Shown here: piece after piece, positions 1 through 62,136 of the stretch
Position numbering within the stretch: position 1 is the stretch's first letter
Layout of the letters: every line of letters starts with the position of its first letter
Origin: Spirochaetota bacterium
GTDB taxonomy: Bacteria > Spirochaetota > UBA4802 > UBA5368
DNA: 62,136 bases
Reading direction: 5' to 3'
Assembly (NCBI GenBank): GCA_035477215.1
Contig: DATIKU010000003.1
Location: forward strand, 1 to 62,136
Translations under genes and position numbers: made by a program
Notes under the pieces: generated by a model
What the model was told of the DNA's origin: nothing
The model's database searches: none
What the model saw: the letters and a program-made list of their open reading frames with translations, nothing else

Positions 1-127
1 GACCCCCCATCCGGCAGGGGAAGAGTCCCTCCTGTCGGCACTTAAAATGACCCCTTAAACGGCAGTCAAAGTGACCCCCCTCCCGTAAAATGGCCCTCCA
101 AACGATACCTGTTTCTGGAGGGCATAC

Positions 128-1693
128 ATGGCACGGGAGAAAACGATTATGGAAATGCGCGACATACTATCCAGACTCAAACTCGGGCATGGGATAAAAC
201 AGATATTCAGGGATACCGGCACCCACCGGAATGTCATTCGAAAACTCAAGAAGATAGCCGTGAAGAAGGGGTGGCTTGCGCCGGATTCCTCGCTGCCTCC
301 GGAAAAGGAGCTGTACGAGGAATATTACGGGATGAAGGGGAAATCGTCGACTCACCCGCTTGAACCGTTCCGGACGCTTCTGGAAGAGTACGTCGAGGCG
401 GGGATTTCGTACGTGGTGATGCATCAGAACCTCCGGGATCGGGTCTTTTGTTCGGAAAGCACGGTGCGTAGATTCGTTCAGACACGCATTGAGAACACGC
501 GTCCGAAGGAGATTGTGAGAAGAAGGCGGGAGTTCGGCGTCATGGAAGTGGATTTCGGGAGGCTGGGCGTCGTGTACGATCACCGTGAACGGCGAAACCG
601 GATCGCCTACGTATTTTCCGCCCGACTGCGATATTCCGGGAAGGCGTACCGGGACATCGTGTTCGACCAGCGACAGGAGACCTTCTGGGGATGCCATATT
701 CGCGCGTTCGATTATTTTGGCGGCGTTGTGGCCCGCGCGGTGCCTGATAATACCAAGGCCGCGGTGATAGCGGCATCGTTCTATGACCCGTTATTGAACC
801 GCGGGTACCACGACCTGGCCGAGTATTACGGTTTTCTCGTCGATCCCTGCAAGCCGTATCATCCCCAGCACAAGGGCGGGGTTGAAAGCGACATCAAGTA
901 CGTGAAGAACAATTTCTACGCCGCTTTCCGTTTGCGCCAGAAAGAGATGGGGAGGGATATCCCCTGCGCGGATGATATTCTGCCGGCGCTTCGGCAGTGG
1001 GAGCGGACGATTGCCGATGTGCGCGTCATCAAGGGCATTGGAAGCACGCCCGACGAGCTTTTCGTTCAGGAGTCCGCCTCCCTGAAGCCGCTTCCCGGCG
1101 ATCGATTCGATATCGTTTCATGGAGCAAAGGCACGGTACGGCCGGACGGCAGAGTGCATTTCGACCGCTCCCGGTATTCCGTTCCCGACCGGTATATCGG
1201 CAAAGACGTGCTCGTTGCCTCGGATACGCGCAGAATACGCGTGTTTTGTGACCTCGAACTCATCGCCTCACACCGGAGGGCATCCAGACCGCATCAGGAC
1301 GTCGACAATCCCGACCACCTGGGCGCGCGGGCACGGGCATACCTGGAGCACACCCGCGATACACTGCTCGCACGGGCGCAGTGCATCGGCGATGCCGCAC
1401 ACGAGCTCTCCCGGCTTCTCCTCAACGAGCGGCCCGTCGCACGGGAGCGTTCCGTTCACGGCATTATCACCCTTGCCGTCAAATACGGGCAGCCGCGCGT
1501 GGAGGCCGCCTGCCGCCGGGCCCTCAACTTTGACGCGCCCCGCTACGACGCGGTCAAACGCATCCTCGAAAAAAATCTCGATACACTCGGCGCTTCTCAC
1601 CCGGCCGACTCGCACGGGCAGCGTCTCTTCGCCTTCGCGCGGGTGTCCGGATATTTTAACACACATTCACCCGCGGAGGAACACCATGAATGA
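128..1693 (+). CDS. istA: IS21 transposase IstA
   Basis: This is the DDE transposase of the IS21 element, 521 aa, the usual IstA length. An N-terminal helix-turn-helix region (about residues 5-45) is followed by an integrase-type catalytic core. The likely acidic triad is D142 in EVDFG, D207 in VPDNTK and E253 in GGVESD, in the usual order and context. IstA cuts and joins DNA at the element ends, helped by the IstB ATPase encoded just downstream. The last codons overlap the istB start by 8 bases, an arrangement that suggests translational coupling. The frame is intact with no inactivating change visible, so the element could still be mobile. Confidence 0.95.
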   Translation: MAREKTIMEMRDILSRLKLGHGIKQIFRDTGTHRNVIRKLKKIAVKKGWLAPDSSLPPEKELYEEYYGMKGKSSTHPLEPFRTLLEEYVEAGISYVVMHQNLRDRVFCSESTVRRFVQTRIENTRPKEIVRRRREFGVMEVDFGRLGVVYDHRERRNRIAYVFSARLRYSGKAYRDIVFDQRQETFWGCHIRAFDYFGGVVARAVPDNTKAAVIAASFYDPLLNRGYHDLAEYYGFLVDPCKPYHPQHKGGVESDIKYVKNNFYAAFRLRQKEMGRDIPCADDILPALRQWERTIADVRVIKGIGSTPDELFVQESASLKPLPGDRFDIVSWSKGTVRPDGRVHFDRSRYSVPDRYIGKDVLVASDTRRIRVFCDLELIASHRRASRPHQDVDNPDHLGARARAYLEHTRDTLLARAQCIGDAAHELSRLLLNERPVARERSVHGIITLAVKYGQPRVEAACRRALNFDAPRYDAVKRILEKNLDTLGASHPADSHGQRLFAFARVSGYFNTHSPAEEHHE

Positions 1694-2459
1694 ACTGGCA
1701 CAACTCAAACCGAAGCTCACACGACTCAAGATGTCCGGCGTCCTCGACAACCTGGAGCTGCGTATCCGACAGGCCGAGGATGATCGAAGCGGATACTCGG
1801 AATTTCTGCTCTCGCTCTTCCAGGACGAGATCGAGCGGCGGGACTTCAAGGTCCTCGTCACCCGTCTCAAAAAAAGCGGCCTGGACCCGAAGATGACGTT
1901 CGAATCCTTCGACTTTAAATTCAACGCACGCATCCACGAACCGCTCATCCGCGAGCTTGCCACCTGTGCCTTCGTCGAGCGTGGGGAAAACATCTTCCTG
2001 GTCGGACCGTCCGGCGTGGGCAAATCGCATCTTGCCTGTGCCCTGGGGCACGAGGCGTGCCGGCGCGGCATCGATGTGCTTTTCCGGCGTACCTACGCCC
2101 TTCTCAAATGGCTTGGCTCAGGAAGGGCCGACGGTACCTTCGAACGGAAATTGAAATCGCTCGCCGACGTCCCGCTGCTCATACTCGACGATTTCGGGTT
2201 GAACGATCTCGATCCCATCCAGCAAAACGACCTCTATGAAATCATCTGTACCAGGTATGAATCGGCGGCAACCGTCATCACTTCGAACCGGGATTTCTCC
2301 GAGTGGCAGTCCATCTTCGAGAACCCGCTTATCGGCAGCGCCGCAATGGACCGCCTGGTGCACCGTGCGTTTAAAATCGTCATCGAAGGGAAAAGCTATC
2401 GCCTCGACGCTTTCGTCTCCAGAAACAGGCAGCAGGGATTGACAAATGAAATCGGTTAA
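1686..2459 (+). CDS. istB: IS21 helper ATPase IstB
   Basis: This 257-aa AAA+ ATPase of the DnaC/IstB group works with IstA in target capture and transposition. The Walker A motif GPSGVGKSH lies near residue 110 and the Walker B motif LLILDDFG near residue 167, followed by a TSNRD sensor-type segment. The start is the ATG at 1686 behind GAGGAACACC, because the IstB family begins with this kind of Leu-rich N-terminus (MNELAQLKPKL). The same reading frame is open further upstream, but that stretch overlaps istA and is not IstB-like. The gene is complete. Confidence 0.95.
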   Translation: MNELAQLKPKLTRLKMSGVLDNLELRIRQAEDDRSGYSEFLLSLFQDEIERRDFKVLVTRLKKSGLDPKMTFESFDFKFNARIHEPLIRELATCAFVERGENIFLVGPSGVGKSHLACALGHEACRRGIDVLFRRTYALLKWLGSGRADGTFERKLKSLADVPLLILDDFGLNDLDPIQQNDLYEIICTRYESAATVITSNRDFSEWQSIFENPLIGSAAMDRLVHRAFKIVIEGKSYRLDAFVSRNRQQGLTNEIG

Positions 2460-2534
2460 TGCATGATTCTCCAGTAACGGGAGGTGGGGACATTTTCATT
2501 GCCGACCCGGGGGCATTTTAAGTGACGGATGACA

Positions 2535-2843
2535 TTCAAGAGAACAGTTGCATTTATTGCATTTTTCCGCCCGGTGGACTTCCGTCCGATCGGGTGAGAC
2601 GCTCATCTTCAATTGGTTGCCTTCGTGACCATTCTGACCGCCGCGCTTTTTCCGGCTCTTTCGTTCGTGCGCACGTCTTTCCTTGCGGCTCAATCCGTCG
2701 CTCGAGGGTGGCTTGTTACTGTTATGACTGTCCTTGTTCAGCCGACGTTCAAGCTCTTCGACCCTGGCAAGAAGTTTTTCGATTAAATCAATAATCGCTT
2801 CCGGGTCTTGTTCTATTAATTTTCGTATATCGTCGCGATTCAT
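2535..2843 (-). pseudogene. IS66-type transposase (TnpC), N-terminal fragment
   Basis: The reading frame starts at 2843 and gives about 103 residues of an IS66 TnpC N-terminus. A coiled-coil leucine-rich segment is followed by the family hallmark LNKDSHNSNKPPSSDG, a basic stretch with KKRGGQNGHEG, and the beginning of the zinc-binding part (CNKCNCSLE). The frame runs straight into the right end of the IS21 element at about 2534, after which the translated residues no longer resemble IS66. The rest of the gene is not on the other side of IS21 inside this window: positions 1-32 give no IS66-like sequence. The fragment is therefore a dead remnant, cut by IS21 and later separated from its 3' part or deleted. 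Confidence 0.85.
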
Positions 2844-2932
2844 GCGACATAAATTATACCATCCTATTCAGATTAATATTCTTTTTTTCCCTCATTGACT
2901 TTTTTTGCTGAATAGTTACAAAATTTTAATGA

Positions 2933-2961
2933 TTGACAGGAGGGCGAGTTAGGGTTATGAA
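2933..2961 (+). promoter_or_regulatory. Putative sigma70-type promoter
   Basis: TTGACA at 2933-2938 is separated by 17 bases from TATGAA at 2956-2961. This gives a perfect -35 box and a 4/6 match at -10. It lies about 110 bases upstream of the zinc-ribbon gene at 3072 and is the best promoter candidate for it. Confidence 0.5.
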
Positions 2962-3071
2962 AAATTACCGCTGATGTATTTCCACTAAAAGCGGGACAGA
3001 TTCGAAACGCCCTTCAAATGAGAAGGATAAGCTTTTTGAAAAAAGTATTAAATTAAGAAAGGGGTAACACT

Positions 3072-3320
3072 ATGAAATGTCCAAGTTGCAATGTAAACCT
3101 GGTAATGACAGACCGAAGTGGTATCGAAATTGACTACTGTCCGGATTGTCGTGGAGTTTGGCTTGACCGCGGAGAACTTGATAAAGTCATTGAACGTTCT
3201 TCGCAAAATGTCAAGGATGTGCAACACGATAACTATTCCGATAAAAAACGATATCCATCGGACAAGGATTCTCATTATAAAAAGAAAAAAGGATTACTGG
3301 GGGAATTGTTTGATTTTTAA
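3072..3320 (+). CDS. Small zinc-ribbon protein (zf-TFIIB type)
   Basis: An 82-aa protein with two Cys pairs, CPSC at residues 3-6 and CPDC near residues 24-27. The second pair is followed by RGVWLDRGEL, the signature of the zf-TFIIB domain family of small bacterial zinc-binding proteins. The C-terminal half is Lys/Ser/Asp-rich and ends in KKKKGLLGELFDF, a tail often seen in this family. The molecular role is unknown. It begins the AT-rich island, but unlike the pyc genes it has a good ribosome site (AAAGGGG, 7 bases before ATG), and the putative promoter at 2933 points at it. Confidence 0.85.
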   Translation: MKCPSCNVNLVMTDRSGIEIDYCPDCRGVWLDRGELDKVIERSSQNVKDVQHDNYSDKKRYPSDKDSHYKKKKGLLGELFDF

Positions 3321-3428
3321 AGCATAAATGCAAGGACAAACCCATACCGACTGGAGAGACTGGAGTGACACCTTTTATTAAATAGTATCGGCTTGTGTCG
3401 GGTGTTATGCTAACTATTACAAATAAAC

Positions 3429-4895
3429 CTAATTTGTTTTGATATATGATTCTACTGCTGCTGTTATTGCAGCGGTTTTCATTTCAGAACGAAATATACT
3501 TTTAAGTTTTTTCTGCAATGATTGTTCATCTATTATTATATTCATGGTTTGGCTAAGGATGGTTTGTTGTTCTGAAATAAAATGTGTTGAGAGGTCTCCT
3601 TTAACAAACATATCGTTAGACATAACTGCTTTATGAAAAGGTATATTTGTTTTAGGCCCAACAATTATATACTCATATAGAGCCCTTTTCATTCGTTCAA
3701 TAGCCTCGTTTCTGTCTTTTCCGCACGCAATAAGCTTTGAAATCATAGAGTCGTAATAAGCTGGTATGGTGTATGAACTAAACACCCCCGAATCTATTCT
3801 TATACCAACCCCTCCCGGAGAACGGTATCCCTTCAGTTTCGCAGGGGAGGGCGCAAAATTATTTAACGGGTCTTCCGCGTTAATTCTGCATTCTATCGCA
3901 TGACCATATATTTTAATATCATCCTGTTCAAAAGGAAGTTTTTCGCCGGCAGCGATAAGTATTTGATGTTTAACGATGTCGATTCCGGTAATTACTTCAG
4001 TTATAGCATGTTCAACCTGAATGCGGGTATTCATTTCCATGAAATAGAACTTGCCTTTGGTATAAATGAATTCTATGGTTCCGGCGTTTGTATAATTTAT
4101 TGCTTTCGCTATTTTTACCGCTACATCGCCCATATTTTTTCTTAACTCATCTGTCATAACCGGAGATGGCGCTTCTTCTATAAGTTTTTGATGGCGTCGC
4201 TGAATCGAACATTCTCTTTCTCCAAGATGCACAACATTTCCGTACTTGTCGGCAATAATCTGGAATTCAATATGTCTTGGCTCTTCAACATATTTTTCAA
4301 TAAAAACAGACGGATCCCCAAACGCTGATCCTGCTGTAGCTTTCGACTGTTCTATTGCAATTAAAAGTTCTTCGGGATTATTGGCAATTCGCATTCCAAT
4401 GCCCCCGCCCCCGGCCGCAGCTTTAATGATTACAGGATAACCTATTTCGGAAGATATTTTCTTCGCTAATTCAATATCTTTTACCTCATCAACAGTTCCC
4501 GGAACCACGGGGGCGCCTGCTTCCGCAACTGTTTTTCTGGCTATAATTTTATTGCCCATTAGCTCGATAACCCTGCTCGACGGGCCAATAAAAATGATAC
4601 CTTCTTTTTCACACGAATAAGCAAAATTGGGGTTTTCGGACAAAAAACCATATCCGGGATGTATCGCCGAAGCATCGCATTTCTTTGCAATAGCAATTAT
4701 TTTCTTAATGTTAAGATACGTTTCCTTAACATTGTTTCCCCCCAAGGGGTATGCTTCATCGGCATATTTTGCGTGTAAAGCATGAGTATCAACATCAGAA
4801 TAAATGGCTACAGTTTTAATTCCAAGCTCTCTTGCAGCACGCATTATTCTTATTGCTATCTCAGAACGATTCGCTATCAGTATTTTCTTTATCAT
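3429..4895 (-). CDS. pycA: Pyruvate carboxylase subunit A (biotin carboxylase)
   Basis: This 488-aa protein is a biotin carboxylase of the AccC/PycA family. It carboxylates biotin on its carrier using ATP and bicarbonate. An N-terminal pre-ATP-grasp domain (from MIKKILIANRSE) is followed by an ATP-grasp core with the Gly-rich loop AAAGGGGIGM, the RRHQKLIEEAPSP segment and the catalytic stretch EMNTRIQVEH, then the C-terminal lid. The frame is open to 4949, but family members start at MIKKILIANR, so ATG 4895 is preferred. No Shine-Dalgarno site is visible there. The neighbouring pycB carries the carboxyltransferase and biotin carrier, which argues for pyruvate carboxylase rather than acetyl-CoA carboxylase. 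Base composition is far more AT-rich than the chromosome on either side, suggesting acquisition by transfer. Confidence 0.88.
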   Translation of the reverse strand: MIKKILIANRSEIAIRIMRAARELGIKTVAIYSDVDTHALHAKYADEAYPLGGNNVKETYLNIKKIIAIAKKCDASAIHPGYGFLSENPNFAYSCEKEGIIFIGPSSRVIELMGNKIIARKTVAEAGAPVVPGTVDEVKDIELAKKISSEIGYPVIIKAAAGGGGIGMRIANNPEELLIAIEQSKATAGSAFGDPSVFIEKYVEEPRHIEFQIIADKYGNVVHLGERECSIQRRHQKLIEEAPSPVMTDELRKNMGDVAVKIAKAINYTNAGTIEFIYTKGKFYFMEMNTRIQVEHAITEVITGIDIVKHQILIAAGEKLPFEQDDIKIYGHAIECRINAEDPLNNFAPSPAKLKGYRSPGGVGIRIDSGVFSSYTIPAYYDSMISKLIACGKDRNEAIERMKRALYEYIIVGPKTNIPFHKAVMSNDMFVKGDLSTHFISEQQTILSQTMNIIIDEQSLQKKLKSIFRSEMKTAAITAAVESYIKTN

Positions 4896-5038
4896 AAATT
4901 TTATTTTTAAAACTTCTATTAGGGCGCCTCGAAAAATCAGGGCATTCATTATTCAAATAATAGTAAGTCCTGATATAACCAGCAGTTGTTCCCTGAGGGG
5001 AACTTTAAAAAACTAATTTATAGAGGTTCCCATTAATG

Positions 5039-6763
5039 TTATTCTATTACCATCAGCACGTCGTTTGTATCTACTACTTCGCTCTCTGAAACGTATATTC
5101 CTTTTACAATACCATCGTTTTCTGATAGAATTTCAGCCTGCATCTTCATTGCCTCAAGTACTACAACCGATTGTCCTTTTTTAACATTTTCGCCAATTTT
5201 AACTTTTATTGATACCACCATTCCCTGCATGGGCGACAAAACAGCTCCTTTTGAAACAGGCTCATTCGGTGGCTTTATTACCTCTTTTTCTTTTTCAATG
5301 ACAATACCCTTAACCGGTTTTATCTTAACCCTGAACTCTTCATCATCAACTGTTACAATGAACTCGTCAGAACTAACGGGCCTGTTAGATGGTTTTTCAA
5401 TAGTTTCGGCAACGGGGAGAGTCTCCGGCTTTGCTTCTCCTTTAAGAAACTTGGCTGCCACTTGCGGGTACATAACGTAACTTAACAGGTCTTCTTCTGA
5501 ATTTATGGGGACACCCAGTTCTATTGCTTCTTTTTTCGATTTTTCCAACTCGGGACTTAATAAATCGGCGGGACGCACCGTAATGGGTTTTTGATTATTA
5601 ATGATAATATCGAGTATTTCTTTTTTTATTGGCACGGGTGTTTCTCCATAACCGCCCATGCAATAATTTTTAACTTCTTCGGTAACCTTTTTATACCTTG
5701 CCCCCATCAAAACATTTAACACGGCCTGTGTTCCTATAATCTGGCTTGTAGGGGTTACCAGTGGCGGAAAACCCAAATCTTCCCTTACCCTGGGAACTTC
5801 TTTAAGAACATCATTGTATCTGTGTGTTGCTTTTTGTTCTTTTAGTTGCGAATAAAGGTTCGAAATCATTCCTCCAGGAATCTGGTGAAGCAAAACGCTT
5901 ACATCCGACTTTTCGGCGACAGGGGTGAAAAGTGTCTCGTATTTCTCCCTCACTTTTAAGAAATAATACCCGATATCGACAAGTTTTTTTAAATCCAAGC
6001 CGGTATCGAATGGAGTATCTTTAAGCGAAGCAACAAATGATTCCATAGGTGGCTGGGAGGTCCCACCTGCCAACGGTGAAAATGCACAGTCAACAATATC
6101 CGCACCTGCCTCGCAGGCTGCGTAATAACTCAACATGCCCATTCCGCTGGTCATGTGTGTATGAAGGTCGACGGGGAGCCTGGTCGCATTTTTTATTGCA
6201 GAAACTAAATCATATGCGGCCTTGGGCGTAATAAGCCCTGCCATATCTTTAATGCAAACTACATCACTGCCCAGTATTTCGAGTTTAACAGCCATTTCGG
6301 CAAACCATTCTACCGTATGTACGGGACTGGTGGTGTAAGCGATTGTTCCCTGCACTATGGCGCCCGAGTCTTTTGCTGCTTTTATGGAGACTTCCATATT
6401 GCGTATGTCATTAAGTGCATCGAATATTCTTAAAATATCAATACCATTCTTTACACAAAGGCTTACAAATTTTTTTGTGGTGTCATCGGCATAATGGCGA
6501 TAGCCAACAAGATTTTGGCCGCGCAACAACATTTGAAGCGGTGTTTTTTTTACTTTTTCTTTTATTTTTCGCAGCCGTTCCCAAGGGTCTTCGGCTAAAA
6601 ACCTTAAACATGAATCAAAAGTTGCACCACCCCAAACTTCAAGCGAATAAAAACCGATTTCATCAAGTTTTTCTAACACAGGGAGCATATCTTCTGTTCT
6701 CATTCTTGTGGCAATGAGCGATTGATGCCCGTCACGTAATGTTGTATCGACAATTTTTATCAT
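5039..6763 (-). CDS. pycB: Pyruvate carboxylase subunit B (carboxyltransferase + biotin carrier)
   Basis: This 574-aa protein moves the carboxyl group from carboxybiotin to pyruvate to give oxaloacetate. An HMGL-like TIM barrel fills about residues 1-290, opening with DTTLRDGHQS. The likely carbamylated lysine is in CIKDMAG and metal ligands are in LHTHM. The conserved carboxylase domain (PYC_OADA) follows, then a linker, and a C-terminal biotinyl domain with the attachment lysine in EAMKM. The same architecture occurs in the alpha subunit of the sodium-pumping oxaloacetate decarboxylase. No beta or gamma subunit gene is near, and a biotin carboxylase is, so pyruvate carboxylase is preferred. 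There is no evident Shine-Dalgarno site before ATG 6763. It lies 143 bases upstream of pycA on the same strand and shares its AT-rich composition. Confidence 0.88.
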   Translation of the reverse strand: MIKIVDTTLRDGHQSLIATRMRTEDMLPVLEKLDEIGFYSLEVWGGATFDSCLRFLAEDPWERLRKIKEKVKKTPLQMLLRGQNLVGYRHYADDTTKKFVSLCVKNGIDILRIFDALNDIRNMEVSIKAAKDSGAIVQGTIAYTTSPVHTVEWFAEMAVKLEILGSDVVCIKDMAGLITPKAAYDLVSAIKNATRLPVDLHTHMTSGMGMLSYYAACEAGADIVDCAFSPLAGGTSQPPMESFVASLKDTPFDTGLDLKKLVDIGYYFLKVREKYETLFTPVAEKSDVSVLLHQIPGGMISNLYSQLKEQKATHRYNDVLKEVPRVREDLGFPPLVTPTSQIIGTQAVLNVLMGARYKKVTEEVKNYCMGGYGETPVPIKKEILDIIINNQKPITVRPADLLSPELEKSKKEAIELGVPINSEEDLLSYVMYPQVAAKFLKGEAKPETLPVAETIEKPSNRPVSSDEFIVTVDDEEFRVKIKPVKGIVIEKEKEVIKPPNEPVSKGAVLSPMQGMVVSIKVKIGENVKKGQSVVVLEAMKMQAEILSENDGIVKGIYVSESEVVDTNDVLMVIE

Positions 6764-6972
6764 AATTATTTTTCGTTTTTTATTAAATAATCACAAAACA
6801 AAATTTCATTGTAATGTTACGATTTTATCAAGCGTTACACACATTAACGTCAACTATAAAAAAGAAATAAGTTGGTAATAATGACTGTTGTGCATCTTTT
6901 TTATTTCCCCTCGGATTCTCAGTTTTTGTAATTCACAGGCATTTTTTGCAGTTTCAGGTGAATCGCCTTATT

Positions 6973-7215
6973 TTACTTGTGTATCCCGTTACTGTGACCG
7001 GTAAGTTCCAAATTACGCAATAAATTTTTCACGCTCCCCTCGACGGGCAAATTAGGTAAATATCCGCCTAAAAATAACCTTTCAGAAATCGAATAAGAGA
7101 GGCTTGTGAGGTATTCGAACAGTACTGTAAGCTGCTGAATCACCTCTTTTTTAGGCAGTAAATTTAAACGGCCCCCGATACGAATGAGATAGAAATGGGA
7201 TACAGCGTTACACAT
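6973..7215 (-). CDS. Small hypothetical protein
   Basis: An 80-aa reading frame that I do not recognise. Support for its being real is a near-perfect ribosome site (GAGGTGA, 5 bases before the ATG), which the neighbouring pyc genes lack. It sits in the gap between pycB and tRNA-Gly at the edge of the AT-rich island and reads toward pycB. The middle is Leu-rich and helical-looking (LLPKKEVIQQLTVLFEYL), with no signal peptide or membrane segment and only one Cys. It could also be the eroded end of a larger gene, and composition alone does not settle that. Confidence 0.45.
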   Translation of the reverse strand: MCNAVSHFYLIRIGGRLNLLPKKEVIQQLTVLFEYLTSLSYSISERLFLGGYLPNLPVEGSVKNLLRNLELTGHSNGIHK

Positions 7216-7308
7216 CCTATCACCTCACGGAACAAAATGCTAAAAAAGTATTGACTTTAATGTTCAATAATCACGTATTTACGCATAAATATACAGGGAG
7301 ACACCAAC

Positions 7309-7380
7309 GCGGGCGTAATTCAGTGGTAGAATGTCAGCTTCCCAAGCTGGACGTCGTGGGTTCGAGCCCCATCGCCCGCT
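7309..7380 (+). tRNA. tRNA-Gly (anticodon CCC)
   Basis: A 72-nt cloverleaf. The acceptor arms are GCGGGCG at 7309-7315 and CGCCCGC at 7373-7379. The anticodon stem TCAGC/GCTGG encloses the loop TTCCCAA, giving anticodon CCC, and the T arm is GTGGG-TTCGAGC-CCCAT. The discriminator is T7380 and CCA is not encoded. It reads Gly codon GGG. It marks the sharp return from the AT-rich island to GC-rich sequence. Confidence 0.93.
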
Positions 7381-7410
7381 CATAGGACGCACCGATCGAA
7401 ACGCACGGGG

Positions 7411-7429
7411 GAGCGCCCGCGGGGCGTTC
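7411..7429 (+). terminator. Hairpin after tRNA-Gly, without a T-run
   Basis: An inverted repeat GAGCGCCC / GGGCGTTC (8 pairs including one G-T) with a 3-base loop lies between the tRNA and the cysteine synthase gene. No T-run follows, so it may be an RNA-processing or weak pausing structure rather than a true terminator. Confidence 0.3.
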
Positions 7430-7454
7430 CGCTGCTCTACACAGGACGGCACAC

Positions 7455-8393
7455 ATGAAAACTACCGAAACCCTGCTCGCCAGCGCCGGAGTCGCCTCCG
7501 CGATCGGCAATACGCCGGTCGTGCGCCTGCGGCACCTCTCGCCCAACCCTCGCGTGGCGATACTCGCGAAGCTCGAGGGCGCGAACCCCGGCGGCTCGGT
7601 GAAAGACCGCCCGGCGTACTACATGCTTAAAAAGGCCGTGGAGAGCGGCGAGCTCACCGTCGACAAAATAATCCTCGAACCCACCAGCGGGAACACCGGC
7701 ATAGGCCTGGCGATGGTGGGGGTCTCCATGGGCTTGCGCGTAACGCTCTGCATGCCCGATTGCGTCAGCATGGAGCGGCGGAGCATACTCATGGCCTTTG
7801 GCGCCGAGCTCGTGCTCACGCCCGGATGCCAGGCGACCGACGGCGCCATTGTCGAGGCGCGCCGCATGCTCGAGGCCGAGCCGGGCAAATACTACATGCC
7901 CGACCAGTTCTCCAATCCCGCTAACGTTCTCGCGCACTACGAGACCACCGCGCCGGAGATCATCGAACAGGCGGGCGGCCCAATTTCGGCCTTCGTGGCC
8001 GGGCTCGGGACCACCGGCACCATCATGGGGGTCGGCCGGCGCCTCAGGGAGCACGATACATCGACAAGAATCATCGCGGTCGAGCCTCCGGTGGGGCACA
8101 CCATCCAGGGGCTTAAAAACATGACCGAGAGCCTCGTGCCCGGCATTTACAATCCGGCGATGATCGACGAGATAGTGACCGTCGGCGACGAGGAGGCTTT
8201 CGCGACGTGCCGCGATCTGGCGGTGCGCGAGGGACTGTTCTGCGGCATGTCCAGCGGCGCGGCCGTCGCCGGGGCCATACGAGCGGCGCGCGTGATGGAC
8301 GAGGGGACGATCGTCACCATACTCCCCGATCGCGGCGACCGCTATCTCTCCACGGCGCTCTTCAAGTCGGTCTGCGCCAAGTGCCCGCCGTAG
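7455..8393 (+). CDS. cysM: Cysteine synthase (CysM-like, PLP-dependent)
   Basis: A 312-aa fold-type II PLP enzyme that makes L-cysteine from an activated serine and sulfide (or another sulfur donor). The PLP lysine is in GGSVKDRPA near residue 50, the phosphate or substrate loop is TSGNTGIG near residue 77, and the Gly-rich cofactor loop is GLGTTGTIMG near residue 180. The DRPAYYM context is closer to CysM types, including the mycobacterial O-phosphoserine enzyme, than to classical CysK, but the donor cannot be decided from sequence. The C-terminus ends in CAKCPP, a Cys pair I cannot explain. It reads in the same direction as ndk, 84 bases upstream of it. Confidence 0.88.
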   Translation: MKTTETLLASAGVASAIGNTPVVRLRHLSPNPRVAILAKLEGANPGGSVKDRPAYYMLKKAVESGELTVDKIILEPTSGNTGIGLAMVGVSMGLRVTLCMPDCVSMERRSILMAFGAELVLTPGCQATDGAIVEARRMLEAEPGKYYMPDQFSNPANVLAHYETTAPEIIEQAGGPISAFVAGLGTTGTIMGVGRRLREHDTSTRIIAVEPPVGHTIQGLKNMTESLVPGIYNPAMIDEIVTVGDEEAFATCRDLAVREGLFCGMSSGAAVAGAIRAARVMDEGTIVTILPDRGDRYLSTALFKSVCAKCPP

Positions 8394-8477
8394 GGCCGCG
8401 CCGAAAACCTGATCGCATCCGGGAGCGCCGCGTCTCGCACAACGATATAACAGCCCGGATTACAAGGACGGAAAACC

Positions 8478-8906
8478 ATGCCCAGGGAACGCACGCTCTC
8501 AATGATCAAGCCCGACGCCGTCGGAAAAAATGTCATCGGCGAAATATACTCACGGTTCGAGAAAAACGGCCTGCGCATAGCCGCCGCGCGCATGCTCCAT
8601 CTCTCGGTCGACGATGCGAAGCGCTTTTACGCCGAGCACGAGGGGCAGCCCTTCTTCGAGCCGCTCGTCGAATTCATTACCTCGGGGCCCATCCTCGCCC
8701 AGGTACTGGAGGGCGACGATGCGATAGCCAGGAACCGCGAGATAATGGGGAAAACCAACTCCCCGGAAGCGGCGCCGGGAACCATACGACGCGATTTCGG
8801 TGAAAATAATCAGCGTAACGCGGTCCACGGCTCGGACAGCGCAAAAAGCGCCGAGAGGGAGATAGCGTTTTTCTTCGAGCCCGAAGAGGTATTCGTTCGC
8901 TGGTAG
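8478..8906 (+). CDS. ndk: Nucleoside diphosphate kinase
   Basis: A 142-aa enzyme of normal family length that exchanges terminal phosphates between nucleoside tri- and diphosphates. It shows the N-terminal [10 protein letters not shown] motif, the [14 protein letters not shown] segment and the active-site histidine in NAVHGSDS near residue 117. The protein ends in EVFVRW, typical for bacterial Ndk. The start is supported by family alignment ([13 protein letters not shown]) and by the AAGGACGG purine run just before ATG 8478. It is complete and unremarkable. Confidence 0.96.
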
Positions 8907-8945
8907 GCCCGCGCCCAGGCCGCGTCGCGACGCCGCAATGCCGTC

Positions 8946-11351
8946 CTACCGGACCTGAAGGCGCACCCGCACCAGGCTTTTCACCCTGAACCCCACAAGC
9001 CGCGCCCAGAAGCCCAGGCGCGTCCCGTAGCCGATCGTCACGAGCGAAAGCGCAAGCCCCAGAAGCGAAACGGAGACGACCACCCACCGGCGGTAGAGCC
9101 GCTTCTGCAGCTCCTCGGCGTAGGCCATAACCGGTGAAAGGTCGCGCCGCGCGGAGATGACAAAGCTCGCTCCCGCCGGCTGTGTCCAGAAAAGTGTCTT
9201 CTTTCCATCCTCTATCCGGTAATACTGGGCACGCGCGCTGATATAATAGGTACCCTCCTCGAGGTCGTCGAACGCGACGGTGTCTCCGGTATGATTTATA
9301 TCCGCAGGCGCGCGTTTGGGCTCGCCCCCGGCTGAGATAGAATAGCCGGTGATGAATTCGGGGCGTATGTTCCGCGGCACGATGCGGGCCTCGAACGATC
9401 CGCGGTCGAACGGGTTTTTCGGATCGAACGGGAAGACGATCTCAATACGCGGAACCGCCGGACGTGGCGGCCCGGTCCCGGGACCGAAATCGAGGCCCTT
9501 CGCAATTCGCTCGTAAGCCTCCAGGTCGAGCGGATCGGCCTTGTTGACGATTATCTCGTATACCGAAACGCGGCCCATGGTGTTCGTTTTGTCCACCGCG
9601 GCCAGCGTAAAGAAATAGCGCCCGTCCTCAAGCCCCTCGAAAGCGGCCTCGAAGTCTCCGCTGAACGTCGCCGGGCGCACGGATGTATCACGCGCGATGC
9701 TGTAGAGAAAACCCTTCAGGCGGGCCTTCTCGCCCATCGTCCAGCGAAACCGCGGCGCGCGCGACGCCGATACCTGTGATTCCGGGTGCGTCGGCGACAC
9801 CACAAGGGGCCCGGCAAGCTGGTTTTTGCTCACCTGCAGGGGATAGTGGATGGTACGGCTGTAATTGCCGGCGCCGTCCACCGCGCGGATATGGAAATAG
9901 CTGATACCGTCGTCAAGGTCGGGAATGCGATATGTGCGGACGTTGCCCTCGAGGTTCTGGACCGCCGGGATAAAATCGGGCACCTTGTTTACGATTACGG
10001 CATACCCTATGATTCCCGACTCGTCCGTCGGAGGGGTCCACTGCACCAGTGCCGTCGAATCCTTCGACCAGGCGTTTTCGGGATGCGTCGGCGAAAAAAG
10101 GACCGGGGTATCGACATAAATGTCCGAGTGTTTCGCCGCCACACGGTCGGCCTCCTCCCAGACCGCGACCACGCGTGCGTTCGAGGACACCATAGCGGGC
10201 TTGCGGGCCGGTACGTTCTGCGGCGAAAGACGGTTCTCGGCCGAAAAGGCGCGATCCGCGAGCATGTACTTTCGGGACATTATCCCCGGACGGACATCCC
10301 TGGTGTCGTACCACACGATCACCAACTCGTCGATCCGGCCCGGCAGCACCCGGGGCGAATAACAGTTCGCGTTGGTGGCGGTGACATCGAGGGGCCTTTC
10401 GGTCCAGGTTTTGCCGTAATCGCCGCCCCGGAGCATTTTAATGGCCCAGTTTTTGTCGTCGTTGTTCTGGTATACGCAGTAGATCGTATCGTGATAAAAC
10501 GCGATCGACGGCGCGGCGTCGTTGGCCGGGCTCCGGGTGATCCTCCTGGCGGAGCTCCAGCTGCGGCCGTAGTTCTCCGAGCGGATGAAATACAGGTCAT
10601 CGGCGAGCACGCCGTGGAAATCGCCCTTGCCCTGCCAAACCACGAATATATGATTCCCCTCCAGGTGCACCGCCGGGAAGAACGAACCGCGGAGATCGCC
10701 CGCCCTGGCCAGGACGTCGGGCTCATTGAAGGTCTTGCCGTCGGGGCTTTCGGCATGGAACAGCGTGAACGCGCCGAGGCGCTGCCCGTGGTAAAACAGA
10801 TGCAGGGTGTTACGGTCGTCATAAAAGACCATCGGCAGAAGCTCGGTGTCGGAGGGCAGATACACCCTCGACGGGGATGCCCAGGTGGCCCCCATATCGG
10901 TCGAGACCGAATAAAACACCCTGATCTTCGCGTCTTCGGGCAGGATGTTCTGCCACACCACGGCCACCTGCCCGGACCCCGAAACCGCGATATACGGGTA
11001 GTGGTCCATTCCAATCGCCACGTCCGCGATCGGTATCGGATCGAAGAACGATTTCCCGCCGTCGAACGAAAGCGCCGCATAGATCCGATGGGCCTTTTTG
11101 TCCATGCCCTCGAATACGGCCGCGATAAACCTCCCGCGCGAAGCGACCTGGATGTTGCGCGCGTCGACCCCCACCGGGGAGATGAAGAAGCTTCTTTCCC
11201 AGCCCACCGGAAGCGTCGACACCTTCACGCTCACCGATACGACCACGACCACTCCCGCGGCCACCACGAGGCCCGCGAGCGACCATATCGCCTGGCGCAC
11301 ATACGGATAACGAAGGTGCAGACCGTAAAGGCCTGAAACGATCCGGTTCAT
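8946..11351 (-). CDS. Membrane-anchored sialidase-like (Asp-box) propeller protein
   Basis: An 801-aa protein of unknown function. A short cytoplasmic N-terminus is followed by a membrane segment (about residues 20-43). A long extracytoplasmic part then carries repeated Asp-box motifs of the sialidase/BNR type (SFDGGKSF, STDMGATW, SENYGRSW, GDYGKTW), which point to a beta-propeller over about residues 60-420. Next come fibronectin III-like segments (for example SWSKDST..VQWTPPTDESGIIGYAV at about 430-520) and more Ig-like repeats. A second membrane helix lies near the C-terminus (VSVSLLGLALSLVTIGYG) before a short basic tail. The sialidase catalytic residues are not evident, so an enzymatic role should not be assumed. 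It probably binds ligands or forms an envelope scaffold. It stands alone, divergent from the antiporter gene. Confidence 0.7.
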   Translation of the reverse strand: MNRIVSGLYGLHLRYPYVRQAIWSLAGLVVAAGVVVVVSVSVKVSTLPVGWERSFFISPVGVDARNIQVASRGRFIAAVFEGMDKKAHRIYAALSFDGGKSFFDPIPIADVAIGMDHYPYIAVSGSGQVAVVWQNILPEDAKIRVFYSVSTDMGATWASPSRVYLPSDTELLPMVFYDDRNTLHLFYHGQRLGAFTLFHAESPDGKTFNEPDVLARAGDLRGSFFPAVHLEGNHIFVVWQGKGDFHGVLADDLYFIRSENYGRSWSSARRITRSPANDAAPSIAFYHDTIYCVYQNNDDKNWAIKMLRGGDYGKTWTERPLDVTATNANCYSPRVLPGRIDELVIVWYDTRDVRPGIMSRKYMLADRAFSAENRLSPQNVPARKPAMVSSNARVVAVWEEADRVAAKHSDIYVDTPVLFSPTHPENAWSKDSTALVQWTPPTDESGIIGYAVIVNKVPDFIPAVQNLEGNVRTYRIPDLDDGISYFHIRAVDGAGNYSRTIHYPLQVSKNQLAGPLVVSPTHPESQVSASRAPRFRWTMGEKARLKGFLYSIARDTSVRPATFSGDFEAAFEGLEDGRYFFTLAAVDKTNTMGRVSVYEIIVNKADPLDLEAYERIAKGLDFGPGTGPPRPAVPRIEIVFPFDPKNPFDRGSFEARIVPRNIRPEFITGYSISAGGEPKRAPADINHTGDTVAFDDLEEGTYYISARAQYYRIEDGKKTLFWTQPAGASFVISARRDLSPVMAYAEELQKRLYRRWVVVSVSLLGLALSLVTIGYGTRLGFWARLVGFRVKSLVRVRLQVR

Positions 11352-11590
11352 CGGTATTCCTGAAAATATCTCATAGTGTCGTTGCTACTGTATTAATCGG
11401 CACAGCGGGCGGGCCACACGCCCCGAAAATGCCCGGTGACATCCGAAAAATAGCGATTTGAGGCCATTTCTTCCAGCAAAAAAAGGCCGCCTTCGGTAAT
11501 TTAATTGCCATCCGGGCGCTTTCATCTATTATACGAAACGGCGTCATTTAAACCGGTTTTTCGTCCTTAAAAAAACCGGGATGTTCCTTA

Positions 11591-13294
11591 TTGACCGGAA
11601 TGAACACGCTTTCAGGCAACGATATCGTCGTCCTCTTTCTCGGCATCGCGCTGATGCTCGGGGCAGGCAGGGTCCTCGGCGAGGTTTTCAGGCGCGTACG
11701 CCTCCCCTCGGTCGTCGGCGAGATACTCGCCGGCATCTGCATCGGGCCCAGCCTCATGGGAAGACTGTCGCCCGATTTCTTCCATTGGATATTTCCCGCC
11801 GGCACACGCGGCTCCACTGCCTTGGATGCCATCGTCTATATGGGGGTGGTGTTCCTGCTGCTCGTCGCCGGGCTCGAGGTCGACCTGTCGACGGTGCTCA
11901 AGCAGGGAAAAACGGTATTCGCCATGAGCGCGTTCAATATAGCGGTGCCCTTCGCGCTCGGATTCAGCCTGGTCCTTTTCGCCCCGGGCCTTTTCGGCCG
12001 CGGCGACGATATCGTGCTGGCCCTATTTATCGGCGTCGCACTCTCCATCACTGCGCTACCCGTCATAGCGAAGATACTTCTGGACATGAAACTGTTTCAC
12101 ACCGACTTCGGCATGCTCGTGCTCGCCTCGGCGATGATAAACGACCTCTTCGGCTGGATCGTGTTTTCAATCATCGTACAGCTCTCTTCGACCGGCGCCG
12201 TCGACAGTGTGCCGGTCCTGAAAATAGTTGCGCTCACCCTCCTGGTGACGGTCATGATTCTCACCGTCGTTCGCTTCCTTATCAACCAGGCGCTCCCCTG
12301 GATCGAAAAGCACGCCGAGTGGCCCGGCGGAACCATCGCCTTCATCGTCTCGATAGGGCTCGTCTGCTCGGCGACAACCGAATCGATCGGCATCCACGCC
12401 ATTCTCGGAGCGTTTCTGGCGGGGATCGCCGTCGGGGACTCACCGCACCTGCGTGAGCACACCAAGGACATCCTCAATCAATTCATCAACAATATCTTCG
12501 CGCCGCTGTTTTTCGTCTCGATCGGCCTCCGAATCGATTTCATCGGCAATTTCGATCCTGTACTTACAGTAATACTCATCGTAATCGCGTTCGCGAGCAA
12601 ATTCGCCGGATCGATTGCGGGAGGATTCTTCTCCGGATACGGCATCCGCCAATCCCTCCCCGTGGGTTCGGCGATGAGCGCACGCGGCGCCATGGAGATA
12701 ATTATAGGCCTCTTCGCCCTCAAGCACGGCATTATCGGCGATACCACCTTTGTCGCAATCGTTATAATGGCAATCGTTACCTCGGTGCTGAGCCCGGCCC
12801 TGATCAGGCTCTTCCTGCGGCCGGAGGATAAACCGCTTCTGCCCGCCCTGATCGACGAAGGCACATTCATCCCGATATTGGCGAACAATGACTCGTCCGG
12901 GGCCATTGCGGAAATGGCGGTGGCGGCCGCGCGTAAAACCGGCCTCGACGCGGCGCTGATTGCCGAACGCGCCATCGAGCGCCAGTCTATCATGAGCACC
13001 GGCATCGGCGACGGCATCGCCGTTCCGCACGCCCGCATGGCCGAAATCAGGAGGCCCTGCGTAATCGTTGGGCTCTCCCCGGCGGGTGTCGACTTCGACG
13101 CCCCGGACGGCATGCCCGCGCACGTCGTTTTTTTAATCCTCACTCCGATCGCGGACCATGAATCTCAGATCCGGATCCTCGCGGAAATATCGCGCGTCTT
13201 TGCGGACGGCTCGATAAAAAGACTTGCTATGCGGGCGAAGGATCATGTAGAATTCACAGGGGCGATCGGCACCACAGGCGCGCCGGCGGAATAA
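11591..13294 (+). CDS. CPA2-type cation:proton antiporter fused to a PTS-IIA domain
   Basis: A 567-aa fusion. Residues about 10-400 form 11-12 hydrophobic helices of the Na+/H+ exchanger superfamily (KefB/CPA2 type; for example LPSVVGEILAGICIGPSL near the start). After a short linker, residues about 420-560 match a fructose/nitrogen-type phosphotransferase IIA domain, with the phospho-accepting histidine in GIAVPHARM. Known IIA domains are phosphorylated by HPr, so this antiporter may be gated by PTS phosphorylation state. No HPr or EI gene is visible nearby. The start is either TTG 11591 (with GGGA about 13 bases upstream) or ATG 11600, which has no proper ribosome site. TTG is preferred. 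Confidence 0.85.
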   Translation: MTGMNTLSGNDIVVLFLGIALMLGAGRVLGEVFRRVRLPSVVGEILAGICIGPSLMGRLSPDFFHWIFPAGTRGSTALDAIVYMGVVFLLLVAGLEVDLSTVLKQGKTVFAMSAFNIAVPFALGFSLVLFAPGLFGRGDDIVLALFIGVALSITALPVIAKILLDMKLFHTDFGMLVLASAMINDLFGWIVFSIIVQLSSTGAVDSVPVLKIVALTLLVTVMILTVVRFLINQALPWIEKHAEWPGGTIAFIVSIGLVCSATTESIGIHAILGAFLAGIAVGDSPHLREHTKDILNQFINNIFAPLFFVSIGLRIDFIGNFDPVLTVILIVIAFASKFAGSIAGGFFSGYGIRQSLPVGSAMSARGAMEIIIGLFALKHGIIGDTTFVAIVIMAIVTSVLSPALIRLFLRPEDKPLLPALIDEGTFIPILANNDSSGAIAEMAVAAARKTGLDAALIAERAIERQSIMSTGIGDGIAVPHARMAEIRRPCVIVGLSPAGVDFDAPDGMPAHVVFLILTPIADHESQIRILAEISRVFADGSIKRLAMRAKDHVEFTGAIGTTGAPAE

Positions 13295-13319
13295 AAAGAA
13301 TGCGAGGGGAATATCCCGG

Positions 13320-15671
13320 ATGGAACTCAGCGATGTAATACGGCAGGACGGCGACAGGCTCTTCATACTCGACCACGACTGCTACGTGATATTCACCGGC
13401 GACACCGTCGACGACGAAAAGCCGTTCATCCGCATCGGCAACTGGGCGAACCTCCCGGTGGAGATTATCCCGCTCATCGAAAACATCATTGTCACCGACC
13501 ACCTGATCGGCAACCCCTCGTACGAACAGTTCAATATCGACGTCAACTACCTTCCCACCAACCGATACATCGGAAGCAGGCTGGTGGTAAAACGCTACCT
13601 CGATTTCCAGAAGACCTTCGGCCTCGACCTCACGAACGTCTCGGTCGTCGAAATCGAAAGGGACATACCGCAGATATCGAAAGAAAAGATCATTTCCGAC
13701 AGGGACTCCTTCATCGGCGTATTTTATACGAACGGAGACTTCCAGGTAACGCACAACCGCCGCGCCATATTCAACCTTAAAGCCCCTGAAGGACGGTACT
13801 TCGATGATCTTCGCATCCTCGACACCATCTCCGAAATCGGACGCGAATCGGCGCGCTATACGGGATGCGGATTTGTGGTTTTACAGAACAATCCGCTTTT
13901 TTATAAAAACCGCTATTTCACCCCGTACCACTTCCCGCGCGCCTGCCACGAGGACTTCGCCAGGCTCGAAATCGATCCCGCGCAGATCCGGGAGCTCCTG
14001 CTGCCGTCGTCCAATCTCATCAACATTACCCGTCTTGCCCGATGGAAACACCAGACACACGGCAAACTTAAAATATTCTCCGACCACCGCGACGACATCG
14101 ACCTCCTCCAGAAGCTCTTTACCGGCGCCACCATCAGCAGAAAGGACTTCGACGGCTTTTCGTTCGAGACGGGCGACGGCATGAGCGCCCGTAATTACCC
14201 GGGGACCTTCAATGTTCGCATGCTGTACAAAAAAGCAAAGCCGTCGTTCGAAGACCTCACACTCGCCTACATCAAGGGTTTTGCCGGGGTGCAGTCCATC
14301 CTCGGGGAAGACCTCGATGCCATTATGATAAGCTACCCGGTGTACGAGGAGGCCAACCTCCTGTTTAAATCGACCGATACGCCGCTCATTCTCATTCCCG
14401 AACAGGGACGGCCCCTGCCCAAACCGAGGCCGGGCGGACCGGCGATCGCCATCCCGGGCATACAGTACGAGCTGCTCAAGTACACCGACACGGCCGGGCT
14501 CATCGCCGAAATCGCGAAACACGTTTCGGCGAAAGAGATCGTCGAGAAGCTCGCCTCGGGCGATGTCGAATCGATCAGGGGCCTCCTGCCCGCCGGCCGG
14601 CAAACTGACGCCGGCACCCGGTTCGAGTCGACACGGGAGGCCGTGAACATCCTCGCATTGCTGAAAATATACCGGAACACCACGACCGACCGCAAAGTAT
14701 CCTCCGCGCTCCAGAAGCTCATGGACTCGCTCATAGTCCCGGCCGATCCCTCCGTCATCGCACCGGATGTTTCCCCGCGCTTCAGAATATGCATGGCGCT
14801 GTGCGACGGCTCGCTGTACGAGTACATGGAGGATATTCCGGGAGGCCCCGGGGCCTTTATCGTGCTCGACGAGGTGCCCGAGGACTCGCCCGCGGACCTC
14901 GACCGGATCGCCGACCCCGCACTACGGCGCCATTACGAAACCATCATCGCCGACCGCAGGCGTCTTCGCGATCTGCTCAGCCTCTTTGCCGGAAAGATGA
15001 AGGATGATTCGCGCATCCGCGAACTTCGCGCCGCCATCGCCCTGAAAAAGGAACAATACGAATTCGAGTCCCTCGGCGAACGAAACGACATGGAACGGGA
15101 GAGTGCCGCGCGTGAGCGCAGAAAGATGATGCTCAGGAAGGCGATCCCGTTCCTTGCCGTACTGGCGCTTGCGGCCCTCGCCGCGCTCGGCTATCATATC
15201 GGGGCGCCGATATACCACGAGCACCAAAAAGCCGCGGTGGAGGAAAAACGCGCGAATAAAGAGGCCGAGGAAAAGCGCCTGCGCGGGGAGCTCATCAAAA
15301 AATACGGCATCCACGTAAGCGAACACGACGTCTTCGTGTACGTCAACCGGGTGGCGGTTAGAAACGGATACGCCCCGATACCGTACGCGTCGTTGAAGAA
15401 CAGAAACCCCAACTGGATTTACCCCGGAAACGTTTTCGTGATGCTCGACGGTGAGCGCGTGGTGGTGAAAGAGGGCGACACGCTGTGGGGAATGTCATAT
15501 ACGCGTCTGCTGGACAGCGGTATAGCGTTTCATCAAACCATGGAGGAAATCGAGAAAAGCGCCGCACGCGGCCTCGATATCGCACCGCTGGTCGAAAAGG
15601 CGCGGTCCCTCTCCGCGAGCGCCGACCGGGTAAAACGGCTCGAGTCGCTCCTCTCGAAGCTCGGAAAATAG
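13320..15671 (+). CDS. Large single-pass membrane protein with C-terminal LysM-like segment
   Basis: A 783-aa protein that I cannot assign to a named family. It has no signal peptide. Residues 1 to about 590 look soluble and should be cytoplasmic, ending in a charged coiled-coil stretch. One strong membrane helix follows (AIPFLAVLALAALAALGYHI, about residues 605-625), then another charged helix and a short extracytoplasmic domain. That domain contains NWIYPGNVFVM and VVVKEGDTLWGMS, resembling the LysM peptidoglycan-binding pattern in an inverted order. This layout suggests a link between a cytoplasmic process and the cell wall. It starts 25 bases after the antiporter gene and is followed 8 bases later by the unknown gene at 15680, so the three may be co-transcribed. 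Confidence 0.65.
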   Translation: MELSDVIRQDGDRLFILDHDCYVIFTGDTVDDEKPFIRIGNWANLPVEIIPLIENIIVTDHLIGNPSYEQFNIDVNYLPTNRYIGSRLVVKRYLDFQKTFGLDLTNVSVVEIERDIPQISKEKIISDRDSFIGVFYTNGDFQVTHNRRAIFNLKAPEGRYFDDLRILDTISEIGRESARYTGCGFVVLQNNPLFYKNRYFTPYHFPRACHEDFARLEIDPAQIRELLLPSSNLINITRLARWKHQTHGKLKIFSDHRDDIDLLQKLFTGATISRKDFDGFSFETGDGMSARNYPGTFNVRMLYKKAKPSFEDLTLAYIKGFAGVQSILGEDLDAIMISYPVYEEANLLFKSTDTPLILIPEQGRPLPKPRPGGPAIAIPGIQYELLKYTDTAGLIAEIAKHVSAKEIVEKLASGDVESIRGLLPAGRQTDAGTRFESTREAVNILALLKIYRNTTTDRKVSSALQKLMDSLIVPADPSVIAPDVSPRFRICMALCDGSLYEYMEDIPGGPGAFIVLDEVPEDSPADLDRIADPALRRHYETIIADRRRLRDLLSLFAGKMKDDSRIRELRAAIALKKEQYEFESLGERNDMERESAARERRKMMLRKAIPFLAVLALAALAALGYHIGAPIYHEHQKAAVEEKRANKEAEEKRLRGELIKKYGIHVSEHDVFVYVNRVAVRNGYAPIPYASLKNRNPNWIYPGNVFVMLDGERVVVKEGDTLWGMSYTRLLDSGIAFHQTMEEIEKSAARGLDIAPLVEKARSLSASADRVKRLESLLSKLGK

Positions 15672-15679
15672 CCGCGACG

Positions 15680-16264
15680 ATGGACCCCTCGGACAAAATC
15701 AAATACTATGTCGAGCCGGTCGAGATAGAGATATACCTTAAAAAATCCGGCAAGGTACGGACCATAATCAAAGACATGTACGTCGAGCTTGTCGAGGCGG
15801 AGCCGCATAACGATCACAGCCGTAAAATTTTCGACCATTTCCGCGGGATCGACAGTCCGATCGACCTCATTGAAATCATGAACATCTTCCCCGAATACCT
15901 CAATCCCATATACGACTCCTATTACCAGCATATGGAACTCTTCGAAAAGCTAAGCATGCATTTTAAGTCGGCCTCGGGAGGCAGCATCGATTCCCTGCGC
16001 CTTTCACTTTATTTTATCGAACTATTGATCAAATACGAACCGACCATCGCCTCGATCGATTACATCGGCGATTTCCAGACGCACAATCTCAACTACCTCA
16101 TTAAAAAACTCAATGTCCTCAACGAAACCTACCTGATCGAGGATTCCACGGTGGCCTATCTTATCAAGCGACGCAACAAGGCCTACGAGGGAAAACCGCG
16201 CGACCGCGAGTTTGAAAAGCTCGTCGAGCTGTGGCAGTACAATATTAAGGAAAAGCTTCTATAG
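15680..16264 (+). CDS. Conserved-looking hypothetical cytoplasmic protein
   Basis: A 194-aa protein without signal peptide, membrane segment or Cys cluster, and not recognised. The composition is typical for this genome, and the residue pattern (alternating hydrophobics, KKSGKVRTIIKDMYVELVE near the start, helical Leu/Ile/Glu-rich second half) looks like a real folded protein. It begins 8 bases after the LysM membrane protein and is followed 10 bases later by the deacetylase-family gene, so it sits inside an apparent operon. The start ATG 15680 is the first in frame that does not run into the previous gene. Confidence 0.6.
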   Translation: MDPSDKIKYYVEPVEIEIYLKKSGKVRTIIKDMYVELVEAEPHNDHSRKIFDHFRGIDSPIDLIEIMNIFPEYLNPIYDSYYQHMELFEKLSMHFKSASGGSIDSLRLSLYFIELLIKYEPTIASIDYIGDFQTHNLNYLIKKLNVLNETYLIEDSTVAYLIKRRNKAYEGKPRDREFEKLVELWQYNIKEKLL

Positions 16265-16274
16265 GGGTGCTGGA

Positions 16275-17078
16275 ATGAGAGGAATCTCCCGGTTCAAAAA
16301 AGAAATCAGGCTGATTTATCATCCCGTCTACCTTACGCCGTACAGCACCGCCGACTGCGAATCGCCGGAGCGCGTCCGCGCCATCATGGCGCATCTCACA
16401 TCAAAGCTCGCCGTGGTGCGGCCGGAGCCCTGCGTGGAAGAGGATATCCTGCGCTGCCATACCCGCTCGCTCCTCGCCCAGGAGAAAAACAGCCCCGACC
16501 GCTACGCGGCGGCGTGCATGGCCGCGGGCGGCGCCATCCGTGCGGCGCACGAGGCGCTGCAGGGATTCGTCGGCTTCGGGGTCCTGCGTCCGCCCGGGCA
16601 CCATGCCAATCCCGATCACAACTGGGGGTTCTGCTTTTTCAACAACATGGGAATCGCCATTCAAAAGCTCCTTCACGAAAAACTGATCGAATCGGCGGTG
16701 ATACTCGACATCGACCTGCATTACGGCGACGGCACCGAGGCGATATTCAGGCCGCACCGCAACGTCCACGTGCTGAACATCCAGTCGTCACAGTCGGGCG
16801 ATTTTCTGCGCGAAACGAGAAGCGCACTGGACGCGATCGCCGCCGCCGGCATCATCGGCATCTCGGCAGGCTTTGACCAGTACGAACACGACTGGGGAGG
16901 AAACCTTTCCACCGAAGACTACCGTACGATCGGACATATCGCGGGCGCCTTTGCGCGCGAGAAGGCGGGTGGAAGAATCTTCGGCATACTCGAAGGAGGG
17001 TATTACGTCCCCGACCTGGGGAAAAACCTCGAGGCGCTGCTCGAAGGAGTCTGCGAGGGGAAATCCGGCGCGGCCTAA
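16275..17078 (+). CDS. Histone deacetylase-family protein (acetylpolyamine/acetyl-lysine deacetylase type)
   Basis: A 267-aa zinc hydrolase of the arginase/deacetylase superfamily. The catalytic pieces are in order: the tandem His of RPPGHHA, the zinc ligands Asp and His in DIDLHYGDG, the second Asp in SAGFDQY, and a late Gly-Gly-Tyr (LEGGYY). Bacterial members remove acetyl groups from small molecules such as acetylpolyamines or from protein lysines, and the substrate here is unknown. The start ATG 16275 follows a GGGTGCTGGA purine-rich stretch. The longer open frame upstream overlaps the previous gene. The 3' end overlaps the convergent MBL gene by 4 bases. Confidence 0.88.
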   Translation: MRGISRFKKEIRLIYHPVYLTPYSTADCESPERVRAIMAHLTSKLAVVRPEPCVEEDILRCHTRSLLAQEKNSPDRYAAACMAAGGAIRAAHEALQGFVGFGVLRPPGHHANPDHNWGFCFFNNMGIAIQKLLHEKLIESAVILDIDLHYGDGTEAIFRPHRNVHVLNIQSSQSGDFLRETRSALDAIAAAGIIGISAGFDQYEHDWGGNLSTEDYRTIGHIAGAFAREKAGGRIFGILEGGYYVPDLGKNLEALLEGVCEGKSGAA

Positions 17079-17953
17079 AGATCGAAGCTCGCGCGCTCGC
17101 GGGCGGCGTCAATCTCCATCTTAAATCCCTTTTCGGCCATTTTACCGCGGTAATGCTCCACCAGCCGGTCCATCTCCGCATCGGTGCGAAGCGGGTCGTG
17201 ATGAAAGAAAAAGAGGTGCTTCACCCCCGCCTTGAGCGCGAGGTTGACGACATGGTGCGTGTGGCTGTGGCCCCATCCCTTATGGCTTCCGTATTCGGCC
17301 GGGACGTACTGCGCGTCCGCCACCAGCGTATCGGCGCCGCGCACGAACTCCACCAGGCGCTCGTTCATCCGGCTCGCGACGGCCTCCGTATCGGGATCGC
17401 CGTCGTTAAAAACGTTGTAATACGGCTCGTTGTCTCCGAGATAGACGAAGACCCTCCCCCTGTAGCCGACCCGATAGCCCAGGCAGGTAACCGGGTGGTT
17501 GAGGAGCTGCGTTCGCACGGTGAAGTTGCCCACCCGGACCTCCCCCTCCTTCATCTCGCGGAACCTGATGTCCGCCGAGAGCTCCGCCGTCCTGACCGGA
17601 AAATATGAATATTTCATCTGCCCGGCTATGACGTCCTCCATCGAAAGCTCGAACGTGGAGGGGCCGTAGACGGTCACCCTGTTACCGGGAATATAGATGG
17701 GCGTAAAGAAGGGAAAGCCGCTGATGTGGTCCCAGTGCGGATGCGAGATCATGAGATTGATCTCGTGCTTTTTTGAAAGGTCAAGCGAATCGCCGAGGGC
17801 GCGCAGTCCCGTACCCGCGTCGAAGATGATCCAGTCGCCCTCGTCGGAGCGTATCTCGAGGCACGAAGTGTTGCCGCCGTACTTTACCGTTGAAGGCCCC
17901 GGGACCGGAATAGAGCCCCTCACCCCCCAGAATGTGACCCTCCATCCACTCAT
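17075..17953 (-). CDS. MBL-fold metallohydrolase
   Basis: A 292-aa metallo-beta-lactamase-fold hydrolase. The zinc motif HxHxDH is intact as SHPHWDH near residue 70, preceded by FDAGTG. Later ligands are visible as LNHPVTCLGYR, VYLGDNE and HSHTHH. The N-terminus WGVRGSIPVPGPSTVKYGGN is typical of a widespread group sometimes annotated as phosphodiesterase- or RNase Z-like, so the substrate cannot be named. It lies on the same strand as, and 3 bases after, the HDOD gene, so the two are likely co-transcribed. It ends inside the last codons of the convergent deacetylase gene. Confidence 0.88.
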   Translation of the reverse strand: MSGWRVTFWGVRGSIPVPGPSTVKYGGNTSCLEIRSDEGDWIIFDAGTGLRALGDSLDLSKKHEINLMISHPHWDHISGFPFFTPIYIPGNRVTVYGPSTFELSMEDVIAGQMKYSYFPVRTAELSADIRFREMKEGEVRVGNFTVRTQLLNHPVTCLGYRVGYRGRVFVYLGDNEPYYNVFNDGDPDTEAVASRMNERLVEFVRGADTLVADAQYVPAEYGSHKGWGHSHTHHVVNLALKAGVKHLFFFHHDPLRTDAEMDRLVEHYRGKMAEKGFKMEIDAARERASFDL

Positions 17954-17956
17954 AAT

Positions 17957-18805
17957 TTATTTGAGGAACAGCACCGCTTTCTCGATTTCGTTGTTGATCG
18001 TCGAGAGCGCCGCGAAAACCGCCTCCTCGTTGAGATTCAAGGCCGCCCACACCTCCTCGGGGACCGGCTCGATCCGGTAGTTTCCGCTGAAGCCGATTTC
18101 AAGGGATTTAACGAAGGTGTCCGCCACGCACACGGTCATCGAAAACAACGCGGATCCGCCCTCCACAACGGGCTGATGGTGCCGGCCCACGGCGTGGAGA
18201 AGGCTGCTCGCGAAGCGCCATTTTTTGCCGATGGCGATCCCGACCTCCTCGTGCGTGAGGCCGAAAATATTGCGCTCAATGTCGGTTATGGGCTCAAGCC
18301 GTTTGGCGGCCTCTTCGAGCACCCGGTTCATCTCATCCGGGAAAAAGTTGTTGATGAGCACTTTGCCGATGTCGTGGATGAGGCCGGCTATAAAGTATTC
18401 CTCCAGAACCTTCTGGTCGATATTCATTTTGCGCGCGATGAGCTTCGTCGCCACGCCAACCCCCAGCGAGTGCTTCCAGAAATCCCGTCCGTTGAGAGAC
18501 GTGTTTGCCTTGAGGTTCACCTTGCCGAGAAAGGCCGAGGAAAGCGCGACGTTCTTTATGGTATTCAGCCCCAGCATGACCACCGCCTGCTTGAGCGATT
18601 TAATCTCCTGGGGCAGTCCGAAATACGCGGAGTTGACCATGCGTATGACTTTCGCGGTGAGCACGGGATCCAGCTGGATTACGTCGGTAAGATCCTGCGC
18701 CGACGATTTGACGTTGTTCGCCACCTCGGTGATTTTATGGATGACCGGCGAAAGCGTCGGCATCCGATCGATCGATTCCTTGACCCTGTCTATAACGCTT
18801 TTCAT
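17957..18805 (-). CDS. HDOD-domain signalling protein
   Basis: A 282-aa protein made almost entirely of one HDOD domain (about residues 15-215), a relative of HD phosphohydrolases without known enzymatic activity. HDOD proteins are linked to regulation and c-di-GMP signalling in several bacteria. The family pattern is clear: LSPVIHKITEV, then KVIRMVNSAYFGLP, a VMLGLNTIKNVALS helix, and an HD-like LIHDIGKVLINNFF. The start is ATG 18805. A TTG at 18811 is also in frame but has no advantage. The preceding 32-aa membrane ORF stops only 2 bases before this ATG, suggesting translational coupling. Confidence 0.88.
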   Translation of the reverse strand: MKSVIDRVKESIDRMPTLSPVIHKITEVANNVKSSAQDLTDVIQLDPVLTAKVIRMVNSAYFGLPQEIKSLKQAVVMLGLNTIKNVALSSAFLGKVNLKANTSLNGRDFWKHSLGVGVATKLIARKMNIDQKVLEEYFIAGLIHDIGKVLINNFFPDEMNRVLEEAAKRLEPITDIERNIFGLTHEEVGIAIGKKWRFASSLLHAVGRHHQPVVEGGSALFSMTVCVADTFVKSLEIGFSGNYRIEPVPEEVWAALNLNEEAVFAALSTINNEIEKAVLFLK

Positions 18806-18807
18806 GA

Positions 18808-18906
18808 TCAATAAAAATACCAGTAAACGATATCCACGGCAAGCACTGTCCAGACGAATACGGTGAATGCAATGAGTAGAATCCAGGCGAACTTTTTAGC
18901 CGTCAT
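18808..18906 (-). CDS. 32-residue single-span membrane protein
   Basis: A tiny ORF of 33 codons including stop. The product begins MTAKKFAWILLI and is almost entirely one hydrophobic helix with three Trp residues, ending in aromatic residues (VYWYFY). A ribosome site (AGGA, about 7 bases before ATG) is present. The stop is 2 bases from the HDOD start, so the two genes look coupled. It lies between the PDZ lipoprotein and the HDOD gene on the same strand. The function is unknown. It may be a small membrane regulator or simply a leader peptide that couples translation. Confidence 0.6.
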   Translation of the reverse strand: MTAKKFAWILLIAFTVFVWTVLAVDIVYWYFY

Positions 18907-18936
18907 GGGTTGTCCTGTCGGTGGGAATTTGCTGAT

Positions 18937-19323
18937 TCACTCTTTAAGGACGACCTTGCCGCGCAAAACCCTGAAGATCATAAGCTCGCCGCCCCGCTCC
19001 AACTCGAGCGTAACCATGGAGCCCGGCTTCCCGCGCAGCAGGTTTTTTACAATATAGTCGTGCTGCATCCCTTTTAAAGGATGCCCGTCAACGCTCAGGA
19101 TCGTATCGCCGGAGTGCAGCCCGGCCATATCGCCGGTTCCTCCCTTGTAGACCGAGACGATCACATAGGGACTATCCCTGCCGACCTTGCCTTCGCCCGA
19201 CGGCACCTCGATACCAAGACCGCCGAATTCCTCATTCGCACACCCCGCTATGACTGCAACGCACAGCGATACAACCGCCGCGATCACGCAGCTTTTCACC
19301 ACGCGCCCTTTCATCATATTCAT
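18937..19323 (-). CDS. PDZ-domain lipoprotein
   Basis: A 128-aa predicted lipoprotein. A basic start and hydrophobic stretch lead to the lipobox-like VAVIAGC, giving a lipidated Cys near residue 28. The remainder is a PDZ domain with the peptide-binding loop near GGLGIEV and the typical GTGDMAGLHSGDTILSVDG segment. PDZ modules bind C-termini or unfolded peptides, often to regulate proteases, but no protease domain is present here. It precedes the small membrane ORF and the HDOD gene on the same strand. The start could be any of the Met codons at 19323, 19317 or 19314. GGGGGT just upstream best fits one of the later two. Confidence 0.8.
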   Translation of the reverse strand: MNMMKGRVVKSCVIAAVVSLCVAVIAGCANEEFGGLGIEVPSGEGKVGRDSPYVIVSVYKGGTGDMAGLHSGDTILSVDGHPLKGMQHDYIVKNLLRGKPGSMVTLELERGGELMIFRVLRGKVVLKE

Positions 19324-19432
19324 ACCCCCGGAAAGTGTACTCGTGGAAACGACACCGAGCGCCCCGGCATTACAGGAGTGATTGTTACATTATTACTAAT
19401 AAATGCAACAATTATTTGATATCCGGATAGAA

Positions 19433-19684
19433 CTAACGCCCGCCCTTGATCTGCCTGATCATATCGACCAGCATGGCGGCGTGCTCGGACAGGATGTCCA
19501 CCGCCATCGTGGGATTGTCGAGCTCCTCCAGCGCCAGATAGAGGGCTGCGATGGCCTTCCTGAGATTGCGGTCCGCTTCGCCGATCTTGCTGGCGGCGTC
19601 GCGCGAGCGGGCGTCACCGCCACCCCGCATTTCGTCAAGCACCCGACGATGAACCTTGTGCAAAAGTTCCTTTGGATCTTCCAT
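19433..19684 (-). CDS. Small helical hypothetical protein
   Basis: An 83-aa acidic/basic helical protein without Cys or membrane segments, not recognised. Residues alternate in a heptad-like way (IAALYLALEELDNPTMAVDILSEHAAMLVDMI), suggesting a short helical bundle or adaptor. It follows the 389-aa exported protein on the same strand at a distance of 60 bases. No strong ribosome site is visible, so confidence is moderate. It could be part of the same transcript. Confidence 0.5.
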   Translation of the reverse strand: MEDPKELLHKVHRRVLDEMRGGGDARSRDAASKIGEADRNLRKAIAALYLALEELDNPTMAVDILSEHAAMLVDMIRQIKGGR

Positions 19685-19744
19685 AATTGTGCAGTCCGCG
19701 AGCGCGGGAGGGGCCTGTGCATTTATTCACGCCGGGAGGGCCGC

Positions 19745-20914
19745 TCACTTCTTCGCTTCGGCGGGCTCCTCCCCGGCGTGTTCGGCCGTCTTGTCCCCCG
19801 GCTTCATTTCGCCGGCTGGTTTTTCCTTTTCCACGAGATCCTCAACCTTCACTGTTCCGGAGAAGGTGGAAAGCGCTGACTCTTTCGAGAAACGCGCGTA
19901 ATTGTCGGTGTGATGCAGAAGGAATTTCTTATACTCAACGCCGCCGCCCGGCTCGCCTCTTTCCGCGGCGAGCATTTCGATGGTCGCCTTGATGATCTTA
20001 AAATTAAAGTCGTCCACGTATTCGCGGATGGTGTCCTCGGCCTTTTCGAACTCCTCGGCCAGGAGATGATGCGCCACCGTCTTTTCCCCTCTGAAGCGCA
20101 CCCGCCGCTCGGTCCTCTTTTCAAAGCTGCCGAACTCCCGGCCGGGTTGCGTTACAGGTACGCCATCCGCGGGCTTTTCTGAAGTGGCCTCTTCGGGAGC
20201 GTAATCATAGTATTCCCTGTTAAGCTCGTTTAGAAACGAGTCTCCATTCTTCGCCAGAAACCTGTTATAGAAGGGGCTGCCCGCCTCCCGTTCCATTTCG
20301 AACAAGTGGTTGAATATTTTCCTCTTCATTTCGCCCGTGCGGCTTTCATAGAGGGCCAGGAACGCATACCGCTTGGCCCTTCGGGCCATCTTTATGGATT
20401 CGACATATTTGTAAATCTTATACGAATGGAGCTTCGGATTCGACGCGGTGCCGATGGTGTAGTGGTTGAAGCCCACGGCCCTGTCGCGGTAACCAAGAGT
20501 CAGGTACAGCTTGGCCCTTGAGTTTTTCGACCTGATGATCTCCGGCGCGATGCTGTCGAGAATGTCCTTGGAGCCTTCGAGGTACCAGTCCCTCACCATC
20601 TCGGCGAAGAGTCCCACATGCTTTCCCTGCGACTCGTAGAGCCTTTTGAACGCGCCCCTGTAATCGGACTGAAGAAAGGCCACCTCGGCGTTGAAGTGAC
20701 TACGATACACCTCCTTGAACAGGTCTTTCCGCTCTTCGCCGAAATTCGTCACGCACACGTCCATGAAGTCGATGAACGACTTGTTTTCGTTAAGTATCCG
20801 CTCGGTGGTGGTCTGATCTGAATAGGCCGACGCCGTAACCGCCGACATGAGTGATAAAAACCACACGGCAAGCGAGATAAGCGGACCATACCCGGTATTT
20901 TTCTTATTCAACAT
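19745..20914 (-). CDS. Exported hypothetical protein
   Basis: A 389-aa protein that I do not recognise. The N-terminus has a signal peptide (hydrophobic LISLAVWFLSLMSAVTASAY), so it should be periplasmic or surface-exposed. The body is rich in Lys, Glu, Phe and Tyr with long helices, possibly TPR-like (for example EMVRDWYLEGSKDILDSI). The C-terminal 50 residues are a low-complexity Glu/Lys/Ala/Pro tail. The start is ATG 20914, because AAGGTG lies 8 bases before it. A GTG at 20923 is also in frame but overlaps that site. No catalytic motif is visible. Confidence 0.6.
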   Translation of the reverse strand: MLNKKNTGYGPLISLAVWFLSLMSAVTASAYSDQTTTERILNENKSFIDFMDVCVTNFGEERKDLFKEVYRSHFNAEVAFLQSDYRGAFKRLYESQGKHVGLFAEMVRDWYLEGSKDILDSIAPEIIRSKNSRAKLYLTLGYRDRAVGFNHYTIGTASNPKLHSYKIYKYVESIKMARRAKRYAFLALYESRTGEMKRKIFNHLFEMEREAGSPFYNRFLAKNGDSFLNELNREYYDYAPEEATSEKPADGVPVTQPGREFGSFEKRTERRVRFRGEKTVAHHLLAEEFEKAEDTIREYVDDFNFKIIKATIEMLAAERGEPGGGVEYKKFLLHHTDNYARFSKESALSTFSGTVKVEDLVEKEKPAGEMKPGDKTAEHAGEEPAEAKK

Positions 20915-21039
20915 TTTCGCCACACCTTGATCGATGGAATTGTCGCCAATGCCAGAAGCACCGGTACTTCATCCGCCCCGAGGCGGAGAAAAACCATTGC
21001 TTCCTTCGGCGGCGCGACAAATCAAATCATTGCCGCCTT

Positions 21040-21501
21040 TCACTTCTCGGCATACTCGATTACATTCGCCGCTACGACCTTGCCGTCCAGTGACGCCTTT
21101 ATCCGATACTTTCCCGGCCGCCGGAAATACTCGGTGGGAATATACGCGCCAAGGGCCTGGAAGTCCTTATCTATTTCATAGTTTATCTGCTTATACCGCC
21201 GAAAATCGGTATTCTCGAAATATTCAATCTCGATCGCGAACATATTTGAATCAAGGTTCTCGAATTTCCGGTTCAAAAAGAAATATACCTTGTCCTTGCC
21301 CCTGTACCGGGTTACCTGCGCCTCGTCCCCGGATGTTATCTCCTGGCTTGAAAGGACGAAGTTCGCCTTCCCATACTGTGAGGTGAAATAAATGAGATAA
21401 AAGACCACCGCAAATATCAGCGCCACCAGCACCACTTTACCGGCAAGCCTGATCGTGCCCCCTTTCCCGTTGTTACCCATATTTAAACCCTGGTCTTCCA
21501 T
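21040..21501 (-). CDS. Single-span membrane protein with extracytoplasmic beta domain
   Basis: A 153-aa protein, unassigned. A short N-terminal tail is followed by one membrane helix (about residues 17-40, VVLVALIFAVVFYLIYF) and a C-terminal domain of about 110 residues rich in Tyr, Phe and charged residues that looks beta-stranded (KYRIKASLDGKVVAANVIEY). The start is set at ATG 21501, which has a GGGGGG run 7 bases upstream. The open frame extends 11 codons further but without a ribosome site. It lies upstream of the exported protein at 20914 on the same strand, separated by 125 bases. Confidence 0.6.
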   Translation of the reverse strand: MEDQGLNMGNNGKGGTIRLAGKVVLVALIFAVVFYLIYFTSQYGKANFVLSSQEITSGDEAQVTRYRGKDKVYFFLNRKFENLDSNMFAIEIEYFENTDFRRYKQINYEIDKDFQALGAYIPTEYFRRPGKYRIKASLDGKVVAANVIEYAEK

Positions 21502-21534
21502 AAATATCCCCCCGCCATCAGCGGCCGGCAACAC

Positions 21535-21811
21535 CGATTCTACTCACTGTTATTTTCGGCCGTAAACCACCCGCGGAACAGTCCATTTTTCCGCCTTTCT
21601 CCGATCATGAAACGGTAAAGCGAAAAAGTCAACAGGCTTGCCAGATAAAAGGAGGATATCGCCGGTTCATCCGCCCGCGTTCCAAGAAGCAGAAACCACC
21701 CTCCCGGGGACAGACGGTCGCATAGAGCGAATACCCCGGCGCCTTGAACGGATTTTTCACGCGATGATTCATCCCTGCATGTGACCGGTATAAAAATAAA
21801 TTAATTTTATA
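21535..21811. other. Unassigned intergenic stretch with a start-less open frame
   Basis: No confident gene. One minus-strand frame is open from about 21805 to a TAG at 21547 and encodes a plausible-looking hydrophobic helix (SFYLASLLTFSLYRFMIG) with a basic tail. It contains no usable start upstream of that helix. A second minus-strand frame with an ATG (21826-21629) has no recognisable features. I regard the region as either the remnant of a small membrane protein gene or noncoding. Confidence 0.3.
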
Positions 21812-21840
21812 TTGACAGAGATGCAATTTATGCGTAGACT
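21812..21840 (+). promoter_or_regulatory. Putative sigma70-type promoter
   Basis: TTGACA at 21812-21817, a 17-base spacer, and TAGACT at 21835-21840 (4/6 to consensus). It points toward the tail-anchored protein gene starting about 160 bases downstream. It sits in a local AT-rich patch within GC-rich DNA. Confidence 0.45.
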
Positions 21841-21999
21841 GCGGCGCGGTTTGAGTTTCCGGAAATCCATATATTATAAAAAGGATTGCGCGTTCGTGCT
21901 ATGGCCCGAAACGCCTCCCGGAGGATAACGACACCCTAGGGACCCGGAGAAACGGTATCGCCGGTTTCTGATTCACTTTAAAGCGTGTGGAACAGGGAA

Positions 22000-23004
22000 A
22001 TGGCTGAAGACAGAACCCAGGGCGAATTCCTCGAAGGCGGCAATTACCTCATAATAAAAGGCCGATTCAAGTCGCAGTCACTCAACCTCTACGGCGTCTT
22101 CTTCGTGGTTTTCGACACCGAGGGCGCCATCGGAAACCAGAACATAATAGTGTCGACCTTTTCCAACGTCTTCGAGCTCGAGCCCCATGTCGGATGGGAG
22201 CGTTATGAGGAAAACATAATGGAGCTCAAGTGGAAGGGAAACTTCAACTCAAGCATGAGTTCGTCTCTCATGGACCTGCTCAAGGCGGTCTTGGCTCAGC
22301 CCAACCTCAATTCCCAGCTGTACGAATCGGCCCTCAATTATGATTACGACCGGGTTGAGATATTCATTTCGGACATTCTCTATCGCATCGTACACGACAA
22401 AAACCTTATTCTTGAAATAGGCATACAGGAAGCCACCGAAGAGGAGTTCAAAACCGTCCGCGAGAAACGGCAAAAAACCGCCGAAACTCCGGCGGCCCAG
22501 GCGGCCAAAAAGGGCTACAACCTGGAGGACGGTTCGGTAATACTCCCCCTTCAGCCCATCCTCGCGCCGGTTAAAGGAAAACCGCTGTACGAGCTTAAAA
22601 TCGGCGATCGGATTATGGCCAAAATAGTGGCGAATTCCGAGCGCGAAAAATACTTCATCGACATTCTCAACCTGAGGGTAGAGGACCATGTACGGCCGGT
22701 TCCCTGCGAGGTTATCGACATAAAGGCAAACAGTAAAAGCGATCCCATCGAAATCCTTTCCCTGATAGCCCCGGGGATTTACGGTAAAATAATCGAGGAT
22801 GAGCGTCAGGTCAAACTCCGCATGTATGACCCCGGGGTCGACGGCCCCATCAGCAAAAAATCCATATCGGCCGGATATCCATTCAAGGAACAGGACAAAA
22901 CCGCGAAGGTCGAGATGGGAATGTCCCAGATGACGTACGTCATCATGGGCCTTTTCGCCCTCCTGCTCGTAATTTTCATCATCCTTATCTATCTCAGCTT
23001 CTAG
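22000..23004 (+). CDS. C-terminally anchored hypothetical protein
   Basis: A 334-aa protein with a large cytoplasmic part and a C-terminal membrane helix (MTYVIMGLFALLLVIFIILI), i.e. tail-anchored. Residues about 165-290 contain short conserved-looking strand patterns (KIGDRIMAKIV, DILNLRVEDHVRP) that may form a small beta barrel, but I cannot tie them to a named domain. ATG 22000 is chosen. GTG 21985 is an in-frame alternative that adds five residues, and neither start has a well-spaced ribosome site. The promoter-like TTGACA/TAGACT pair at 21812 lies upstream. It appears to be a single-gene unit. Confidence 0.6.
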   Translation: MAEDRTQGEFLEGGNYLIIKGRFKSQSLNLYGVFFVVFDTEGAIGNQNIIVSTFSNVFELEPHVGWERYEENIMELKWKGNFNSSMSSSLMDLLKAVLAQPNLNSQLYESALNYDYDRVEIFISDILYRIVHDKNLILEIGIQEATEEEFKTVREKRQKTAETPAAQAAKKGYNLEDGSVILPLQPILAPVKGKPLYELKIGDRIMAKIVANSEREKYFIDILNLRVEDHVRPVPCEVIDIKANSKSDPIEILSLIAPGIYGKIIEDERQVKLRMYDPGVDGPISKKSISAGYPFKEQDKTAKVEMGMSQMTYVIMGLFALLLVIFIILIYLSF

Positions 23005-23206
23005 GCTTCCCGCGTTTCAGGAACACCCCGCCCTGTGGACCATTGCACACGGAAAAAAGTGGTTTACATACACAATCCGGGGTGTTTCACCTGTAGGATA
23101 AACGCGGTTGTATATCCGCCCGATTTCCACGAAAACCGGTTCGGGCCCTAATAAACCGCCTCCCGGCGCGCCGATAAGTATACCAGACGCGCACCGGAGG
23201 TGGGAC

Positions 23207-23335
23207 ATGTTCTACATGATTCTTCGCCTGCTGCATGAAGAGATGGAAAGCGGAATTATTTCACCGCAGGAGTATCATTCGGCCGTGGTGAAGGCCGCGG
23301 TAATCCACGGCATCAGGAGAAATGGAATACGATAG
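23207..23335 (+). CDS. 42-residue protein coupled to glutamine synthetase
   Basis: A 43-codon ORF (including stop) with a strong ribosome site (GGAGG, 7 bases before ATG 23207). The peptide MFYMILRLLHEEMESGIIS then continues with a second helix rich in Ala/Val and Arg (VVKAAVIHGIRR), so it looks like a small two-helix protein, not random translation. Its TAG stop is immediately followed by the ATG of glnA, without a spacer. It could be a regulatory partner of glutamine synthetase, as small proteins are in some phyla, or only a translational leader. The frame is open upstream to 23108, but that part lacks a ribosome site. Confidence 0.6.
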   Translation: MFYMILRLLHEEMESGIISPQEYHSAVVKAAVIHGIRRNGIR

Positions 23336-24661
23336 ATGGACAAAGACAAAGAATATATACTGAAGCTCGCGAGCGAAAGCCGGGTTAAATTCATCAGGTT
23401 CTGGTTTACCGATATTCTGGGCTTTCTCAAGAGTTTTGCGATAACGATCGACGAGCTCGAAGACGCCCTCATCGAAGGGGTGCGCTTCGACGGCTCCACT
23501 CTTCAGGGCTTTAGCCGCAGGGACGAATCGGAAATGATCGCCCTTCCTGACACCTCGACCTTCCAGGTTCTACCGTGGCGCCCGAAGGAGGACTCGGTCG
23601 CCCGCATGTTCTGCGATATATATAAAAACGACATGACCCCCTACGAGGGAGATTCACGCTACATACTCAAGAATATCCTCCGTAAAGCCTCGGACGACGG
23701 CTACTCCTTCTATACAGGGCCGGAGATTGAATTCTTCTTTTTCAAGAATTCCGCCGCGCCCGAGATTCTCGACCGCGGCGGCTACTACGATCTCACCCCG
23801 CTCGATGTCGCCACCGACTATCGGCGCCAGACCGTACTGATGCTCGAGAAAATGGGCATCGGCGTCATCTCTTCCCACCACGAGGGGGCGTACAGCCAGC
23901 ACGAGATCGACCTCAGGCACGAGGACGCGCTCACCATGGCCGACAGCATCATGACCTTCAGGCTCATTGCCAAGGAGATCGGCCAGTCTAACGGAATCTA
24001 CGCTTCGTTCATGCCCAAACCCATGGCCGGGCAGAACGGGTCGGGCATGCATGTCCACCAGTCGCTTTTTCGCGATGAAGAGAACATCTTTTTCGACGCA
24101 AACGAGGAGTCGTTTCTCTCGAAGGAGGGGCGGCACTATATCGCCGGATTACTGAAACACTCGAGGGATTTTTTCGCGATCACGAACCAGTGGATCAATT
24201 CATATAAGCGCCTGCTCCACGGCTTCGAGGCGCCGACGCATATCTCATGGAGCACGCGCTGCGACACCTCGCTCATACGCGTCCCCGAATGTAAACCCGA
24301 CAAACCGCGCACCATGCGCGTGGAACTCCGGAACCCGGACCCGGCCTGTAATCCATATCTCGTATTCGCGGTCATCCTGGCAAGCGGCCTCAAGGGTATT
24401 AAAGAACGCTATGAGCTTCCTCCCCCGCTCGACTCGACGCAAAATGTTTCATGCAGGGCCGATTTCCAGAAGATGGGCCTCGAGCCCCTGCCCACCCAGC
24501 TCGGCGAGGCCCTGATCTATCTGGATAAAAGCGAGCTCATGCGGGAGACGCTCGGTGCGCGGCTCGTCGACAACTTCATAGAAAACAAGATGCTCGAGCT
24601 GGATCGATTCAACTCGCACATCACCGATTACGAGATAAACGAGTATCTGCCCATCCTCTGA
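23336..24661 (+). CDS. glnA: Glutamine synthetase, type I
   Basis: A 441-aa enzyme making glutamine from glutamate, ammonia and ATP. The beta-grasp N-terminal domain (VKFIRFWFTDILG; EGVRFDGST) and the catalytic domain (GPEIEFFFF, NGSGMHVHQS, INSYKRLL, MRVELRNPDP) are all present. The length fits the GSI-alpha group, which lacks the GSI-beta insertion, and I see no adenylylation Tyr region. In the substrate loop, NSYKRLLHGFEAP replaces the commoner PGYEAP form. Its ATG directly abuts the stop of the 42-aa ORF, and a dehydrogenase-like gene follows 18 bases after its stop. Confidence 0.95.
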   Translation: MDKDKEYILKLASESRVKFIRFWFTDILGFLKSFAITIDELEDALIEGVRFDGSTLQGFSRRDESEMIALPDTSTFQVLPWRPKEDSVARMFCDIYKNDMTPYEGDSRYILKNILRKASDDGYSFYTGPEIEFFFFKNSAAPEILDRGGYYDLTPLDVATDYRRQTVLMLEKMGIGVISSHHEGAYSQHEIDLRHEDALTMADSIMTFRLIAKEIGQSNGIYASFMPKPMAGQNGSGMHVHQSLFRDEENIFFDANEESFLSKEGRHYIAGLLKHSRDFFAITNQWINSYKRLLHGFEAPTHISWSTRCDTSLIRVPECKPDKPRTMRVELRNPDPACNPYLVFAVILASGLKGIKERYELPPPLDSTQNVSCRADFQKMGLEPLPTQLGEALIYLDKSELMRETLGARLVDNFIENKMLELDRFNSHITDYEINEYLPIL

Positions 24662-24679
24662 AATCTACGCGGCCCCCAC

Positions 24680-25765
24680 ATGAAACGACCGGGCATCGCG
24701 CTTATCGGCTGCGGAAGGATCGGCTTCATGCTCGAATCCGACCCGCTTCGCTACAAGCCATGCACGCATTTCGGCGGCGCATCTTCGGCCGGCCTGCGCA
24801 TCACGCACGCGTGCGATATCGATCCCGGCAGGCTCGAAGGCTTTGTCCGCCTATCGGGAATCCCGAATGAAAACGCCTTTACCTCCCACCGCGAACTATT
24901 AGATTCGGTCCGCCCCGAACTCGTGATCATAAGCACCTGGATCGAATCGCACACCGATATCGGTACGCGCGCCGCCGCGAACGGTGCCCGTGTGATCGTA
25001 TGCGAAAAACCCATCGCCCCGAACCTCCGCGATGCCTCCAGATTAATCGCCTCCTGCGAAGCGCACGGCACGAGCCTTATCATCAACCACGAGCGCCGTT
25101 ACGACATGCGCTATCGGAAGATCAAGGAAATGCTCGACGACGGCGCCATAGGCGAAATCAGGACAGTGCATGCCTCCATACTGACCGCCGGTTTCCTGGG
25201 CAGGTCCAGGATCGAGCAGGGAGGCGGGCCGCTCCTTCACGACGGCACCCACATGATGGACCTTATAAGATACTTCTTCGGCGATATCGCCACTGTCGTC
25301 GGGGATTTCAACCGCTCGGGAAATCGAAAAAGCGGTTTCGAGGACCGGGCCACGGCATGGATACGGACGCGCGGCGGCGTGGACGTGTTTCTCGAAGCGG
25401 GCGGGGCCAGGGAGTACTTCGTCTTCGAGCTCGCCATATCGGGCACCAGGGGAAAAATCATCGCGGGTAACGGCTACCAGTCGTTTTTCACTACCCGTGC
25501 GTCGCATCACTACACGGGCTTTCGCGACCTTGTTGAAAAACCCTTCCCCCGCTTCAGACGTCTCAACTACTTCACACGGGAATACTCCGAGGCGAAACGG
25601 CTTCTTGCCGGGGAGGACATCCCCGTAAGCTCGGGCGGTCTCGACGGTTACCGTGCGATCGAGGCGATTCACGCCGTCTATCTTTCGGCCCGGCAGGGAA
25701 GAAAAATTGTTGAATTGCCCATTAAACCGGGTACAATCCGTCTAAAAGAGATATTCAATCTTTGA
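24680..25765 (+). CDS. Gfo/Idh/MocA-family oxidoreductase
   Basis: A 361-aa NAD(P)-dependent dehydrogenase. The N-terminal Rossmann domain has the dinucleotide motif IALIGCGRIG, and residues about 85-100 hold the conserved CEKPIAPNL, where Lys is the usual catalytic residue. The C-terminal alpha/beta domain includes GGPLLHDGTHMMDLIRYFFG. The substrate of such enzymes (sugars, inositols, amino sugars, biliverdin and others) cannot be predicted here. It starts 18 bases after glnA and is probably in the same transcript, although a functional link with glutamine synthesis is not obvious. Confidence 0.88.
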   Translation: MKRPGIALIGCGRIGFMLESDPLRYKPCTHFGGASSAGLRITHACDIDPGRLEGFVRLSGIPNENAFTSHRELLDSVRPELVIISTWIESHTDIGTRAAANGARVIVCEKPIAPNLRDASRLIASCEAHGTSLIINHERRYDMRYRKIKEMLDDGAIGEIRTVHASILTAGFLGRSRIEQGGGPLLHDGTHMMDLIRYFFGDIATVVGDFNRSGNRKSGFEDRATAWIRTRGGVDVFLEAGGAREYFVFELAISGTRGKIIAGNGYQSFFTTRASHHYTGFRDLVEKPFPRFRRLNYFTREYSEAKRLLAGEDIPVSSGGLDGYRAIEAIHAVYLSARQGRKIVELPIKPGTIRLKEIFNL

Positions 25766-25885
25766 TTTTTTTATGATTGTGGTTATTAGACTCTCCGGCG
25801 TGCCACGGAAAATGACGGCTTCTCCGATGCGGGCGCGGCCGGGACGGGTGTTCTACGGATATTCAATGATCTTACCGGAAGGGGA

Positions 25886-26227
25886 ATGGAAATTAAACCG
25901 AAAAAAATCAGCGATAACGCCATATTGCTCGCGATAAAAGGAAGGTTCAATATCGAGCAGGTTGGCGCTTTCGAGAGCGCGCTGGAGAAATGCGCAGGGA
26001 GCAAGTGGATAATCCTGGACCTCTCCGCGATGAAATACATCGATTCGTCCGGGATCGGTTCCCTTATAAAGGCGGTCAATATCGCGAAAAACGAGAAGCG
26101 GGAGATACTCCTGTACAGCATCGACCCGGCCATCATGAACGTCTTCAGGCTGGCGTATCTCGACAAGTTCTTCAGCATCCGCTCGCGCGAAGAGCTCGCG
26201 AAGCTTTTCCCCGCAAGCCACCTTTAA
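25886..26227 (+). CDS. STAS-domain anti-sigma factor antagonist
   Basis: A 113-aa single STAS domain, as in SpoIIAA/RsbV. The phosphorylatable serine is in IDSSGIGSL near residue 55, preceded by the strand WIILDLSAMKY. Such proteins bind a switch kinase/anti-sigma factor and release a sigma factor when dephosphorylated. No partner kinase or phosphatase gene lies next to it. The ribosome site GGAAGGGG lies very close to ATG 25886. It is preceded by 120 bases of noncoding sequence, so it may have its own promoter. The convergent riboflavin synthase gene ends 68 bases downstream. Confidence 0.92.
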   Translation: MEIKPKKISDNAILLAIKGRFNIEQVGAFESALEKCAGSKWIILDLSAMKYIDSSGIGSLIKAVNIAKNEKREILLYSIDPAIMNVFRLAYLDKFFSIRSREELAKLFPASHL

Positions 26228-26294
26228 CGAAGAGCGCGTTACCATCGCCGTTGGCGGTTACGACAAAGAGAGACCCTTCGGCGCGCGCATCCCG

Positions 26295-26951
26295 TTACAG
26301 ATACCCCCCCTCCAGCAGTTTGCGTTTCAAATCATCATCCCGTGCGGTCGGCTTGTCTGACGAGCGAAGACTTAGCATGCGCTCGACGTATTTGGCGAGT
26401 ATATCGACCTCGATGTTTACGGCGTCCCCCGCTTTTCGCTCGTACAGAGTGGTTTTTGCCGCGGTTTCCGGGACGATGTAAATGCTGAACCCGGTCGGAA
26501 GGAGCGAGACGACGGTAAGGGAAATCCCGTCTACCGCTACCGACCCCTTCGCCACGATGTAGCGGGAAAGCGCTTCCGGGACCGCGATGTCGATGCCGGT
26601 ACCGTCCGGGTCTCGCCGCACCGCCCTTACCGTTCCCCTGCCGTCGACATGCCCCTGGACGATATGACCCCCCAGGCGCCCGTTGGGTGTCACCGCCCGT
26701 TCCAGGTTCACTCTCCTGGCGGGGCCGAACGAGCCGAGCGTGGTCGTCTGAAGTGTCACGCTGGAACAGAAAACCGAAAACGTCCCTCCTGCCAGGCGGG
26801 TCACCGTCTGGCAGGCGCCGTCGATCGAGATTGAATCACCGACGGCCGTGCCCTCAAGCGCCCGCGCCGCGGACACCGACAGCGTTGCGCCCGTTTGGGC
26901 GCTCTCGAGGCTTTTTACAACGCCTATTTCTTCGATCAATCCGGTAAACAC
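26295..26951 (-). CDS. ribE: Riboflavin synthase alpha chain
   Basis: A 218-aa enzyme of normal length with the two internal lumazine-binding repeats. It dismutates 6,7-dimethyl-8-ribityllumazine to riboflavin. The N-terminus FTGLIEEIG is diagnostic. SIDGACQTVTRL in repeat 1 and SVAVDGISLTVV in repeat 2 are the corresponding strands, and GHIVQGHVDG marks the junction. The start is GTG 26951, supported by GAGAGG 6-7 bases upstream. It is the last gene of the long minus-strand run, 33 bases after ribD. The lumazine synthase (ribH) and ribBA genes are not nearby, and no FMN riboswitch is visible. Confidence 0.95.
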   Translation of the reverse strand: MFTGLIEEIGVVKSLESAQTGATLSVSAARALEGTAVGDSISIDGACQTVTRLAGGTFSVFCSSVTLQTTTLGSFGPARRVNLERAVTPNGRLGGHIVQGHVDGRGTVRAVRRDPDGTGIDIAVPEALSRYIVAKGSVAVDGISLTVVSLLPTGFSIYIVPETAAKTTLYERKAGDAVNIEVDILAKYVERMLSLRSSDKPTARDDDLKRKLLEGGYL

Positions 26952-26984
26952 GCACTACCTCTCAGATATTACATATCCGGAGCC

Positions 26985-28199
26985 TTACGAAATCCCGCCA
27001 TAGCCGCCGTACAGAACATCCTCGCCGATCACGACCGTTGAGATGTCGCGCAGGCGAAGCGAACCGGCTATAGTATCCCCCCCCCTGCCGTTCAGTACCG
27101 GAACTCCCCCGCCGATAACGCGCGGAGCTATGAAATAGATATACTGGTCGATGGCGTTCGCATCGAAAAACGACGCCGCGAGTATTCCGCCGCTCTCCAG
27201 CAGGGCCATCATTATACCACGACCGTGCAGCAGCCGCAAGACATTATCCGCAATCTCGGCAGGAGAGTCCCCATCCACCAGAGCGAGCCGCCCCGAATCT
27301 TCCAGTTCGCGCACGAAGAGATGATCCTGCCGGCCCTCCAATAAATTCCTTTGTTTTTCTGTGCCTATGAGAAGGACCCTGTCGTCGCCGAAGATCTTCA
27401 AATCCGGACGCAGCATGTCCGGTATGCCGATAACCACCCGAAGCGGCGCGGCCGCGGTGTTGAATGCCACAGACTCGAGAAGGAGCCTGAGAAAATGGTT
27501 CTGGTAACCATCAATCCGCCAGCTCTCCCGCGCAAACGGTTCCCGCGCCTCATCGGAAAACGAGCCCAGCCGGACGTTGAGCTCCGGATCGTCCTTCTCC
27601 ACCGTCCCTTTGCCGACGATGATCGCGTCAGCAAGCGAGCGCAGTCGGTGCACCAGAAATCGCGAGGCGTCTCCTGAAATCCAGCGGGAATCACCCGAAT
27701 GCGTGGCGATCCTGCCGTCAAGAGAAATGGCCGCCTTGTGCACCACGAACGGCCGGTTGTGCAGTATGTATTTTTTAAAAGGGCGGATGAGGTCATTCGC
27801 CGCAGACGCCATCTCATCAATCATAATAACGTCCACTCCCGCGCTCCTGAGACATTCCACTCCCCTGCCCGCCACCCTGGGATTGGGATCGAGGATCGGA
27901 ATGAACACGCGGCGAACACCCGAAGCGATAAGGGCATCAGTGCAGGGAGGGGTTTTGCCGTGGTGGCAGCACGGCTCGAGCGTGACATACAGGTCGCCGC
28001 CGTCGACCGGAGCACACGCATTGCCGAGTGCGCACACCTCGGCGTGATCGCCGCCGCGGCCGCAGGTGGAGCCCGTCGAGATCACCACGCCGTCCCTTAC
28101 AAGGACGGCCCCCACCGAAGGATTCGGCGAGGTGGTGCCCATGCCGGCGAACGCCAGCCTGAGCGCCTGCTCCATGTACGCCCTGTCAACGGTCTCCAT
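26985..28199 (-). CDS. ribD: Bifunctional riboflavin pathway deaminase/reductase
   Basis: A 404-aa protein that deaminates and reduces the pyrimidine intermediate of riboflavin synthesis. The N-terminal cytidine-deaminase fold has the zinc motif HAEVCAL (near residue 52) with EPCCHHGKTPPC. The C-terminal reductase domain begins near residue 145 (RPFVVHKAAISLDGRI). It is somewhat longer than typical RibD because of extra sequence around residues 210-250. Its start overlaps the end of the preceding TPR/membrane protein gene by 14 bases, so it is translated from the same message as the secDF run. ribE follows 33 bases downstream. Confidence 0.93.
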   Translation of the reverse strand: METVDRAYMEQALRLAFAGMGTTSPNPSVGAVLVRDGVVISTGSTCGRGGDHAEVCALGNACAPVDGGDLYVTLEPCCHHGKTPPCTDALIASGVRRVFIPILDPNPRVAGRGVECLRSAGVDVIMIDEMASAANDLIRPFKKYILHNRPFVVHKAAISLDGRIATHSGDSRWISGDASRFLVHRLRSLADAIIVGKGTVEKDDPELNVRLGSFSDEAREPFARESWRIDGYQNHFLRLLLESVAFNTAAAPLRVVIGIPDMLRPDLKIFGDDRVLLIGTEKQRNLLEGRQDHLFVRELEDSGRLALVDGDSPAEIADNVLRLLHGRGIMMALLESGGILAASFFDANAIDQYIYFIAPRVIGGGVPVLNGRGGDTIAGSLRLRDISTVVIGEDVLYGGYGGIS

Positions 28200-29118
28200 A
28201 GCCTATGCCGTATCTTGTAAAAATCTCTTCCCTGTCATCGCCGGGCCGAAGCTCCTCGTAAACGCTCTCGCGTATACGCTCCTCGATCGAGCGATTATAC
28301 CGCAGAGTCTCCCGATAAGCGCCGACGATACCGCCGCCGTAAAACACGGCCGCCGACGCTCCGAAGACAAAGCCCAGCGGAGCATTGTCGGTACGGAACG
28401 AGAAATAGGTCAAGGCGGAAAATGCCGATACCACCAGGAAGGCCAGTGCCCCGTTCTGACGGTTGCCCGCGTAAACGTAACCCATTCCCGGAACGGCGCC
28501 CAGCGCGAGCGCTGTGCGGGGAGACCTCCTCCCGGCAAAACCGTCGCGCGCATATTCCGCAAGCGCCGCATGCGCGGCCGGATTAAAAGCGTCGTCGGAA
28601 CGCAGAGTTTGCGGGCTTTCAAGACGTTTCGCCTCCTCGACCCTGTTTAACAGAATGAGCGAGATGAATGTGCGACGCCGGAGCGCCGAATCGATGAAGG
28701 GCTCGCATCCCTCCGCGGGCATGCCGATGCTCGTCTCGAGTGACCGGCCATACTCGCCGAGTGCGATTGCCGCGTCCGCCGAGAAAATCCTTTCTGGGCA
28801 CGAGACTCCCCTGGCGGACGAGCGAACCATCTCGGTGATGGCCCCGTAACGTCCGCCTCCGTAGAGCAGGTACAGCTCGCTTAGCTTGAGGCGGGCTTCA
28901 TCGACATGGCCGGGATAATAGCTTTTCAGGCGGGAGAGTTCCGTATACGCCCTGAAGTACTCACCGCGCCGGGCGAGGTGGCGCGCGAAGCCGAGGACGG
29001 CCTCGGCGGAGTACTCACTTTCAGGCGGAGCCGGAGCCGCGTCCGCAGCGGGCGCGGCTGAAACGCGAACCATCAATGCGACCGTGCATACGGCGATGTA
29101 TCGCAGCACAAGCCGCAT
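28186..29118 (-). CDS. Exported TPR/membrane protein of unknown function
   Basis: A 310-aa protein. It opens with a signal peptide or membrane anchor (residues 1-28), followed by helical repeats of TPR type from about residue 40 (GFARHLARRGEYFRAYTELS; KLSELYLLYGG). Near residue 205 comes GAVPGMGYVYAGNRQNGALA, a motif known from small membrane proteins of the TM2/DUF5683 type, and then two membrane helices. The function is not known. Related TPR+GxGxxYxG proteins often sit next to secretion or envelope genes, and here it follows secF by 9 bases. The start has GAGG in good position. The 3' end overlaps ribD. Confidence 0.75.
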   Translation of the reverse strand: MRLVLRYIAVCTVALMVRVSAAPAADAAPAPPESEYSAEAVLGFARHLARRGEYFRAYTELSRLKSYYPGHVDEARLKLSELYLLYGGGRYGAITEMVRSSARGVSCPERIFSADAAIALGEYGRSLETSIGMPAEGCEPFIDSALRRRTFISLILLNRVEEAKRLESPQTLRSDDAFNPAAHAALAEYARDGFAGRRSPRTALALGAVPGMGYVYAGNRQNGALAFLVVSAFSALTYFSFRTDNAPLGFVFGASAAVFYGGGIVGAYRETLRYNRSIEERIRESVYEELRPGDDREEIFTRYGIGYGDR

Positions 29119-29127
29119 CGCCTTGCC

Positions 29128-30012
29128 TCATTCGGAACGCGCTTTATGCCACCACAGAACGACCGGTGCGGCGATGTAAATCGTCGAATACGTGCCGCTG
29201 ATGAGTCCCGCGAACATAACGAGCGCGAAATCGCTGATGGTGCCCTCGCCTATGATATACAGCGACAGTACGCAGAAAAGCACGGTGAGCGAGGTGATAA
29301 AGGTACGGGTGAGGGTCTGCGTGACCGAGATATTCAGGATCTGCCCAAAGGCGCTCTTGGCGTGAATATTGAGGTTTTCGCGCACGCGGTCAAAGATGAC
29401 GATGGTATCGTTGACCGAATAGCCGAAGATCGTGAGGATGGCCGCGACAATGGGCACGTTGATCTCGACGCCCATAAACCCGCAGAATAGGAAGGCCATT
29501 AATACATCATGGACCACCGCGACCATCACACCCACCGAATACTTGAGTTCGAAACGGAACACAAGGTACAGCGCCATGAGCAAAAGCGCGATTAACATGA
29601 GCTTTACCGCGGATTTCTTTAAAAAGTCTCCCACCGCCGGCCCTACGGTCTCGGTGGCAAGTATCTTGATTTTCGGGTACGCCGCGCTGAGTACGGCTTT
29701 AATGGTATCCGAGCTCTTTTCGGATGATTCCCCTCTCTCGAGAAGCTTCGAGGAAACAACGAACTCGTGAAGCTCGCCCCTGCCATATAGCTGGACATCG
29801 GCCTTGATGCCGTTTTTGTCGAGCGTTTTGCGCACATCGCCGGGATCGGTCGGCCCTTCGAACTGTACGGTCAGTTTTACGCCGCCGATAAAATCGATTC
29901 CCCAGGTGAATCCGCCTTTGAGATAGGTGGTCACGGAAAACAGAGTAATGACGATCAGTGAGAAACCGATCGCGATCCATCTATATTTAAGAAAGTCTAT
30001 CACCCTATCCAA
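29128..30012 (-). CDS. secF: Protein translocase subunit SecF
   Basis: A 294-aa inner-membrane component of the SecDF complex, which uses the proton gradient to help pull exported proteins through SecYEG. Six membrane helices are evident. The family motifs are GIDFIGGVKLTVQF in the first periplasmic region and a GYSVNDTIVIFDRVREN loop between membrane segments. The start is TTG 30012, because AAGGAG lies exactly 7 bases before it and the protein then opens with DRVIDFLKYRW as in other SecF. The upstream GTG 30033 has no ribosome site. It directly follows secD. Confidence 0.93.
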   Translation of the reverse strand: MDRVIDFLKYRWIAIGFSLIVITLFSVTTYLKGGFTWGIDFIGGVKLTVQFEGPTDPGDVRKTLDKNGIKADVQLYGRGELHEFVVSSKLLERGESSEKSSDTIKAVLSAAYPKIKILATETVGPAVGDFLKKSAVKLMLIALLLMALYLVFRFELKYSVGVMVAVVHDVLMAFLFCGFMGVEINVPIVAAILTIFGYSVNDTIVIFDRVRENLNIHAKSAFGQILNISVTQTLTRTFITSLTVLFCVLSLYIIGEGTISDFALVMFAGLISGTYSTIYIAAPVVLWWHKARSE

Positions 30013-30025
30013 AGCGATTCTCCTT

Positions 30026-31690
30026 TTATACACTCAGTTTTTTCAGGTTCTTCGAGAGCGACAGCAGCTCGAACACGAACCGGGTGACATACAGCACCAC
30101 GAAGAGGCTGGATATGAGGCCGATCGAAAGGGTGACGGCGAAACCCTTTATCGGGCCGGTCCCGAACTGCGAGAGCACGAACGCCGCGATAAGCGTGGTG
30201 ATGTTGGAGTCGACAATGGCCCAGAAGGCCCTTTCAAAACCGTTGACCACCGCGATGCGCGGCGACTTGCCGGAGCGCTGTTCCTCGCGAATGCGCTCGT
30301 AGATGAGCACATTGCTGTCCACCGCCATGCCGAGGGTGAGAATGAACCCGGCTATACCCGGAAGGGTCAGGGTGAATCCCAGCCACGAAAGCAACGCGAG
30401 CTGACAGATCATATTCAATATCAGGCCGACCGAGGCTATGAATCCCGAAAGCTTGTAGTAGGCGACCATGAAGATCATAACCACCGAGAAGGCCATGATG
30501 GTCGCCTTTATTCCGGCATCGATCGCGTCCTGGCCGAGCGACGGACCGACCGTGCGCTCCTCGATTATGACGAGATTTACGGGAAGCGCGCCCTCCTTGA
30601 TGATACGGGTGAGCGTGTTCACCTCTTCGAGGGTAAAATCGCCCTGAATCAGCGCCTGACCCGTGGTTATCTGCACATTTACCTGCGGGGCGCTGCGCAC
30701 CTTTTCGTCGATGACGATGGCGAGTTTTCTTCCGTGGTTCTTCGCCGAGGTCACGGTCGCGAACTTCGAAGCGCCGTCCGGCGTGGTGGTAAAATGCACC
30801 GAGAGACGGCCAAACTCGTCGTGTCCCACCCAGGCCCTGCTGATATCGTCACCCGCCAGCGCAACCTTTTTCTCAAGGGCTATGGGATAGGCCGGCAGTA
30901 TTTTTTTTGTTTTCTCGTCCCGCTCGTAGAAGAAAAGCAGCTCGCTTTTAGGAGACAGACCTATGGCCTTCGCCGCTTCCTCCAGTATCGTGTATTGCTG
31001 TTCGACGTCTTCGGGTATTTTCCCCTCTTTAAGCCTGTGCACATTGTTTTTAAGCCAGAGCCCCGCCAGGCGCGTATATTCATCGTCCACCAGTCGGTAC
31101 TCGACCCGTCCCGTGGTGCCGATGGCCTTCTTTACGCTCATGGGATCTTTTACGCCGGGGAGCTGTATCTCGATCGCCTCCACGCCGCGCGGCCGTATGG
31201 AGGGTTCGGAAACGCCGAACTTGTCTATGCGGTTTCGCAGCAGTTCAAGTGCCTGCTGGGTTATGTCCCTCTTCTCGGAATCGGTTAGCTTCTTTCCCTG
31301 CTTGTGCTCTATGCTCTCAAAATCCGCGCGCATGACCAGGTTCATTCCGCCCTGCAGGTCCAGGCCGAGATTCATCTTCTTCGCCAGAAGCGCCTTCTCG
31401 GACCAGTGCGGCAGTATTCGCACGTCCTTGACACCGGAGATGATCTTCACTTCGTTCATCACGGCGTCGTTTATCCCGTATCCGCTGACCGACACGACCC
31501 CATCGGTCCTCACTACAAGCATGCCGCCCCCGGTAAAGCGCTTTTCAAGATCGGCAACCTGTTCCGCCGTGGCGTCTTTCTCAAGAACGACGCTCATCTC
31601 CCGTTTTCCGACGGTGGGCAGAATGAGCAGAACGGCAAATACAAGTATCGCCACTATGAACATGGCCTTGTATATCATGCCTCGTGTCAT
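30026..31690 (-). CDS. secD: Protein translocase subunit SecD
   Basis: A 554-aa partner of SecF. An N-terminal membrane helix is followed by a large periplasmic P1 domain (LGLDLQGGMNLVMRAD near residue 108). The C-terminal five-helix region contains the conserved GMAVDSNVLIYERIREE loop, which carries the Asp and Arg important for proton use. The length is within the family range. The gene precedes secF with only a few bases between stop and the preferred secF start, and follows the 208-aa exported protein by 27 bases. ATG 31690 has AGGA 6 bases upstream. Confidence 0.96.
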   Translation of the reverse strand: MTRGMIYKAMFIVAILVFAVLLILPTVGKREMSVVLEKDATAEQVADLEKRFTGGGMLVVRTDGVVSVSGYGINDAVMNEVKIISGVKDVRILPHWSEKALLAKKMNLGLDLQGGMNLVMRADFESIEHKQGKKLTDSEKRDITQQALELLRNRIDKFGVSEPSIRPRGVEAIEIQLPGVKDPMSVKKAIGTTGRVEYRLVDDEYTRLAGLWLKNNVHRLKEGKIPEDVEQQYTILEEAAKAIGLSPKSELLFFYERDEKTKKILPAYPIALEKKVALAGDDISRAWVGHDEFGRLSVHFTTTPDGASKFATVTSAKNHGRKLAIVIDEKVRSAPQVNVQITTGQALIQGDFTLEEVNTLTRIIKEGALPVNLVIIEERTVGPSLGQDAIDAGIKATIMAFSVVMIFMVAYYKLSGFIASVGLILNMICQLALLSWLGFTLTLPGIAGFILTLGMAVDSNVLIYERIREEQRSGKSPRIAVVNGFERAFWAIVDSNITTLIAAFVLSQFGTGPIKGFAVTLSIGLISSLFVVLYVTRFVFELLSLSKNLKKLSV

Positions 31691-31717
31691 GACAGTCCTC
31701 GTTAGTGTGAAAAGTCT

Positions 31718-32344
31718 TTACGCTTTAGGGAAACGCTTCAGAACGCTCGAACGGCGGTTTCTCGCCCTGAACCGGTAAAGGACAAAGATGAGGATGACGA
31801 TGCCGACCAGCGCTACCCTGGCCATCGTATCGGTTGCCGAGCGGCCCATACCGAACAATCCCTTCCCGGCGGCTTCTTCGCCTTCATCGCCGGAAACTTT
31901 GCTCTTCTCAGTCGCGATAACGGGCGTGGCGGTTTCGGCCACGGTCTCGGTTATCCGGATTCCTGGAATCCTCCTGTATTTGAACGCGCCGTCGGTTACA
32001 TCGAGCAGGCCATCGCCCGCATACGCCTCTTTCGGTTCTTCCTGGGATGGTGTTCCACGTTCCGCCTGTTTCTTCCTGGCGGCGGTCTCATCATCCGCCT
32101 CGTGCGGCCTCTGAACGGGCGAAACGGGCTGCGCTGTCTCCTTATTAACGACAGGCTCCCGCTTTTCCTCGACCGACCCGGCATCTTCCCGCTTCTCCTT
32201 CTCCACGATGGCCTCGCCGGCGGCCTCTGTTCCGGTCTGGGCATACAGCGCAGACGGAACAACGGCGCGCACCGACATGCCCGCCGGAACGGCAATAAAG
32301 GCGAGGAATACGGAGATCGGCAGGATTTTAACGCCGGATTTCAT
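31718..32344 (-). CDS. Exported, C-terminally membrane-anchored hypothetical protein
   Basis: A 208-aa protein inserted between yajC and secD. The N-terminus is a signal peptide (ISVFLAFIAVPAGMSVRA). The central 110 residues are low-complexity Glu/Lys/Pro/Ala, probably unfolded. A membrane helix (VALVGIVILIFVLYRF) and a basic tail close the protein. The overall plan, periplasmic disordered linker plus C-terminal helix, is unusual. Its position suggests an accessory role at the Sec translocon, but this is inference only. The spacing to neighbours (26 and 27 bases) supports co-transcription. Confidence 0.6.
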   Translation of the reverse strand: MKSGVKILPISVFLAFIAVPAGMSVRAVVPSALYAQTGTEAAGEAIVEKEKREDAGSVEEKREPVVNKETAQPVSPVQRPHEADDETAARKKQAERGTPSQEEPKEAYAGDGLLDVTDGAFKYRRIPGIRITETVAETATPVIATEKSKVSGDEGEEAAGKGLFGMGRSATDTMARVALVGIVILIFVLYRFRARNRRSSVLKRFPKA

Positions 32345-32370
32345 TATCGGTTCGCGATAAACGGACGATG

Positions 32371-32685
32371 TTATACCTTCGCCTGAACCGCGGTACGAGC
32401 GAACTCAACCTTCGCCCCGTCGGCTATCTTCAATACTACGATGTTTTCGTCCACCTTGATATTGATCACCACCCCGTAAATTCCACCCGAAGTCAGGACC
32501 TTGTCACCCTTCTGGAGTGAATCAATCATCTTCTTCCGTTCCTTCTCGCGCTTTTGCGTCGGACGAATCAGCAGGAAGTAAAAAATGGCTATCATTAGAA
32601 CGATGGGAATAAAGCTCATCCAGCCCTGGCCGCCGACCCCGCCGGGAGTCTGCGCATACGCAGTTGAAAGAAATAAATCTGACAC
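32371..32685 (-). CDS. yajC: Preprotein translocase subunit YajC
   Basis: A 104-aa small membrane protein that associates with SecDF. After a short tail, the membrane helix WMSFIPIVLMIAIFYFLLIR leads into the conserved RPTQKREKERKKMIDSLQ and KGDKVLTSGGIYG segments. The start is GTG 32685, because GGAGG stands 7 bases before it. An ATG at 32718 is in frame but would place that ribosome site inside the gene. It heads the yajC-unknown-secD-secF group. Confidence 0.94.
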   Translation of the reverse strand: MSDLFLSTAYAQTPGGVGGQGWMSFIPIVLMIAIFYFLLIRPTQKREKERKKMIDSLQKGDKVLTSGGIYGVVINIKVDENIVVLKIADGAKVEFARTAVQAKV

Positions 32686-32872
32686 CGTACATCCTCCGAA
32701 TGAATAAAGTTGTTTCACGACAGAAAATCACACGACCCGCATTAACGCTTCCACCCGCAAAGGGGGCGCCGCGTTCGGGTATTACCCGGCCCGTGACGCG
32801 GGCCACATCACCGCGCACGAAACGCAGCCTGTACGCTGCACCAGTCGAAATATTATGTCAACCCTTTAATAC

Positions 32873-33547
32873 TCACTCGCCGTAAATAATTACCGGTGTG
32901 CCGATTACAAGGTATTTTTCGAGTTCGAGGATATCCCGATTGTACATTCGCACGCATCCGCTCGTGGAGAGATGGCCTATCGACGCTTCGTCGCTGTTTC
33001 CGTGTATCGCGATACCGTGCCCGATCGGCGCGTATTCGCCGCGAACCCTGGGAACTTCGCCCGCGACGACCGCCGCCTCATAACGTGCGCGGTCACGCTC
33101 GAGCGGATAATCCAGAAGGAAGAAGCGCGGCCCATAGGCGTTGTCCCCAAGGTCGACGTTCGGCCTGCCATGCTTGTAATGGCCGTCCCTCGCGCGGAAA
33201 TACACGCGGTTCATCGAGCTCAGTTTTTGATACGATGCGGAACCGGGATGCGCGTCCATGCTAAGCATTTCGATGATCCGGTAGACGCCCTCCGGCGTGC
33301 GGTTGTCGCCCGCATGAAGCTTCGTCGAGCGGTCCTGGTTCAATCCGTACGCGACCCGGTAACTCGCCACCACATCGGTGCGCCGGTCATGGACGCGGAG
33401 CGTAAACGAGCGCTTCTCGACGCTGAGAACGTATTTGCCCCTGAAGCCATCGAACGCTTTCCGGATTTCCGCCTCATGGCCGTTCCCACAGGCGGGCGCC
33501 GAAACCGCGACGGCCAGCACCACAGCAGCGAACGATAGCTTCAGCAT
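32873..33547 (-). CDS. L,D-transpeptidase (YkuD/ErfK type)
   Basis: A 224-aa exported enzyme that forms or exchanges 3-3 peptidoglycan cross-links or anchors proteins to the wall. A signal peptide (about residues 1-20) is followed by the YkuD catalytic domain. The substrate His is in GHGIAIHGN and the active-site motif is HLSTSGCVRMYN, with Cys near residue 197. Its length and single domain fit the short ErfK class. It follows the OmpH-like gene by 6 bases and precedes yajC by about 190 bases, placing it in the envelope-biogenesis series. Confidence 0.9.
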   Translation of the reverse strand: MLKLSFAAVVLAVAVSAPACGNGHEAEIRKAFDGFRGKYVLSVEKRSFTLRVHDRRTDVVASYRVAYGLNQDRSTKLHAGDNRTPEGVYRIIEMLSMDAHPGSASYQKLSSMNRVYFRARDGHYKHGRPNVDLGDNAYGPRFFLLDYPLERDRARYEAAVVAGEVPRVRGEYAPIGHGIAIHGNSDEASIGHLSTSGCVRMYNRDILELEKYLVIGTPVIIYGE

Positions 33548-33553
33548 GCGGCC

Positions 33554-34042
33554 TCAGCGCGACACCGGAGCGTTGCGTTTGCGAAGCGCGGCCATTTCAC
33601 GCAATACTTCCTCGGTGATATCATACTCCTTACCCGAGTACACGGCGCCCTCTCCGGCACCCAGTATGAAATCTATCCCCTGCCTCGAGGCGACGGCGTT
33701 CATGGCACGGTTGATCTCGGCGAGGATGCGCTGCCGGTGCTGTTCCTCGGCCGCGTTCAATTTTTCGAGCTCTGCATTTCTTCGACCAAGCTCGCGCTCG
33801 GCCGGCTCACTCTCGGAGCGGTCGGCCGACATCGTACGAGCTTTCAGTGTGCGGACGGCCGAAAGGGCCTCCGTTTTGGCGGCCTTCACCCCTCTCGCGT
33901 CGGGGTCCGAGTTCACCGCGTACTCGAAGAGCAGGGCCATGTTCACGGAGCGTATCCTCGCCTCGCTTTCATCCGCGAGCCGGGCCTTGCCGCACGAGGA
34001 CGCGATCGCCGCGGCCAGGATTATGGCATATACGGGTCTCAT
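33554..34042 (-). CDS. OmpH/Skp-like periplasmic chaperone, possibly a lipoprotein
   Basis: A 162-aa protein with the typical OmpH plan. A signal sequence is followed by an early strand (RIRSVNMALLFEYAV), a long helical hairpin (about residues 55-130, rich in Glu/Arg/Ala) and a C-terminal strand (GIDFILGAGEGAVYSGKEYDIT). Skp-type chaperones hold outer-membrane proteins on their way to BamA. The signal sequence ends in AIASSC, so it may be lipidated at Cys 17, which would be unusual for Skp. Overall similarity to Skp is weak, but its place directly after bamA supports the call. Confidence 0.78.
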   Translation of the reverse strand: MRPVYAIILAAAIASSCGKARLADESEARIRSVNMALLFEYAVNSDPDARGVKAAKTEALSAVRTLKARTMSADRSESEPAERELGRRNAELEKLNAAEEQHRQRILAEINRAMNAVASRQGIDFILGAGEGAVYSGKEYDITEEVLREMAALRKRNAPVSR

Positions 34043-34043
34043 G

Positions 34044-36578
34044 CTAAAAACGGTAGTCCCCTATCCCGAACTGGAAGGTGAAATCCCCCATGGTATCGAA
34101 GTATCCTTTGTCCTGCCCGACCCACACGAGTTTGCGCCCGAACCAGAAGCGCAGCGGCATCATGGGAATCTGGATCTTGAACCCGAAACCGTACGAATAC
34201 TTGAAGTAAGACATGAGGTTGATATCTTCGATATCGCGTATATCGTGCAGCAGTCCCGCCGCCTTGTCCTCGTTGATGGTCTCGAGGTTGCTGGTTCCCC
34301 GGTTCTGCTCCCAGAATTTGTCCGCCCACAGCGAGCCCGCATCGAAGAAGAACGCCAGCCACAGCATCTGGGGATGAATCGGCACCCGGAACTCCGCTCC
34401 GTAGAGGATACGATGATACATCCCTATGCGCCATGAGCTCGGCAGCTCCAGGTCGAAGTATTCCCATCCCCTGAGCGTCTCGGGGCCTCCGATATACAGC
34501 CTGTCCTCGGACTCCAGCCATTCGTTGCTTTCCCGCGACTGGAAACGGCCGACCGCGCCTCTGGCCAGGGGAGGCGCGAGGAAGGTGGCGTTGCCCCGGA
34601 ACTCAAAAACGCACGGATGCGTTTTTAAAAACGGCAGGTTGAACGGCGAGTAATACAGGTACGCCTCGGGCGAATACTTTATATAATGGTCATCTCCATG
34701 AAGGATGTTTCCCCCGGTAAAGCCGACCGACATCTCAACGCGCGACCCCCGGGTGGGATTCATGTAGTTGTCCTTGGAATCGCGGTAGGTGTACAGGGTG
34801 ATCGTCCTCTTCTCCTGAAACCCCAGCGATTCCTCTATGAAAACCTCGTCGCTCGCGTTGCCCGACGGGTCGATAATGCCCTTGAAAACATGCGACCATA
34901 CGCTGCCGACGCCGTAATAATACCAGAACCGGTAACTGAGACCCAGGCTGTACCCCACCGATTGTTTCTGGTACTCGGCCTGATCGTCGGAGTTGGGGAA
35001 CATCGAGCTGGTCTGGATGGTGTTGACCGTATAGAAGATTGACGCATTGAAACCGATCGGCTTGTCCATGAGCCATGGCTCGTTGAACGAAAGCGTAACC
35101 GAGCTTCTAAGGGGACCGTATTCAAACCGCAAGCCCACGCGCTGGCCGCTTCCCATCAGGTTGTTCTCTCCGATGTCGGCGAAGATGGAGAAACCGGAGG
35201 TGGTGCCGTAGCCGCCACCGAGCGAGATCGTGCCGGTGGGCTGTTCCTCGACGTCGACGATGAGGTTCATGTATCCCTCGCGGCTGCCCGGACGCACGTC
35301 GAAATTCACCTGTTTGAAGAACCCCAGGTTGAATATCTTTTCGCGCGAAACCTGCATTTTATACGAATTGAAGAGCTCTCCTTCCTTGACCAGCAGTTCG
35401 CGACGGATGACCTTCTCCTTCGTCTTGACGTTTCCCTTGACGAAAATATTCTCTATATAGGCCTGACTGCCTTCCTCTATCTCGAAATCTATCCGCACGA
35501 ACTTTCTTTTTTCGGCACGTCCCTTCACCACAACATCACGCTCCTCCACCGTACGCTTGGGCACCACGCGCGCGAAGATATACCCCTTCGAAGCGTACGT
35601 GAAGCTGATCATCTGGCGGTCTCTCTGGAACTTGGTATCGTTGAATATCTCGCCTTCCCTGGTCTGCTCGAACTGCGACTCGAGCACCTTGCTCTCGACG
35701 ATCTGGTTGCCCGCGATGGTATAGCGGTTGAAATAGTAGCGCTCACCCTCGGCCAGCTTGATTGTGATGAATATCACCCTCTTTTCCTTTTTCCGGGGGT
35801 CCTTCCATTCATACTCGACCCTGTCCTCCAGGATCTGCGCGTCGAGGTAACCCTCCTCCCTGTAGAGGGCCAGGATCTTCGTCTTGTCCTGCTCGTATAT
35901 GTCCTTCTTGAAATCGCCGTCTTTAAAGAGGCCGTCCTCCTCGCTTTCCATCACCTTTTTCAGCGTCTTCGCGGGGATCTTCCTGGCCCCGAGGATTGCG
36001 ATTTTTTCTATCTTGATTTCCTCGCCCTCGTCGATGATGAACAGAACCTCGACGGAATTGGGGTCGTCCTTGTACTGGCGTGTGCGGTATTCAATCACCG
36101 CGTTGAACAGCCCCTCACCATCGTATTTTTTCCGCAGTGACTTGACGGCTTTTTCGAGTCTGTCTATCCGAAGCGGCTCGCCTTCCTTTATTCCCACGAC
36201 CTCCGACAGTTCCGTGTCATAAAGCTTCTCCACGCCGCGGAAGGTGATCTGCCTCACCATGGGGCGCTCCTTGCAGACGAAGCGCAGTCGCACGCCGTCA
36301 TCGAACTCCTGTATCTCCACCTGAACGTTCTCGAACTGGCCGGCCTTGAACACCGCCCTGATGTCCTCACGGACCTCCGCCCCTTTGAGCGGAAAGCCGA
36401 CGTCGCTGACAAGCACCTCGTAGAGGTCCTCATTGTCCACATTCTTGAGTCCGACAAACTCAATCTTGCGAATTATCTTCCCCTCGTATTTGGAAGGCTG
36501 TGAAAATACGCTATGGAGCATTAATACGGAAGCGCAGACGACCCCCGCCGCCGCTAAAACAATCAGTGCTTTTCTCAT
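34044..36578 (-). CDS. bamA: Outer-membrane protein assembly factor BamA
   Basis: An 844-aa Omp85 protein that folds beta-barrel proteins into the outer membrane. The signal peptide is residues about 1-26. POTRA domains occupy about residues 35-450 (the first opens with RKIEFVGLKNV), and the 16-strand barrel follows from GTISLGGGYGTTSG. The loop-6 motif usually written VRGF is GGPETLRGW here, with the key Arg kept. The C-terminal strand ends in Phe (FQFGIGDYRF), as required for recognition. The length is typical. It sits between exbD and the OmpH-like gene, with only one base between its stop and the next ATG. Confidence 0.96.
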   Translation of the reverse strand: MRKALIVLAAAGVVCASVLMLHSVFSQPSKYEGKIIRKIEFVGLKNVDNEDLYEVLVSDVGFPLKGAEVREDIRAVFKAGQFENVQVEIQEFDDGVRLRFVCKERPMVRQITFRGVEKLYDTELSEVVGIKEGEPLRIDRLEKAVKSLRKKYDGEGLFNAVIEYRTRQYKDDPNSVEVLFIIDEGEEIKIEKIAILGARKIPAKTLKKVMESEEDGLFKDGDFKKDIYEQDKTKILALYREEGYLDAQILEDRVEYEWKDPRKKEKRVIFITIKLAEGERYYFNRYTIAGNQIVESKVLESQFEQTREGEIFNDTKFQRDRQMISFTYASKGYIFARVVPKRTVEERDVVVKGRAEKRKFVRIDFEIEEGSQAYIENIFVKGNVKTKEKVIRRELLVKEGELFNSYKMQVSREKIFNLGFFKQVNFDVRPGSREGYMNLIVDVEEQPTGTISLGGGYGTTSGFSIFADIGENNLMGSGQRVGLRFEYGPLRSSVTLSFNEPWLMDKPIGFNASIFYTVNTIQTSSMFPNSDDQAEYQKQSVGYSLGLSYRFWYYYGVGSVWSHVFKGIIDPSGNASDEVFIEESLGFQEKRTITLYTYRDSKDNYMNPTRGSRVEMSVGFTGGNILHGDDHYIKYSPEAYLYYSPFNLPFLKTHPCVFEFRGNATFLAPPLARGAVGRFQSRESNEWLESEDRLYIGGPETLRGWEYFDLELPSSWRIGMYHRILYGAEFRVPIHPQMLWLAFFFDAGSLWADKFWEQNRGTSNLETINEDKAAGLLHDIRDIEDINLMSYFKYSYGFGFKIQIPMMPLRFWFGRKLVWVGQDKGYFDTMGDFTFQFGIGDYRF

Positions 36579-36742
36579 CTGCTGACGCTTACCGTTCCCA
36601 CCATTATATGCAATAATTCCCGCTTCCGGAAAAAAAGATTCCGGATTTCAGGTCTCTTTATCTTTCATAATCCGTAATGTCAACAAAATAGAGTCGTTTT
36701 ACGCTTTGAATAAATCGACGCCCATACGGGCCGGTGGGGCCT

Positions 36743-37147
36743 TCAATCGGCCGACCGCGTCGTCGCCAGCGTAAACTTCGGGATGCCGGCACGGTTGAGG
36801 CGGTCCATCACCCTGACAATCGTCTCATAATTGGTCATCTTGTCGCCTCGAATCACCACCGCCCCGTCCTTTACGCTCTCCTTCCTTTTTTTCAGCTCGT
36901 CGAGAAGTATATCCATCCGAACATTGACATCGTTCAGATAGACCTCGTTCTTTTCGCTGATGGTGATCACCAGGTCGCCCGAACGCTGGGCGCCGGCCTG
37001 TACCGCCCGCGGCAGATGCACGGTTATGGCCGAGACATTTCCGATACTGTATGACACCATAAAAAAAAGGATCAGATTGAAGGAAAGGTCAATCAGCGGG
37101 GTGATATCGATCGACGTCCTTCGCTGAAACCGCGATTTAAAATTCAA
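36743..37147 (-). CDS. exbD: ExbD/TolR-family energy transducer
   Basis: A 134-aa inner-membrane protein with one N-terminal helix and a periplasmic domain. It shows the family hallmark SIDITPLIDLSFNLILFF, where the Asp in PLID faces the ExbB channel, followed by the domain with KMTNYETIVRVMDRL. With ExbB it converts proton motive force into work at the outer membrane. The frame is open to an ATG at 37195 inside exbB, but TTG 37147 is preferred: it has GAGG 8 bases upstream and yields the usual LNFKSRFQRR start. No tonB gene is in the window. Confidence 0.9.
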   Translation of the reverse strand: MNFKSRFQRRTSIDITPLIDLSFNLILFFMVSYSIGNVSAITVHLPRAVQAGAQRSGDLVITISEKNEVYLNDVNVRMDILLDELKKRKESVKDGAVVIRGDKMTNYETIVRVMDRLNRAGIPKFTLATTRSAD

Positions 37148-37157
37148 GCCCACGGCC

Positions 37158-37775
37158 TCACTGCTCCCCGTGGTCCGCAAGGGCGTTCGCGACATGTTCG
37201 AGGTCCTTTACGAAACCGTCGACCCGCGATACCATGTAATTATAGAATATCCAAGCGGGGATGGCGACGATCAGGCCAAGCGCCGTGGTGATAAGTGCCT
37301 CGGCTATGCCCCTGGCGAGCAGATCGTGGGCGAACTGCCCCTCCCTGGTAAGGCCGCTGAACGATTTCATCATGCCGGTGACCGTCCCCAGCAGGCCGAA
37401 CATGGGAGTAATGGTCGCAATGGTCGACAGGGTGCCCAGATGACGCTCTATCTTGCGGATGGCCCCGGAAGAGAGATCCGCTATGATCCTGGGGCCGGCA
37501 CCATTACCCGGAAGCGAGGAAAGGAAACCGTCTATGACCTCCGAGATCGGACCCGGGTAGCGCGCCACCAGGGCGCGGGCCTCCTGCGTTTTACCGGCAC
37601 GGACGCCCTCGAGACAGCCGGCGACAACAAGCCGGTAGTCATGGCTTATCCTCCGGAAGAATACGACGCGTTCGATGATGATCGCCACCCCTACGATTGA
37701 GCATAAAAAGATCGGGGCGAGCATCACCCATGTCGGTACGGCATCGAATACGGAGAGGTAAATATTAGTGCTCAT
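37158..37775 (-). CDS. exbB: ExbB/TolQ-family proton channel protein
   Basis: A 205-aa protein with three membrane helices in the MotA/TolQ/ExbB arrangement. The first helix is near residues 15-35, and the pair near 110-180 contains the family segment TIATITPMFGLLGTVTGMM. With ExbD it forms the proton-driven motor. ATG 37775 has GAGG at good distance. It lies 9 bases after the beta-barrel protein gene and just before exbD. This linkage suggests that the barrel is a TonB-dependent receptor energised by this pair, or that the pair serves several receptors including the btuB-like gene at 60314. Confidence 0.92.
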   Translation of the reverse strand: MSTNIYLSVFDAVPTWVMLAPIFLCSIVGVAIIIERVVFFRRISHDYRLVVAGCLEGVRAGKTQEARALVARYPGPISEVIDGFLSSLPGNGAGPRIIADLSSGAIRKIERHLGTLSTIATITPMFGLLGTVTGMMKSFSGLTREGQFAHDLLARGIAEALITTALGLIVAIPAWIFYNYMVSRVDGFVKDLEHVANALADHGEQ

Positions 37776-37784
37776 GATGTTTCC

Positions 37785-39242
37785 TCAAATAAGAATGCGG
37801 AGCCCTCCCAGGAACGTTATTCCCGGTTCCGGGTAGCCCTCGCGGAGGTTGTACCTGGCGTTGTACAGGTTCTCAACTCTGACGTAGGCATAGAAGCTCT
37901 CCAGCATCCGCCGCTGAAGGCCGAGCACACCGATAACCGCGCCCGAAATCTCCCCGTCGCCGTCGGGATCGGCGTACACCTTGCCCGCCAGCTTGTTGCT
38001 CCATTCAAAACGCCATATCTTTCCATTGTATTTTACCGCGCTGCCGAAGTTCTGGCGCGGGCGATAGGTGATATGTTCGGAAGCGATGAAGTAATTGTAC
38101 TCATAGCGCAGCGATATCTCGAGCACCTCTTCGAAAAGGAGGAACCTGGAATCGACATGCGAGGCGCAGGTGGTCGCCTCGATGGTCTCGGCGCTCAGCA
38201 CGTCCCCGGGGGTTACGGTATAATAATTATAGAAGTTGTTGTTGTTCTCAACGACGACCCCCGCCTTTATGCTGACGATGTCGTTGACGCGCACCTCCAG
38301 GCGCGCGTCACCATGATGCACACGCCCGGGAGGGAGATCGTAGGTCGGCATGATATATTTCTGCTCAAGATAAAACTCCTCGGGCCTGAAGGGGATAAGG
38401 TCGCACCGGTAGAGGAGCGAAAACGTAGTGTACTGAAAACCCTTCAGCGTTACGCCTACCACCGGAAACGCCAGCGGCTTTTCGTCCCGGTTGACATCGA
38501 CGTTGACGCCGAAACTGAGGCCTATATTCGGAGTGATGTTGAAGTCGTCGATGAGCTCGCCGCTGAAGTAACGGTCGGAGGGAATGTCCCCCTGGTAGAA
38601 ATAGTGCCCCCCCAGGACGTTGCCGCGGATCCTGTTCGACGCCGACCAGATGTATTCGCCGCCGATCTCCGTGGTGACGTGGTTGAGCCTGCTGCGCTCG
38701 GACCCATCCGCCGCTATGGCGTTAAGCCGGTGCCGGTATTCCGCGCCGCCGACCGTTATATATCCCTCGAACGAACTGGTCAGCTTGGCAATGTTCTTGA
38801 TCGACATGCGCGCCTTGTCCTTTTCCTCGCGCGAGTACGTCGGGTTATCGAACATGCCGCGAGAATCATTGTTCACCTCGGCCTCGAGAATCGATTTCAA
38901 CGAGTCCGTGGGGTTGAAATTACCGGTGTAGCCGATCCTGTTCTCGTTAAAGCTTGAATTCTCGAAAAGGCTGCCGTTGTAACCGAAATCGTTCGAGCGC
39001 TTGAAATAGGAGCTGAGGAGGTAGACCGAATTCTCCTGTTCGTGGGAGAGGTTGATCGTCGAGAGCATGTTGTTGTACTGGCCATAGACGACCTGCATAT
39101 CGATATTGACATTGCGGGAGTGGTCGTTTTTCGGTTCAACGACCGGAGCTACCGCCGCTGGATCGTTTGCCGGGGTCTGGGAAAACCCGGCCGCGCACAG
39201 GAAGAAGAGAAAGATCGCTCCCGCCGTTGATTTCAGCCTCAT
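37785..39242 (-). CDS. Outer-membrane beta-barrel protein, TonB-receptor-like, no plug visible
   Basis: A 485-aa exported protein. A signal peptide (residues 1-22) is followed by about 20 alternating amphipathic strands with many aromatic residues. The C-terminal part (YVRVENLYNARYNLREGYP, then GITFLGGLRI) is the classic end of TonB-dependent receptors. However, no plug domain (TonB box, VxxxLxxxPG..IRG) is present before the barrel, and the protein is shorter than usual receptors. It may be a plug-less barrel or a porin related to them. Immediate linkage to exbB and exbD (9 bases) argues that the barrel works with TonB-type energy or arose from a receptor. Confidence 0.75.
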   Translation of the reverse strand: MRLKSTAGAIFLFFLCAAGFSQTPANDPAAVAPVVEPKNDHSRNVNIDMQVVYGQYNNMLSTINLSHEQENSVYLLSSYFKRSNDFGYNGSLFENSSFNENRIGYTGNFNPTDSLKSILEAEVNNDSRGMFDNPTYSREEKDKARMSIKNIAKLTSSFEGYITVGGAEYRHRLNAIAADGSERSRLNHVTTEIGGEYIWSASNRIRGNVLGGHYFYQGDIPSDRYFSGELIDDFNITPNIGLSFGVNVDVNRDEKPLAFPVVGVTLKGFQYTTFSLLYRCDLIPFRPEEFYLEQKYIMPTYDLPPGRVHHGDARLEVRVNDIVSIKAGVVVENNNNFYNYYTVTPGDVLSAETIEATTCASHVDSRFLLFEEVLEISLRYEYNYFIASEHITYRPRQNFGSAVKYNGKIWRFEWSNKLAGKVYADPDGDGEISGAVIGVLGLQRRMLESFYAYVRVENLYNARYNLREGYPEPGITFLGGLRILI

Positions 39243-39289
39243 GATCGAACCCGGTGGTGGAGGAATTATGGCGGCGGGGGTGCGTTAAT

Positions 39290-39430
39290 CTACATCTGGT
39301 CGCGCCGTACCGCCCGCCTGCATTTCCGGCAGGCCACAGACTCCTGCGGCGTGCCGAAATCGACTAATACATTGATCACATAACCACAGCCGCATCTGTA
39401 GGTAAAGGATTTTATCGAGCCGCTCGTCAT
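39290..39430 (-). CDS. 46-residue zinc-ribbon-like protein
   Basis: A short ORF of 47 codons including stop. The product starts MTSGSIKSFTYRCGCGYV and carries a second Cys pair (ACRKC) 20 residues later, forming a likely Cys4 zinc ribbon of the rubredoxin/zinc-ribbon knuckle kind, then an Arg-rich tail. A ribosome site (AGGAG, about 8 bases upstream) supports translation from ATG 39430. Its role is unknown. It lies between metK and the barrel gene on the same strand. Confidence 0.7.
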   Translation of the reverse strand: MTSGSIKSFTYRCGCGYVINVLVDFGTPQESVACRKCRRAVRRDQM

Positions 39431-39605
39431 GGTCCACTCTCCTGTCTGGCACGGATCGCAGGTTATTGTTACACAACAGCCGTACCAGGAACTTAAAAAA
39501 CCCGGTATTTCCGGTTTTCCTGTACCCCCGATAATTATCGGACCACGGAAAGATGAAGGCGAGGATTATATCCCCGCCCCCGATTTCGCGATACCCCGTC
39601 AGGGG

Positions 39606-40760
39606 CTATTTCAGCGCGGCGACCCTGTCGGTCTTTTCCCAGGTAAACTCGGGTTCCCGTCTTCCGAAATGGCCGTATGCCGCGGTAAGGCGGTAAATCG
39701 GCCGCAGGAGGTCGAGCGAATTGATGATGCTCGCTGGCTTGAGGTCGAAGGTTTTCCGGACGCGTTTGGTGATCTCCTCGTCCGAGATTTTCCCGGTGCC
39801 GAAAGTCTCCACCATTACCGAAACCGGTTCGGCCACGCCGATCGCGTAGGCGATCTGCACCTCGCATCGGTGCGCGAGGCCCGCGGCCACCACGTTTTTG
39901 GCGATATAACGTCCCATATAGGCCGCCGATCTGTCCACCTTCGAGGGATCTTTTCCGGAGAACGCGCCGCCACCATGGCGTCCCATACCGCCATAGGTGT
40001 CTACGATGATCTTGCGCCCTGTAAGCCCGGTGTCGCCGTGCGGACCGCCGACGACGAAGCGCCCGGTGGGATTGACGAATATCTTGGTGTCTTTGTCGAT
40101 AAGGCTGTCGGGTATGACTTTTTTTATAACGGCCTCGATCATGGCCTGACGAATCGTTTCGTAATCGACTTCGGGTGAATGCTGGGTCGAGAGGACCACC
40201 GCGTCGATCATGGCGGGTTTTCCATCGACATAGCGCACCGTAACCTGGGACTTGGAATCCGGCCTCACAAATTTAAGCTCTCCGCTCTTGCGGCATTCGG
40301 CCAGCTTCTTCACCAGGCGGTTCGCGTACCATATCGGCATGGGCATGAGGTCCTCGGTCTCTGCGACGGCGTAGCCGAACATCATCCCCTGGTCGCCCGC
40401 GCCCTGTTCCTTGAACAGCCCCTGCCCCTCGGTGACGCCCTGCGAAATGTCGGGCGACTGTGAATGCACGTATACGTCGACCTGGCAGTTGCCGGTATCG
40501 AAGCCTATTTCCGGATCGGTGTACCCAATTTCCTCTATTACGTTAAGCGCGACCTTTTTATAATCGACCGTGGTCTTCGAGGTTATTTCGCCCGATACGA
40601 CGATCCTGTTGGTGGTAACGAGGGTCTCGCAGGCGACCCGCGAAAACTTGTCACCCCCGAGGTGTGCGTCGAGCACCGCGTCCGATATCTGATCCGAACA
40701 CTTGTCCGGGTGCCCCTCGGAAACGGACTCCGAAGTAAAAAGATAGCTCTTTCCCGCCAT
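39606..40760 (-). CDS. metK: S-adenosylmethionine synthetase
   Basis: A 384-aa enzyme making S-adenosylmethionine from methionine and ATP, acting as a tetramer. Family motifs include [11 protein letters not shown] at the start, GEITSK, the [12 protein letters not shown] hexapeptide region and the Gly/Ala-rich [19 protein letters not shown] 40760 is chosen because MetK starts [13 protein letters not shown] and GGGGAT lies just upstream. The longer open frame adds 23 unrelated residues. No SAM riboswitch could be found in the short leader. A possible hairpin follows the gene (around 39551-39572). Confidence 0.96.
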
Positions 40761-40873
40761 GGTAATCCCCTTTAATTGATAATCATAAAAGAACGGAACC
40801 CGCGACCCGCCGCAGGCTCCATCGTGCAAACTTGTATTTCAGCGCCCTGTTGGAGGGCCGTGCACCCTGCCCT

Positions 40874-41065
40874 TTATTTCTTCCAGTGAATGCATTCGGC
40901 GGGACAGCTGTCGATAACATCTTGAATCTTGTCCTCGGACGCGCCCGTCGGATTATGCACGATGCCGACGCCGTCGGACGTCATCTCGAAAACCTCGGGC
41001 AACGTATCAACACAAAGCTCACACCCGGTGCACTCACTTTCATCGACGTACACTTCTTTGGCCAT
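40874..41065 (-). CDS. Single-cluster ferredoxin
   Basis: A 63-aa acidic protein with the [4Fe-4S] pattern CxxCxxC (CTGCELC) near residues 13-19 and the fourth Cys in CPAEC near the C-terminus. Only one complete cluster motif is present, as in the small Thermotoga/Desulfovibrio-type ferredoxins. It would carry electrons for redox enzymes, and a partner is not identified. The ribosome site AAGGAGGT, 5 bases before ATG, is excellent. It stands between secG and metK on the same strand. Confidence 0.92.
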   Translation of the reverse strand: MAKEVYVDESECTGCELCVDTLPEVFEMTSDGVGIVHNPTGASEDKIQDVIDSCPAECIHWKK

Positions 41066-41131
41066 ACCGACCTCCTTAGACTGATATCGTTTTAACGCAC
41101 TATAGCACTTTTGGCGCCCGGAGTGCCTTAC

Positions 41132-41473
41132 TTATTTCTTTTCAGGCGTCTCGGCCGGGGCGGCCGGAGTCGAAGCTTTCATCTCTATAATGCCGGGGGT
41201 CTCGGCGCCTTCGTCGAGAAGGTCCTTTTCGATGGCCTTGTCGCGATACGACTCGAGGATCGCCAGTCCGAGCGACCCTGTCATGAAAATCGCGACCATA
41301 ACGGCCGTAGCCTTGGTAATGACGTCGGCCGTCGACGAACCGAAAGCCGACTGGCTGGACCCGCCGAGGATCCCCATGCCGGCGCTTTTGTCCGACTGCA
41401 GGAGGATAATAATGACAAGAAGTACGCAGAGTACCGCGAACGATACCGTTCCTATGGTTATCAGTACGCCCAT
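41132..41473 (-). CDS. secG: Protein translocase subunit SecG
   Basis: A 113-aa membrane protein of the SecYEG channel. Two helices (about residues 3-25 and 55-75) flank the conserved cytoplasmic loop, with ILLQSDKSAGMGILGGSSQS characteristic of SecG. The C-terminal 30 residues are a Pro/Ala/Glu extension. ATG 41473 has GAGGTGA at good spacing. It follows gapA and tpiA, the classic place of secG in many bacteria, although 226 bases separate it from tpiA. Confidence 0.93.
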   Translation of the reverse strand: MGVLITIGTVSFAVLCVLLVIIILLQSDKSAGMGILGGSSQSAFGSSTADVITKATAVMVAIFMTGSLGLAILESYRDKAIEKDLLDEGAETPGIIEMKASTPAAPAETPEKK

Positions 41474-41699
41474 ATAAATTCACCTCAGGTTTAATGCGGC
41501 CGTGTCTCCGGCGTTCACCCTTTACGACACGGCCCCACGGATGTAAAGGATTTTTCCACGCCTTCCGGGATTATTTAACACCCGATACATAAAGCGCTTT
41601 TGGGGGAAGGCGCTAACGAAAAGACGGCGCGGGGAGTCGAGAAAACCCGATAAGCCCCTTAAAGGACTCCCTTCGCACGGGCACCCGCCACCAAAGCGC
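41474..41699 (-). other. secG-tpiA intergenic region with inverted repeat
   Basis: No gene. It contains an inverted repeat, GGCCGTGTC at 41498-41506 and GACACGGCC at 41526-41534 (9 perfect pairs, 19-base loop). The repeat is not followed by a T-run on either strand. It may be a processing site between tpiA and secG on the minus-strand message, or a cruciform. Confidence 0.4.
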
Positions 41700-42455
41700 C
41701 TACTTGACGCGCGCGATTTCGAGAAACGAAGCGGCCTTGAGCGAGGCCCCGCCTACCAGCGCGCCGTCGATGTCATCCATGGCGTAAAGCCCGGCTATGT
41801 TGTCGGGCTTTACCGAACCGCCGTACAGGATCGGCATGTCGGCGGCGACGGCCTCGCCGAACTTCCCGGCGACGACGCTTCGGATATACCGGTGCATGGA
41901 CTGGGCGATATCGGGTGTGGCGACCTTCCCGGTGCCGATCGCCCATACCGGTTCGTAGGCGATGACGACCGAGGCGGCCTCGTCCTTCGAGAGGCCCTCG
42001 AAGGCCCTTTCGGTCTGTACGCGCACCACGTCTTCGGAGCGGCCCGACTCGCGCTCCTCCAGAAGCTCGCCGACGCACACCATGGGAAAAAGCCCTTCGG
42101 CGAGCGCGGCGCGCAGCTTCTTTCGCACGTCGTCGTCGGTCTCATGGAAAACCTGACGCCGCTCCGAGTGGCCGATGAGTATCCAGCTCGCTCCCGCGTT
42201 TTTCACCATGGCCGGCGAGATCTCCCCGGTGAAGGCCCCCTCCCTCTCGAAATACATGTTCTGCGCGCCCGCCATAACGGCGCTTCCCGCGCAGAGGGCC
42301 GCAACCTCCCGCAAATGCACCGCGGGCGCAAAGACGATCACCCCGCGCCCGGGCGACTCATTGAGTCCCTCGATTATTCCGCGCACGAGGGCGAGCGCCT
42401 CCCCGAGCATGGTGTACATCTTCCAGTTTCCGGCGAAAATCTTTTTTCGTGCCAT
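41700..42455 (-). CDS. tpiA: Triosephosphate isomerase
   Basis: A 251-aa glycolytic TIM-barrel enzyme that interconverts dihydroxyacetone phosphate and glyceraldehyde 3-phosphate. The catalytic residues are present: Lys in GNWKMY, His in IGHSERR and Glu in AYEPVWAIGTG. The phosphate loop YGGSVKPDN lies near residue 212. The length is normal. It directly follows gapA (21 bases apart). The phosphoglycerate kinase gene, usually between gapA and tpiA, is absent. Confidence 0.97.
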   Translation of the reverse strand: MARKKIFAGNWKMYTMLGEALALVRGIIEGLNESPGRGVIVFAPAVHLREVAALCAGSAVMAGAQNMYFEREGAFTGEISPAMVKNAGASWILIGHSERRQVFHETDDDVRKKLRAALAEGLFPMVCVGELLEERESGRSEDVVRVQTERAFEGLSKDEAASVVIAYEPVWAIGTGKVATPDIAQSMHRYIRSVVAGKFGEAVAADMPILYGGSVKPDNIAGLYAMDDIDGALVGGASLKAASFLEIARVK

Positions 42456-42476
42456 GGGTGTACCGGGCCCCCGCTT

Positions 42477-43487
42477 CTATTTCATCACGTACTTCACGAG
42501 ATCGACCACCCGCTTCGAATAGCCCCACTCGTTGTCGTACCACGAAAGCACCTTCACCAGGGTGCCGTCGACCGTGAAAATCGACTGACCGTCCACGATC
42601 GAGGAGTGCGGATTGCCCAGGAAATCAACCGACACCAGCGGCTCCATGCAGACATCGAGGTAACCCTTCAGCTTGCCGCCGGCCGCCGCTTTGAGCGCGG
42701 CGAGCACATCCTCTTTCGATGTCGACTTCCTGACCGTGCAGACAAAGTCCACCAGCGATACGTTGGGGGTTGGCACGCGGACGGCGAGGCCGTCGAGCTT
42801 GCCCTTGAGCTCGGGGATGACGAGCGTCACCGCCTTCGCCGCGCCCGTGGTGGTGGGAATCATCGACAGTGCGGCCGCGCGCGCCCTGCGCAGGTCATTG
42901 TGCGGAAAGTCGAGAATGCGCTGATCGTTGGTGTATGAGTGTATGGTGGTCATCAGGCCCTTCTCGATACCGAAGGAGTCATGAAGCACCTTGACCACGG
43001 GGGCGAGACAGTTGGTGGTGCAGGACGCATTGGATATGACGTGATGCTCCGCGGCCTTGTACTTGTCCTCGTTAACCCCGAGCACAATGGTGATGTCCTC
43101 ACCCTTCGCCGGCGCGGTGATGATGACCTTTTTTGCCCCGGCCTCCATATGCGCCACGGCCTTCGCCTTCTCGGTAAACCTGCCGGTCGATTCTATCACC
43201 ACCTCGACACCGTCCGCCTTCCATGGCAGAAGCCCTGGCTCCTTCTCGGAATGGATGCGTATCTTTTTCCCGTCAACTATGATCTCGTTTTCGGTATGCG
43301 AAACCCCTCCTTTAAAAATGCCGAAGACCGAATCATACTTGAAGAGGTGCGCGAGCGTGGCGGCGTCGGTCAGGTCGTTGATTCCCGCTACCTCGATGTC
43401 GCCGTAAAGCTCCTTCTCCTGCATGATGATGCGCAGGATATTTCTGCCGATTCTTCCAAAACCGTTTATGCCTATTTTTACGCTCAT
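42477..43487 (-). CDS. gapA: Glyceraldehyde-3-phosphate dehydrogenase
   Basis: A 336-aa enzyme of glycolysis. The NAD-binding start [13 protein letters not shown], the active-site [12 protein letters not shown] (Cys near residue 152) and the late WYDNEWGYS are all intact. ATG 43487 is chosen: GAGGGTGA lies directly upstream, and the GTG at 43490 would add only one residue. Residues after the Rossmann fold suggest NAD rather than NADP use, but this cannot be proven here. It is first in the gapA-tpiA(-secG) group. Confidence 0.97.
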
Positions 43488-43620
43488 CACTTCACCCTCT
43501 GATTAGTTTATTATCGCCTCGGGACACGGGGCAAGCGCCTTCACAACGCCGTACCGACCATCCGATAACGCGGACACCGCGAAGCGAACTTCAAAACAGT
43601 ATTATTGACGGGACGGCATG

Positions 43621-44400
43621 TCAAGCATTAAGGCTTTCGATAAATTCGGCAATCCTTTCGTTAACCTCCTCATGCCGTTCGAAATAGGACAGGTGGCCCT
43701 CTCCTTCACACACCTCCAGTCGCGCGCCGGGCATCCCCGCCGCGAGCGTCCTGGACACGTCGAGGGGCACCATTTTATCGCCGGTACAGGCGAGTACGAT
43801 AGATGGGACGCCGACTTCCTTCAGCATACTCGTGTAATCGAAAGACGCACAGATGCGGAAATCATTCTTCACCCGGACGGGATCGAGCGACTGGGCCTCC
43901 TTAAGCACCATCTGGCGCACCTCCTCGGGAAGCGCCTTGCTGTATGATAGCTTAACGAGAAATTCGCAAAAGACCTTGAAATCCTTATCGAGAAAATCGA
44001 ATACGAGATCCGACACGGGAAGCTTCGCCCCGGTGTTGAGAAAAACAAGGCCCGCTATTTTTTCAGGAAAAGATCGGTACGCCTCCAGGATGATACCGCC
44101 TCCCATTGAATGACCCGCGAGTACGCAGCGACCGACTTTTTCGGCCTCCACGACTGCCGCGACGGCGCCGACATAGTCCGCCATCGATGGAAGTGTCTCG
44201 ATCGCCGACCTGCCGTGCCCGGGAAGGTCGACCGCGACAACCGTCCTCTTTCCCCTGAAATACTCGAGCTGGTAATGAAACTGGCGCGAATCTCCGGCCG
44301 CCCCATGGATGAAAATGATGGGAGGGGCGCTTCCTCCCTCCGCCATCCGGTATTTCAGTTCGCCGACTGGTGTCGCGCAACTCTTGATCCGTATAGCCAT
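43621..44400 (-). CDS. Alpha/beta hydrolase
   Basis: A 259-aa protein of the alpha/beta-hydrolase fold. The oxyanion segment FIHGAAGDSRQF is near residue 30, the nucleophile elbow is GHSMGGG (Ser near residue 95), and the catalytic Asp and His are likely in CTGDKMVP and EGEGHLSY. Substrates in this family range from esters to haloalkanes and epoxides, so only the class can be named. ATG 44400 is preferred over the ATG at 44424 because GGGAGGA lies just before it. It is followed on the plus strand side by a region with a dead gene. Confidence 0.9.
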   Translation of the reverse strand: MAIRIKSCATPVGELKYRMAEGGSAPPIIFIHGAAGDSRQFHYQLEYFRGKRTVVAVDLPGHGRSAIETLPSMADYVGAVAAVVEAEKVGRCVLAGHSMGGGIILEAYRSFPEKIAGLVFLNTGAKLPVSDLVFDFLDKDFKVFCEFLVKLSYSKALPEEVRQMVLKEAQSLDPVRVKNDFRICASFDYTSMLKEVGVPSIVLACTGDKMVPLDVSRTLAAGMPGARLEVCEGEGHLSYFERHEEVNERIAEFIESLNA

Positions 44401-44669
44401 CACTCCTCCCTGCAGCCTGCCCATTGTTCAATCCACTTTTTCGCTTACCGCGCGGTCATTAACAAGCACTTTTTCAGCGGAAGAGCCGCCTTCCTTTTCC
44501 GTTTTCATGTTCCACCCTGATACGCCTGCGTCATACTGCACCCGGACATCCCATGAAGCGAACGGTCAACGTCCAAGGCCCGGACGTAAGAACGGGCGAC
44601 GATCATGATCATCGCCCGTTCCCGGGAATCGCCGCCTGTCATTATCCTCTCCGACTCATTGACATTTTC
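44401..44669. other. Intergenic stretch with palindrome, no gene recognised
   Basis: A 270-base stretch upstream of the alpha/beta hydrolase, without a gene I can defend. A short plus-strand frame from 44553 has no recognisable N-terminal part. It does run into the PEBP remnant downstream and may include its degraded 5' end. Confidence 0.4.
44591..44620. repeat. 30-bp imperfect palindrome
   Basis: AACGGGCGACGATCA followed by TGATCATCGCCCGTT: 15-base arms without a loop and with a single mismatched pair. No T-run follows. It lies between the hydrolase and the PEBP remnant and could be a protein-binding dyad, a cruciform, or a relic of the palindromic elements seen at 47717-52022, although its sequence differs from theirs. 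Confidence 0.6.
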
Positions 44670-45014
44670 AAGCAGCCGGGCATTATGATTCCGGGCGGCG
44701 TTCCACTTTTCCGGTGTGCGATTTCCATACCCGGCGAGATTGAAATCCCGGAGGGAGCTTCGCCTTCCCGCATGCCGGCCGGGTGCCTCGGGCTCGTCAA
44801 CGCCTTCGGCTTCAGGGGCTACGGCGGACCGCAGCCGCCCGGGGGAAGCGGCATGCATCGCTACGAACTGGCCGCCTAAGCACTCTCCGAGGCGCTGAAA
44901 ATCGGGGAGAGGGAGGTCTTCGAGGCTAACTTTCTCGAGCCTGTCAGGAATAAAGTTCTTGCAAAATCGACAATTACGGGCGGTTTTAAGAACAGGTGGC
45001 GGGCTGAACCATGA
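44670..45014 (+). pseudogene. PEBP (YbhB/YbcL) family remnant with in-frame stop
   Basis: The translated frame contains IPEGAS, then VNAFGFRGYGGPQPPGG and MHRYEL, the hallmark of phosphatidylethanolamine-binding-like YbhB/YbcL proteins (usually NDFGRxGYGGPCPPxG..HRYxF). Directly after HRYEL the frame reads AA, a TAA stop at 44877-44879, then AL. In intact members this place reads VYAL, so TAC to TAA is the likely inactivating change. The same frame continues past the stop with LEPVRNKVLAKSTITGGFKN, matching the normal C-terminal end (HVLAxAELxGTY..). The N-terminal third is unrecognisable. So this is a decayed gene; the left boundary is approximate. Confidence 0.8.
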
Positions 45015-45128
45015 CGTCTTTGCACTCGTTCGTCCCGGTAAAGACTGTCATCACTCACGCCGCGCCTGTCCGGCGGTTGTAAAATATTACGGCGAGTTAA
45101 CGCGACGTCCGCGTCGGGGCTTTCATCA

Positions 45129-45737
45129 ATGAACAAGAAAGAGCGCGGCGAACTGATCGTCGAATGCGCAAAGCGGCTCTTCGTGCGCAAGGGCTTTCAT
45201 GGCGTGACGGCGAGCGACATCATCGAAGAGGCGCGCATCGCCCGCAGCACCTTTTACGCGCACTTTCCCGGCAGGATGGAGATATTCCAGATCCTTGTCG
45301 ACCGCTACTCCGCGATCCTCCTTGACTCCATTATGGGCATAAACATCTCCCGCGCCGGGGACAACGCGCCGCTCTCCGCGCAGATCCGCGAAATGAGCGC
45401 AGGCCTCGTCGACGCCATCGACCGGAACCGCGACCTCACGCTCCTGCTCATCACCGCTCCGCTGGGCCACGACGACCAGTTCGACCGGAGCGTTTCCGAT
45501 TTCTTTTCGAAGATACTGTCGGCCATACGACAGCTTTTGGCGGAGGGAATGGAGGGCCGCACCATACGGAAGCTCGATCCCGACACCATATCGTACGTCA
45601 TCCTCGGCAGTATAAAGCAGATACTGCTGCAATGGCTTGTTTACCGGGAGATTGACGACATACACGCAGCGCTCGACGACATCACCGAATACACGCTCTT
45701 CGGCATTGCCGCCCTGTCGCCGGCGAAAACGCTTTGA
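45129..45737 (+). CDS. TetR-family transcriptional regulator
   Basis: A 202-aa repressor-type protein. The N-terminal DNA-binding part (residues 5-50) shows the TetR helix-turn-helix pattern (GFHGVTASDIIEEARIARSTFYAHF). The C-terminal ligand domain is variable. It lies 34 bases upstream of the AzgA-type purine permease gene on the same strand, so it may control that gene and be induced by a purine, but this is inference. ATG 45129 has no strong ribosome site, while family alignment supports it. No operator palindrome is obvious in the upstream 100 bases. Confidence 0.92.
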   Translation: MNKKERGELIVECAKRLFVRKGFHGVTASDIIEEARIARSTFYAHFPGRMEIFQILVDRYSAILLDSIMGINISRAGDNAPLSAQIREMSAGLVDAIDRNRDLTLLLITAPLGHDDQFDRSVSDFFSKILSAIRQLLAEGMEGRTIRKLDPDTISYVILGSIKQILLQWLVYREIDDIHAALDDITEYTLFGIAALSPAKTL

Positions 45738-45771
45738 CACTGCGCGGCTTGCCGCGCAATCGGAGGACGGT

Positions 45772-47103
45772 ATGAACGCACTCGATCGCTTCTTTAAAAT
45801 CGGCGAGCGCGGCTCGAGCATCCGCACCGAGGTCCTGGCCGGACTCACCACCTTCGTAACCATGGCGTACATCATATTCGTCCAACCGGCAATCCTCTCG
45901 GCCGGAGGCATGGACTTCGGCGCGGTGCTGGTCGCCACCTGCCTCTCGTCCGCTATCGCGAGCGTCGCGATGGGCCTGTACGCCAATTACCCGATCGCGC
46001 TCGCCCCGGCCATGGGCGAGAACTTCTTCTTCTCGTTCGTGGTGATCGTCGCAATGGGCGTCCCCTGGGACGTGGCGCTGGGCATCATCTTCCACTCGGC
46101 GGTGCTCTTTCTCATCCTCTCGCTCTTCAAGGTGCGCGAACAGATCATCAACGCCATCCCGCCGTCGTTCAAAGCCGGAATCGCCGTTGGAATCGGCGTT
46201 TTCATCGCCTTCATCGGCCTGGTGTACGGCGGTATCGTCGAGAAATCGCCGGGCGGAGTTCTTCAGCTTGGCAAAGTGCAGTCCGTCCATGTGCTGCTTC
46301 CCTTCGCGGGGCTGCTTGTAATGGCCGCGCTCTCGCGCCTGCGCGTGAGGGGGGCCATGCTTATCGGCATGCTCGTCACCACACTCGCGGCGCTGCCATT
46401 GGGCATCGTCCAGTTCCACGGCTTCGTGAGCATGCCCCCATCGATTGAGCCGACCTTTCTGAAGATGGACCTGTTGACGGCGCTACGGCCCGAGTACTGG
46501 CCGCTCATACTGGTCTTCCTCTTTATGGACCTCTTCGACACGGTGGGCACCGTGGTGGGCGTCACCCAGCAGGCCGGACTCATGAGGGAGGACGGTACGG
46601 TTCCGAAACTGCGCGAGATCCTCATCACCGATTCGGCCGCATCGGTGCTGGGCGCGGCTCTGGGGACCTCCACGGTGGTCACCTACATCGAGAGCTCTGC
46701 CGGCGTGCAGGAGGGCGGGCGCACGGGCCTTACCGCGGTGGTGGCGGGACTTCTGTTCCTCGCGGCGCTCTTCTTCGAGCCGCTTGCGAAAATGCTCGGC
46801 GGCGGGTTTTCGCCGGGCGAGGGAGCCATGACGCTCTACCCGGTCATCGCGCCGGCGCTCATCTTTGTTGGTTCCATGCTCCTGCGAAACGCCGCGCGTA
46901 TCGACTTCTCCGACATCACCGAGTCGCTGCCGGCGTTTCTGGTGGTGATCGGGATGCCGCTCACCTACTCGATCGCCGACGGACTTGCGTTCGGGTTCAT
47001 TTCTTACCCGATTATCAAGATACTCACCGGCAGGCTCAGGGACGTGCATCCCATCATGTTTGCGCTCGGCGTGGTATTTATTCTGAGGTACGCGTTTTTA
47101 TAG
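45772..47103 (+). CDS. AzgA-family purine permease (NCS2)
   Basis: A 443-aa membrane transporter with about 12-14 helices of the AzgA/GhxP branch of nucleobase:cation symporters, which take up hypoxanthine, guanine or adenine. Recognition rests on the N-terminal GERGSSIRTEVLAGLTTFVTMAYII, the NYPIALAPAMGENFFFSF motif and the FMDLFDTVGTVVGV motif, all standard for this branch. ATG 45772 has GGAGGACGG upstream; the open frame before it overlaps the TetR gene. The convergent apt gene on the other side strongly suggests salvage of an imported purine base. Confidence 0.92.
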   Translation: MNALDRFFKIGERGSSIRTEVLAGLTTFVTMAYIIFVQPAILSAGGMDFGAVLVATCLSSAIASVAMGLYANYPIALAPAMGENFFFSFVVIVAMGVPWDVALGIIFHSAVLFLILSLFKVREQIINAIPPSFKAGIAVGIGVFIAFIGLVYGGIVEKSPGGVLQLGKVQSVHVLLPFAGLLVMAALSRLRVRGAMLIGMLVTTLAALPLGIVQFHGFVSMPPSIEPTFLKMDLLTALRPEYWPLILVFLFMDLFDTVGTVVGVTQQAGLMREDGTVPKLREILITDSAASVLGAALGTSTVVTYIESSAGVQEGGRTGLTAVVAGLLFLAALFFEPLAKMLGGGFSPGEGAMTLYPVIAPALIFVGSMLLRNAARIDFSDITESLPAFLVVIGMPLTYSIADGLAFGFISYPIIKILTGRLRDVHPIMFALGVVFILRYAFL

Positions 47104-47155
47104 GATGATCAGGTTTCAGGCCCCGCTCACGATCGTCGCCTGAATGCGCAATCTC

Positions 47156-47683
47156 TCAATCCCCCTCAAACTCACAGAGGGCGAACATCCTGTGGCCCGC
47201 CTCTTTTATCTTAGCGCGCCCGCCCACGTCGGGAAGGTCGACGATGAACGCCATTTCGACCACGGCGCCGCCCAGCTTCTCGATGAGCTTCGTCGCGGCC
47301 ATGGCCGTGCCGCCGGTGGCGAGCAGGTCGTCGACGATCAGCACGCGGTCTCCGGGTTTGATCGCATCGACGTGCATCTCGATGATGTCGGTGCCGTACT
47401 CGAGTTCGTACTCGTGGCGCTCGGTCTTATATGGAAGCTTTCCTTTTTTCCGCACGGGGACGAAGCCTTTCCCCAGCCTGTACGCAACCGCTCCGCCCAG
47501 GATGAACCCGCGCGCCTCGAGCCCTACCACGACATCGATGGGCATTTCCCGGTATCGCTCGACGAAAGAGTCGATCACCTCGCGCAGGCCCTCGGCATCT
47601 TTAAGGAGCGTGGTGATGTCGCGGAACATGATCCCCTTTTTCGGAAAATCGGGGATGGTGCGGATTTTCGATTTGATGGACAT
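47156..47683 (-). CDS. apt: Adenine phosphoribosyltransferase
   Basis: A 175-aa enzyme converting adenine and PRPP to AMP. Family motifs are IPDFPKKGIMFRDITTLL at the start, GLEARGFILG and the PRPP loop VLIVDDLLATGGTA. ATG 47683 is chosen: the protein then opens MSIKSKIRTIPDFPK and GGAGG lies about 9 bases upstream. The longer frame adds an unrelated 14 residues reaching toward the palindromic element. It is convergent with the purine permease gene. Confidence 0.95.
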   Translation of the reverse strand: MSIKSKIRTIPDFPKKGIMFRDITTLLKDAEGLREVIDSFVERYREMPIDVVVGLEARGFILGGAVAYRLGKGFVPVRKKGKLPYKTERHEYELEYGTDIIEMHVDAIKPGDRVLIVDDLLATGGTAMAATKLIEKLGGAVVEMAFIVDLPDVGGRAKIKEAGHRMFALCEFEGD

Positions 47684-47716
47684 GGGCGCATGCCCTCCAT
47701 TTATAATGATTGCGGG

Positions 47717-47764
47717 CGCGCACATTGAAGACGCGGATCCGGATCCGCGTCTTCAATGTGCGCG
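47717..47764. repeat. 48-bp perfect palindrome (element copy 1)
   Basis: A perfect dyad of 24-base arms without a loop, centred between 47740 and 47741; the core reads GACGCGGATCCGGATCCGCG. It lies just after the stop codon of the activase gene and before the apt start region. The shared TTGAAGxCGCGGATyCGrATCCGC core links it to the copy at 51983. No T-run follows, so it is not a normal terminator. Confidence 0.9.
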
Positions 47765-47771
47765 TCTTCCA

Positions 47772-50700
47772 TTACGCCATGCTCTCCCCGGATACGTCAA
47801 TTCTCTTTCGACCGAATTCGTCCATATTAACCGGTTCCGGTTCGCGCTTTGCGTAATCATCATCCTTCGCCGCTATATTTTGCAGGTACACCCCCACCAT
47901 GCGGTTGACGTCACTCTCGCCGTCATAAAAGAGGGTGAGGAGGCGGGGAAACGTTTCCGCGCGTTCATGCAGGCGCGGATATGCATCCGTACCATGGTGT
48001 TCCGCGACCCGGCCAACCCGCGCGGCATCGCCCTGAAACAGCGCGTTCGTGATGTTCCCCGGCATGCAGCCGAACGGCGCGCAGTTCACCACCAGCGCCG
48101 CACCGTCGTCCGCAAATGCCGCGGCGCGACCCAGCGTGAGGATGGCCTCGCCCTCGAATTCGACCGGTAGGAAGCGTTTCCCGTAATCAATCATCGCCTC
48201 GATGGTTGGTTCGCGCCTATGGGAGAGATGCGCGTCCATGGCGCGCTCGAATTTATGATAACGGTGAAAGAGATAGGCGGTCTTGAGCCCCACCACGGTC
48301 CGATTCCAGAAACCGGTCCGGTTTCGCCTGGCGGAATGACGCTCCATCCACGCTGTGTAGAGTATCCACTCGGAGATCGGCGTAAGCCAGGCCTCGCCGC
48401 CGAAGCTCTCGATGGCGCGTACAAGGTCGTTGTTGCAATAGGGATTGCAGCGTACGTAGATCTCGCCGACGACGCCAACCAGCGGTTTTTCAACGAGCGA
48501 AACGGGCACGCGTGAGATCGAGTCGAGCGCCGCGAGGGTTGCCGCAATGAGGTCGCTTTTCGAGCCGGCGGCCTCCTCCACTCGCCGGAGGGCCTCTTCG
48601 GCCGCGCGATCGACCGAGCCCGGTTCCCGCTCATACGGCCTTCTCGCGCAGATCTGCTTGAAGAGCATGTCGCCCGAGATGATGATGTTCCACAGGTACA
48701 TGCGCAGGCCCTCGGGCATCCCCATGTACGAATTGACCGATGACGGTGAAAAGATCTCCGCCTGGCCGAAACCGTTCTCGGCCAGGATCCTGCGGTGGAG
48801 CAGCGTATACTGGCCGAAACGGCACGGCCCTTCCGCCGTCGGCATAAAGAGCGCATGTCTTCGCGGGTCGGCGCCGATCTCCCGCATTTTTCGTAAAAAC
48901 ACGCCGATGGTGGTGCTCGCCGGCAGACACTCGCTCCCGCGCACGCCGCGCCGCCCCACCTCGTGCGCCGCGCCGTCCTCCACCGGCAGCGCCTCGGCGT
49001 CAAAGCCCCAGGCGCGGAAACCCGCCGCCGAGATGCGCGCGGATATCTCGTGCATGGGCGGGATCCAGAGCTTGCGGTCGCTCTGTTTCCATGTCGGAAG
49101 GAACGCCCCGGCCTTCGGCTTCGACGCTTCCGCTCCGGTTCCGTGCGTGCGGACTACGTCCATGAAGGCCTCGATGCGCGTGAGGTATCCGGTGTCCGAC
49201 CCGTGCTCGTCGAGCTCGACGATGAGGTACGGCTTTCCTTTCATGATCTCCTCGAAGCGGGTGAGCACGAATGAATCCGGACCGCAGCCGAAGTTGGTGA
49301 GGTAGACGGGATACAGGCCGTCCATATCGCGGATCTTTTGGGAGAAGGCGAGGATACGCTCGCCGTAGTGCCAGTACATATAGTGCACGTTCGAGCTCCA
49401 GTCGGAGGGATCCATCAGGCACTCGTAGGGCAGGATTTCGACGTCGCTCCCCGCGAAGCGCTCCGGCAGTCCCATGTTGATGACCGGATCATACAGGTTA
49501 TAGGGCCTGCCGATGAAGACGATCCCCTTTTTCCCGTCCTCCCTCATCTTTGCGAGGAGCTTCAGTCCGTATTCATAACGTCGCAAAAGATGGGCGTGAT
49601 GGGCCTCAAGCCCCGCACGGTACGCCTGGCGGACATCTTCCTCCCCGAACTCGAATCCGACGAGGGCCTGTTTGAGCGATTCGACGATGAGCCGCTCGTC
49701 GAGACGGAAATCGACCACGGGCGCGATGACCGGCACCGGAAGGCCGAGCGTACCGGCGGCAAGCGACGGGATGGAGATCTCGTAGGGACACGAGATGCGC
49801 GGAAGGCCGCTCTCCTGCCTGCGCTCGCTGATCACCGTCGGGAAGAACAGGGCGTCGACGCCGTCCCCGGCGGCGAGTTCACGCGCGTGCGCGAGCGCCA
49901 TCTTGACGGGAAAGCAGAAGTCCGATTTGGCGATGCGGATGCCGGCCTCCTTATGGAGCGGCGTTGAGGCGCCGGAGAGCGCGACATCGAAGCCGAGGCG
50001 CCCGAGAAAGGTCCGCCACAGCGGCAGGTAACCGTGCATGGAGAGCGCCTGCGTTATGCCGATGCGCCTCCCATGGATGCGCCGATTCGAATCGGCGCAT
50101 CCATGGGAGGCTTTCCGCGGGCGCGAATATGCATTCGCGCTTTCAGCCATAGACCGCACGCGGGAAAGGTGATTGACGGGCCGCGTGTTTTTCCGGTGGC
50201 GCACATCTTCATGCGGGCTCGAATTCCCGCGGGGGTGTGAATAGTAATCCGCGCATTCCCCCTCGTCCCGCCCGCACAGATATCCCCACGACTCCTCGAC
50301 GCCGCCTTCCAGGCGCGCCACGGTGATGGTGCAGCGATTGGCGCAGTCGGTGCAGGCGCGGTACCCGATGTCGATCTGCCGCTCGAAGACGGAAAGCCCC
50401 CGGAAAGCACCCGCGCAAGCGTCGCTGTGCTCGAGCGAAATAATCGCGGCACCGAGCGCGCCCATAACATGGCAGTGCGGCGAAACCACGATCTCCTTGC
50501 CCGTAATGAGCTCGAAGGCCGCGACAAGGCCGTTATTCCGCGCCGTGGCCCCCTGGAAAAAGACGCGCTCACCGGTGACCGGGCGCGTGCCCACCACCCG
50601 GTACAGGTAGTTTTTCGCGATGGAATGGAGCACCCCGGCCAGGGTTTCCTCGTGCGAACGCCCCTCGCGGAGCAGGCGCTGGATATCCTGCTCCATGAAA

Positions 50701-52259
50701 ACGGTGCAGCGGTCGGAGGTATGCGGTATGCGGCGGCCGAGCGTAAGCGCGCCGATATCGCGCACGTCGTAGCCGAGGCGCACGGCCTGCTCCTCGATGA
50801 ATGATCCGGTTCCGGCGGCGCAGACGAAATTCATGTTGCAGTCGATCACGGCGCCGCCGGAACCGCGAATGTACTTGGCGTCCTGCCCGCCGATCTCGAA
50901 TACCGTTTCTATGGAAGGATCGTGATGTGTCGCGCCGCGATAATGCGCGGTGATCTCGTTCACGATGGCCGAGGCGCCCATAACGCGGCCCACCAGCCGG
51001 CGTCCCGAACCGGTGGTTGCCACGCGTTCGATCCGGGCGCCATCCTCCAGCACGCCGACAAGCGCGCTGAAGAGCGCGCCCGACGCGCCGAGGGGATCGC
51101 CCCCGGTCTTCCGGTATATGTCGCAGACCACCTCGCGGCTCTCAGCGTCGATCACAACGCACTTGGTGGAGGTGGAGCCTATGTCCACGCCGAGCGCCAG
51201 GGGCTTCCCGGCCGGCGCCTTTCGGTGTACGCGCACCTCGTTTCCCTCCGCCTGGTATTCTTCTATCGGATTGATTGTGCTCCGCTTCGAGCGGCAAAGG
51301 GCAAGCACACGCGAATCGGCGTCGTTGAACAGGCCCTGGCCCTCGCGAGGTGAGCATCCGACGAAGCATCCGGAGGGCCCCCCCCCTTCCGAAACCGGTA
51401 ATCCGCCGCGGGCACTCCACTCGCGGGCGGTCTCCCTCGCGGCCTCCCGCTCGCCTGCAAGCGCGGCCCCGATGGCGGCGAGAAAATGCCCGCGATCGTG
51501 AAACACGGGCCGGCCCACCTCGCACCGCACCCATTCGCGCGCCTGGGGATTGAGGAAGAGTCCGCCGCAGAAGAGCACGGGGCAGGCCGGAACATCCCCC
51601 CGAAAAGCCGTGGCCAGCATGGTGGTCACCACGCCCCGGCACAATCCAGACCACAGCTCATCGCGCGTGTGGCCCTCCTGCTGGCGATGGATGATGTCGG
51701 ACTTGGCGAAAACGGCGCAGCGCGTGGCGATCGAGGGCGGCTCCGCATGGGAGGGCAGGGCCGCGACATCCTCGTAGCCAAAGCCCATTCGGCGCATCTG
51801 TTCGTCGAGGAAGGAACCGGTGCCCGCCGCACAGAGGCTGTTCTCGCGGTAGGCGCGGAAGCTCATGGCGTCATCGAGCTCGATACAGCGAATGGAGCCG
51901 GCGCCCACGATCACGATTTGCCGGCATTCTATACCGAGGTAGCGCACGGCCTCGATGGCCGCGGCAATCTCATCAATGATCTGCGTTTGAATGTGCGGAT
52001 TCGAATCCGCGCCTTCAAACGCGCCCCTGTCGCAAATCTGCCCGGCGAAGGGACCGGTGGCGACGATACGCAGACCCGGCGCGCCGGAACCGGCCGCTTC
52101 CATCATACCCGCTATCATCGAATTGAGCGCTAAACGCGGATTGCCGTGATGTTCACCGTAGAGCATGCACTCAGCGGTTCCTGAAACGTTTCGGTCGGAG
52201 AAAGCCCCTGCCGGTACTATCTTTAAAAATTTGCTCCCCGCGTCGACGCCGATGACCAT
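47772..52259 (-). CDS. Giant 2-hydroxyacyl-CoA dehydratase activase-like protein (two ASKHA modules + DUF2229)
   Basis: A 1495-aa protein. Two ASKHA ATPase modules of the BadF/BadG/HgdC type occupy about residues 1-275 and 355-620. Each has GxDxGS-type phosphate loops (VIGVDAGSKF; GVDIGSTSTK) and the [4Fe-4S] cluster Cys pairs (CAAGTGSF with TRCAVF or DRCTVF). A Cys cluster CTDCANRC follows near residue 640, then a DUF2229-type domain from about 732 (IGITQALSMHGYLPLWRTF) and a dehydratase-subunit-like C-terminal part (GRPYNLYDPVINMGLP). Classical activators energise radical dehydratases by ATP-driven electron transfer, and stand-alone fusions like this are widespread but of unknown substrate. 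Several long palindromes are inside the coding frame (see repeats). GAGG precedes ATG 52259. Confidence 0.88.
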   Translation of the reverse strand: MVIGVDAGSKFLKIVPAGAFSDRNVSGTAECMLYGEHHGNPRLALNSMIAGMMEAAGSGAPGLRIVATGPFAGQICDRGAFEGADSNPHIQTQIIDEIAAAIEAVRYLGIECRQIVIVGAGSIRCIELDDAMSFRAYRENSLCAAGTGSFLDEQMRRMGFGYEDVAALPSHAEPPSIATRCAVFAKSDIIHRQQEGHTRDELWSGLCRGVVTTMLATAFRGDVPACPVLFCGGLFLNPQAREWVRCEVGRPVFHDRGHFLAAIGAALAGEREAARETAREWSARGGLPVSEGGGPSGCFVGCSPREGQGLFNDADSRVLALCRSKRSTINPIEEYQAEGNEVRVHRKAPAGKPLALGVDIGSTSTKCVVIDAESREVVCDIYRKTGGDPLGASGALFSALVGVLEDGARIERVATTGSGRRLVGRVMGASAIVNEITAHYRGATHHDPSIETVFEIGGQDAKYIRGSGGAVIDCNMNFVCAAGTGSFIEEQAVRLGYDVRDIGALTLGRRIPHTSDRCTVFMEQDIQRLLREGRSHEETLAGVLHSIAKNYLYRVVGTRPVTGERVFFQGATARNNGLVAAFELITGKEIVVSPHCHVMGALGAAIISLEHSDACAGAFRGLSVFERQIDIGYRACTDCANRCTITVARLEGGVEESWGYLCGRDEGECADYYSHPRGNSSPHEDVRHRKNTRPVNHLSRVRSMAESANAYSRPRKASHGCADSNRRIHGRRIGITQALSMHGYLPLWRTFLGRLGFDVALSGASTPLHKEAGIRIAKSDFCFPVKMALAHARELAAGDGVDALFFPTVISERRQESGLPRISCPYEISIPSLAAGTLGLPVPVIAPVVDFRLDERLIVESLKQALVGFEFGEEDVRQAYRAGLEAHHAHLLRRYEYGLKLLAKMREDGKKGIVFIGRPYNLYDPVINMGLPERFAGSDVEILPYECLMDPSDWSSNVHYMYWHYGERILAFSQKIRDMDGLYPVYLTNFGCGPDSFVLTRFEEIMKGKPYLIVELDEHGSDTGYLTRIEAFMDVVRTHGTGAEASKPKAGAFLPTWKQSDRKLWIPPMHEISARISAAGFRAWGFDAEALPVEDGAAHEVGRRGVRGSECLPASTTIGVFLRKMREIGADPRRHALFMPTAEGPCRFGQYTLLHRRILAENGFGQAEIFSPSSVNSYMGMPEGLRMYLWNIIISGDMLFKQICARRPYEREPGSVDRAAEEALRRVEEAAGSKSDLIAATLAALDSISRVPVSLVEKPLVGVVGEIYVRCNPYCNNDLVRAIESFGGEAWLTPISEWILYTAWMERHSARRNRTGFWNRTVVGLKTAYLFHRYHKFERAMDAHLSHRREPTIEAMIDYGKRFLPVEFEGEAILTLGRAAAFADDGAALVVNCAPFGCMPGNITNALFQGDAARVGRVAEHHGTDAYPRLHERAETFPRLLTLFYDGESDVNRMVGVYLQNIAAKDDDYAKREPEPVNMDEFGRKRIDVSGESMA
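50066..50111. repeat. 46-bp perfect palindrome inside the activase gene (element copy 3)
   Basis: A perfect dyad centred at 50088/50089 with 23-base arms; the core is GCCGATTCGAATCGGC. It is translated in frame as about 15 residues including CADSNRRIH, in a linker just before the DUF2229 domain. Compare GADSNPHIQ encoded by the copy at 51983. The arms outside the core differ from those of copies 1 and 2. Confidence 0.9.
50121..50140. repeat. 20-bp inverted repeat next to element copy 3
   Basis: GCGCGAAT, 4-base loop, ATTCGCGC. It is translated in frame within ESANAYSR. It lies only 9 bases from the perfect 46-bp palindrome, and a weaker dyad (GCGGG..CCCGC at 50213-50230) lies a further 70 bases away. 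This suggests an accretion of small palindromes in one linker. Confidence 0.6.
51983..52022. repeat. 40-bp near-perfect palindrome inside the activase gene (element copy 2)
   Basis: Arms of 20 bases centred at 52002/52003 with two mismatched pairs; the core is GCGGATTCGAATCCGC. It is translated in frame as AFEGADSNPHIQT (about residues 79-92 of the activase-like protein). The part TTGAAGGCGCGGATTCGAAT aligns with TTGAAGACGCGGATCCGGAT of copy 1. Confidence 0.85.
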
Positions 52260-52320
52260 TTAAACCTCACAGAATATGGACCGATCGCGGCCCGATTTAT
52301 ATTCATACACAATTATGATA

Positions 52321-52348
52321 AGTGTATTTATTCGGACAATTTTGTCAA
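52321..52348 (-). promoter_or_regulatory. Putative sigma70-type promoter for the activase gene
   Basis: On the minus strand TTGACA (52348-52343), a 16-base spacer, and TACACT (52326-52321; 4/6). The start codon at 52259 lies about 55 bases downstream. The surrounding 100 bases are locally AT-rich. Confidence 0.5.
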
Positions 52349-52544
52349 TGGTATTTTATTTTTATTTGTTCACCAAATGTACGGGATGTGCCGTGAAGGG
52401 GTGAATATATATGCGCCCTTTCGGCATATGGATTTCGCTTGAGGGAGTATTCGGCGGTTGATACCTGCGAAGACCATATGAAAAGCGCTGGGTGGTTTCC
52501 GCGCCTTCGTTCTTTACTTTACTCCACGCAAACGACCGGAGCCG
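52349..52544. other. Intergenic stretch, nothing further recognised
   Basis: About 200 bases between the activase promoter and the end of the M23 peptidase gene. No ORF, RNA gene or strong hairpin is seen. Confidence 0.5.
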
Positions 52545-53486
52545 CTACCACAAAACCTGAAGGGGATTGATCAACCTTCCGTTATGCCAGAGCGTAAAGT
52601 GCAGGTGCGGCCCCGTGCTCCAGCCGGTGGACCCGACTCTGCCGATAATCCTTCCGGCAGCGACCCGTTGGCCCGGACGCACGTGAATGGCGCCGAGGTG
52701 GCCGTACAATGTGCGGTAGCCATTCGGATGATCGATGACCACGGCCTTGCCGTATCCGCCCATCCATCCGGTCGCAACTACCGTACCTTCACATGAGGCA
52801 CCGACCGCCGTGCCATGGGCCGTGGCGATGTCTACGCCGTTGTGAAATCCGTATTGCCTGAATATGGGATGCACCCTCCCGCCGAAGTGGGAGCTGAAAC
52901 GCCCCGCAAGCGGCGAGCGGAACATCTCCCTGAGCGCGTACCTTCGCGCCATGTTCGGCGTCATGGTATGGGTGATGGGGCGCGCCCCCTCCACGAACAC
53001 CGCCGCCGGCTTCTTCTCGCTTCTGAACCGGGAGAAAGCCCAGTACAGCGGCGGCAGTTTCTGAACGCTGACGCTCGAGCGCTCGACGCCGTAGAGCTCG
53101 GCGATCTCTTCGACCTCCGAGGGATCGGTGATAAAGTTGAGCACTCCCACTTCCGAGGGCACAACAACGCGCTGATTTACCCGCGCCGTAAGCGTGTCCC
53201 AGTGGGGGTTCGCTCCTATGAGGGTATCGATGTTGATCCCGTTGTCGCGGGCTATTTTCCAGAAATTGTCCCCTTTCCTGATTTCGACCACGCGCAGATC
53301 GATGCGGTCGAAACGGACCTCGCCGCTTATAAAACTCAAATAGTCGTTTTCGGTGGAGAACAGGCTGTGGATGCTGACCGGGGCCGCCGGTTCGTCCGCG
53401 GGCAAGAGACCCGCGACCGAGAGTCCCGCGATGACGGCGATCGCGGCGAAAAGCCCGATGAGTGAATATACGTATCTCCTCGGCAT
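52545..53486 (-). CDS. M23-family peptidase with LysM-like domain
   Basis: A 313-aa envelope protein. A membrane anchor/signal (residues 5-30) is followed by a LysM-like module (about 80-125: VVEIRKGDNFWKIARDNGI..IDTLIGANPH) and the M23 LytM domain near the C-terminus. The zinc ligands are visible in FHNGVDIA (His, Asp) and HLHF (His). It probably cuts or regulates cutting of peptidoglycan cross-links. ATG 53486 is preferred: GGGGTG lies just upstream and a signal sequence follows directly. The frame is open to 53657 and ATG 53498 is an alternative. It is preceded by the cold-shock gene and its terminator. Confidence 0.88.
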   Translation of the reverse strand: MPRRYVYSLIGLFAAIAVIAGLSVAGLLPADEPAAPVSIHSLFSTENDYLSFISGEVRFDRIDLRVVEIRKGDNFWKIARDNGINIDTLIGANPHWDTLTARVNQRVVVPSEVGVLNFITDPSEVEEIAELYGVERSSVSVQKLPPLYWAFSRFRSEKKPAAVFVEGARPITHTMTPNMARRYALREMFRSPLAGRFSSHFGGRVHPIFRQYGFHNGVDIATAHGTAVGASCEGTVVATGWMGGYGKAVVIDHPNGYRTLYGHLGAIHVRPGQRVAAGRIIGRVGSTGWSTGPHLHFTLWHNGRLINPLQVLW

Positions 53487-53633
53487 TGAGCACCCCATAT
53501 CGGTAATCTCGATCATCGACGAACTTCCCCACGCCGTGAGCGTGGCACTGCGCACATCCGGGGGAAGGATTGAAGCCTCCGTACAGAGATCATCGGTCGA
53601 ACAGTCGGTCAAGAAAATTTTACCTGTGAGACG

Positions 53634-53662
53634 AAAAAAAGAGAGCGCCCGAAACACTCTCT
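53634..53662 (-). terminator. Rho-independent terminator of the cold-shock gene
   Basis: On the minus strand AGAGAGTG, loop TTTCGGG, CGCTCTCT (8 pairs including one T-G), immediately followed by a run of seven T. It lies about 30 bases after the csp stop. Confidence 0.92.
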
Positions 53663-53692
53663 TCAGTATGATTATTTAGATTGCCGTGTGAG

Positions 53693-53893
53693 TTATATGA
53701 CTTTCACCGAAACGGCCCTGGGTCCCTTCTCCCCGTTTTCCACCTCGAATTCAACATTGTCCCCTTCGGCAAGCGTCTTGAATCCATCCCCGCCGATTCC
53801 GGTGTAATGGACGAACACGTCGTTACCGTTCTCCTGTTTGATGAACCCGAACCCTTTTTTGTCGTTGAACCATTTTACCACACCTTTAGGCAT
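53693..53893 (-). CDS. Cold-shock protein (CspA family)
   Basis: A 66-aa single OB-fold RNA/DNA-binding protein. The RNP1 motif KGFGFI and RNP2-like VFVHY are present, with the family start [11 protein letters not shown]. Such proteins melt RNA structure and act as RNA chaperones at low temperature or constitutively. The ribosome site AAGGAG before ATG 53893 is good. The leader is long (promoter-like sequence at 54034-54062), a feature common in cold-shock genes. The gene has its own terminator. Confidence 0.97.
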
Positions 53894-54241
53894 TGTGAAA
53901 ACTCCTTACCATTAATTTGCGGCTTGGCGCCTGGGGCAGAGCTCTGCATCTGAATCCGCTTCTCTGATGCTTTTCCTCGGGGGAAAACCGGAGTGTGCCG
54001 ATCCTAAGCCTCTCCACCCGCCGGTAACGGTATATACTGCATTAATTAAGATAATATGTCAAATATTATTCGTTTTTTTAATGATTATTTGACCTCGTAG
54101 TATCCGCAGATTCGCAATAAGTTTATTTATTTACCGGCGATAGGGAAACAGGATTTCCCCGGAGCTCTAAATACAATTGACAAATACACCGTCGAAAGTA
54201 CCCTCTCCTGACGCGCAAACTTCCGTTTTCCAGGAATATCG
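53894..54241. other. Divergent intergenic region between csp and lolC/E
   Basis: A 348-base region without ORFs. On the minus strand TTGACA at 54062-54057 with a weak -10 (CAGTAT, 17-base spacer) could start the csp message, giving a 5' leader of about 130 bases. The plus strand carries the lol promoter candidate listed separately. The csp leader may fold, but I cannot define a named thermosensor. Confidence 0.5.
54177..54204 (+). promoter_or_regulatory. Putative promoter of the lol operon
   Basis: TTGACA at 54177-54182, a 16-base spacer, TACCCT at 54199-54204 (3/6). It is followed 38 bases later by ATG 54242 of the permease gene. Confidence 0.45.
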
Positions 54242-55543
54242 ATGAGACCGTACGAACTGTTTGTTGGACTCCGCTACCTCAAGGCCAAAAAGAGCCAGGG
54301 GTTTATCTCATTCAATACGCTGCTCTCCATCGTAATTGTATTCCTCGGTGTCTTCATCCTCATCGTAGTCATAAGCGTGATGACCGGCTTTCAGGGCCAG
54401 ATAAAGGACAAGATACTCGACGTCGACTCGCATATAACCGTATCGGGCTATTCGGGCGACGGCGGCGAGGGAATATCCGATTACGCCGCAATCACCGGGA
54501 AAATCAGGGCGATAAAGGGCGTCCGTTCGGCAAGCCCCTACCTGCAGGGCCAGGGCCTCTTCCGCTTCCGCACGGCGATAACCCCTGTCCTGATTCGCGG
54601 TATCGGTTCGACGGCGGGCATTCCCGAGGACACGGTGAAATTCATTACCGAGGGGCCGAAGTCCTATCAGCGCGACAACGATATTTACATCGGATCGGAG
54701 ATGGCGTTCAACCTCGGCATACGCCGGGGCGACACGGTGGAGCTCATCGTCCCCCGCGGCCGGCTGACGGCGACCACCGGGGTGACCCCGGGGATGGGCT
54801 CGTTCCGCGTGGCCGGCTTTTTCAAAACGGGCTATTACGATTTCGACACCCGGCTCATCATGATGTCGCTTCCGGCGTCACAACGCCTTTACAGCCTCGG
54901 CAACATCGTATGGGGCATCGGCGTGAAGATCGACGACATCTACCGCATGGATTACATGTCCTCGCGCATACAATCGACGATCGGCTTCAGCTACCAGACG
55001 CTCACCGCCGAGCAGCGCAACCAGAACCTCTTCTACGCGCTCAGGCTCGAGAAGCTCATCATGACCATCATCCTGTTCCTTGTCATCATCTCGGCGGGTT
55101 TCTCCATCATGGGGACGCTGGTGATGGTGGTGATGGAGAAGCGCCGCGATATCGGCATACTCAAGTCGATGGGCGCCACTCCCATCTCCATCATGGTGAT
55201 TTTCGTGCTGGAGGGGTTCTTTATCGGGGTGATCGGAACCGTGGCCGGCGTCGTCGGTGGACTGTGGGCGGCGCTCAACCTGGAGGTCATCATCCGCGGG
55301 ATCGAAACGGCGATAAACGGCGTGATGGGTTACATCTACACCGTCTTCGACCTGGGCTTCTACTTCAACATCACCCTGGTCCCTAAAAGCGTTTATTACA
55401 TCGATACCATCCCGACCGAGATCAAGCCGGAATTCGTGGTGCTCATCGCGGCCTTCGCGGTGTTCCTCTCGACCGTGGCCGCCATTTTCCCATCGTGGCA
55501 CGCCTCGCGCCTCCAGCCGGTCGAAACCATACGATACGAATAG
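54242..55543 (+). CDS. lolC: Lipoprotein-releasing ABC transporter permease (LolC/LolE type)
   Basis: A 433-aa inner-membrane permease with the LolCE plan. One N-terminal helix (about residues 25-47), a large periplasmic MacB-like domain (about 50-265) and three C-terminal helices of the FtsX type, with EKRRDIGILKSMGATP at the cytoplasmic coupling region. It starts like LolC/E (YELFVGLRYLKAKKSQGFISF). Lipoprotein release feeds the Lol pathway to the outer membrane. Only one permease is seen, so it may act as a homodimer (LolF-like). Gene symbol assignment between lolC and lolE is arbitrary. Confidence 0.9.
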   Translation: MRPYELFVGLRYLKAKKSQGFISFNTLLSIVIVFLGVFILIVVISVMTGFQGQIKDKILDVDSHITVSGYSGDGGEGISDYAAITGKIRAIKGVRSASPYLQGQGLFRFRTAITPVLIRGIGSTAGIPEDTVKFITEGPKSYQRDNDIYIGSEMAFNLGIRRGDTVELIVPRGRLTATTGVTPGMGSFRVAGFFKTGYYDFDTRLIMMSLPASQRLYSLGNIVWGIGVKIDDIYRMDYMSSRIQSTIGFSYQTLTAEQRNQNLFYALRLEKLIMTIILFLVIISAGFSIMGTLVMVVMEKRRDIGILKSMGATPISIMVIFVLEGFFIGVIGTVAGVVGGLWAALNLEVIIRGIETAINGVMGYIYTVFDLGFYFNITLVPKSVYYIDTIPTEIKPEFVVLIAAFAVFLSTVAAIFPSWHASRLQPVETIRYE

Positions 55544-55555
55544 GGCCTGCGCTAT

Positions 55556-56242
55556 ATGGAACCGGACAAAATAATTGATGCGAAATCCATAGAGAAAGTA
55601 TACGGCTCGGGCCGCAACGCCCTGCGCGTGCTGCGGGGGGTGTCTCTCTCCATCGGCCGGGGCGATATCATTTCGATAGTGGGCCCCTCGGGCGCCGGCA
55701 AGTCGACGCTTCTCAATGTGATGGGCTGTCTTGACGGATTCCAGTCGGGGAGCCTTTCGATCCTCGGCCGCGAGCTCTCCGGTCTCTCGGTCGAGGACCT
55801 TTCCAATTTCCGAAACCGTCACATTGGCTTCGTTTTCCAGCTGCACAACCTGCTTCCCGACTTCACCGCGCTCGAAAACGTCATGATGCCGCTCTTCATA
55901 CGCCGCGATGGACGCGCCCGGGCAAGGGAAACGGCGCTTTCGGTCATCGAGCGCTTCGGCATGCTTGACAGAATCGGCCACCGCCCGGGCGAGCTTTCGG
56001 GCGGCGAATGCCAGCGCATAGCGGTCGCCCGGGCTATCGTCTGCAGGCCCGATATCATCCTGGCCGACGAGCCGACCGGGAACCTGGACAGCAAAAACTC
56101 GCAGGTGCTGATGAGCACGCTCTTCGAACTGGGCAGGGAAAACGGCACCACGATCGTGGTGGTGACCCACGACGCCGGGATCGCGTCGATGACCGGCCGC
56201 ACCATTACCATCGTGGACGGCGCCATCATCTCGGCGCAATAA
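55556..56242 (+). CDS. lolD: Lipoprotein-releasing ABC transporter ATP-binding protein
   Basis: A 228-aa ABC ATPase of the LolD/MacB type. It has Walker A GPSGAGKST, Q-loop VFQLHNLLPDFTALENVMMP, the signature LSGGECQRIAVARA and Walker B IILADEPTGNLDS. It is cytoplasmic and drives the LolC/E-type permease encoded 12 bases upstream. The length matches the family. LSGGECQR instead of LSGGEQQR is a small variation in the signature. Confidence 0.95.
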   Translation: MEPDKIIDAKSIEKVYGSGRNALRVLRGVSLSIGRGDIISIVGPSGAGKSTLLNVMGCLDGFQSGSLSILGRELSGLSVEDLSNFRNRHIGFVFQLHNLLPDFTALENVMMPLFIRRDGRARARETALSVIERFGMLDRIGHRPGELSGGECQRIAVARAIVCRPDIILADEPTGNLDSKNSQVLMSTLFELGRENGTTIVVVTHDAGIASMTGRTITIVDGAIISAQ

Positions 56243-56342
56243 TACTTGCAATGACGGCATTTGAGTGGTACTCTGTAATATGAAACCCATATCGGCACCC
56301 ATGCGGCGCCTTTCCCCATATTGATCGGGCGGAGCGAACGGA

Positions 56343-57938
56343 ATGAAAATCGAATTCGTCGGCGGAGCGGGAACCGTGACCGGTTCCTCGTATATCGTGA
56401 GAAACGGTGATTTCTCCATCATGGTCGACTGCGGGATGTTCCAGGGCAGACGCGAACTAAAGGAACGCAACTTCCAGCACCTTATCCACGCCCCGTCCGA
56501 AATCGACGCCGTCCTTCTCACCCACGCGCACATCGACCACAGCGGCCTCATCCCGAAGATCGTGAAGGAAGGCTACACCAATTCAATCTATGCCACCGAC
56601 GCGACGGCGGCCCTGTGCACCATCATGCTTCCCGACAGCGCCCACATCCAGGAGACGGACATCGAATGGATCAACCGCAGGCAGAAGAAACTGGGACGCG
56701 AGGCGATCCCCCCGCTCTACACATCGGAAGATGCGGAGAAAGCCCTCCGGTTTTTCGCGCCGCGGCGATACGGCGAAATTTTCGATGTCGTTAAAGGCGT
56801 AAAGGCGCGCTTTCGCGACGCGGGGCACATCCTCGGCTCGGCATTTATCGAGATGTGGATCGAGACGAATGGCCGCACCGTCAAGCTCGTATTTTCCGGC
56901 GACCTGGGAACAAAAGGCCAGGCGATCATCCGCGACCCCGAAACGACCGACGAGGCGGACATCCTCCTGATAGAATCCACCTACGGCAACCGCCTGCATA
57001 AAAGCCGCGAGGACACGTTTGCGGAATTTAAACAGATCATCCTCGATTCGTACAACCGCAAGGGAAATATCATCATACCCTCGTTCGCGATCGAGCGCAC
57101 TCAGGAGATTATCTTCACGCTCGGAAGGCTTTTCAAGCAGGGAGAAGTGCCGCCGATACCGGTGTATATCGATTCGCCGCTTGCGATTTCGGCTACCGAG
57201 ATATTCAAGAAAAACGCGCACCTCTTCGATGATGAAATGCGCGCGCTGCTTTCCTCGGGCGACAACCCGCTGGAATTTCCCTGCCTGCATTACACCCGCA
57301 GCGCGGAGGAATCGAAAAAACTAAACGACTCGCGCGGGGCGATTATCATTGCGGCTTCGGGGATGTGTACCGCCGGCCGCATCAAGTTCCACCTGGCGAA
57401 CAACCTGCACCGCGCGGAATCGTGCGTGGTCTTCGTCGGATTCCAGGCCCAGGGCACGCTGGGGCGTCGGCTGGTGGACGGCGAGAAGCGCGTGAGCATC
57501 TACGGCGAGGACATCGCGGTGCGCGCGAAAATCCACACACTCGGCGGATTCTCGGCTCACGCCGACCGTGATCACCTCCTCGAATGGATGGGCTCCATCA
57601 GGAACGACCGGCTGAATGTCTTTGTCGTACACGGCGAGGAGGCCGCCTCGCTCGCGTTCGCCGAATCGGTCAGGGAGCGCTTCGGATACGATACGCGGGT
57701 CCCCCGCTGGGGAGAGGTCGTGGACCTCGACACGATGGCAAGCACATCGGCGCACTACGGGACCGCGCCGACCTCGTCGGTCGAACGGGAGATGGAGTCG
57801 CTGAAAGATACGATGGCGGCCCTTTTTAAAAAGTACGAGCAGGCCAGAAGCGAAAAGCGGATATTCCAGGCCGCCCGCCTCGAGCAGGACCTGAATGATC
57901 TCGCCGAGAAAGCCCGCTCCCTGCACGACGCCCTTTAA
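56343..57938 (+). CDS. MBL-fold beta-CASP RNase-like protein
   Basis: A 531-aa metal-dependent nuclease-like protein of the CPSF-73/YSH1-type beta-CASP group found widely in bacteria. The MBL motif is LTHAHIDHSGLIPKI near residue 60, and later ligands lie in FRDAGHILGSAF and FSGDLGTKG. The beta-CASP insertion (about 205-390) has IPSFAIERTQEII and ASGMCTAGRI. The C-terminus carries HTLGGFSAHADRDHL, the usual last ligand region. A C-terminal coiled coil (about 490-531) is an addition. It probably acts on RNA, with the precise substrate unknown. It lies downstream of the lol genes, with 100 bases between. Confidence 0.9.
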   Translation: MKIEFVGGAGTVTGSSYIVRNGDFSIMVDCGMFQGRRELKERNFQHLIHAPSEIDAVLLTHAHIDHSGLIPKIVKEGYTNSIYATDATAALCTIMLPDSAHIQETDIEWINRRQKKLGREAIPPLYTSEDAEKALRFFAPRRYGEIFDVVKGVKARFRDAGHILGSAFIEMWIETNGRTVKLVFSGDLGTKGQAIIRDPETTDEADILLIESTYGNRLHKSREDTFAEFKQIILDSYNRKGNIIIPSFAIERTQEIIFTLGRLFKQGEVPPIPVYIDSPLAISATEIFKKNAHLFDDEMRALLSSGDNPLEFPCLHYTRSAEESKKLNDSRGAIIIAASGMCTAGRIKFHLANNLHRAESCVVFVGFQAQGTLGRRLVDGEKRVSIYGEDIAVRAKIHTLGGFSAHADRDHLLEWMGSIRNDRLNVFVVHGEEAASLAFAESVRERFGYDTRVPRWGEVVDLDTMASTSAHYGTAPTSSVEREMESLKDTMAALFKKYEQARSEKRIFQAARLEQDLNDLAEKARSLHDAL

Positions 57939-57964
57939 GAAACGCGGTTTCGGGATGAAGTCAA

Positions 57965-59059
57965 ATGGCCGAACTGATTAAAACCATCACCGATAAAAGT
58001 CTCTTCGAGGAGATATTCTACAAGTTCTTCCTCAAGAACAACGTTTTCCTGAAAACAAGGAGCGGCGATCTGAAGATCAAATTCTTCGGCTATACCGACG
58101 GCATGGCGGCGCTCAAAATTCCCTACCTCAAGAACATGTACGAGAGCTGCCTCATCTTCACCCGGAACGAATCGTACACTATCTACGCCAACCTCAAGCT
58201 CGTCGAGAAACAGGAAGACGACTCGTACATCTTCATCCCCGTCAAGTTTCAGATCATCTCCGCCATGCGCAGGGAGGACCGTAAGATCGTCGGTATCGGC
58301 GGGCAGGGAAAGAGCATCATTTACGTTACGAACATAATCTCGGATTTTATCATCCAGAATTCCCTTGCCATGGAAAGCAAAAAGGTCGACCATGTGAAGG
58401 AGATCGTCCGTTTCGACCTGGAGAAACAGTTTAAACAGGTAAGGATTTTTTTCTGCAACGAGGGAATGACCGACATCCGCATGAAATACTTTTACGAAAA
58501 CAAGACGCCCTATCTGATAAACGACATCAGCAAAAAGGAAACCGTAAAGGACGGAGCGTTTTTCAACTACTATTTAAACAACATCTACGGCAGGGATTAT
58601 CAGCTCGTCAACAGGAAGAATCTCATCTCGGAGGTATCGGTCCCGGTTTTATACAAGGCACGGATCCCATACGGCTACATCCAGTGCAACGGGGCCACGC
58701 CGCTTTCCGAGTCGGCGCTCCTCATCGTCAAGCGCATGGCGATCGTCGCCGAGGAGCTTTTCAACAAATACAAGGTGTTTCCCGTCCCCGACGAACGGCT
58801 GCTGGTCTCGGACATTTCTAAAAATGGCGTGGGAATCGTCTTCAAGGAGCGCCGCTTCATCCGCTATTTCAAGGAAAACAGCTACGTCTGTTTCGACCTC
58901 AACCTTCCCGAAAACAAACGGTCTTCGTGCCTTGCCGTCATCCGGAACATCGTCATCATGGAAAACAAGATCATCAAGGTGGGCTGCGAGATCAGGGAGC
59001 TCGACGCCCTCAGCGAGGTGAATTACGAGGAGTACCTGGAGTCACAGAGGACGTTGTAG
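57965..59059 (+). CDS. DUF1577/PilZ-like protein
   Basis: A 364-aa cytoplasmic protein resembling the DUF1577-containing proteins I know from Leptospira. The C-terminal about 100 residues look like a PilZ domain (LLVSDISKNGVGIVFKERR; CFDLNLPENK), the c-di-GMP-binding fold, although the usual RxxxR motif just before it is not obvious. The N-terminal region is unassigned. Such proteins probably act as c-di-GMP effectors. The gene begins 26 bases after the beta-CASP gene. This family is the best single hint that the host is a spirochaete. Confidence 0.75.
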   Translation: MAELIKTITDKSLFEEIFYKFFLKNNVFLKTRSGDLKIKFFGYTDGMAALKIPYLKNMYESCLIFTRNESYTIYANLKLVEKQEDDSYIFIPVKFQIISAMRREDRKIVGIGGQGKSIIYVTNIISDFIIQNSLAMESKKVDHVKEIVRFDLEKQFKQVRIFFCNEGMTDIRMKYFYENKTPYLINDISKKETVKDGAFFNYYLNNIYGRDYQLVNRKNLISEVSVPVLYKARIPYGYIQCNGATPLSESALLIVKRMAIVAEELFNKYKVFPVPDERLLVSDISKNGVGIVFKERRFIRYFKENSYVCFDLNLPENKRSSCLAVIRNIVIMENKIIKVGCEIRELDALSEVNYEEYLESQRTL

Positions 59060-59100
59060 GCCCCCCGCAAAGCCATCTGTCGGATTAATCCAATCCCGCA

Positions 59101-59934
59101 TCAGGGTAATCCCGCGTATCGCAGTAATTCCCCGCAACGAACGGGCCCGATAAGGACAAGGCCGGCACCCGGGCTGCCGAGCGCGACGCCCAGCACGTGA
59201 CGCCCCAGGACGGCGCTTTCGAACCGGAGCGATAATGCGGCGCCCCCTCCCTCCTTCATGCAGGATACGGCTTCGCCGTCGATCACGAACTCATATCGTC
59301 GCAGCGACCCGGGTACGCCCGAGCCTTCAAGCTTCGCCAGTGACTCCTTGAGCGTCCACAGGCGGAAAAAAGCGGCGGCGCCCATCACGCGGCATTCCTC
59401 CCCGGAAAAATATTTCCGTGCGACGGCGAGCGGGGGTTTTCGGAGCCTTTCGATGTCTATGCCGACGGCGGCGGACGCGGAAAGGACAAGCGCCGCCGCA
59501 CCCGCGGTGTGGGAGATGCCCGCATGGTATCGAACGCGCGTTCCGCGGACGGCAAAGCTTCCATCGGGGGCATGCGCCGTCTCAATCGACGTCGCGGGCA
59601 GAGCGTCCAGCGCGCCGCATATCGTTTTGGCAAGCAGGCGCGAGGCGAGGTACCGAATGCGCGCTTCCGGGTTTTTAAGCGATTCGAAGCGGGCGCGTTC
59701 GCCGCCGGCGAGCATCGGAACCACCGATTCTTCCAGAAGCCCCGGGTCGCGCGAACCGAAGCGGCACACCGCCGCGAGAGCGAACTGTCCGTCCGCCATC
59801 GACGCGCGGATGCCGGATATTTCGTGAAGATGTATCGTTCGAAGCGCGGCCACGGCATCATGTTTGTCCCGCCGGGCGGACAAGTCAAGACCGTAATAAC
59901 CGGGAAGCCCCCACGCGGAGGAAACACCAGCCAC
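59101..59934 (-). CDS. 4'-phosphopantetheinyl transferase (Sfp type)
   Basis: A 277-aa enzyme that adds the phosphopantetheine arm to carrier proteins of fatty-acid, polyketide or peptide synthases. The family motifs are VGIDIERL near residue 163 (Mg2+ ligands Asp and Glu) and FFRLWTLKESLAK near residue 193. The preceding HAGISHTAG segment is also typical. The start is GTG 59934, with AAGGGA 5 bases before it. An ATG at 59936 is in another frame. It is divergent from the cobalamin riboswitch, and its ribosome site nearly touches the -35 box of that promoter. No carrier protein or synthase gene is in the window. Confidence 0.9.
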   Translation of the reverse strand: MAGVSSAWGLPGYYGLDLSARRDKHDAVAALRTIHLHEISGIRASMADGQFALAAVCRFGSRDPGLLEESVVPMLAGGERARFESLKNPEARIRYLASRLLAKTICGALDALPATSIETAHAPDGSFAVRGTRVRYHAGISHTAGAAALVLSASAAVGIDIERLRKPPLAVARKYFSGEECRVMGAAAFFRLWTLKESLAKLEGSGVPGSLRRYEFVIDGEAVSCMKEGGGAALSLRFESAVLGRHVLGVALGSPGAGLVLIGPVRCGELLRYAGLP

Positions 59935-59943
59935 ATAAATCCC

Positions 59944-59972
59944 TTGACATTCCGGGGACGAATCCGATAGCG
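59944..59972 (+). promoter_or_regulatory. Putative promoter of the cobalamin-controlled leader
   Basis: TTGACA at 59944-59949 followed by a weak -10 (ATAGCG or TAGCGT) about 17-18 bases downstream. The cobalamin riboswitch begins directly after. It overlaps the 5' leader of the divergent phosphopantetheinyl transferase gene. Confidence 0.5.
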
Positions 59973-59974
59973 TA

Positions 59975-60115
59975 TCGCCGACGGCTGAAAACGCCGTCTG
60001 GAGGAAGCGGGTGAGATTCCCGCGCTGTCCCGCAACTGTAATTCCGCCCCGTGCGGATGAGCCAGGAACTCCGATTTACTGGATATCCTCGAGGAACGGG
60101 AACCGGTGAGCTGTT
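59975..60115 (+). promoter_or_regulatory. Cobalamin (adenosyl-B12) riboswitch
   Basis: The B12 aptamer hallmarks appear in order: CGGCTGAAAACGCCGTC (early stem), GCGGGTGAGATTCCCGC, CTGTCCCGCAACTGTAA and GAGCCAGGA. Known riboswitches of this class sense B12 and shut off transport or synthesis genes. A downstream terminator (60149-60176) suggests transcriptional control. The regulated gene is the btuB-like receptor at 60314. The boundaries are approximate. Confidence 0.95.
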
Positions 60116-60148
60116 CGGCCGCAAGGGCCGTCCGCCCCCGATCAAACC

Positions 60149-60176
60149 GGCGCGCCCCGAGCGCGCCTTTTTATTT
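60149..60176 (+). terminator. Riboswitch expression-platform terminator
   Basis: GGCGCGC, loop CCCGA, GCGCGCC (7 G-C-rich pairs), followed by TTTTTATTT. It lies between the B12 aptamer and the btuB-like start, the standard arrangement for B12-induced premature termination. Confidence 0.95.
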
Positions 60177-60313
60177 GTCCGGGAAGAAGGCCCCCACGCT
60201 TCACTCACACGACCCCTCCGTAGATTATCCATGTTCTTCGCACGGACGGCGGACGGGGCGCCGAATGGAAAGCCCCCTCGCCTCCGGAGAATACCATCTA
60301 CACGGAGGAGTAC

Positions 60314-62136
60314 ATGTACTTACGAAGAAGCTTTCACTGCATTATCGCTCTCGCCCTGCTCTGCGCGTCGACGGCGTGGGCGCAGGAATCGCCCGCCGGC
60401 GAGACGACGCCGGAGGAAAGGGCCGTCATCGGCGAGGTGGTGGTCACCGCCACGAAGTCGAACATCAACAAACGCGAGACGGGCGCCTCGGTGACGATCA
60501 TCACCGAAAAGGAGATCGAAGAGCGCGGCAAGGCGAACGTCATCGACCTCTTGAAAGACGTTCCGGGACTCACGATCGTCCGCGATACCGACTTCGGCGG
60601 GAAGGCGAACGTCTTCATCCGCGGGGCGAAGTCCGGAAACACGCTCATCCTGATTGACGGCGTGGAGTCGAACGATCCCTCGGCCAGCGACCGGTCGTTC
60701 GATTTCGCGAACCTGACCGCGGACAACGTGGAGCGCATCGAGGTGCTGCGCGGACCGCAGAGTTTATTGTACGGCTCGGACGCGACGGGCGGGGTGATCA
60801 ACATCATCACCAAACGCGGAAAGGGGAAACCGACCTTCACCGTCAAGGCCGAGGCCGGATCCTACTCCACCTTCCGCGAATCGGTTTCGGTGAACGGCGG
60901 CAGCTCCGACGCGTATTATTCATTCGCCGCGGCGCGCACCGATTCGAAGGGCTTCTCGCAGTCCGACAGGGCCCCCGGCGCGGCAACCGACCCGGAGCGC
61001 GATGCATACTACAACACCACGCTCTCGAGCCGCCTGGGGATGCGCGTGCTGAACGACGCCTGGCTGGACTTCGCGCTCCGCTACACCGACGCGAAGGCCG
61101 ACCTGGACGACGGCGGCTACATCGACGACCCGAACTCCCGCGCGTACACCAAGAACCTGGCGGCAGGGGCGTCGTTCGATCAGCCGCTCACGGAATGGTG
61201 GAGCCACAACCTGAGCGTCATGTACCTCGACACCTTGCGGCGTTACAAGGACCGCGCCAGCGGCGGCGTGGCCGAGGACATTAACAGCTGGTACCAGGGA
61301 AACCAGAAAAAAGCGGAGTGGCGAAACACCTTCGCCATGGGATCGCTGAACAAGATCATCGCCGGGGCGGAATACCGGATCGACGAGGTGTCGCTGTATA
61401 GTTATTCCGACGATGGATTAGGTTGGGTGTCCGAAGGCGAGATGAACGCCAAACGCCTCGAAAGCCGCGGCGCCTATGTGGTGGACCACCTGCGCCTCTT
61501 CGAGCGCTGGTTCACCACCGCCGGCGTGCGCGTGGACGACCACCAGGAATTCGGCACGCATCTGAGCTGGCAGGCCAATACCTCGCTCAGTATGCCCCTC
61601 ACCGGTACGCGGCTCAAGGCGCTCTGGGGCACCGGCTTCAAGGCGCCGTCCATCTTTCAGGTTTACGATCCCACCTATGGGAACGAGGAGCTCGACCCGG
61701 AACTCAGTAAAAGCTGGGAGGCTGGGATTGAGCAACCCGTGGCGGGCGACATGCTGGTGCTCGAGGTCACCTATTTCGATTCGAAGTATAAGGACATGTT
61801 CGGAATGGATGGCATGGGGAAAACCATCAATGTCGGCCGCGTAACGGTGAAGGGGGTCGAGTCGGCCCTTACGGTGAAGCCGCTGAAAACCCTCTCGCTC
61901 CTCGCGAGCTTCACTTACCTTGACACGGAGAACAAGGAGACCGGCAAGGAGCTTTTGCGGCGGCCAAAGTACCAGACCGGTGCCAATCTGAACTGGGCTT
62001 TCCTGCCCGGCGGCAACCTGAACCTGTCGTACACCTACGGCGGCAAGCGCGACGATGTATGGTTTGAGGGATGGACAACGCATAATGTAACGCTCGACGA
62101 CTACCACCGACTGGACCTGTACGCCTCGTACTGGAT
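60314..62136 (+). CDS. btuB: BtuB-like TonB-dependent receptor (partial, runs off the window)
   Basis: The gene begins at ATG 60314 behind GGAGGAG and stays open to the window end (about 607 codons seen), so the C-terminus is missing. A signal peptide (residues 1-24, ending TAWAQ) is followed by a plug domain with VIGEVVVTATK, DLLKDVPGLTIV and LIDGVESNDP, then the barrel (LRGPQSLLYGSDATGGVINII). Such receptors import cobalamin or siderophores using TonB-ExbBD. The B12 riboswitch in front makes cobalamin or a relative the likely cargo. It could use the ExbB-ExbD pair encoded at 36743-37775. Confidence 0.93.
   Translation, partial: MYLRRSFHCIIALALLCASTAWAQESPAGETTPEERAVIGEVVVTATKSNINKRETGASVTIITEKEIEERGKANVIDLLKDVPGLTIVRDTDFGGKANVFIRGAKSGNTLILIDGVESNDPSASDRSFDFANLTADNVERIEVLRGPQSLLYGSDATGGVINIITKRGKGKPTFTVKAEAGSYSTFRESVSVNGGSSDAYYSFAAARTDSKGFSQSDRAPGAATDPERDAYYNTTLSSRLGMRVLNDAWLDFALRYTDAKADLDDGGYIDDPNSRAYTKNLAAGASFDQPLTEWWSHNLSVMYLDTLRRYKDRASGGVAEDINSWYQGNQKKAEWRNTFAMGSLNKIIAGAEYRIDEVSLYSYSDDGLGWVSEGEMNAKRLESRGAYVVDHLRLFERWFTTAGVRVDDHQEFGTHLSWQANTSLSMPLTGTRLKALWGTGFKAPSIFQVYDPTYGNEELDPELSKSWEAGIEQPVAGDMLVLEVTYFDSKYKDMFGMDGMGKTINVGRVTVKGVESALTVKPLKTLSLLASFTYLDTENKETGKELLRRPKYQTGANLNWAFLPGGNLNLSYTYGGKRDDVWFEGWTTHNVTLDDYHRLDLYASYW

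Follow-up and report, generated by a model that had tools for sequence, protein, structure and literature searches.

The window, a whole stretch of 62,136 nucleotides from a Spirochaetota bacterium (assembly GCA_035477215.1, contig DATIKU010000003.1), carries a gene for an acyl-CoA dehydratase activase/DUF2229 fusion, the apt gene next to it and three long palindromes. A first-pass annotation had recorded all three palindromes, two of them in frame inside one giant gene and one just after it. We found the same positions, the same symmetry and the same reading frame, as listed below.

47156..47686, minus strand: apt (adenine phosphoribosyltransferase), downstream of copy 1
47717..47764, no strand: copy 1 (first palindrome), 48 bp, perfect, 24+24 arms
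47772..52259, minus strand: host gene, acyl-CoA dehydratase activase/DUF2229 fusion, 1495 aa
47972..47993, no strand: short relative, GGCGCGGAT-ATGC-ATCCGTACC, in frame (GTDAYPRL)
50066..50111, no strand: copy 2 (second palindrome), 46 bp, perfect, 23+23 arms, in frame inside the activase
50120..50141, no strand: short relative, GGCGCGAAT-ATGC-ATTCGCGCT, 8-bp stem, in frame (SANAYSRP)
51983..52022, no strand: copy 3 (third palindrome), 40 bp, 20+20 arms, two mismatched pairs, in frame inside the activase

Copy 1 consists of the core GAAGACGCGGAT-CCGG-ATCCGCGTCTTC and the 10-bp outer arms CGCGCACATT/AATGTGCGCG. It has the activase stop codon on one side and apt on the other, and its RNA fold is -41.7 kcal/mol. 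Copy 2 consists of GGATGCGCCGAT-TCGA-ATCGGCGCATCC with 9-bp outer arms and is translated as ASHGCADSNRRIHGRR; the translation of copy 3 is AFEGADSNPHIQTQ. The palindrome scores of copies 1, 2 and 3 are 24, 23 and 14, compared with at most 13 in simulated windows (order-1, composition matched to the window). K-mer enrichment within the window alone gave nothing. Together with the two short relatives, one lying 8 bp past copy 2 and the other close to the activase C-terminus, the gene holds four in-frame members of the hairpin family. The in-frame copies are located in linkers, and the activase gene seems to be a collector of hairpin inserts.

In the activase orthologs of two related genomes (locus L069 in genome G004 and L070 in G001), the same linkers contain tandem diverged units (GADVFPRQHEGAESLSRLSRRADTRPR; GADLDPRFLRGAGANSHPRFLGRADLDPHFLG). 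Frequently, another half-core, CGCGCCTTC or GAAGGCG, comes after the outer arm or overlaps it (L002, L004, L007, L035, L188 and window 47717-47775), a pattern that rearrangement of nested or tandem copies might leave. Tandem GGGCGCGGATACGCATCC units stand beside the core copy at L006 in G000, and related diverged repeats occur at L050 in G004. Elsewhere in the window, ORFs resembling an alpha/beta-hydrolase and a TetR regulator flank a near-perfect 32-bp palindrome, GAACGGGCGACGATCATGATCATCGCCCGTTC (44590-44621), which by sequence does not belong to the hairpin family and may be an operator.

Core and outer stem of the hairpin

The anatomy was derived from 65 copies of two genomes (G005 and G007), which we aligned on their centres. 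The conserved core is a 12-bp stem, GAAGGCGCGGAT/ATCCGCGCCTTC, plus a tetraloop, 28 bp in total. The loop is TCGA in 24 copies, ACGT in 8 and ATAT in 7, and mostly NCGN in the remainder. The first-pass annotation was right that the palindromes share a motif, the real form of which is GAAGGCGCGGAT-tetraloop-ATCCGCGCCTTC, but it joined copies 1 and 2 by a longer shared string, and copy 1 is nearer to copy 3 than to copy 2. Changes within the core are paired: with core pairs 1-3 left free by the search pattern, all 25 changes at inner pair 3 are symmetric, as are 11 at pair 5, which also has 1 unpaired. In a blind test on a genome of another family (G023), all three outer free pairs were complementary in 30 of 34 matches to AAGGCGCG-N10-CGCGCCTT, for which the chance level is 1 in 64.

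Beyond the core, the arms are locus-specific and have no consensus except weak AT adjoining the core, yet they are still complementary. They are typically 6-11 bp long, up to ~13 bp, and whole palindromes measure ~26-62 bp. The outer complementary run has a mean of 5.8 bp and reaches at least 6 bp in 37 of the 65 copies. When left flanks were paired with right flanks of other copies, the mean run was 0.52, only 0.16 cases of at least 6 bp were expected, and the maximum in 2000 shuffles was 3. Complementarity is at background by ~24 nt from the centre. The 43 long-armed copies contain 312 outer-stem pairs, of which 310 are Watson-Crick, none G.T or A.C and 2 other, counts that are somewhat biased toward Watson-Crick because the arm extents were set by pairing. 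REP stems are reported to contain GT pairs frequently (PMC3733652), so the lack of G.T in the outer stems points to DNA-level templating.

An origin from a tRNA T arm, with GGATTCGAATCC resembling the T-loop TTCGAAT, was rejected by argument: A-C would stand in place of the invariant pair G53-C61, and ATAT and ACGC occur as loops too.

Copies, carriers and unoccupied sites

With the core GCGGATTCGAATCCGC and at most 2 mismatches, we found 16 places in the 3.57-Mb genome of the window and 0 for the reversed pattern. The relaxed pattern AAGGCGCGGA-N6-TCCGCGCCTT (six free central bases, at most 2 mismatches) gave 140 copies over all 8 genomes of the family-level group (G000 16, G001 2, G002 6, G003 9, G004 13, G005 66, G006 8 and G007 20) and 1 for the reversed-pattern control. 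The first-pass annotation had proposed a palindromic family that spreads in the genome and is tolerated in coding DNA, and had named a lack of further copies as evidence against it; the 16 copies in the genome itself and the 140 in the family support the proposal. An assembly artefact or chance palindromes have a negligible probability: all carriers are metagenome assemblies, but independent assemblies, with flanks that have diverged, carry copies at the same sites, and the reversed-pattern control gave at most 1 match. One region (L002/L067) is ~99% identical between G000 and G004, whereas the other compared flanks are ~77-93% identical; it may be a recent transfer or a binning mix-up. A telomere or replication junction is ruled out by the many dispersed copies.

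The hairpin is also common in genus g6, in a second family of the order (34 copies in G023, 10 in G010), and none of the 132 genomes of the phylum that were sampled beyond the order has it. In a third family (f7), genus g12 has weaker matches, 13 of 22 fully paired and some with G.T, which may be ordinary terminators. Among 84,980 species genomes searched, the 20-bp core was found in 25 stretches, mostly Spirochaetota MAGs. The named carriers are mostly uncultured Spirochaetota MAGs, e.g., ADurb.BinA120, UBA5368 and Prado230, plus some Neomarinimicrobiota. In the latter (L044, L052, L055 and L060), palindromes with the same 20-bp core have AAAG or CCAG outer arms, and the core there may reflect a shared family, transfer or coincidence. 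Two viral contigs match the relaxed pattern; one (L243) resembles an ordinary terminator and the other (L242) is poorly paired. Rfam models matched no family at 12 loci, the sole match being a neighbouring 6S RNA, and a literature search covering few subscription papers found no described family matching the hairpin.

Three unrelated sites in G005 have the asymmetry GGCACGG/CCGCGCC in common, as descent of one copy from another would predict. Intergenic regions of genus g2 (L084, L089, L106, L109 and L114 in G005/G007) carry a second repeat family, roughly AAGGGAGATGRGGAGATAACGG ... CCGTTGCCGTAATCTCCTCATCTCCATTGAAAGGCGCC, which looks like a longer inverted repeat of the MITE type.

In Neisseria, paired DNA uptake sequences act as terminators, and inverted pairs of their conserved stem word recur at the 3' ends of genes. 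The hairpin resembles them in its conserved short word, found in inverted pairs at 3' gene ends, and differs in that single half-sites are not enriched in hairpin-carrying genomes: half-sites are nearly always paired, and unpaired GAAGGCGCGGA is at about the control level. In an uptake system, unpaired copies would far outnumber inverted pairs, and each genome has hundreds to thousands of uptake sequences (PMC2346458). Hence, a DNA uptake sequence is an extremely improbable identity for the hairpin.

Comparison of orthologous sites, as the first-pass annotation had suggested, revealed both occupied and unoccupied states. At L003, a copy is present in G000, G002 and G004; G001 and G003 have none there, and 3-7 nt separate their flanking genes. 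The outer arms of the three occupied alleles differ from each other yet are symmetric. Further unoccupied sites are that of copy 1 in G004, L005 in G003 and L181 in G007. Copies 2 and 3 sit in the activases of g1 genomes, and the linkers of G005-G007 are without GADSNPR-type peptides. The residues of the inserts are absent from activases outside the genus; their presence in distant activases as ancestral sequence, which the first-pass annotation had named as evidence against its proposal, is thus not what was found.

The 28-bp core might instead transpose into the loops of pre-existing hairpins, e.g., native terminators, so that the outer arms would be native stems. The arms do look like terminator stems in being locus-specific, 6-11 bp long and near stop codons, and some mobile repeats (YPAL) target dyad symmetry (PMC2229807). 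However, the unoccupied alleles at L003, L005, L181 and copy 1 have no such hairpin, and at L098 the native stem of the sister genome is replaced and does not flank the core. We regard this origin as quite improbable. None of the unoccupied sites examined was similar enough to tell which outer arm is native.

The target-site patterns proposed for inspection did not appear as direct duplications: none longer than 4 nt abuts the palindromes, and 60 of 65 copies have none at all, so the direct target-site duplication of MITEs is missing. A simple inverted target duplication was considered and is not proven, since at L181 the outermost 4 nt (CCGG) alone match the unoccupied allele.

Concerted change of the arms and position at gene ends

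The two arms change together between orthologous copies. In copy 2, 9 of 23 pairs differ between G000 and G004, 9 symmetrically and 0 asymmetrically. The copy 2 orthologs in G004 and G001 likewise differ by symmetric changes only, and the G001 site is a 62-bp perfect palindrome that is translated throughout. The copy 3 ortholog in G004 is 46 bp long and has 3 extra nt per arm (CCG/CGG), both of which are missing in G000. Independent mutations would hardly yield matching indels in the two arms, whereas arm-to-arm copying yields them simply. Thus, the joint change of both halves suggests that the cell may copy one half from the other. L083 and its G007 ortholog differ by 5 symmetric changes and 1 asymmetric. 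At L014, L002 and L082, one-sided changes persist unrepaired between orthologous copies, so any correction is slow and homogenisation is not immediate.

Most copies are extragenic. Usually within ~40 nt past a stop codon, the hairpin is at times read in frame as part of a protein linker; in-frame insertion, which the first-pass annotation had described, does occur but is exceptional. In G005 and G007, 20 of the 65 copies are flanked by convergent genes and 6 by divergent ones; co-directional copies are mostly 5-35 nt after the upstream stop codon, with single assignments approximate because the gene calls used a simple codon model. Since most copies are just after stop codons, a terminator or 3'-end role is likely for many of them, judged from position and sequence, and it cannot explain the translated copies.

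Such a role is compatible with the explanation that we favour below and is a rival only as the sole cause of symmetry. In that form, selection on RNA hairpins (terminators or 3'-end stabilisers of mRNA) would produce the symmetry, and the paired changes would be ordinary compensatory mutations. The convergent placement and the proximity to stop codons agree with this, as do the very stable RNA folds. Moreover, at two G005 sites (L098/L113 and L087/L109) the sister genome has a terminator-like hairpin at the equivalent place, and a similar one was seen by eye at L168/L222, where L168 faces 6S RNA. On the other side, the 312 outer-stem pairs contain no G.U, though REP stems often show GT (PMC3733652), and the symmetry also holds in the copies translated inside the activase. 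A GC-rich stem is present, but a T-run of at least 4 within 30 nt follows only 11 of 43 oriented copies, and no terminator-like site was called at copy 1. RNA selection as the only cause is therefore rather unlikely.

Relation to known systems and a possible mechanism

Rickettsia palindromic elements (RPEs) had been named in the first-pass annotation as the closest parallel. Like the hairpin family, they are dispersed palindromic repeats that are found outside genes and in frame and are tolerated by the host protein (PMC2229807), and copies 2 and 3 in the activases of g1 genomes are in-frame insertions of this kind. RPEs measure 105-146 bp with 12-bp terminal inverted repeats, and those of R. 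conorii end in CGTC (PMC3733652). The hairpin family has a 28-bp core, a perfect stem and locus-specific outer arms. RPE is a parallel in function only, and size and tag do not match: CGTC is to the right of 6 and to the left of 0 among 65 arms, GTAG is beside 0 of 65 on either side, and CTAC beside 1 of 65. A 28-bp core with a locus-specific symmetric outer stem is not how RPEs are described.

REP/BIME elements, tagged with GTAG or CGTC, are extragenic palindromes of 20-40 bp, with subfamilies that show complementary stem changes; functions in termination and in stabilising mRNA have been proposed for them (PMC3733652). The hairpin family is also extragenic, short and of high copy number (up to 66 per genome, mostly intergenic). 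It differs in its stems of 13-31 bp (mostly 6-9 bp in REP), in being free of tags and in its outer stem without G.T. The 13 Y1_Tnp loci in four genomes are without the core hairpin, so a RAYT/Y1 transposase partner flanked by the repeat is not supported. It is very unlikely that the palindromes are RPEs or REP/RAYT elements in the strict sense: they share the palindromic, dispersed, mostly extragenic and sometimes in-frame character, against which stand the short core, the tag counts and the Y1 transposase loci without copies. The hairpin family works like REP and RPE but fails the tested defining features of both, and we file it as a short interspersed palindrome that is a member of neither.

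Two further systems resemble it in single respects. In Nematomorpha mitochondria, perfect inverted repeats are kept inside translated genes (PMC6649704); these are up to 284 bp long and both arms encode conserved protein, whereas the hairpins are found in linkers and have a dispersed core in common. In template-switch (quasipalindrome) mutation, one arm is copied from the other, which creates or repairs perfect stems (PMC8794818); it is known as single mutations or in RNA-gene evolution and has not been linked to a dispersed repeat family.

Our best explanation, which we consider somewhat more probable than not, is that all three palindromes represent a single hairpin, dispersed and non-coding, of which the core is mobile and the arms are copied by template switching. 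The comparisons show the family, its symmetry, the concerted change and the presence or absence of copies; we infer the copying process, its direction, the mobility enzyme and the role. The core would spread as a short mobile unit by means of a putative enzyme. At each site, the hairpin would then make the replication fork switch templates, and the polymerase would copy one arm from the other. Such arm copying would lengthen the stem, repair mismatches and pass changes between the arms. Copies would be retained chiefly at the 3' ends of genes, where they may be harmless or serve as terminators or 3'-end hairpins of mRNA. Template switching creates and maintains hairpins in other settings (PMC8794818), and template-switch mutation at quasipalindromes is documented in E. 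coli (PMC7202029). Several results count against the explanation: the unoccupied sites are too dissimilar to tell the native arm, one-sided changes persist in some orthologous copies, the Y1 transposase loci of four genomes yielded no mobility enzyme with a copy beside it, and direct target duplications are missing. Tentatively, the family may represent a minimal mobile element with a 28-bp core and no target duplication, for which a custom perfect outer stem is grown at each site by fold-back copying and the arms are kept in concert in the same way, including in translated DNA.

The family bears on two open questions, namely by what route short palindromes spread in bacteria and what keeps long stems perfect. 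One genome family provides tens of copies with a shared core, private stems and orthologs of varying divergence, which is material for a direct test of arm-to-arm copying against RNA selection. The activase offers a natural case of hairpins that are tolerated and evolve in concert within a translated gene.
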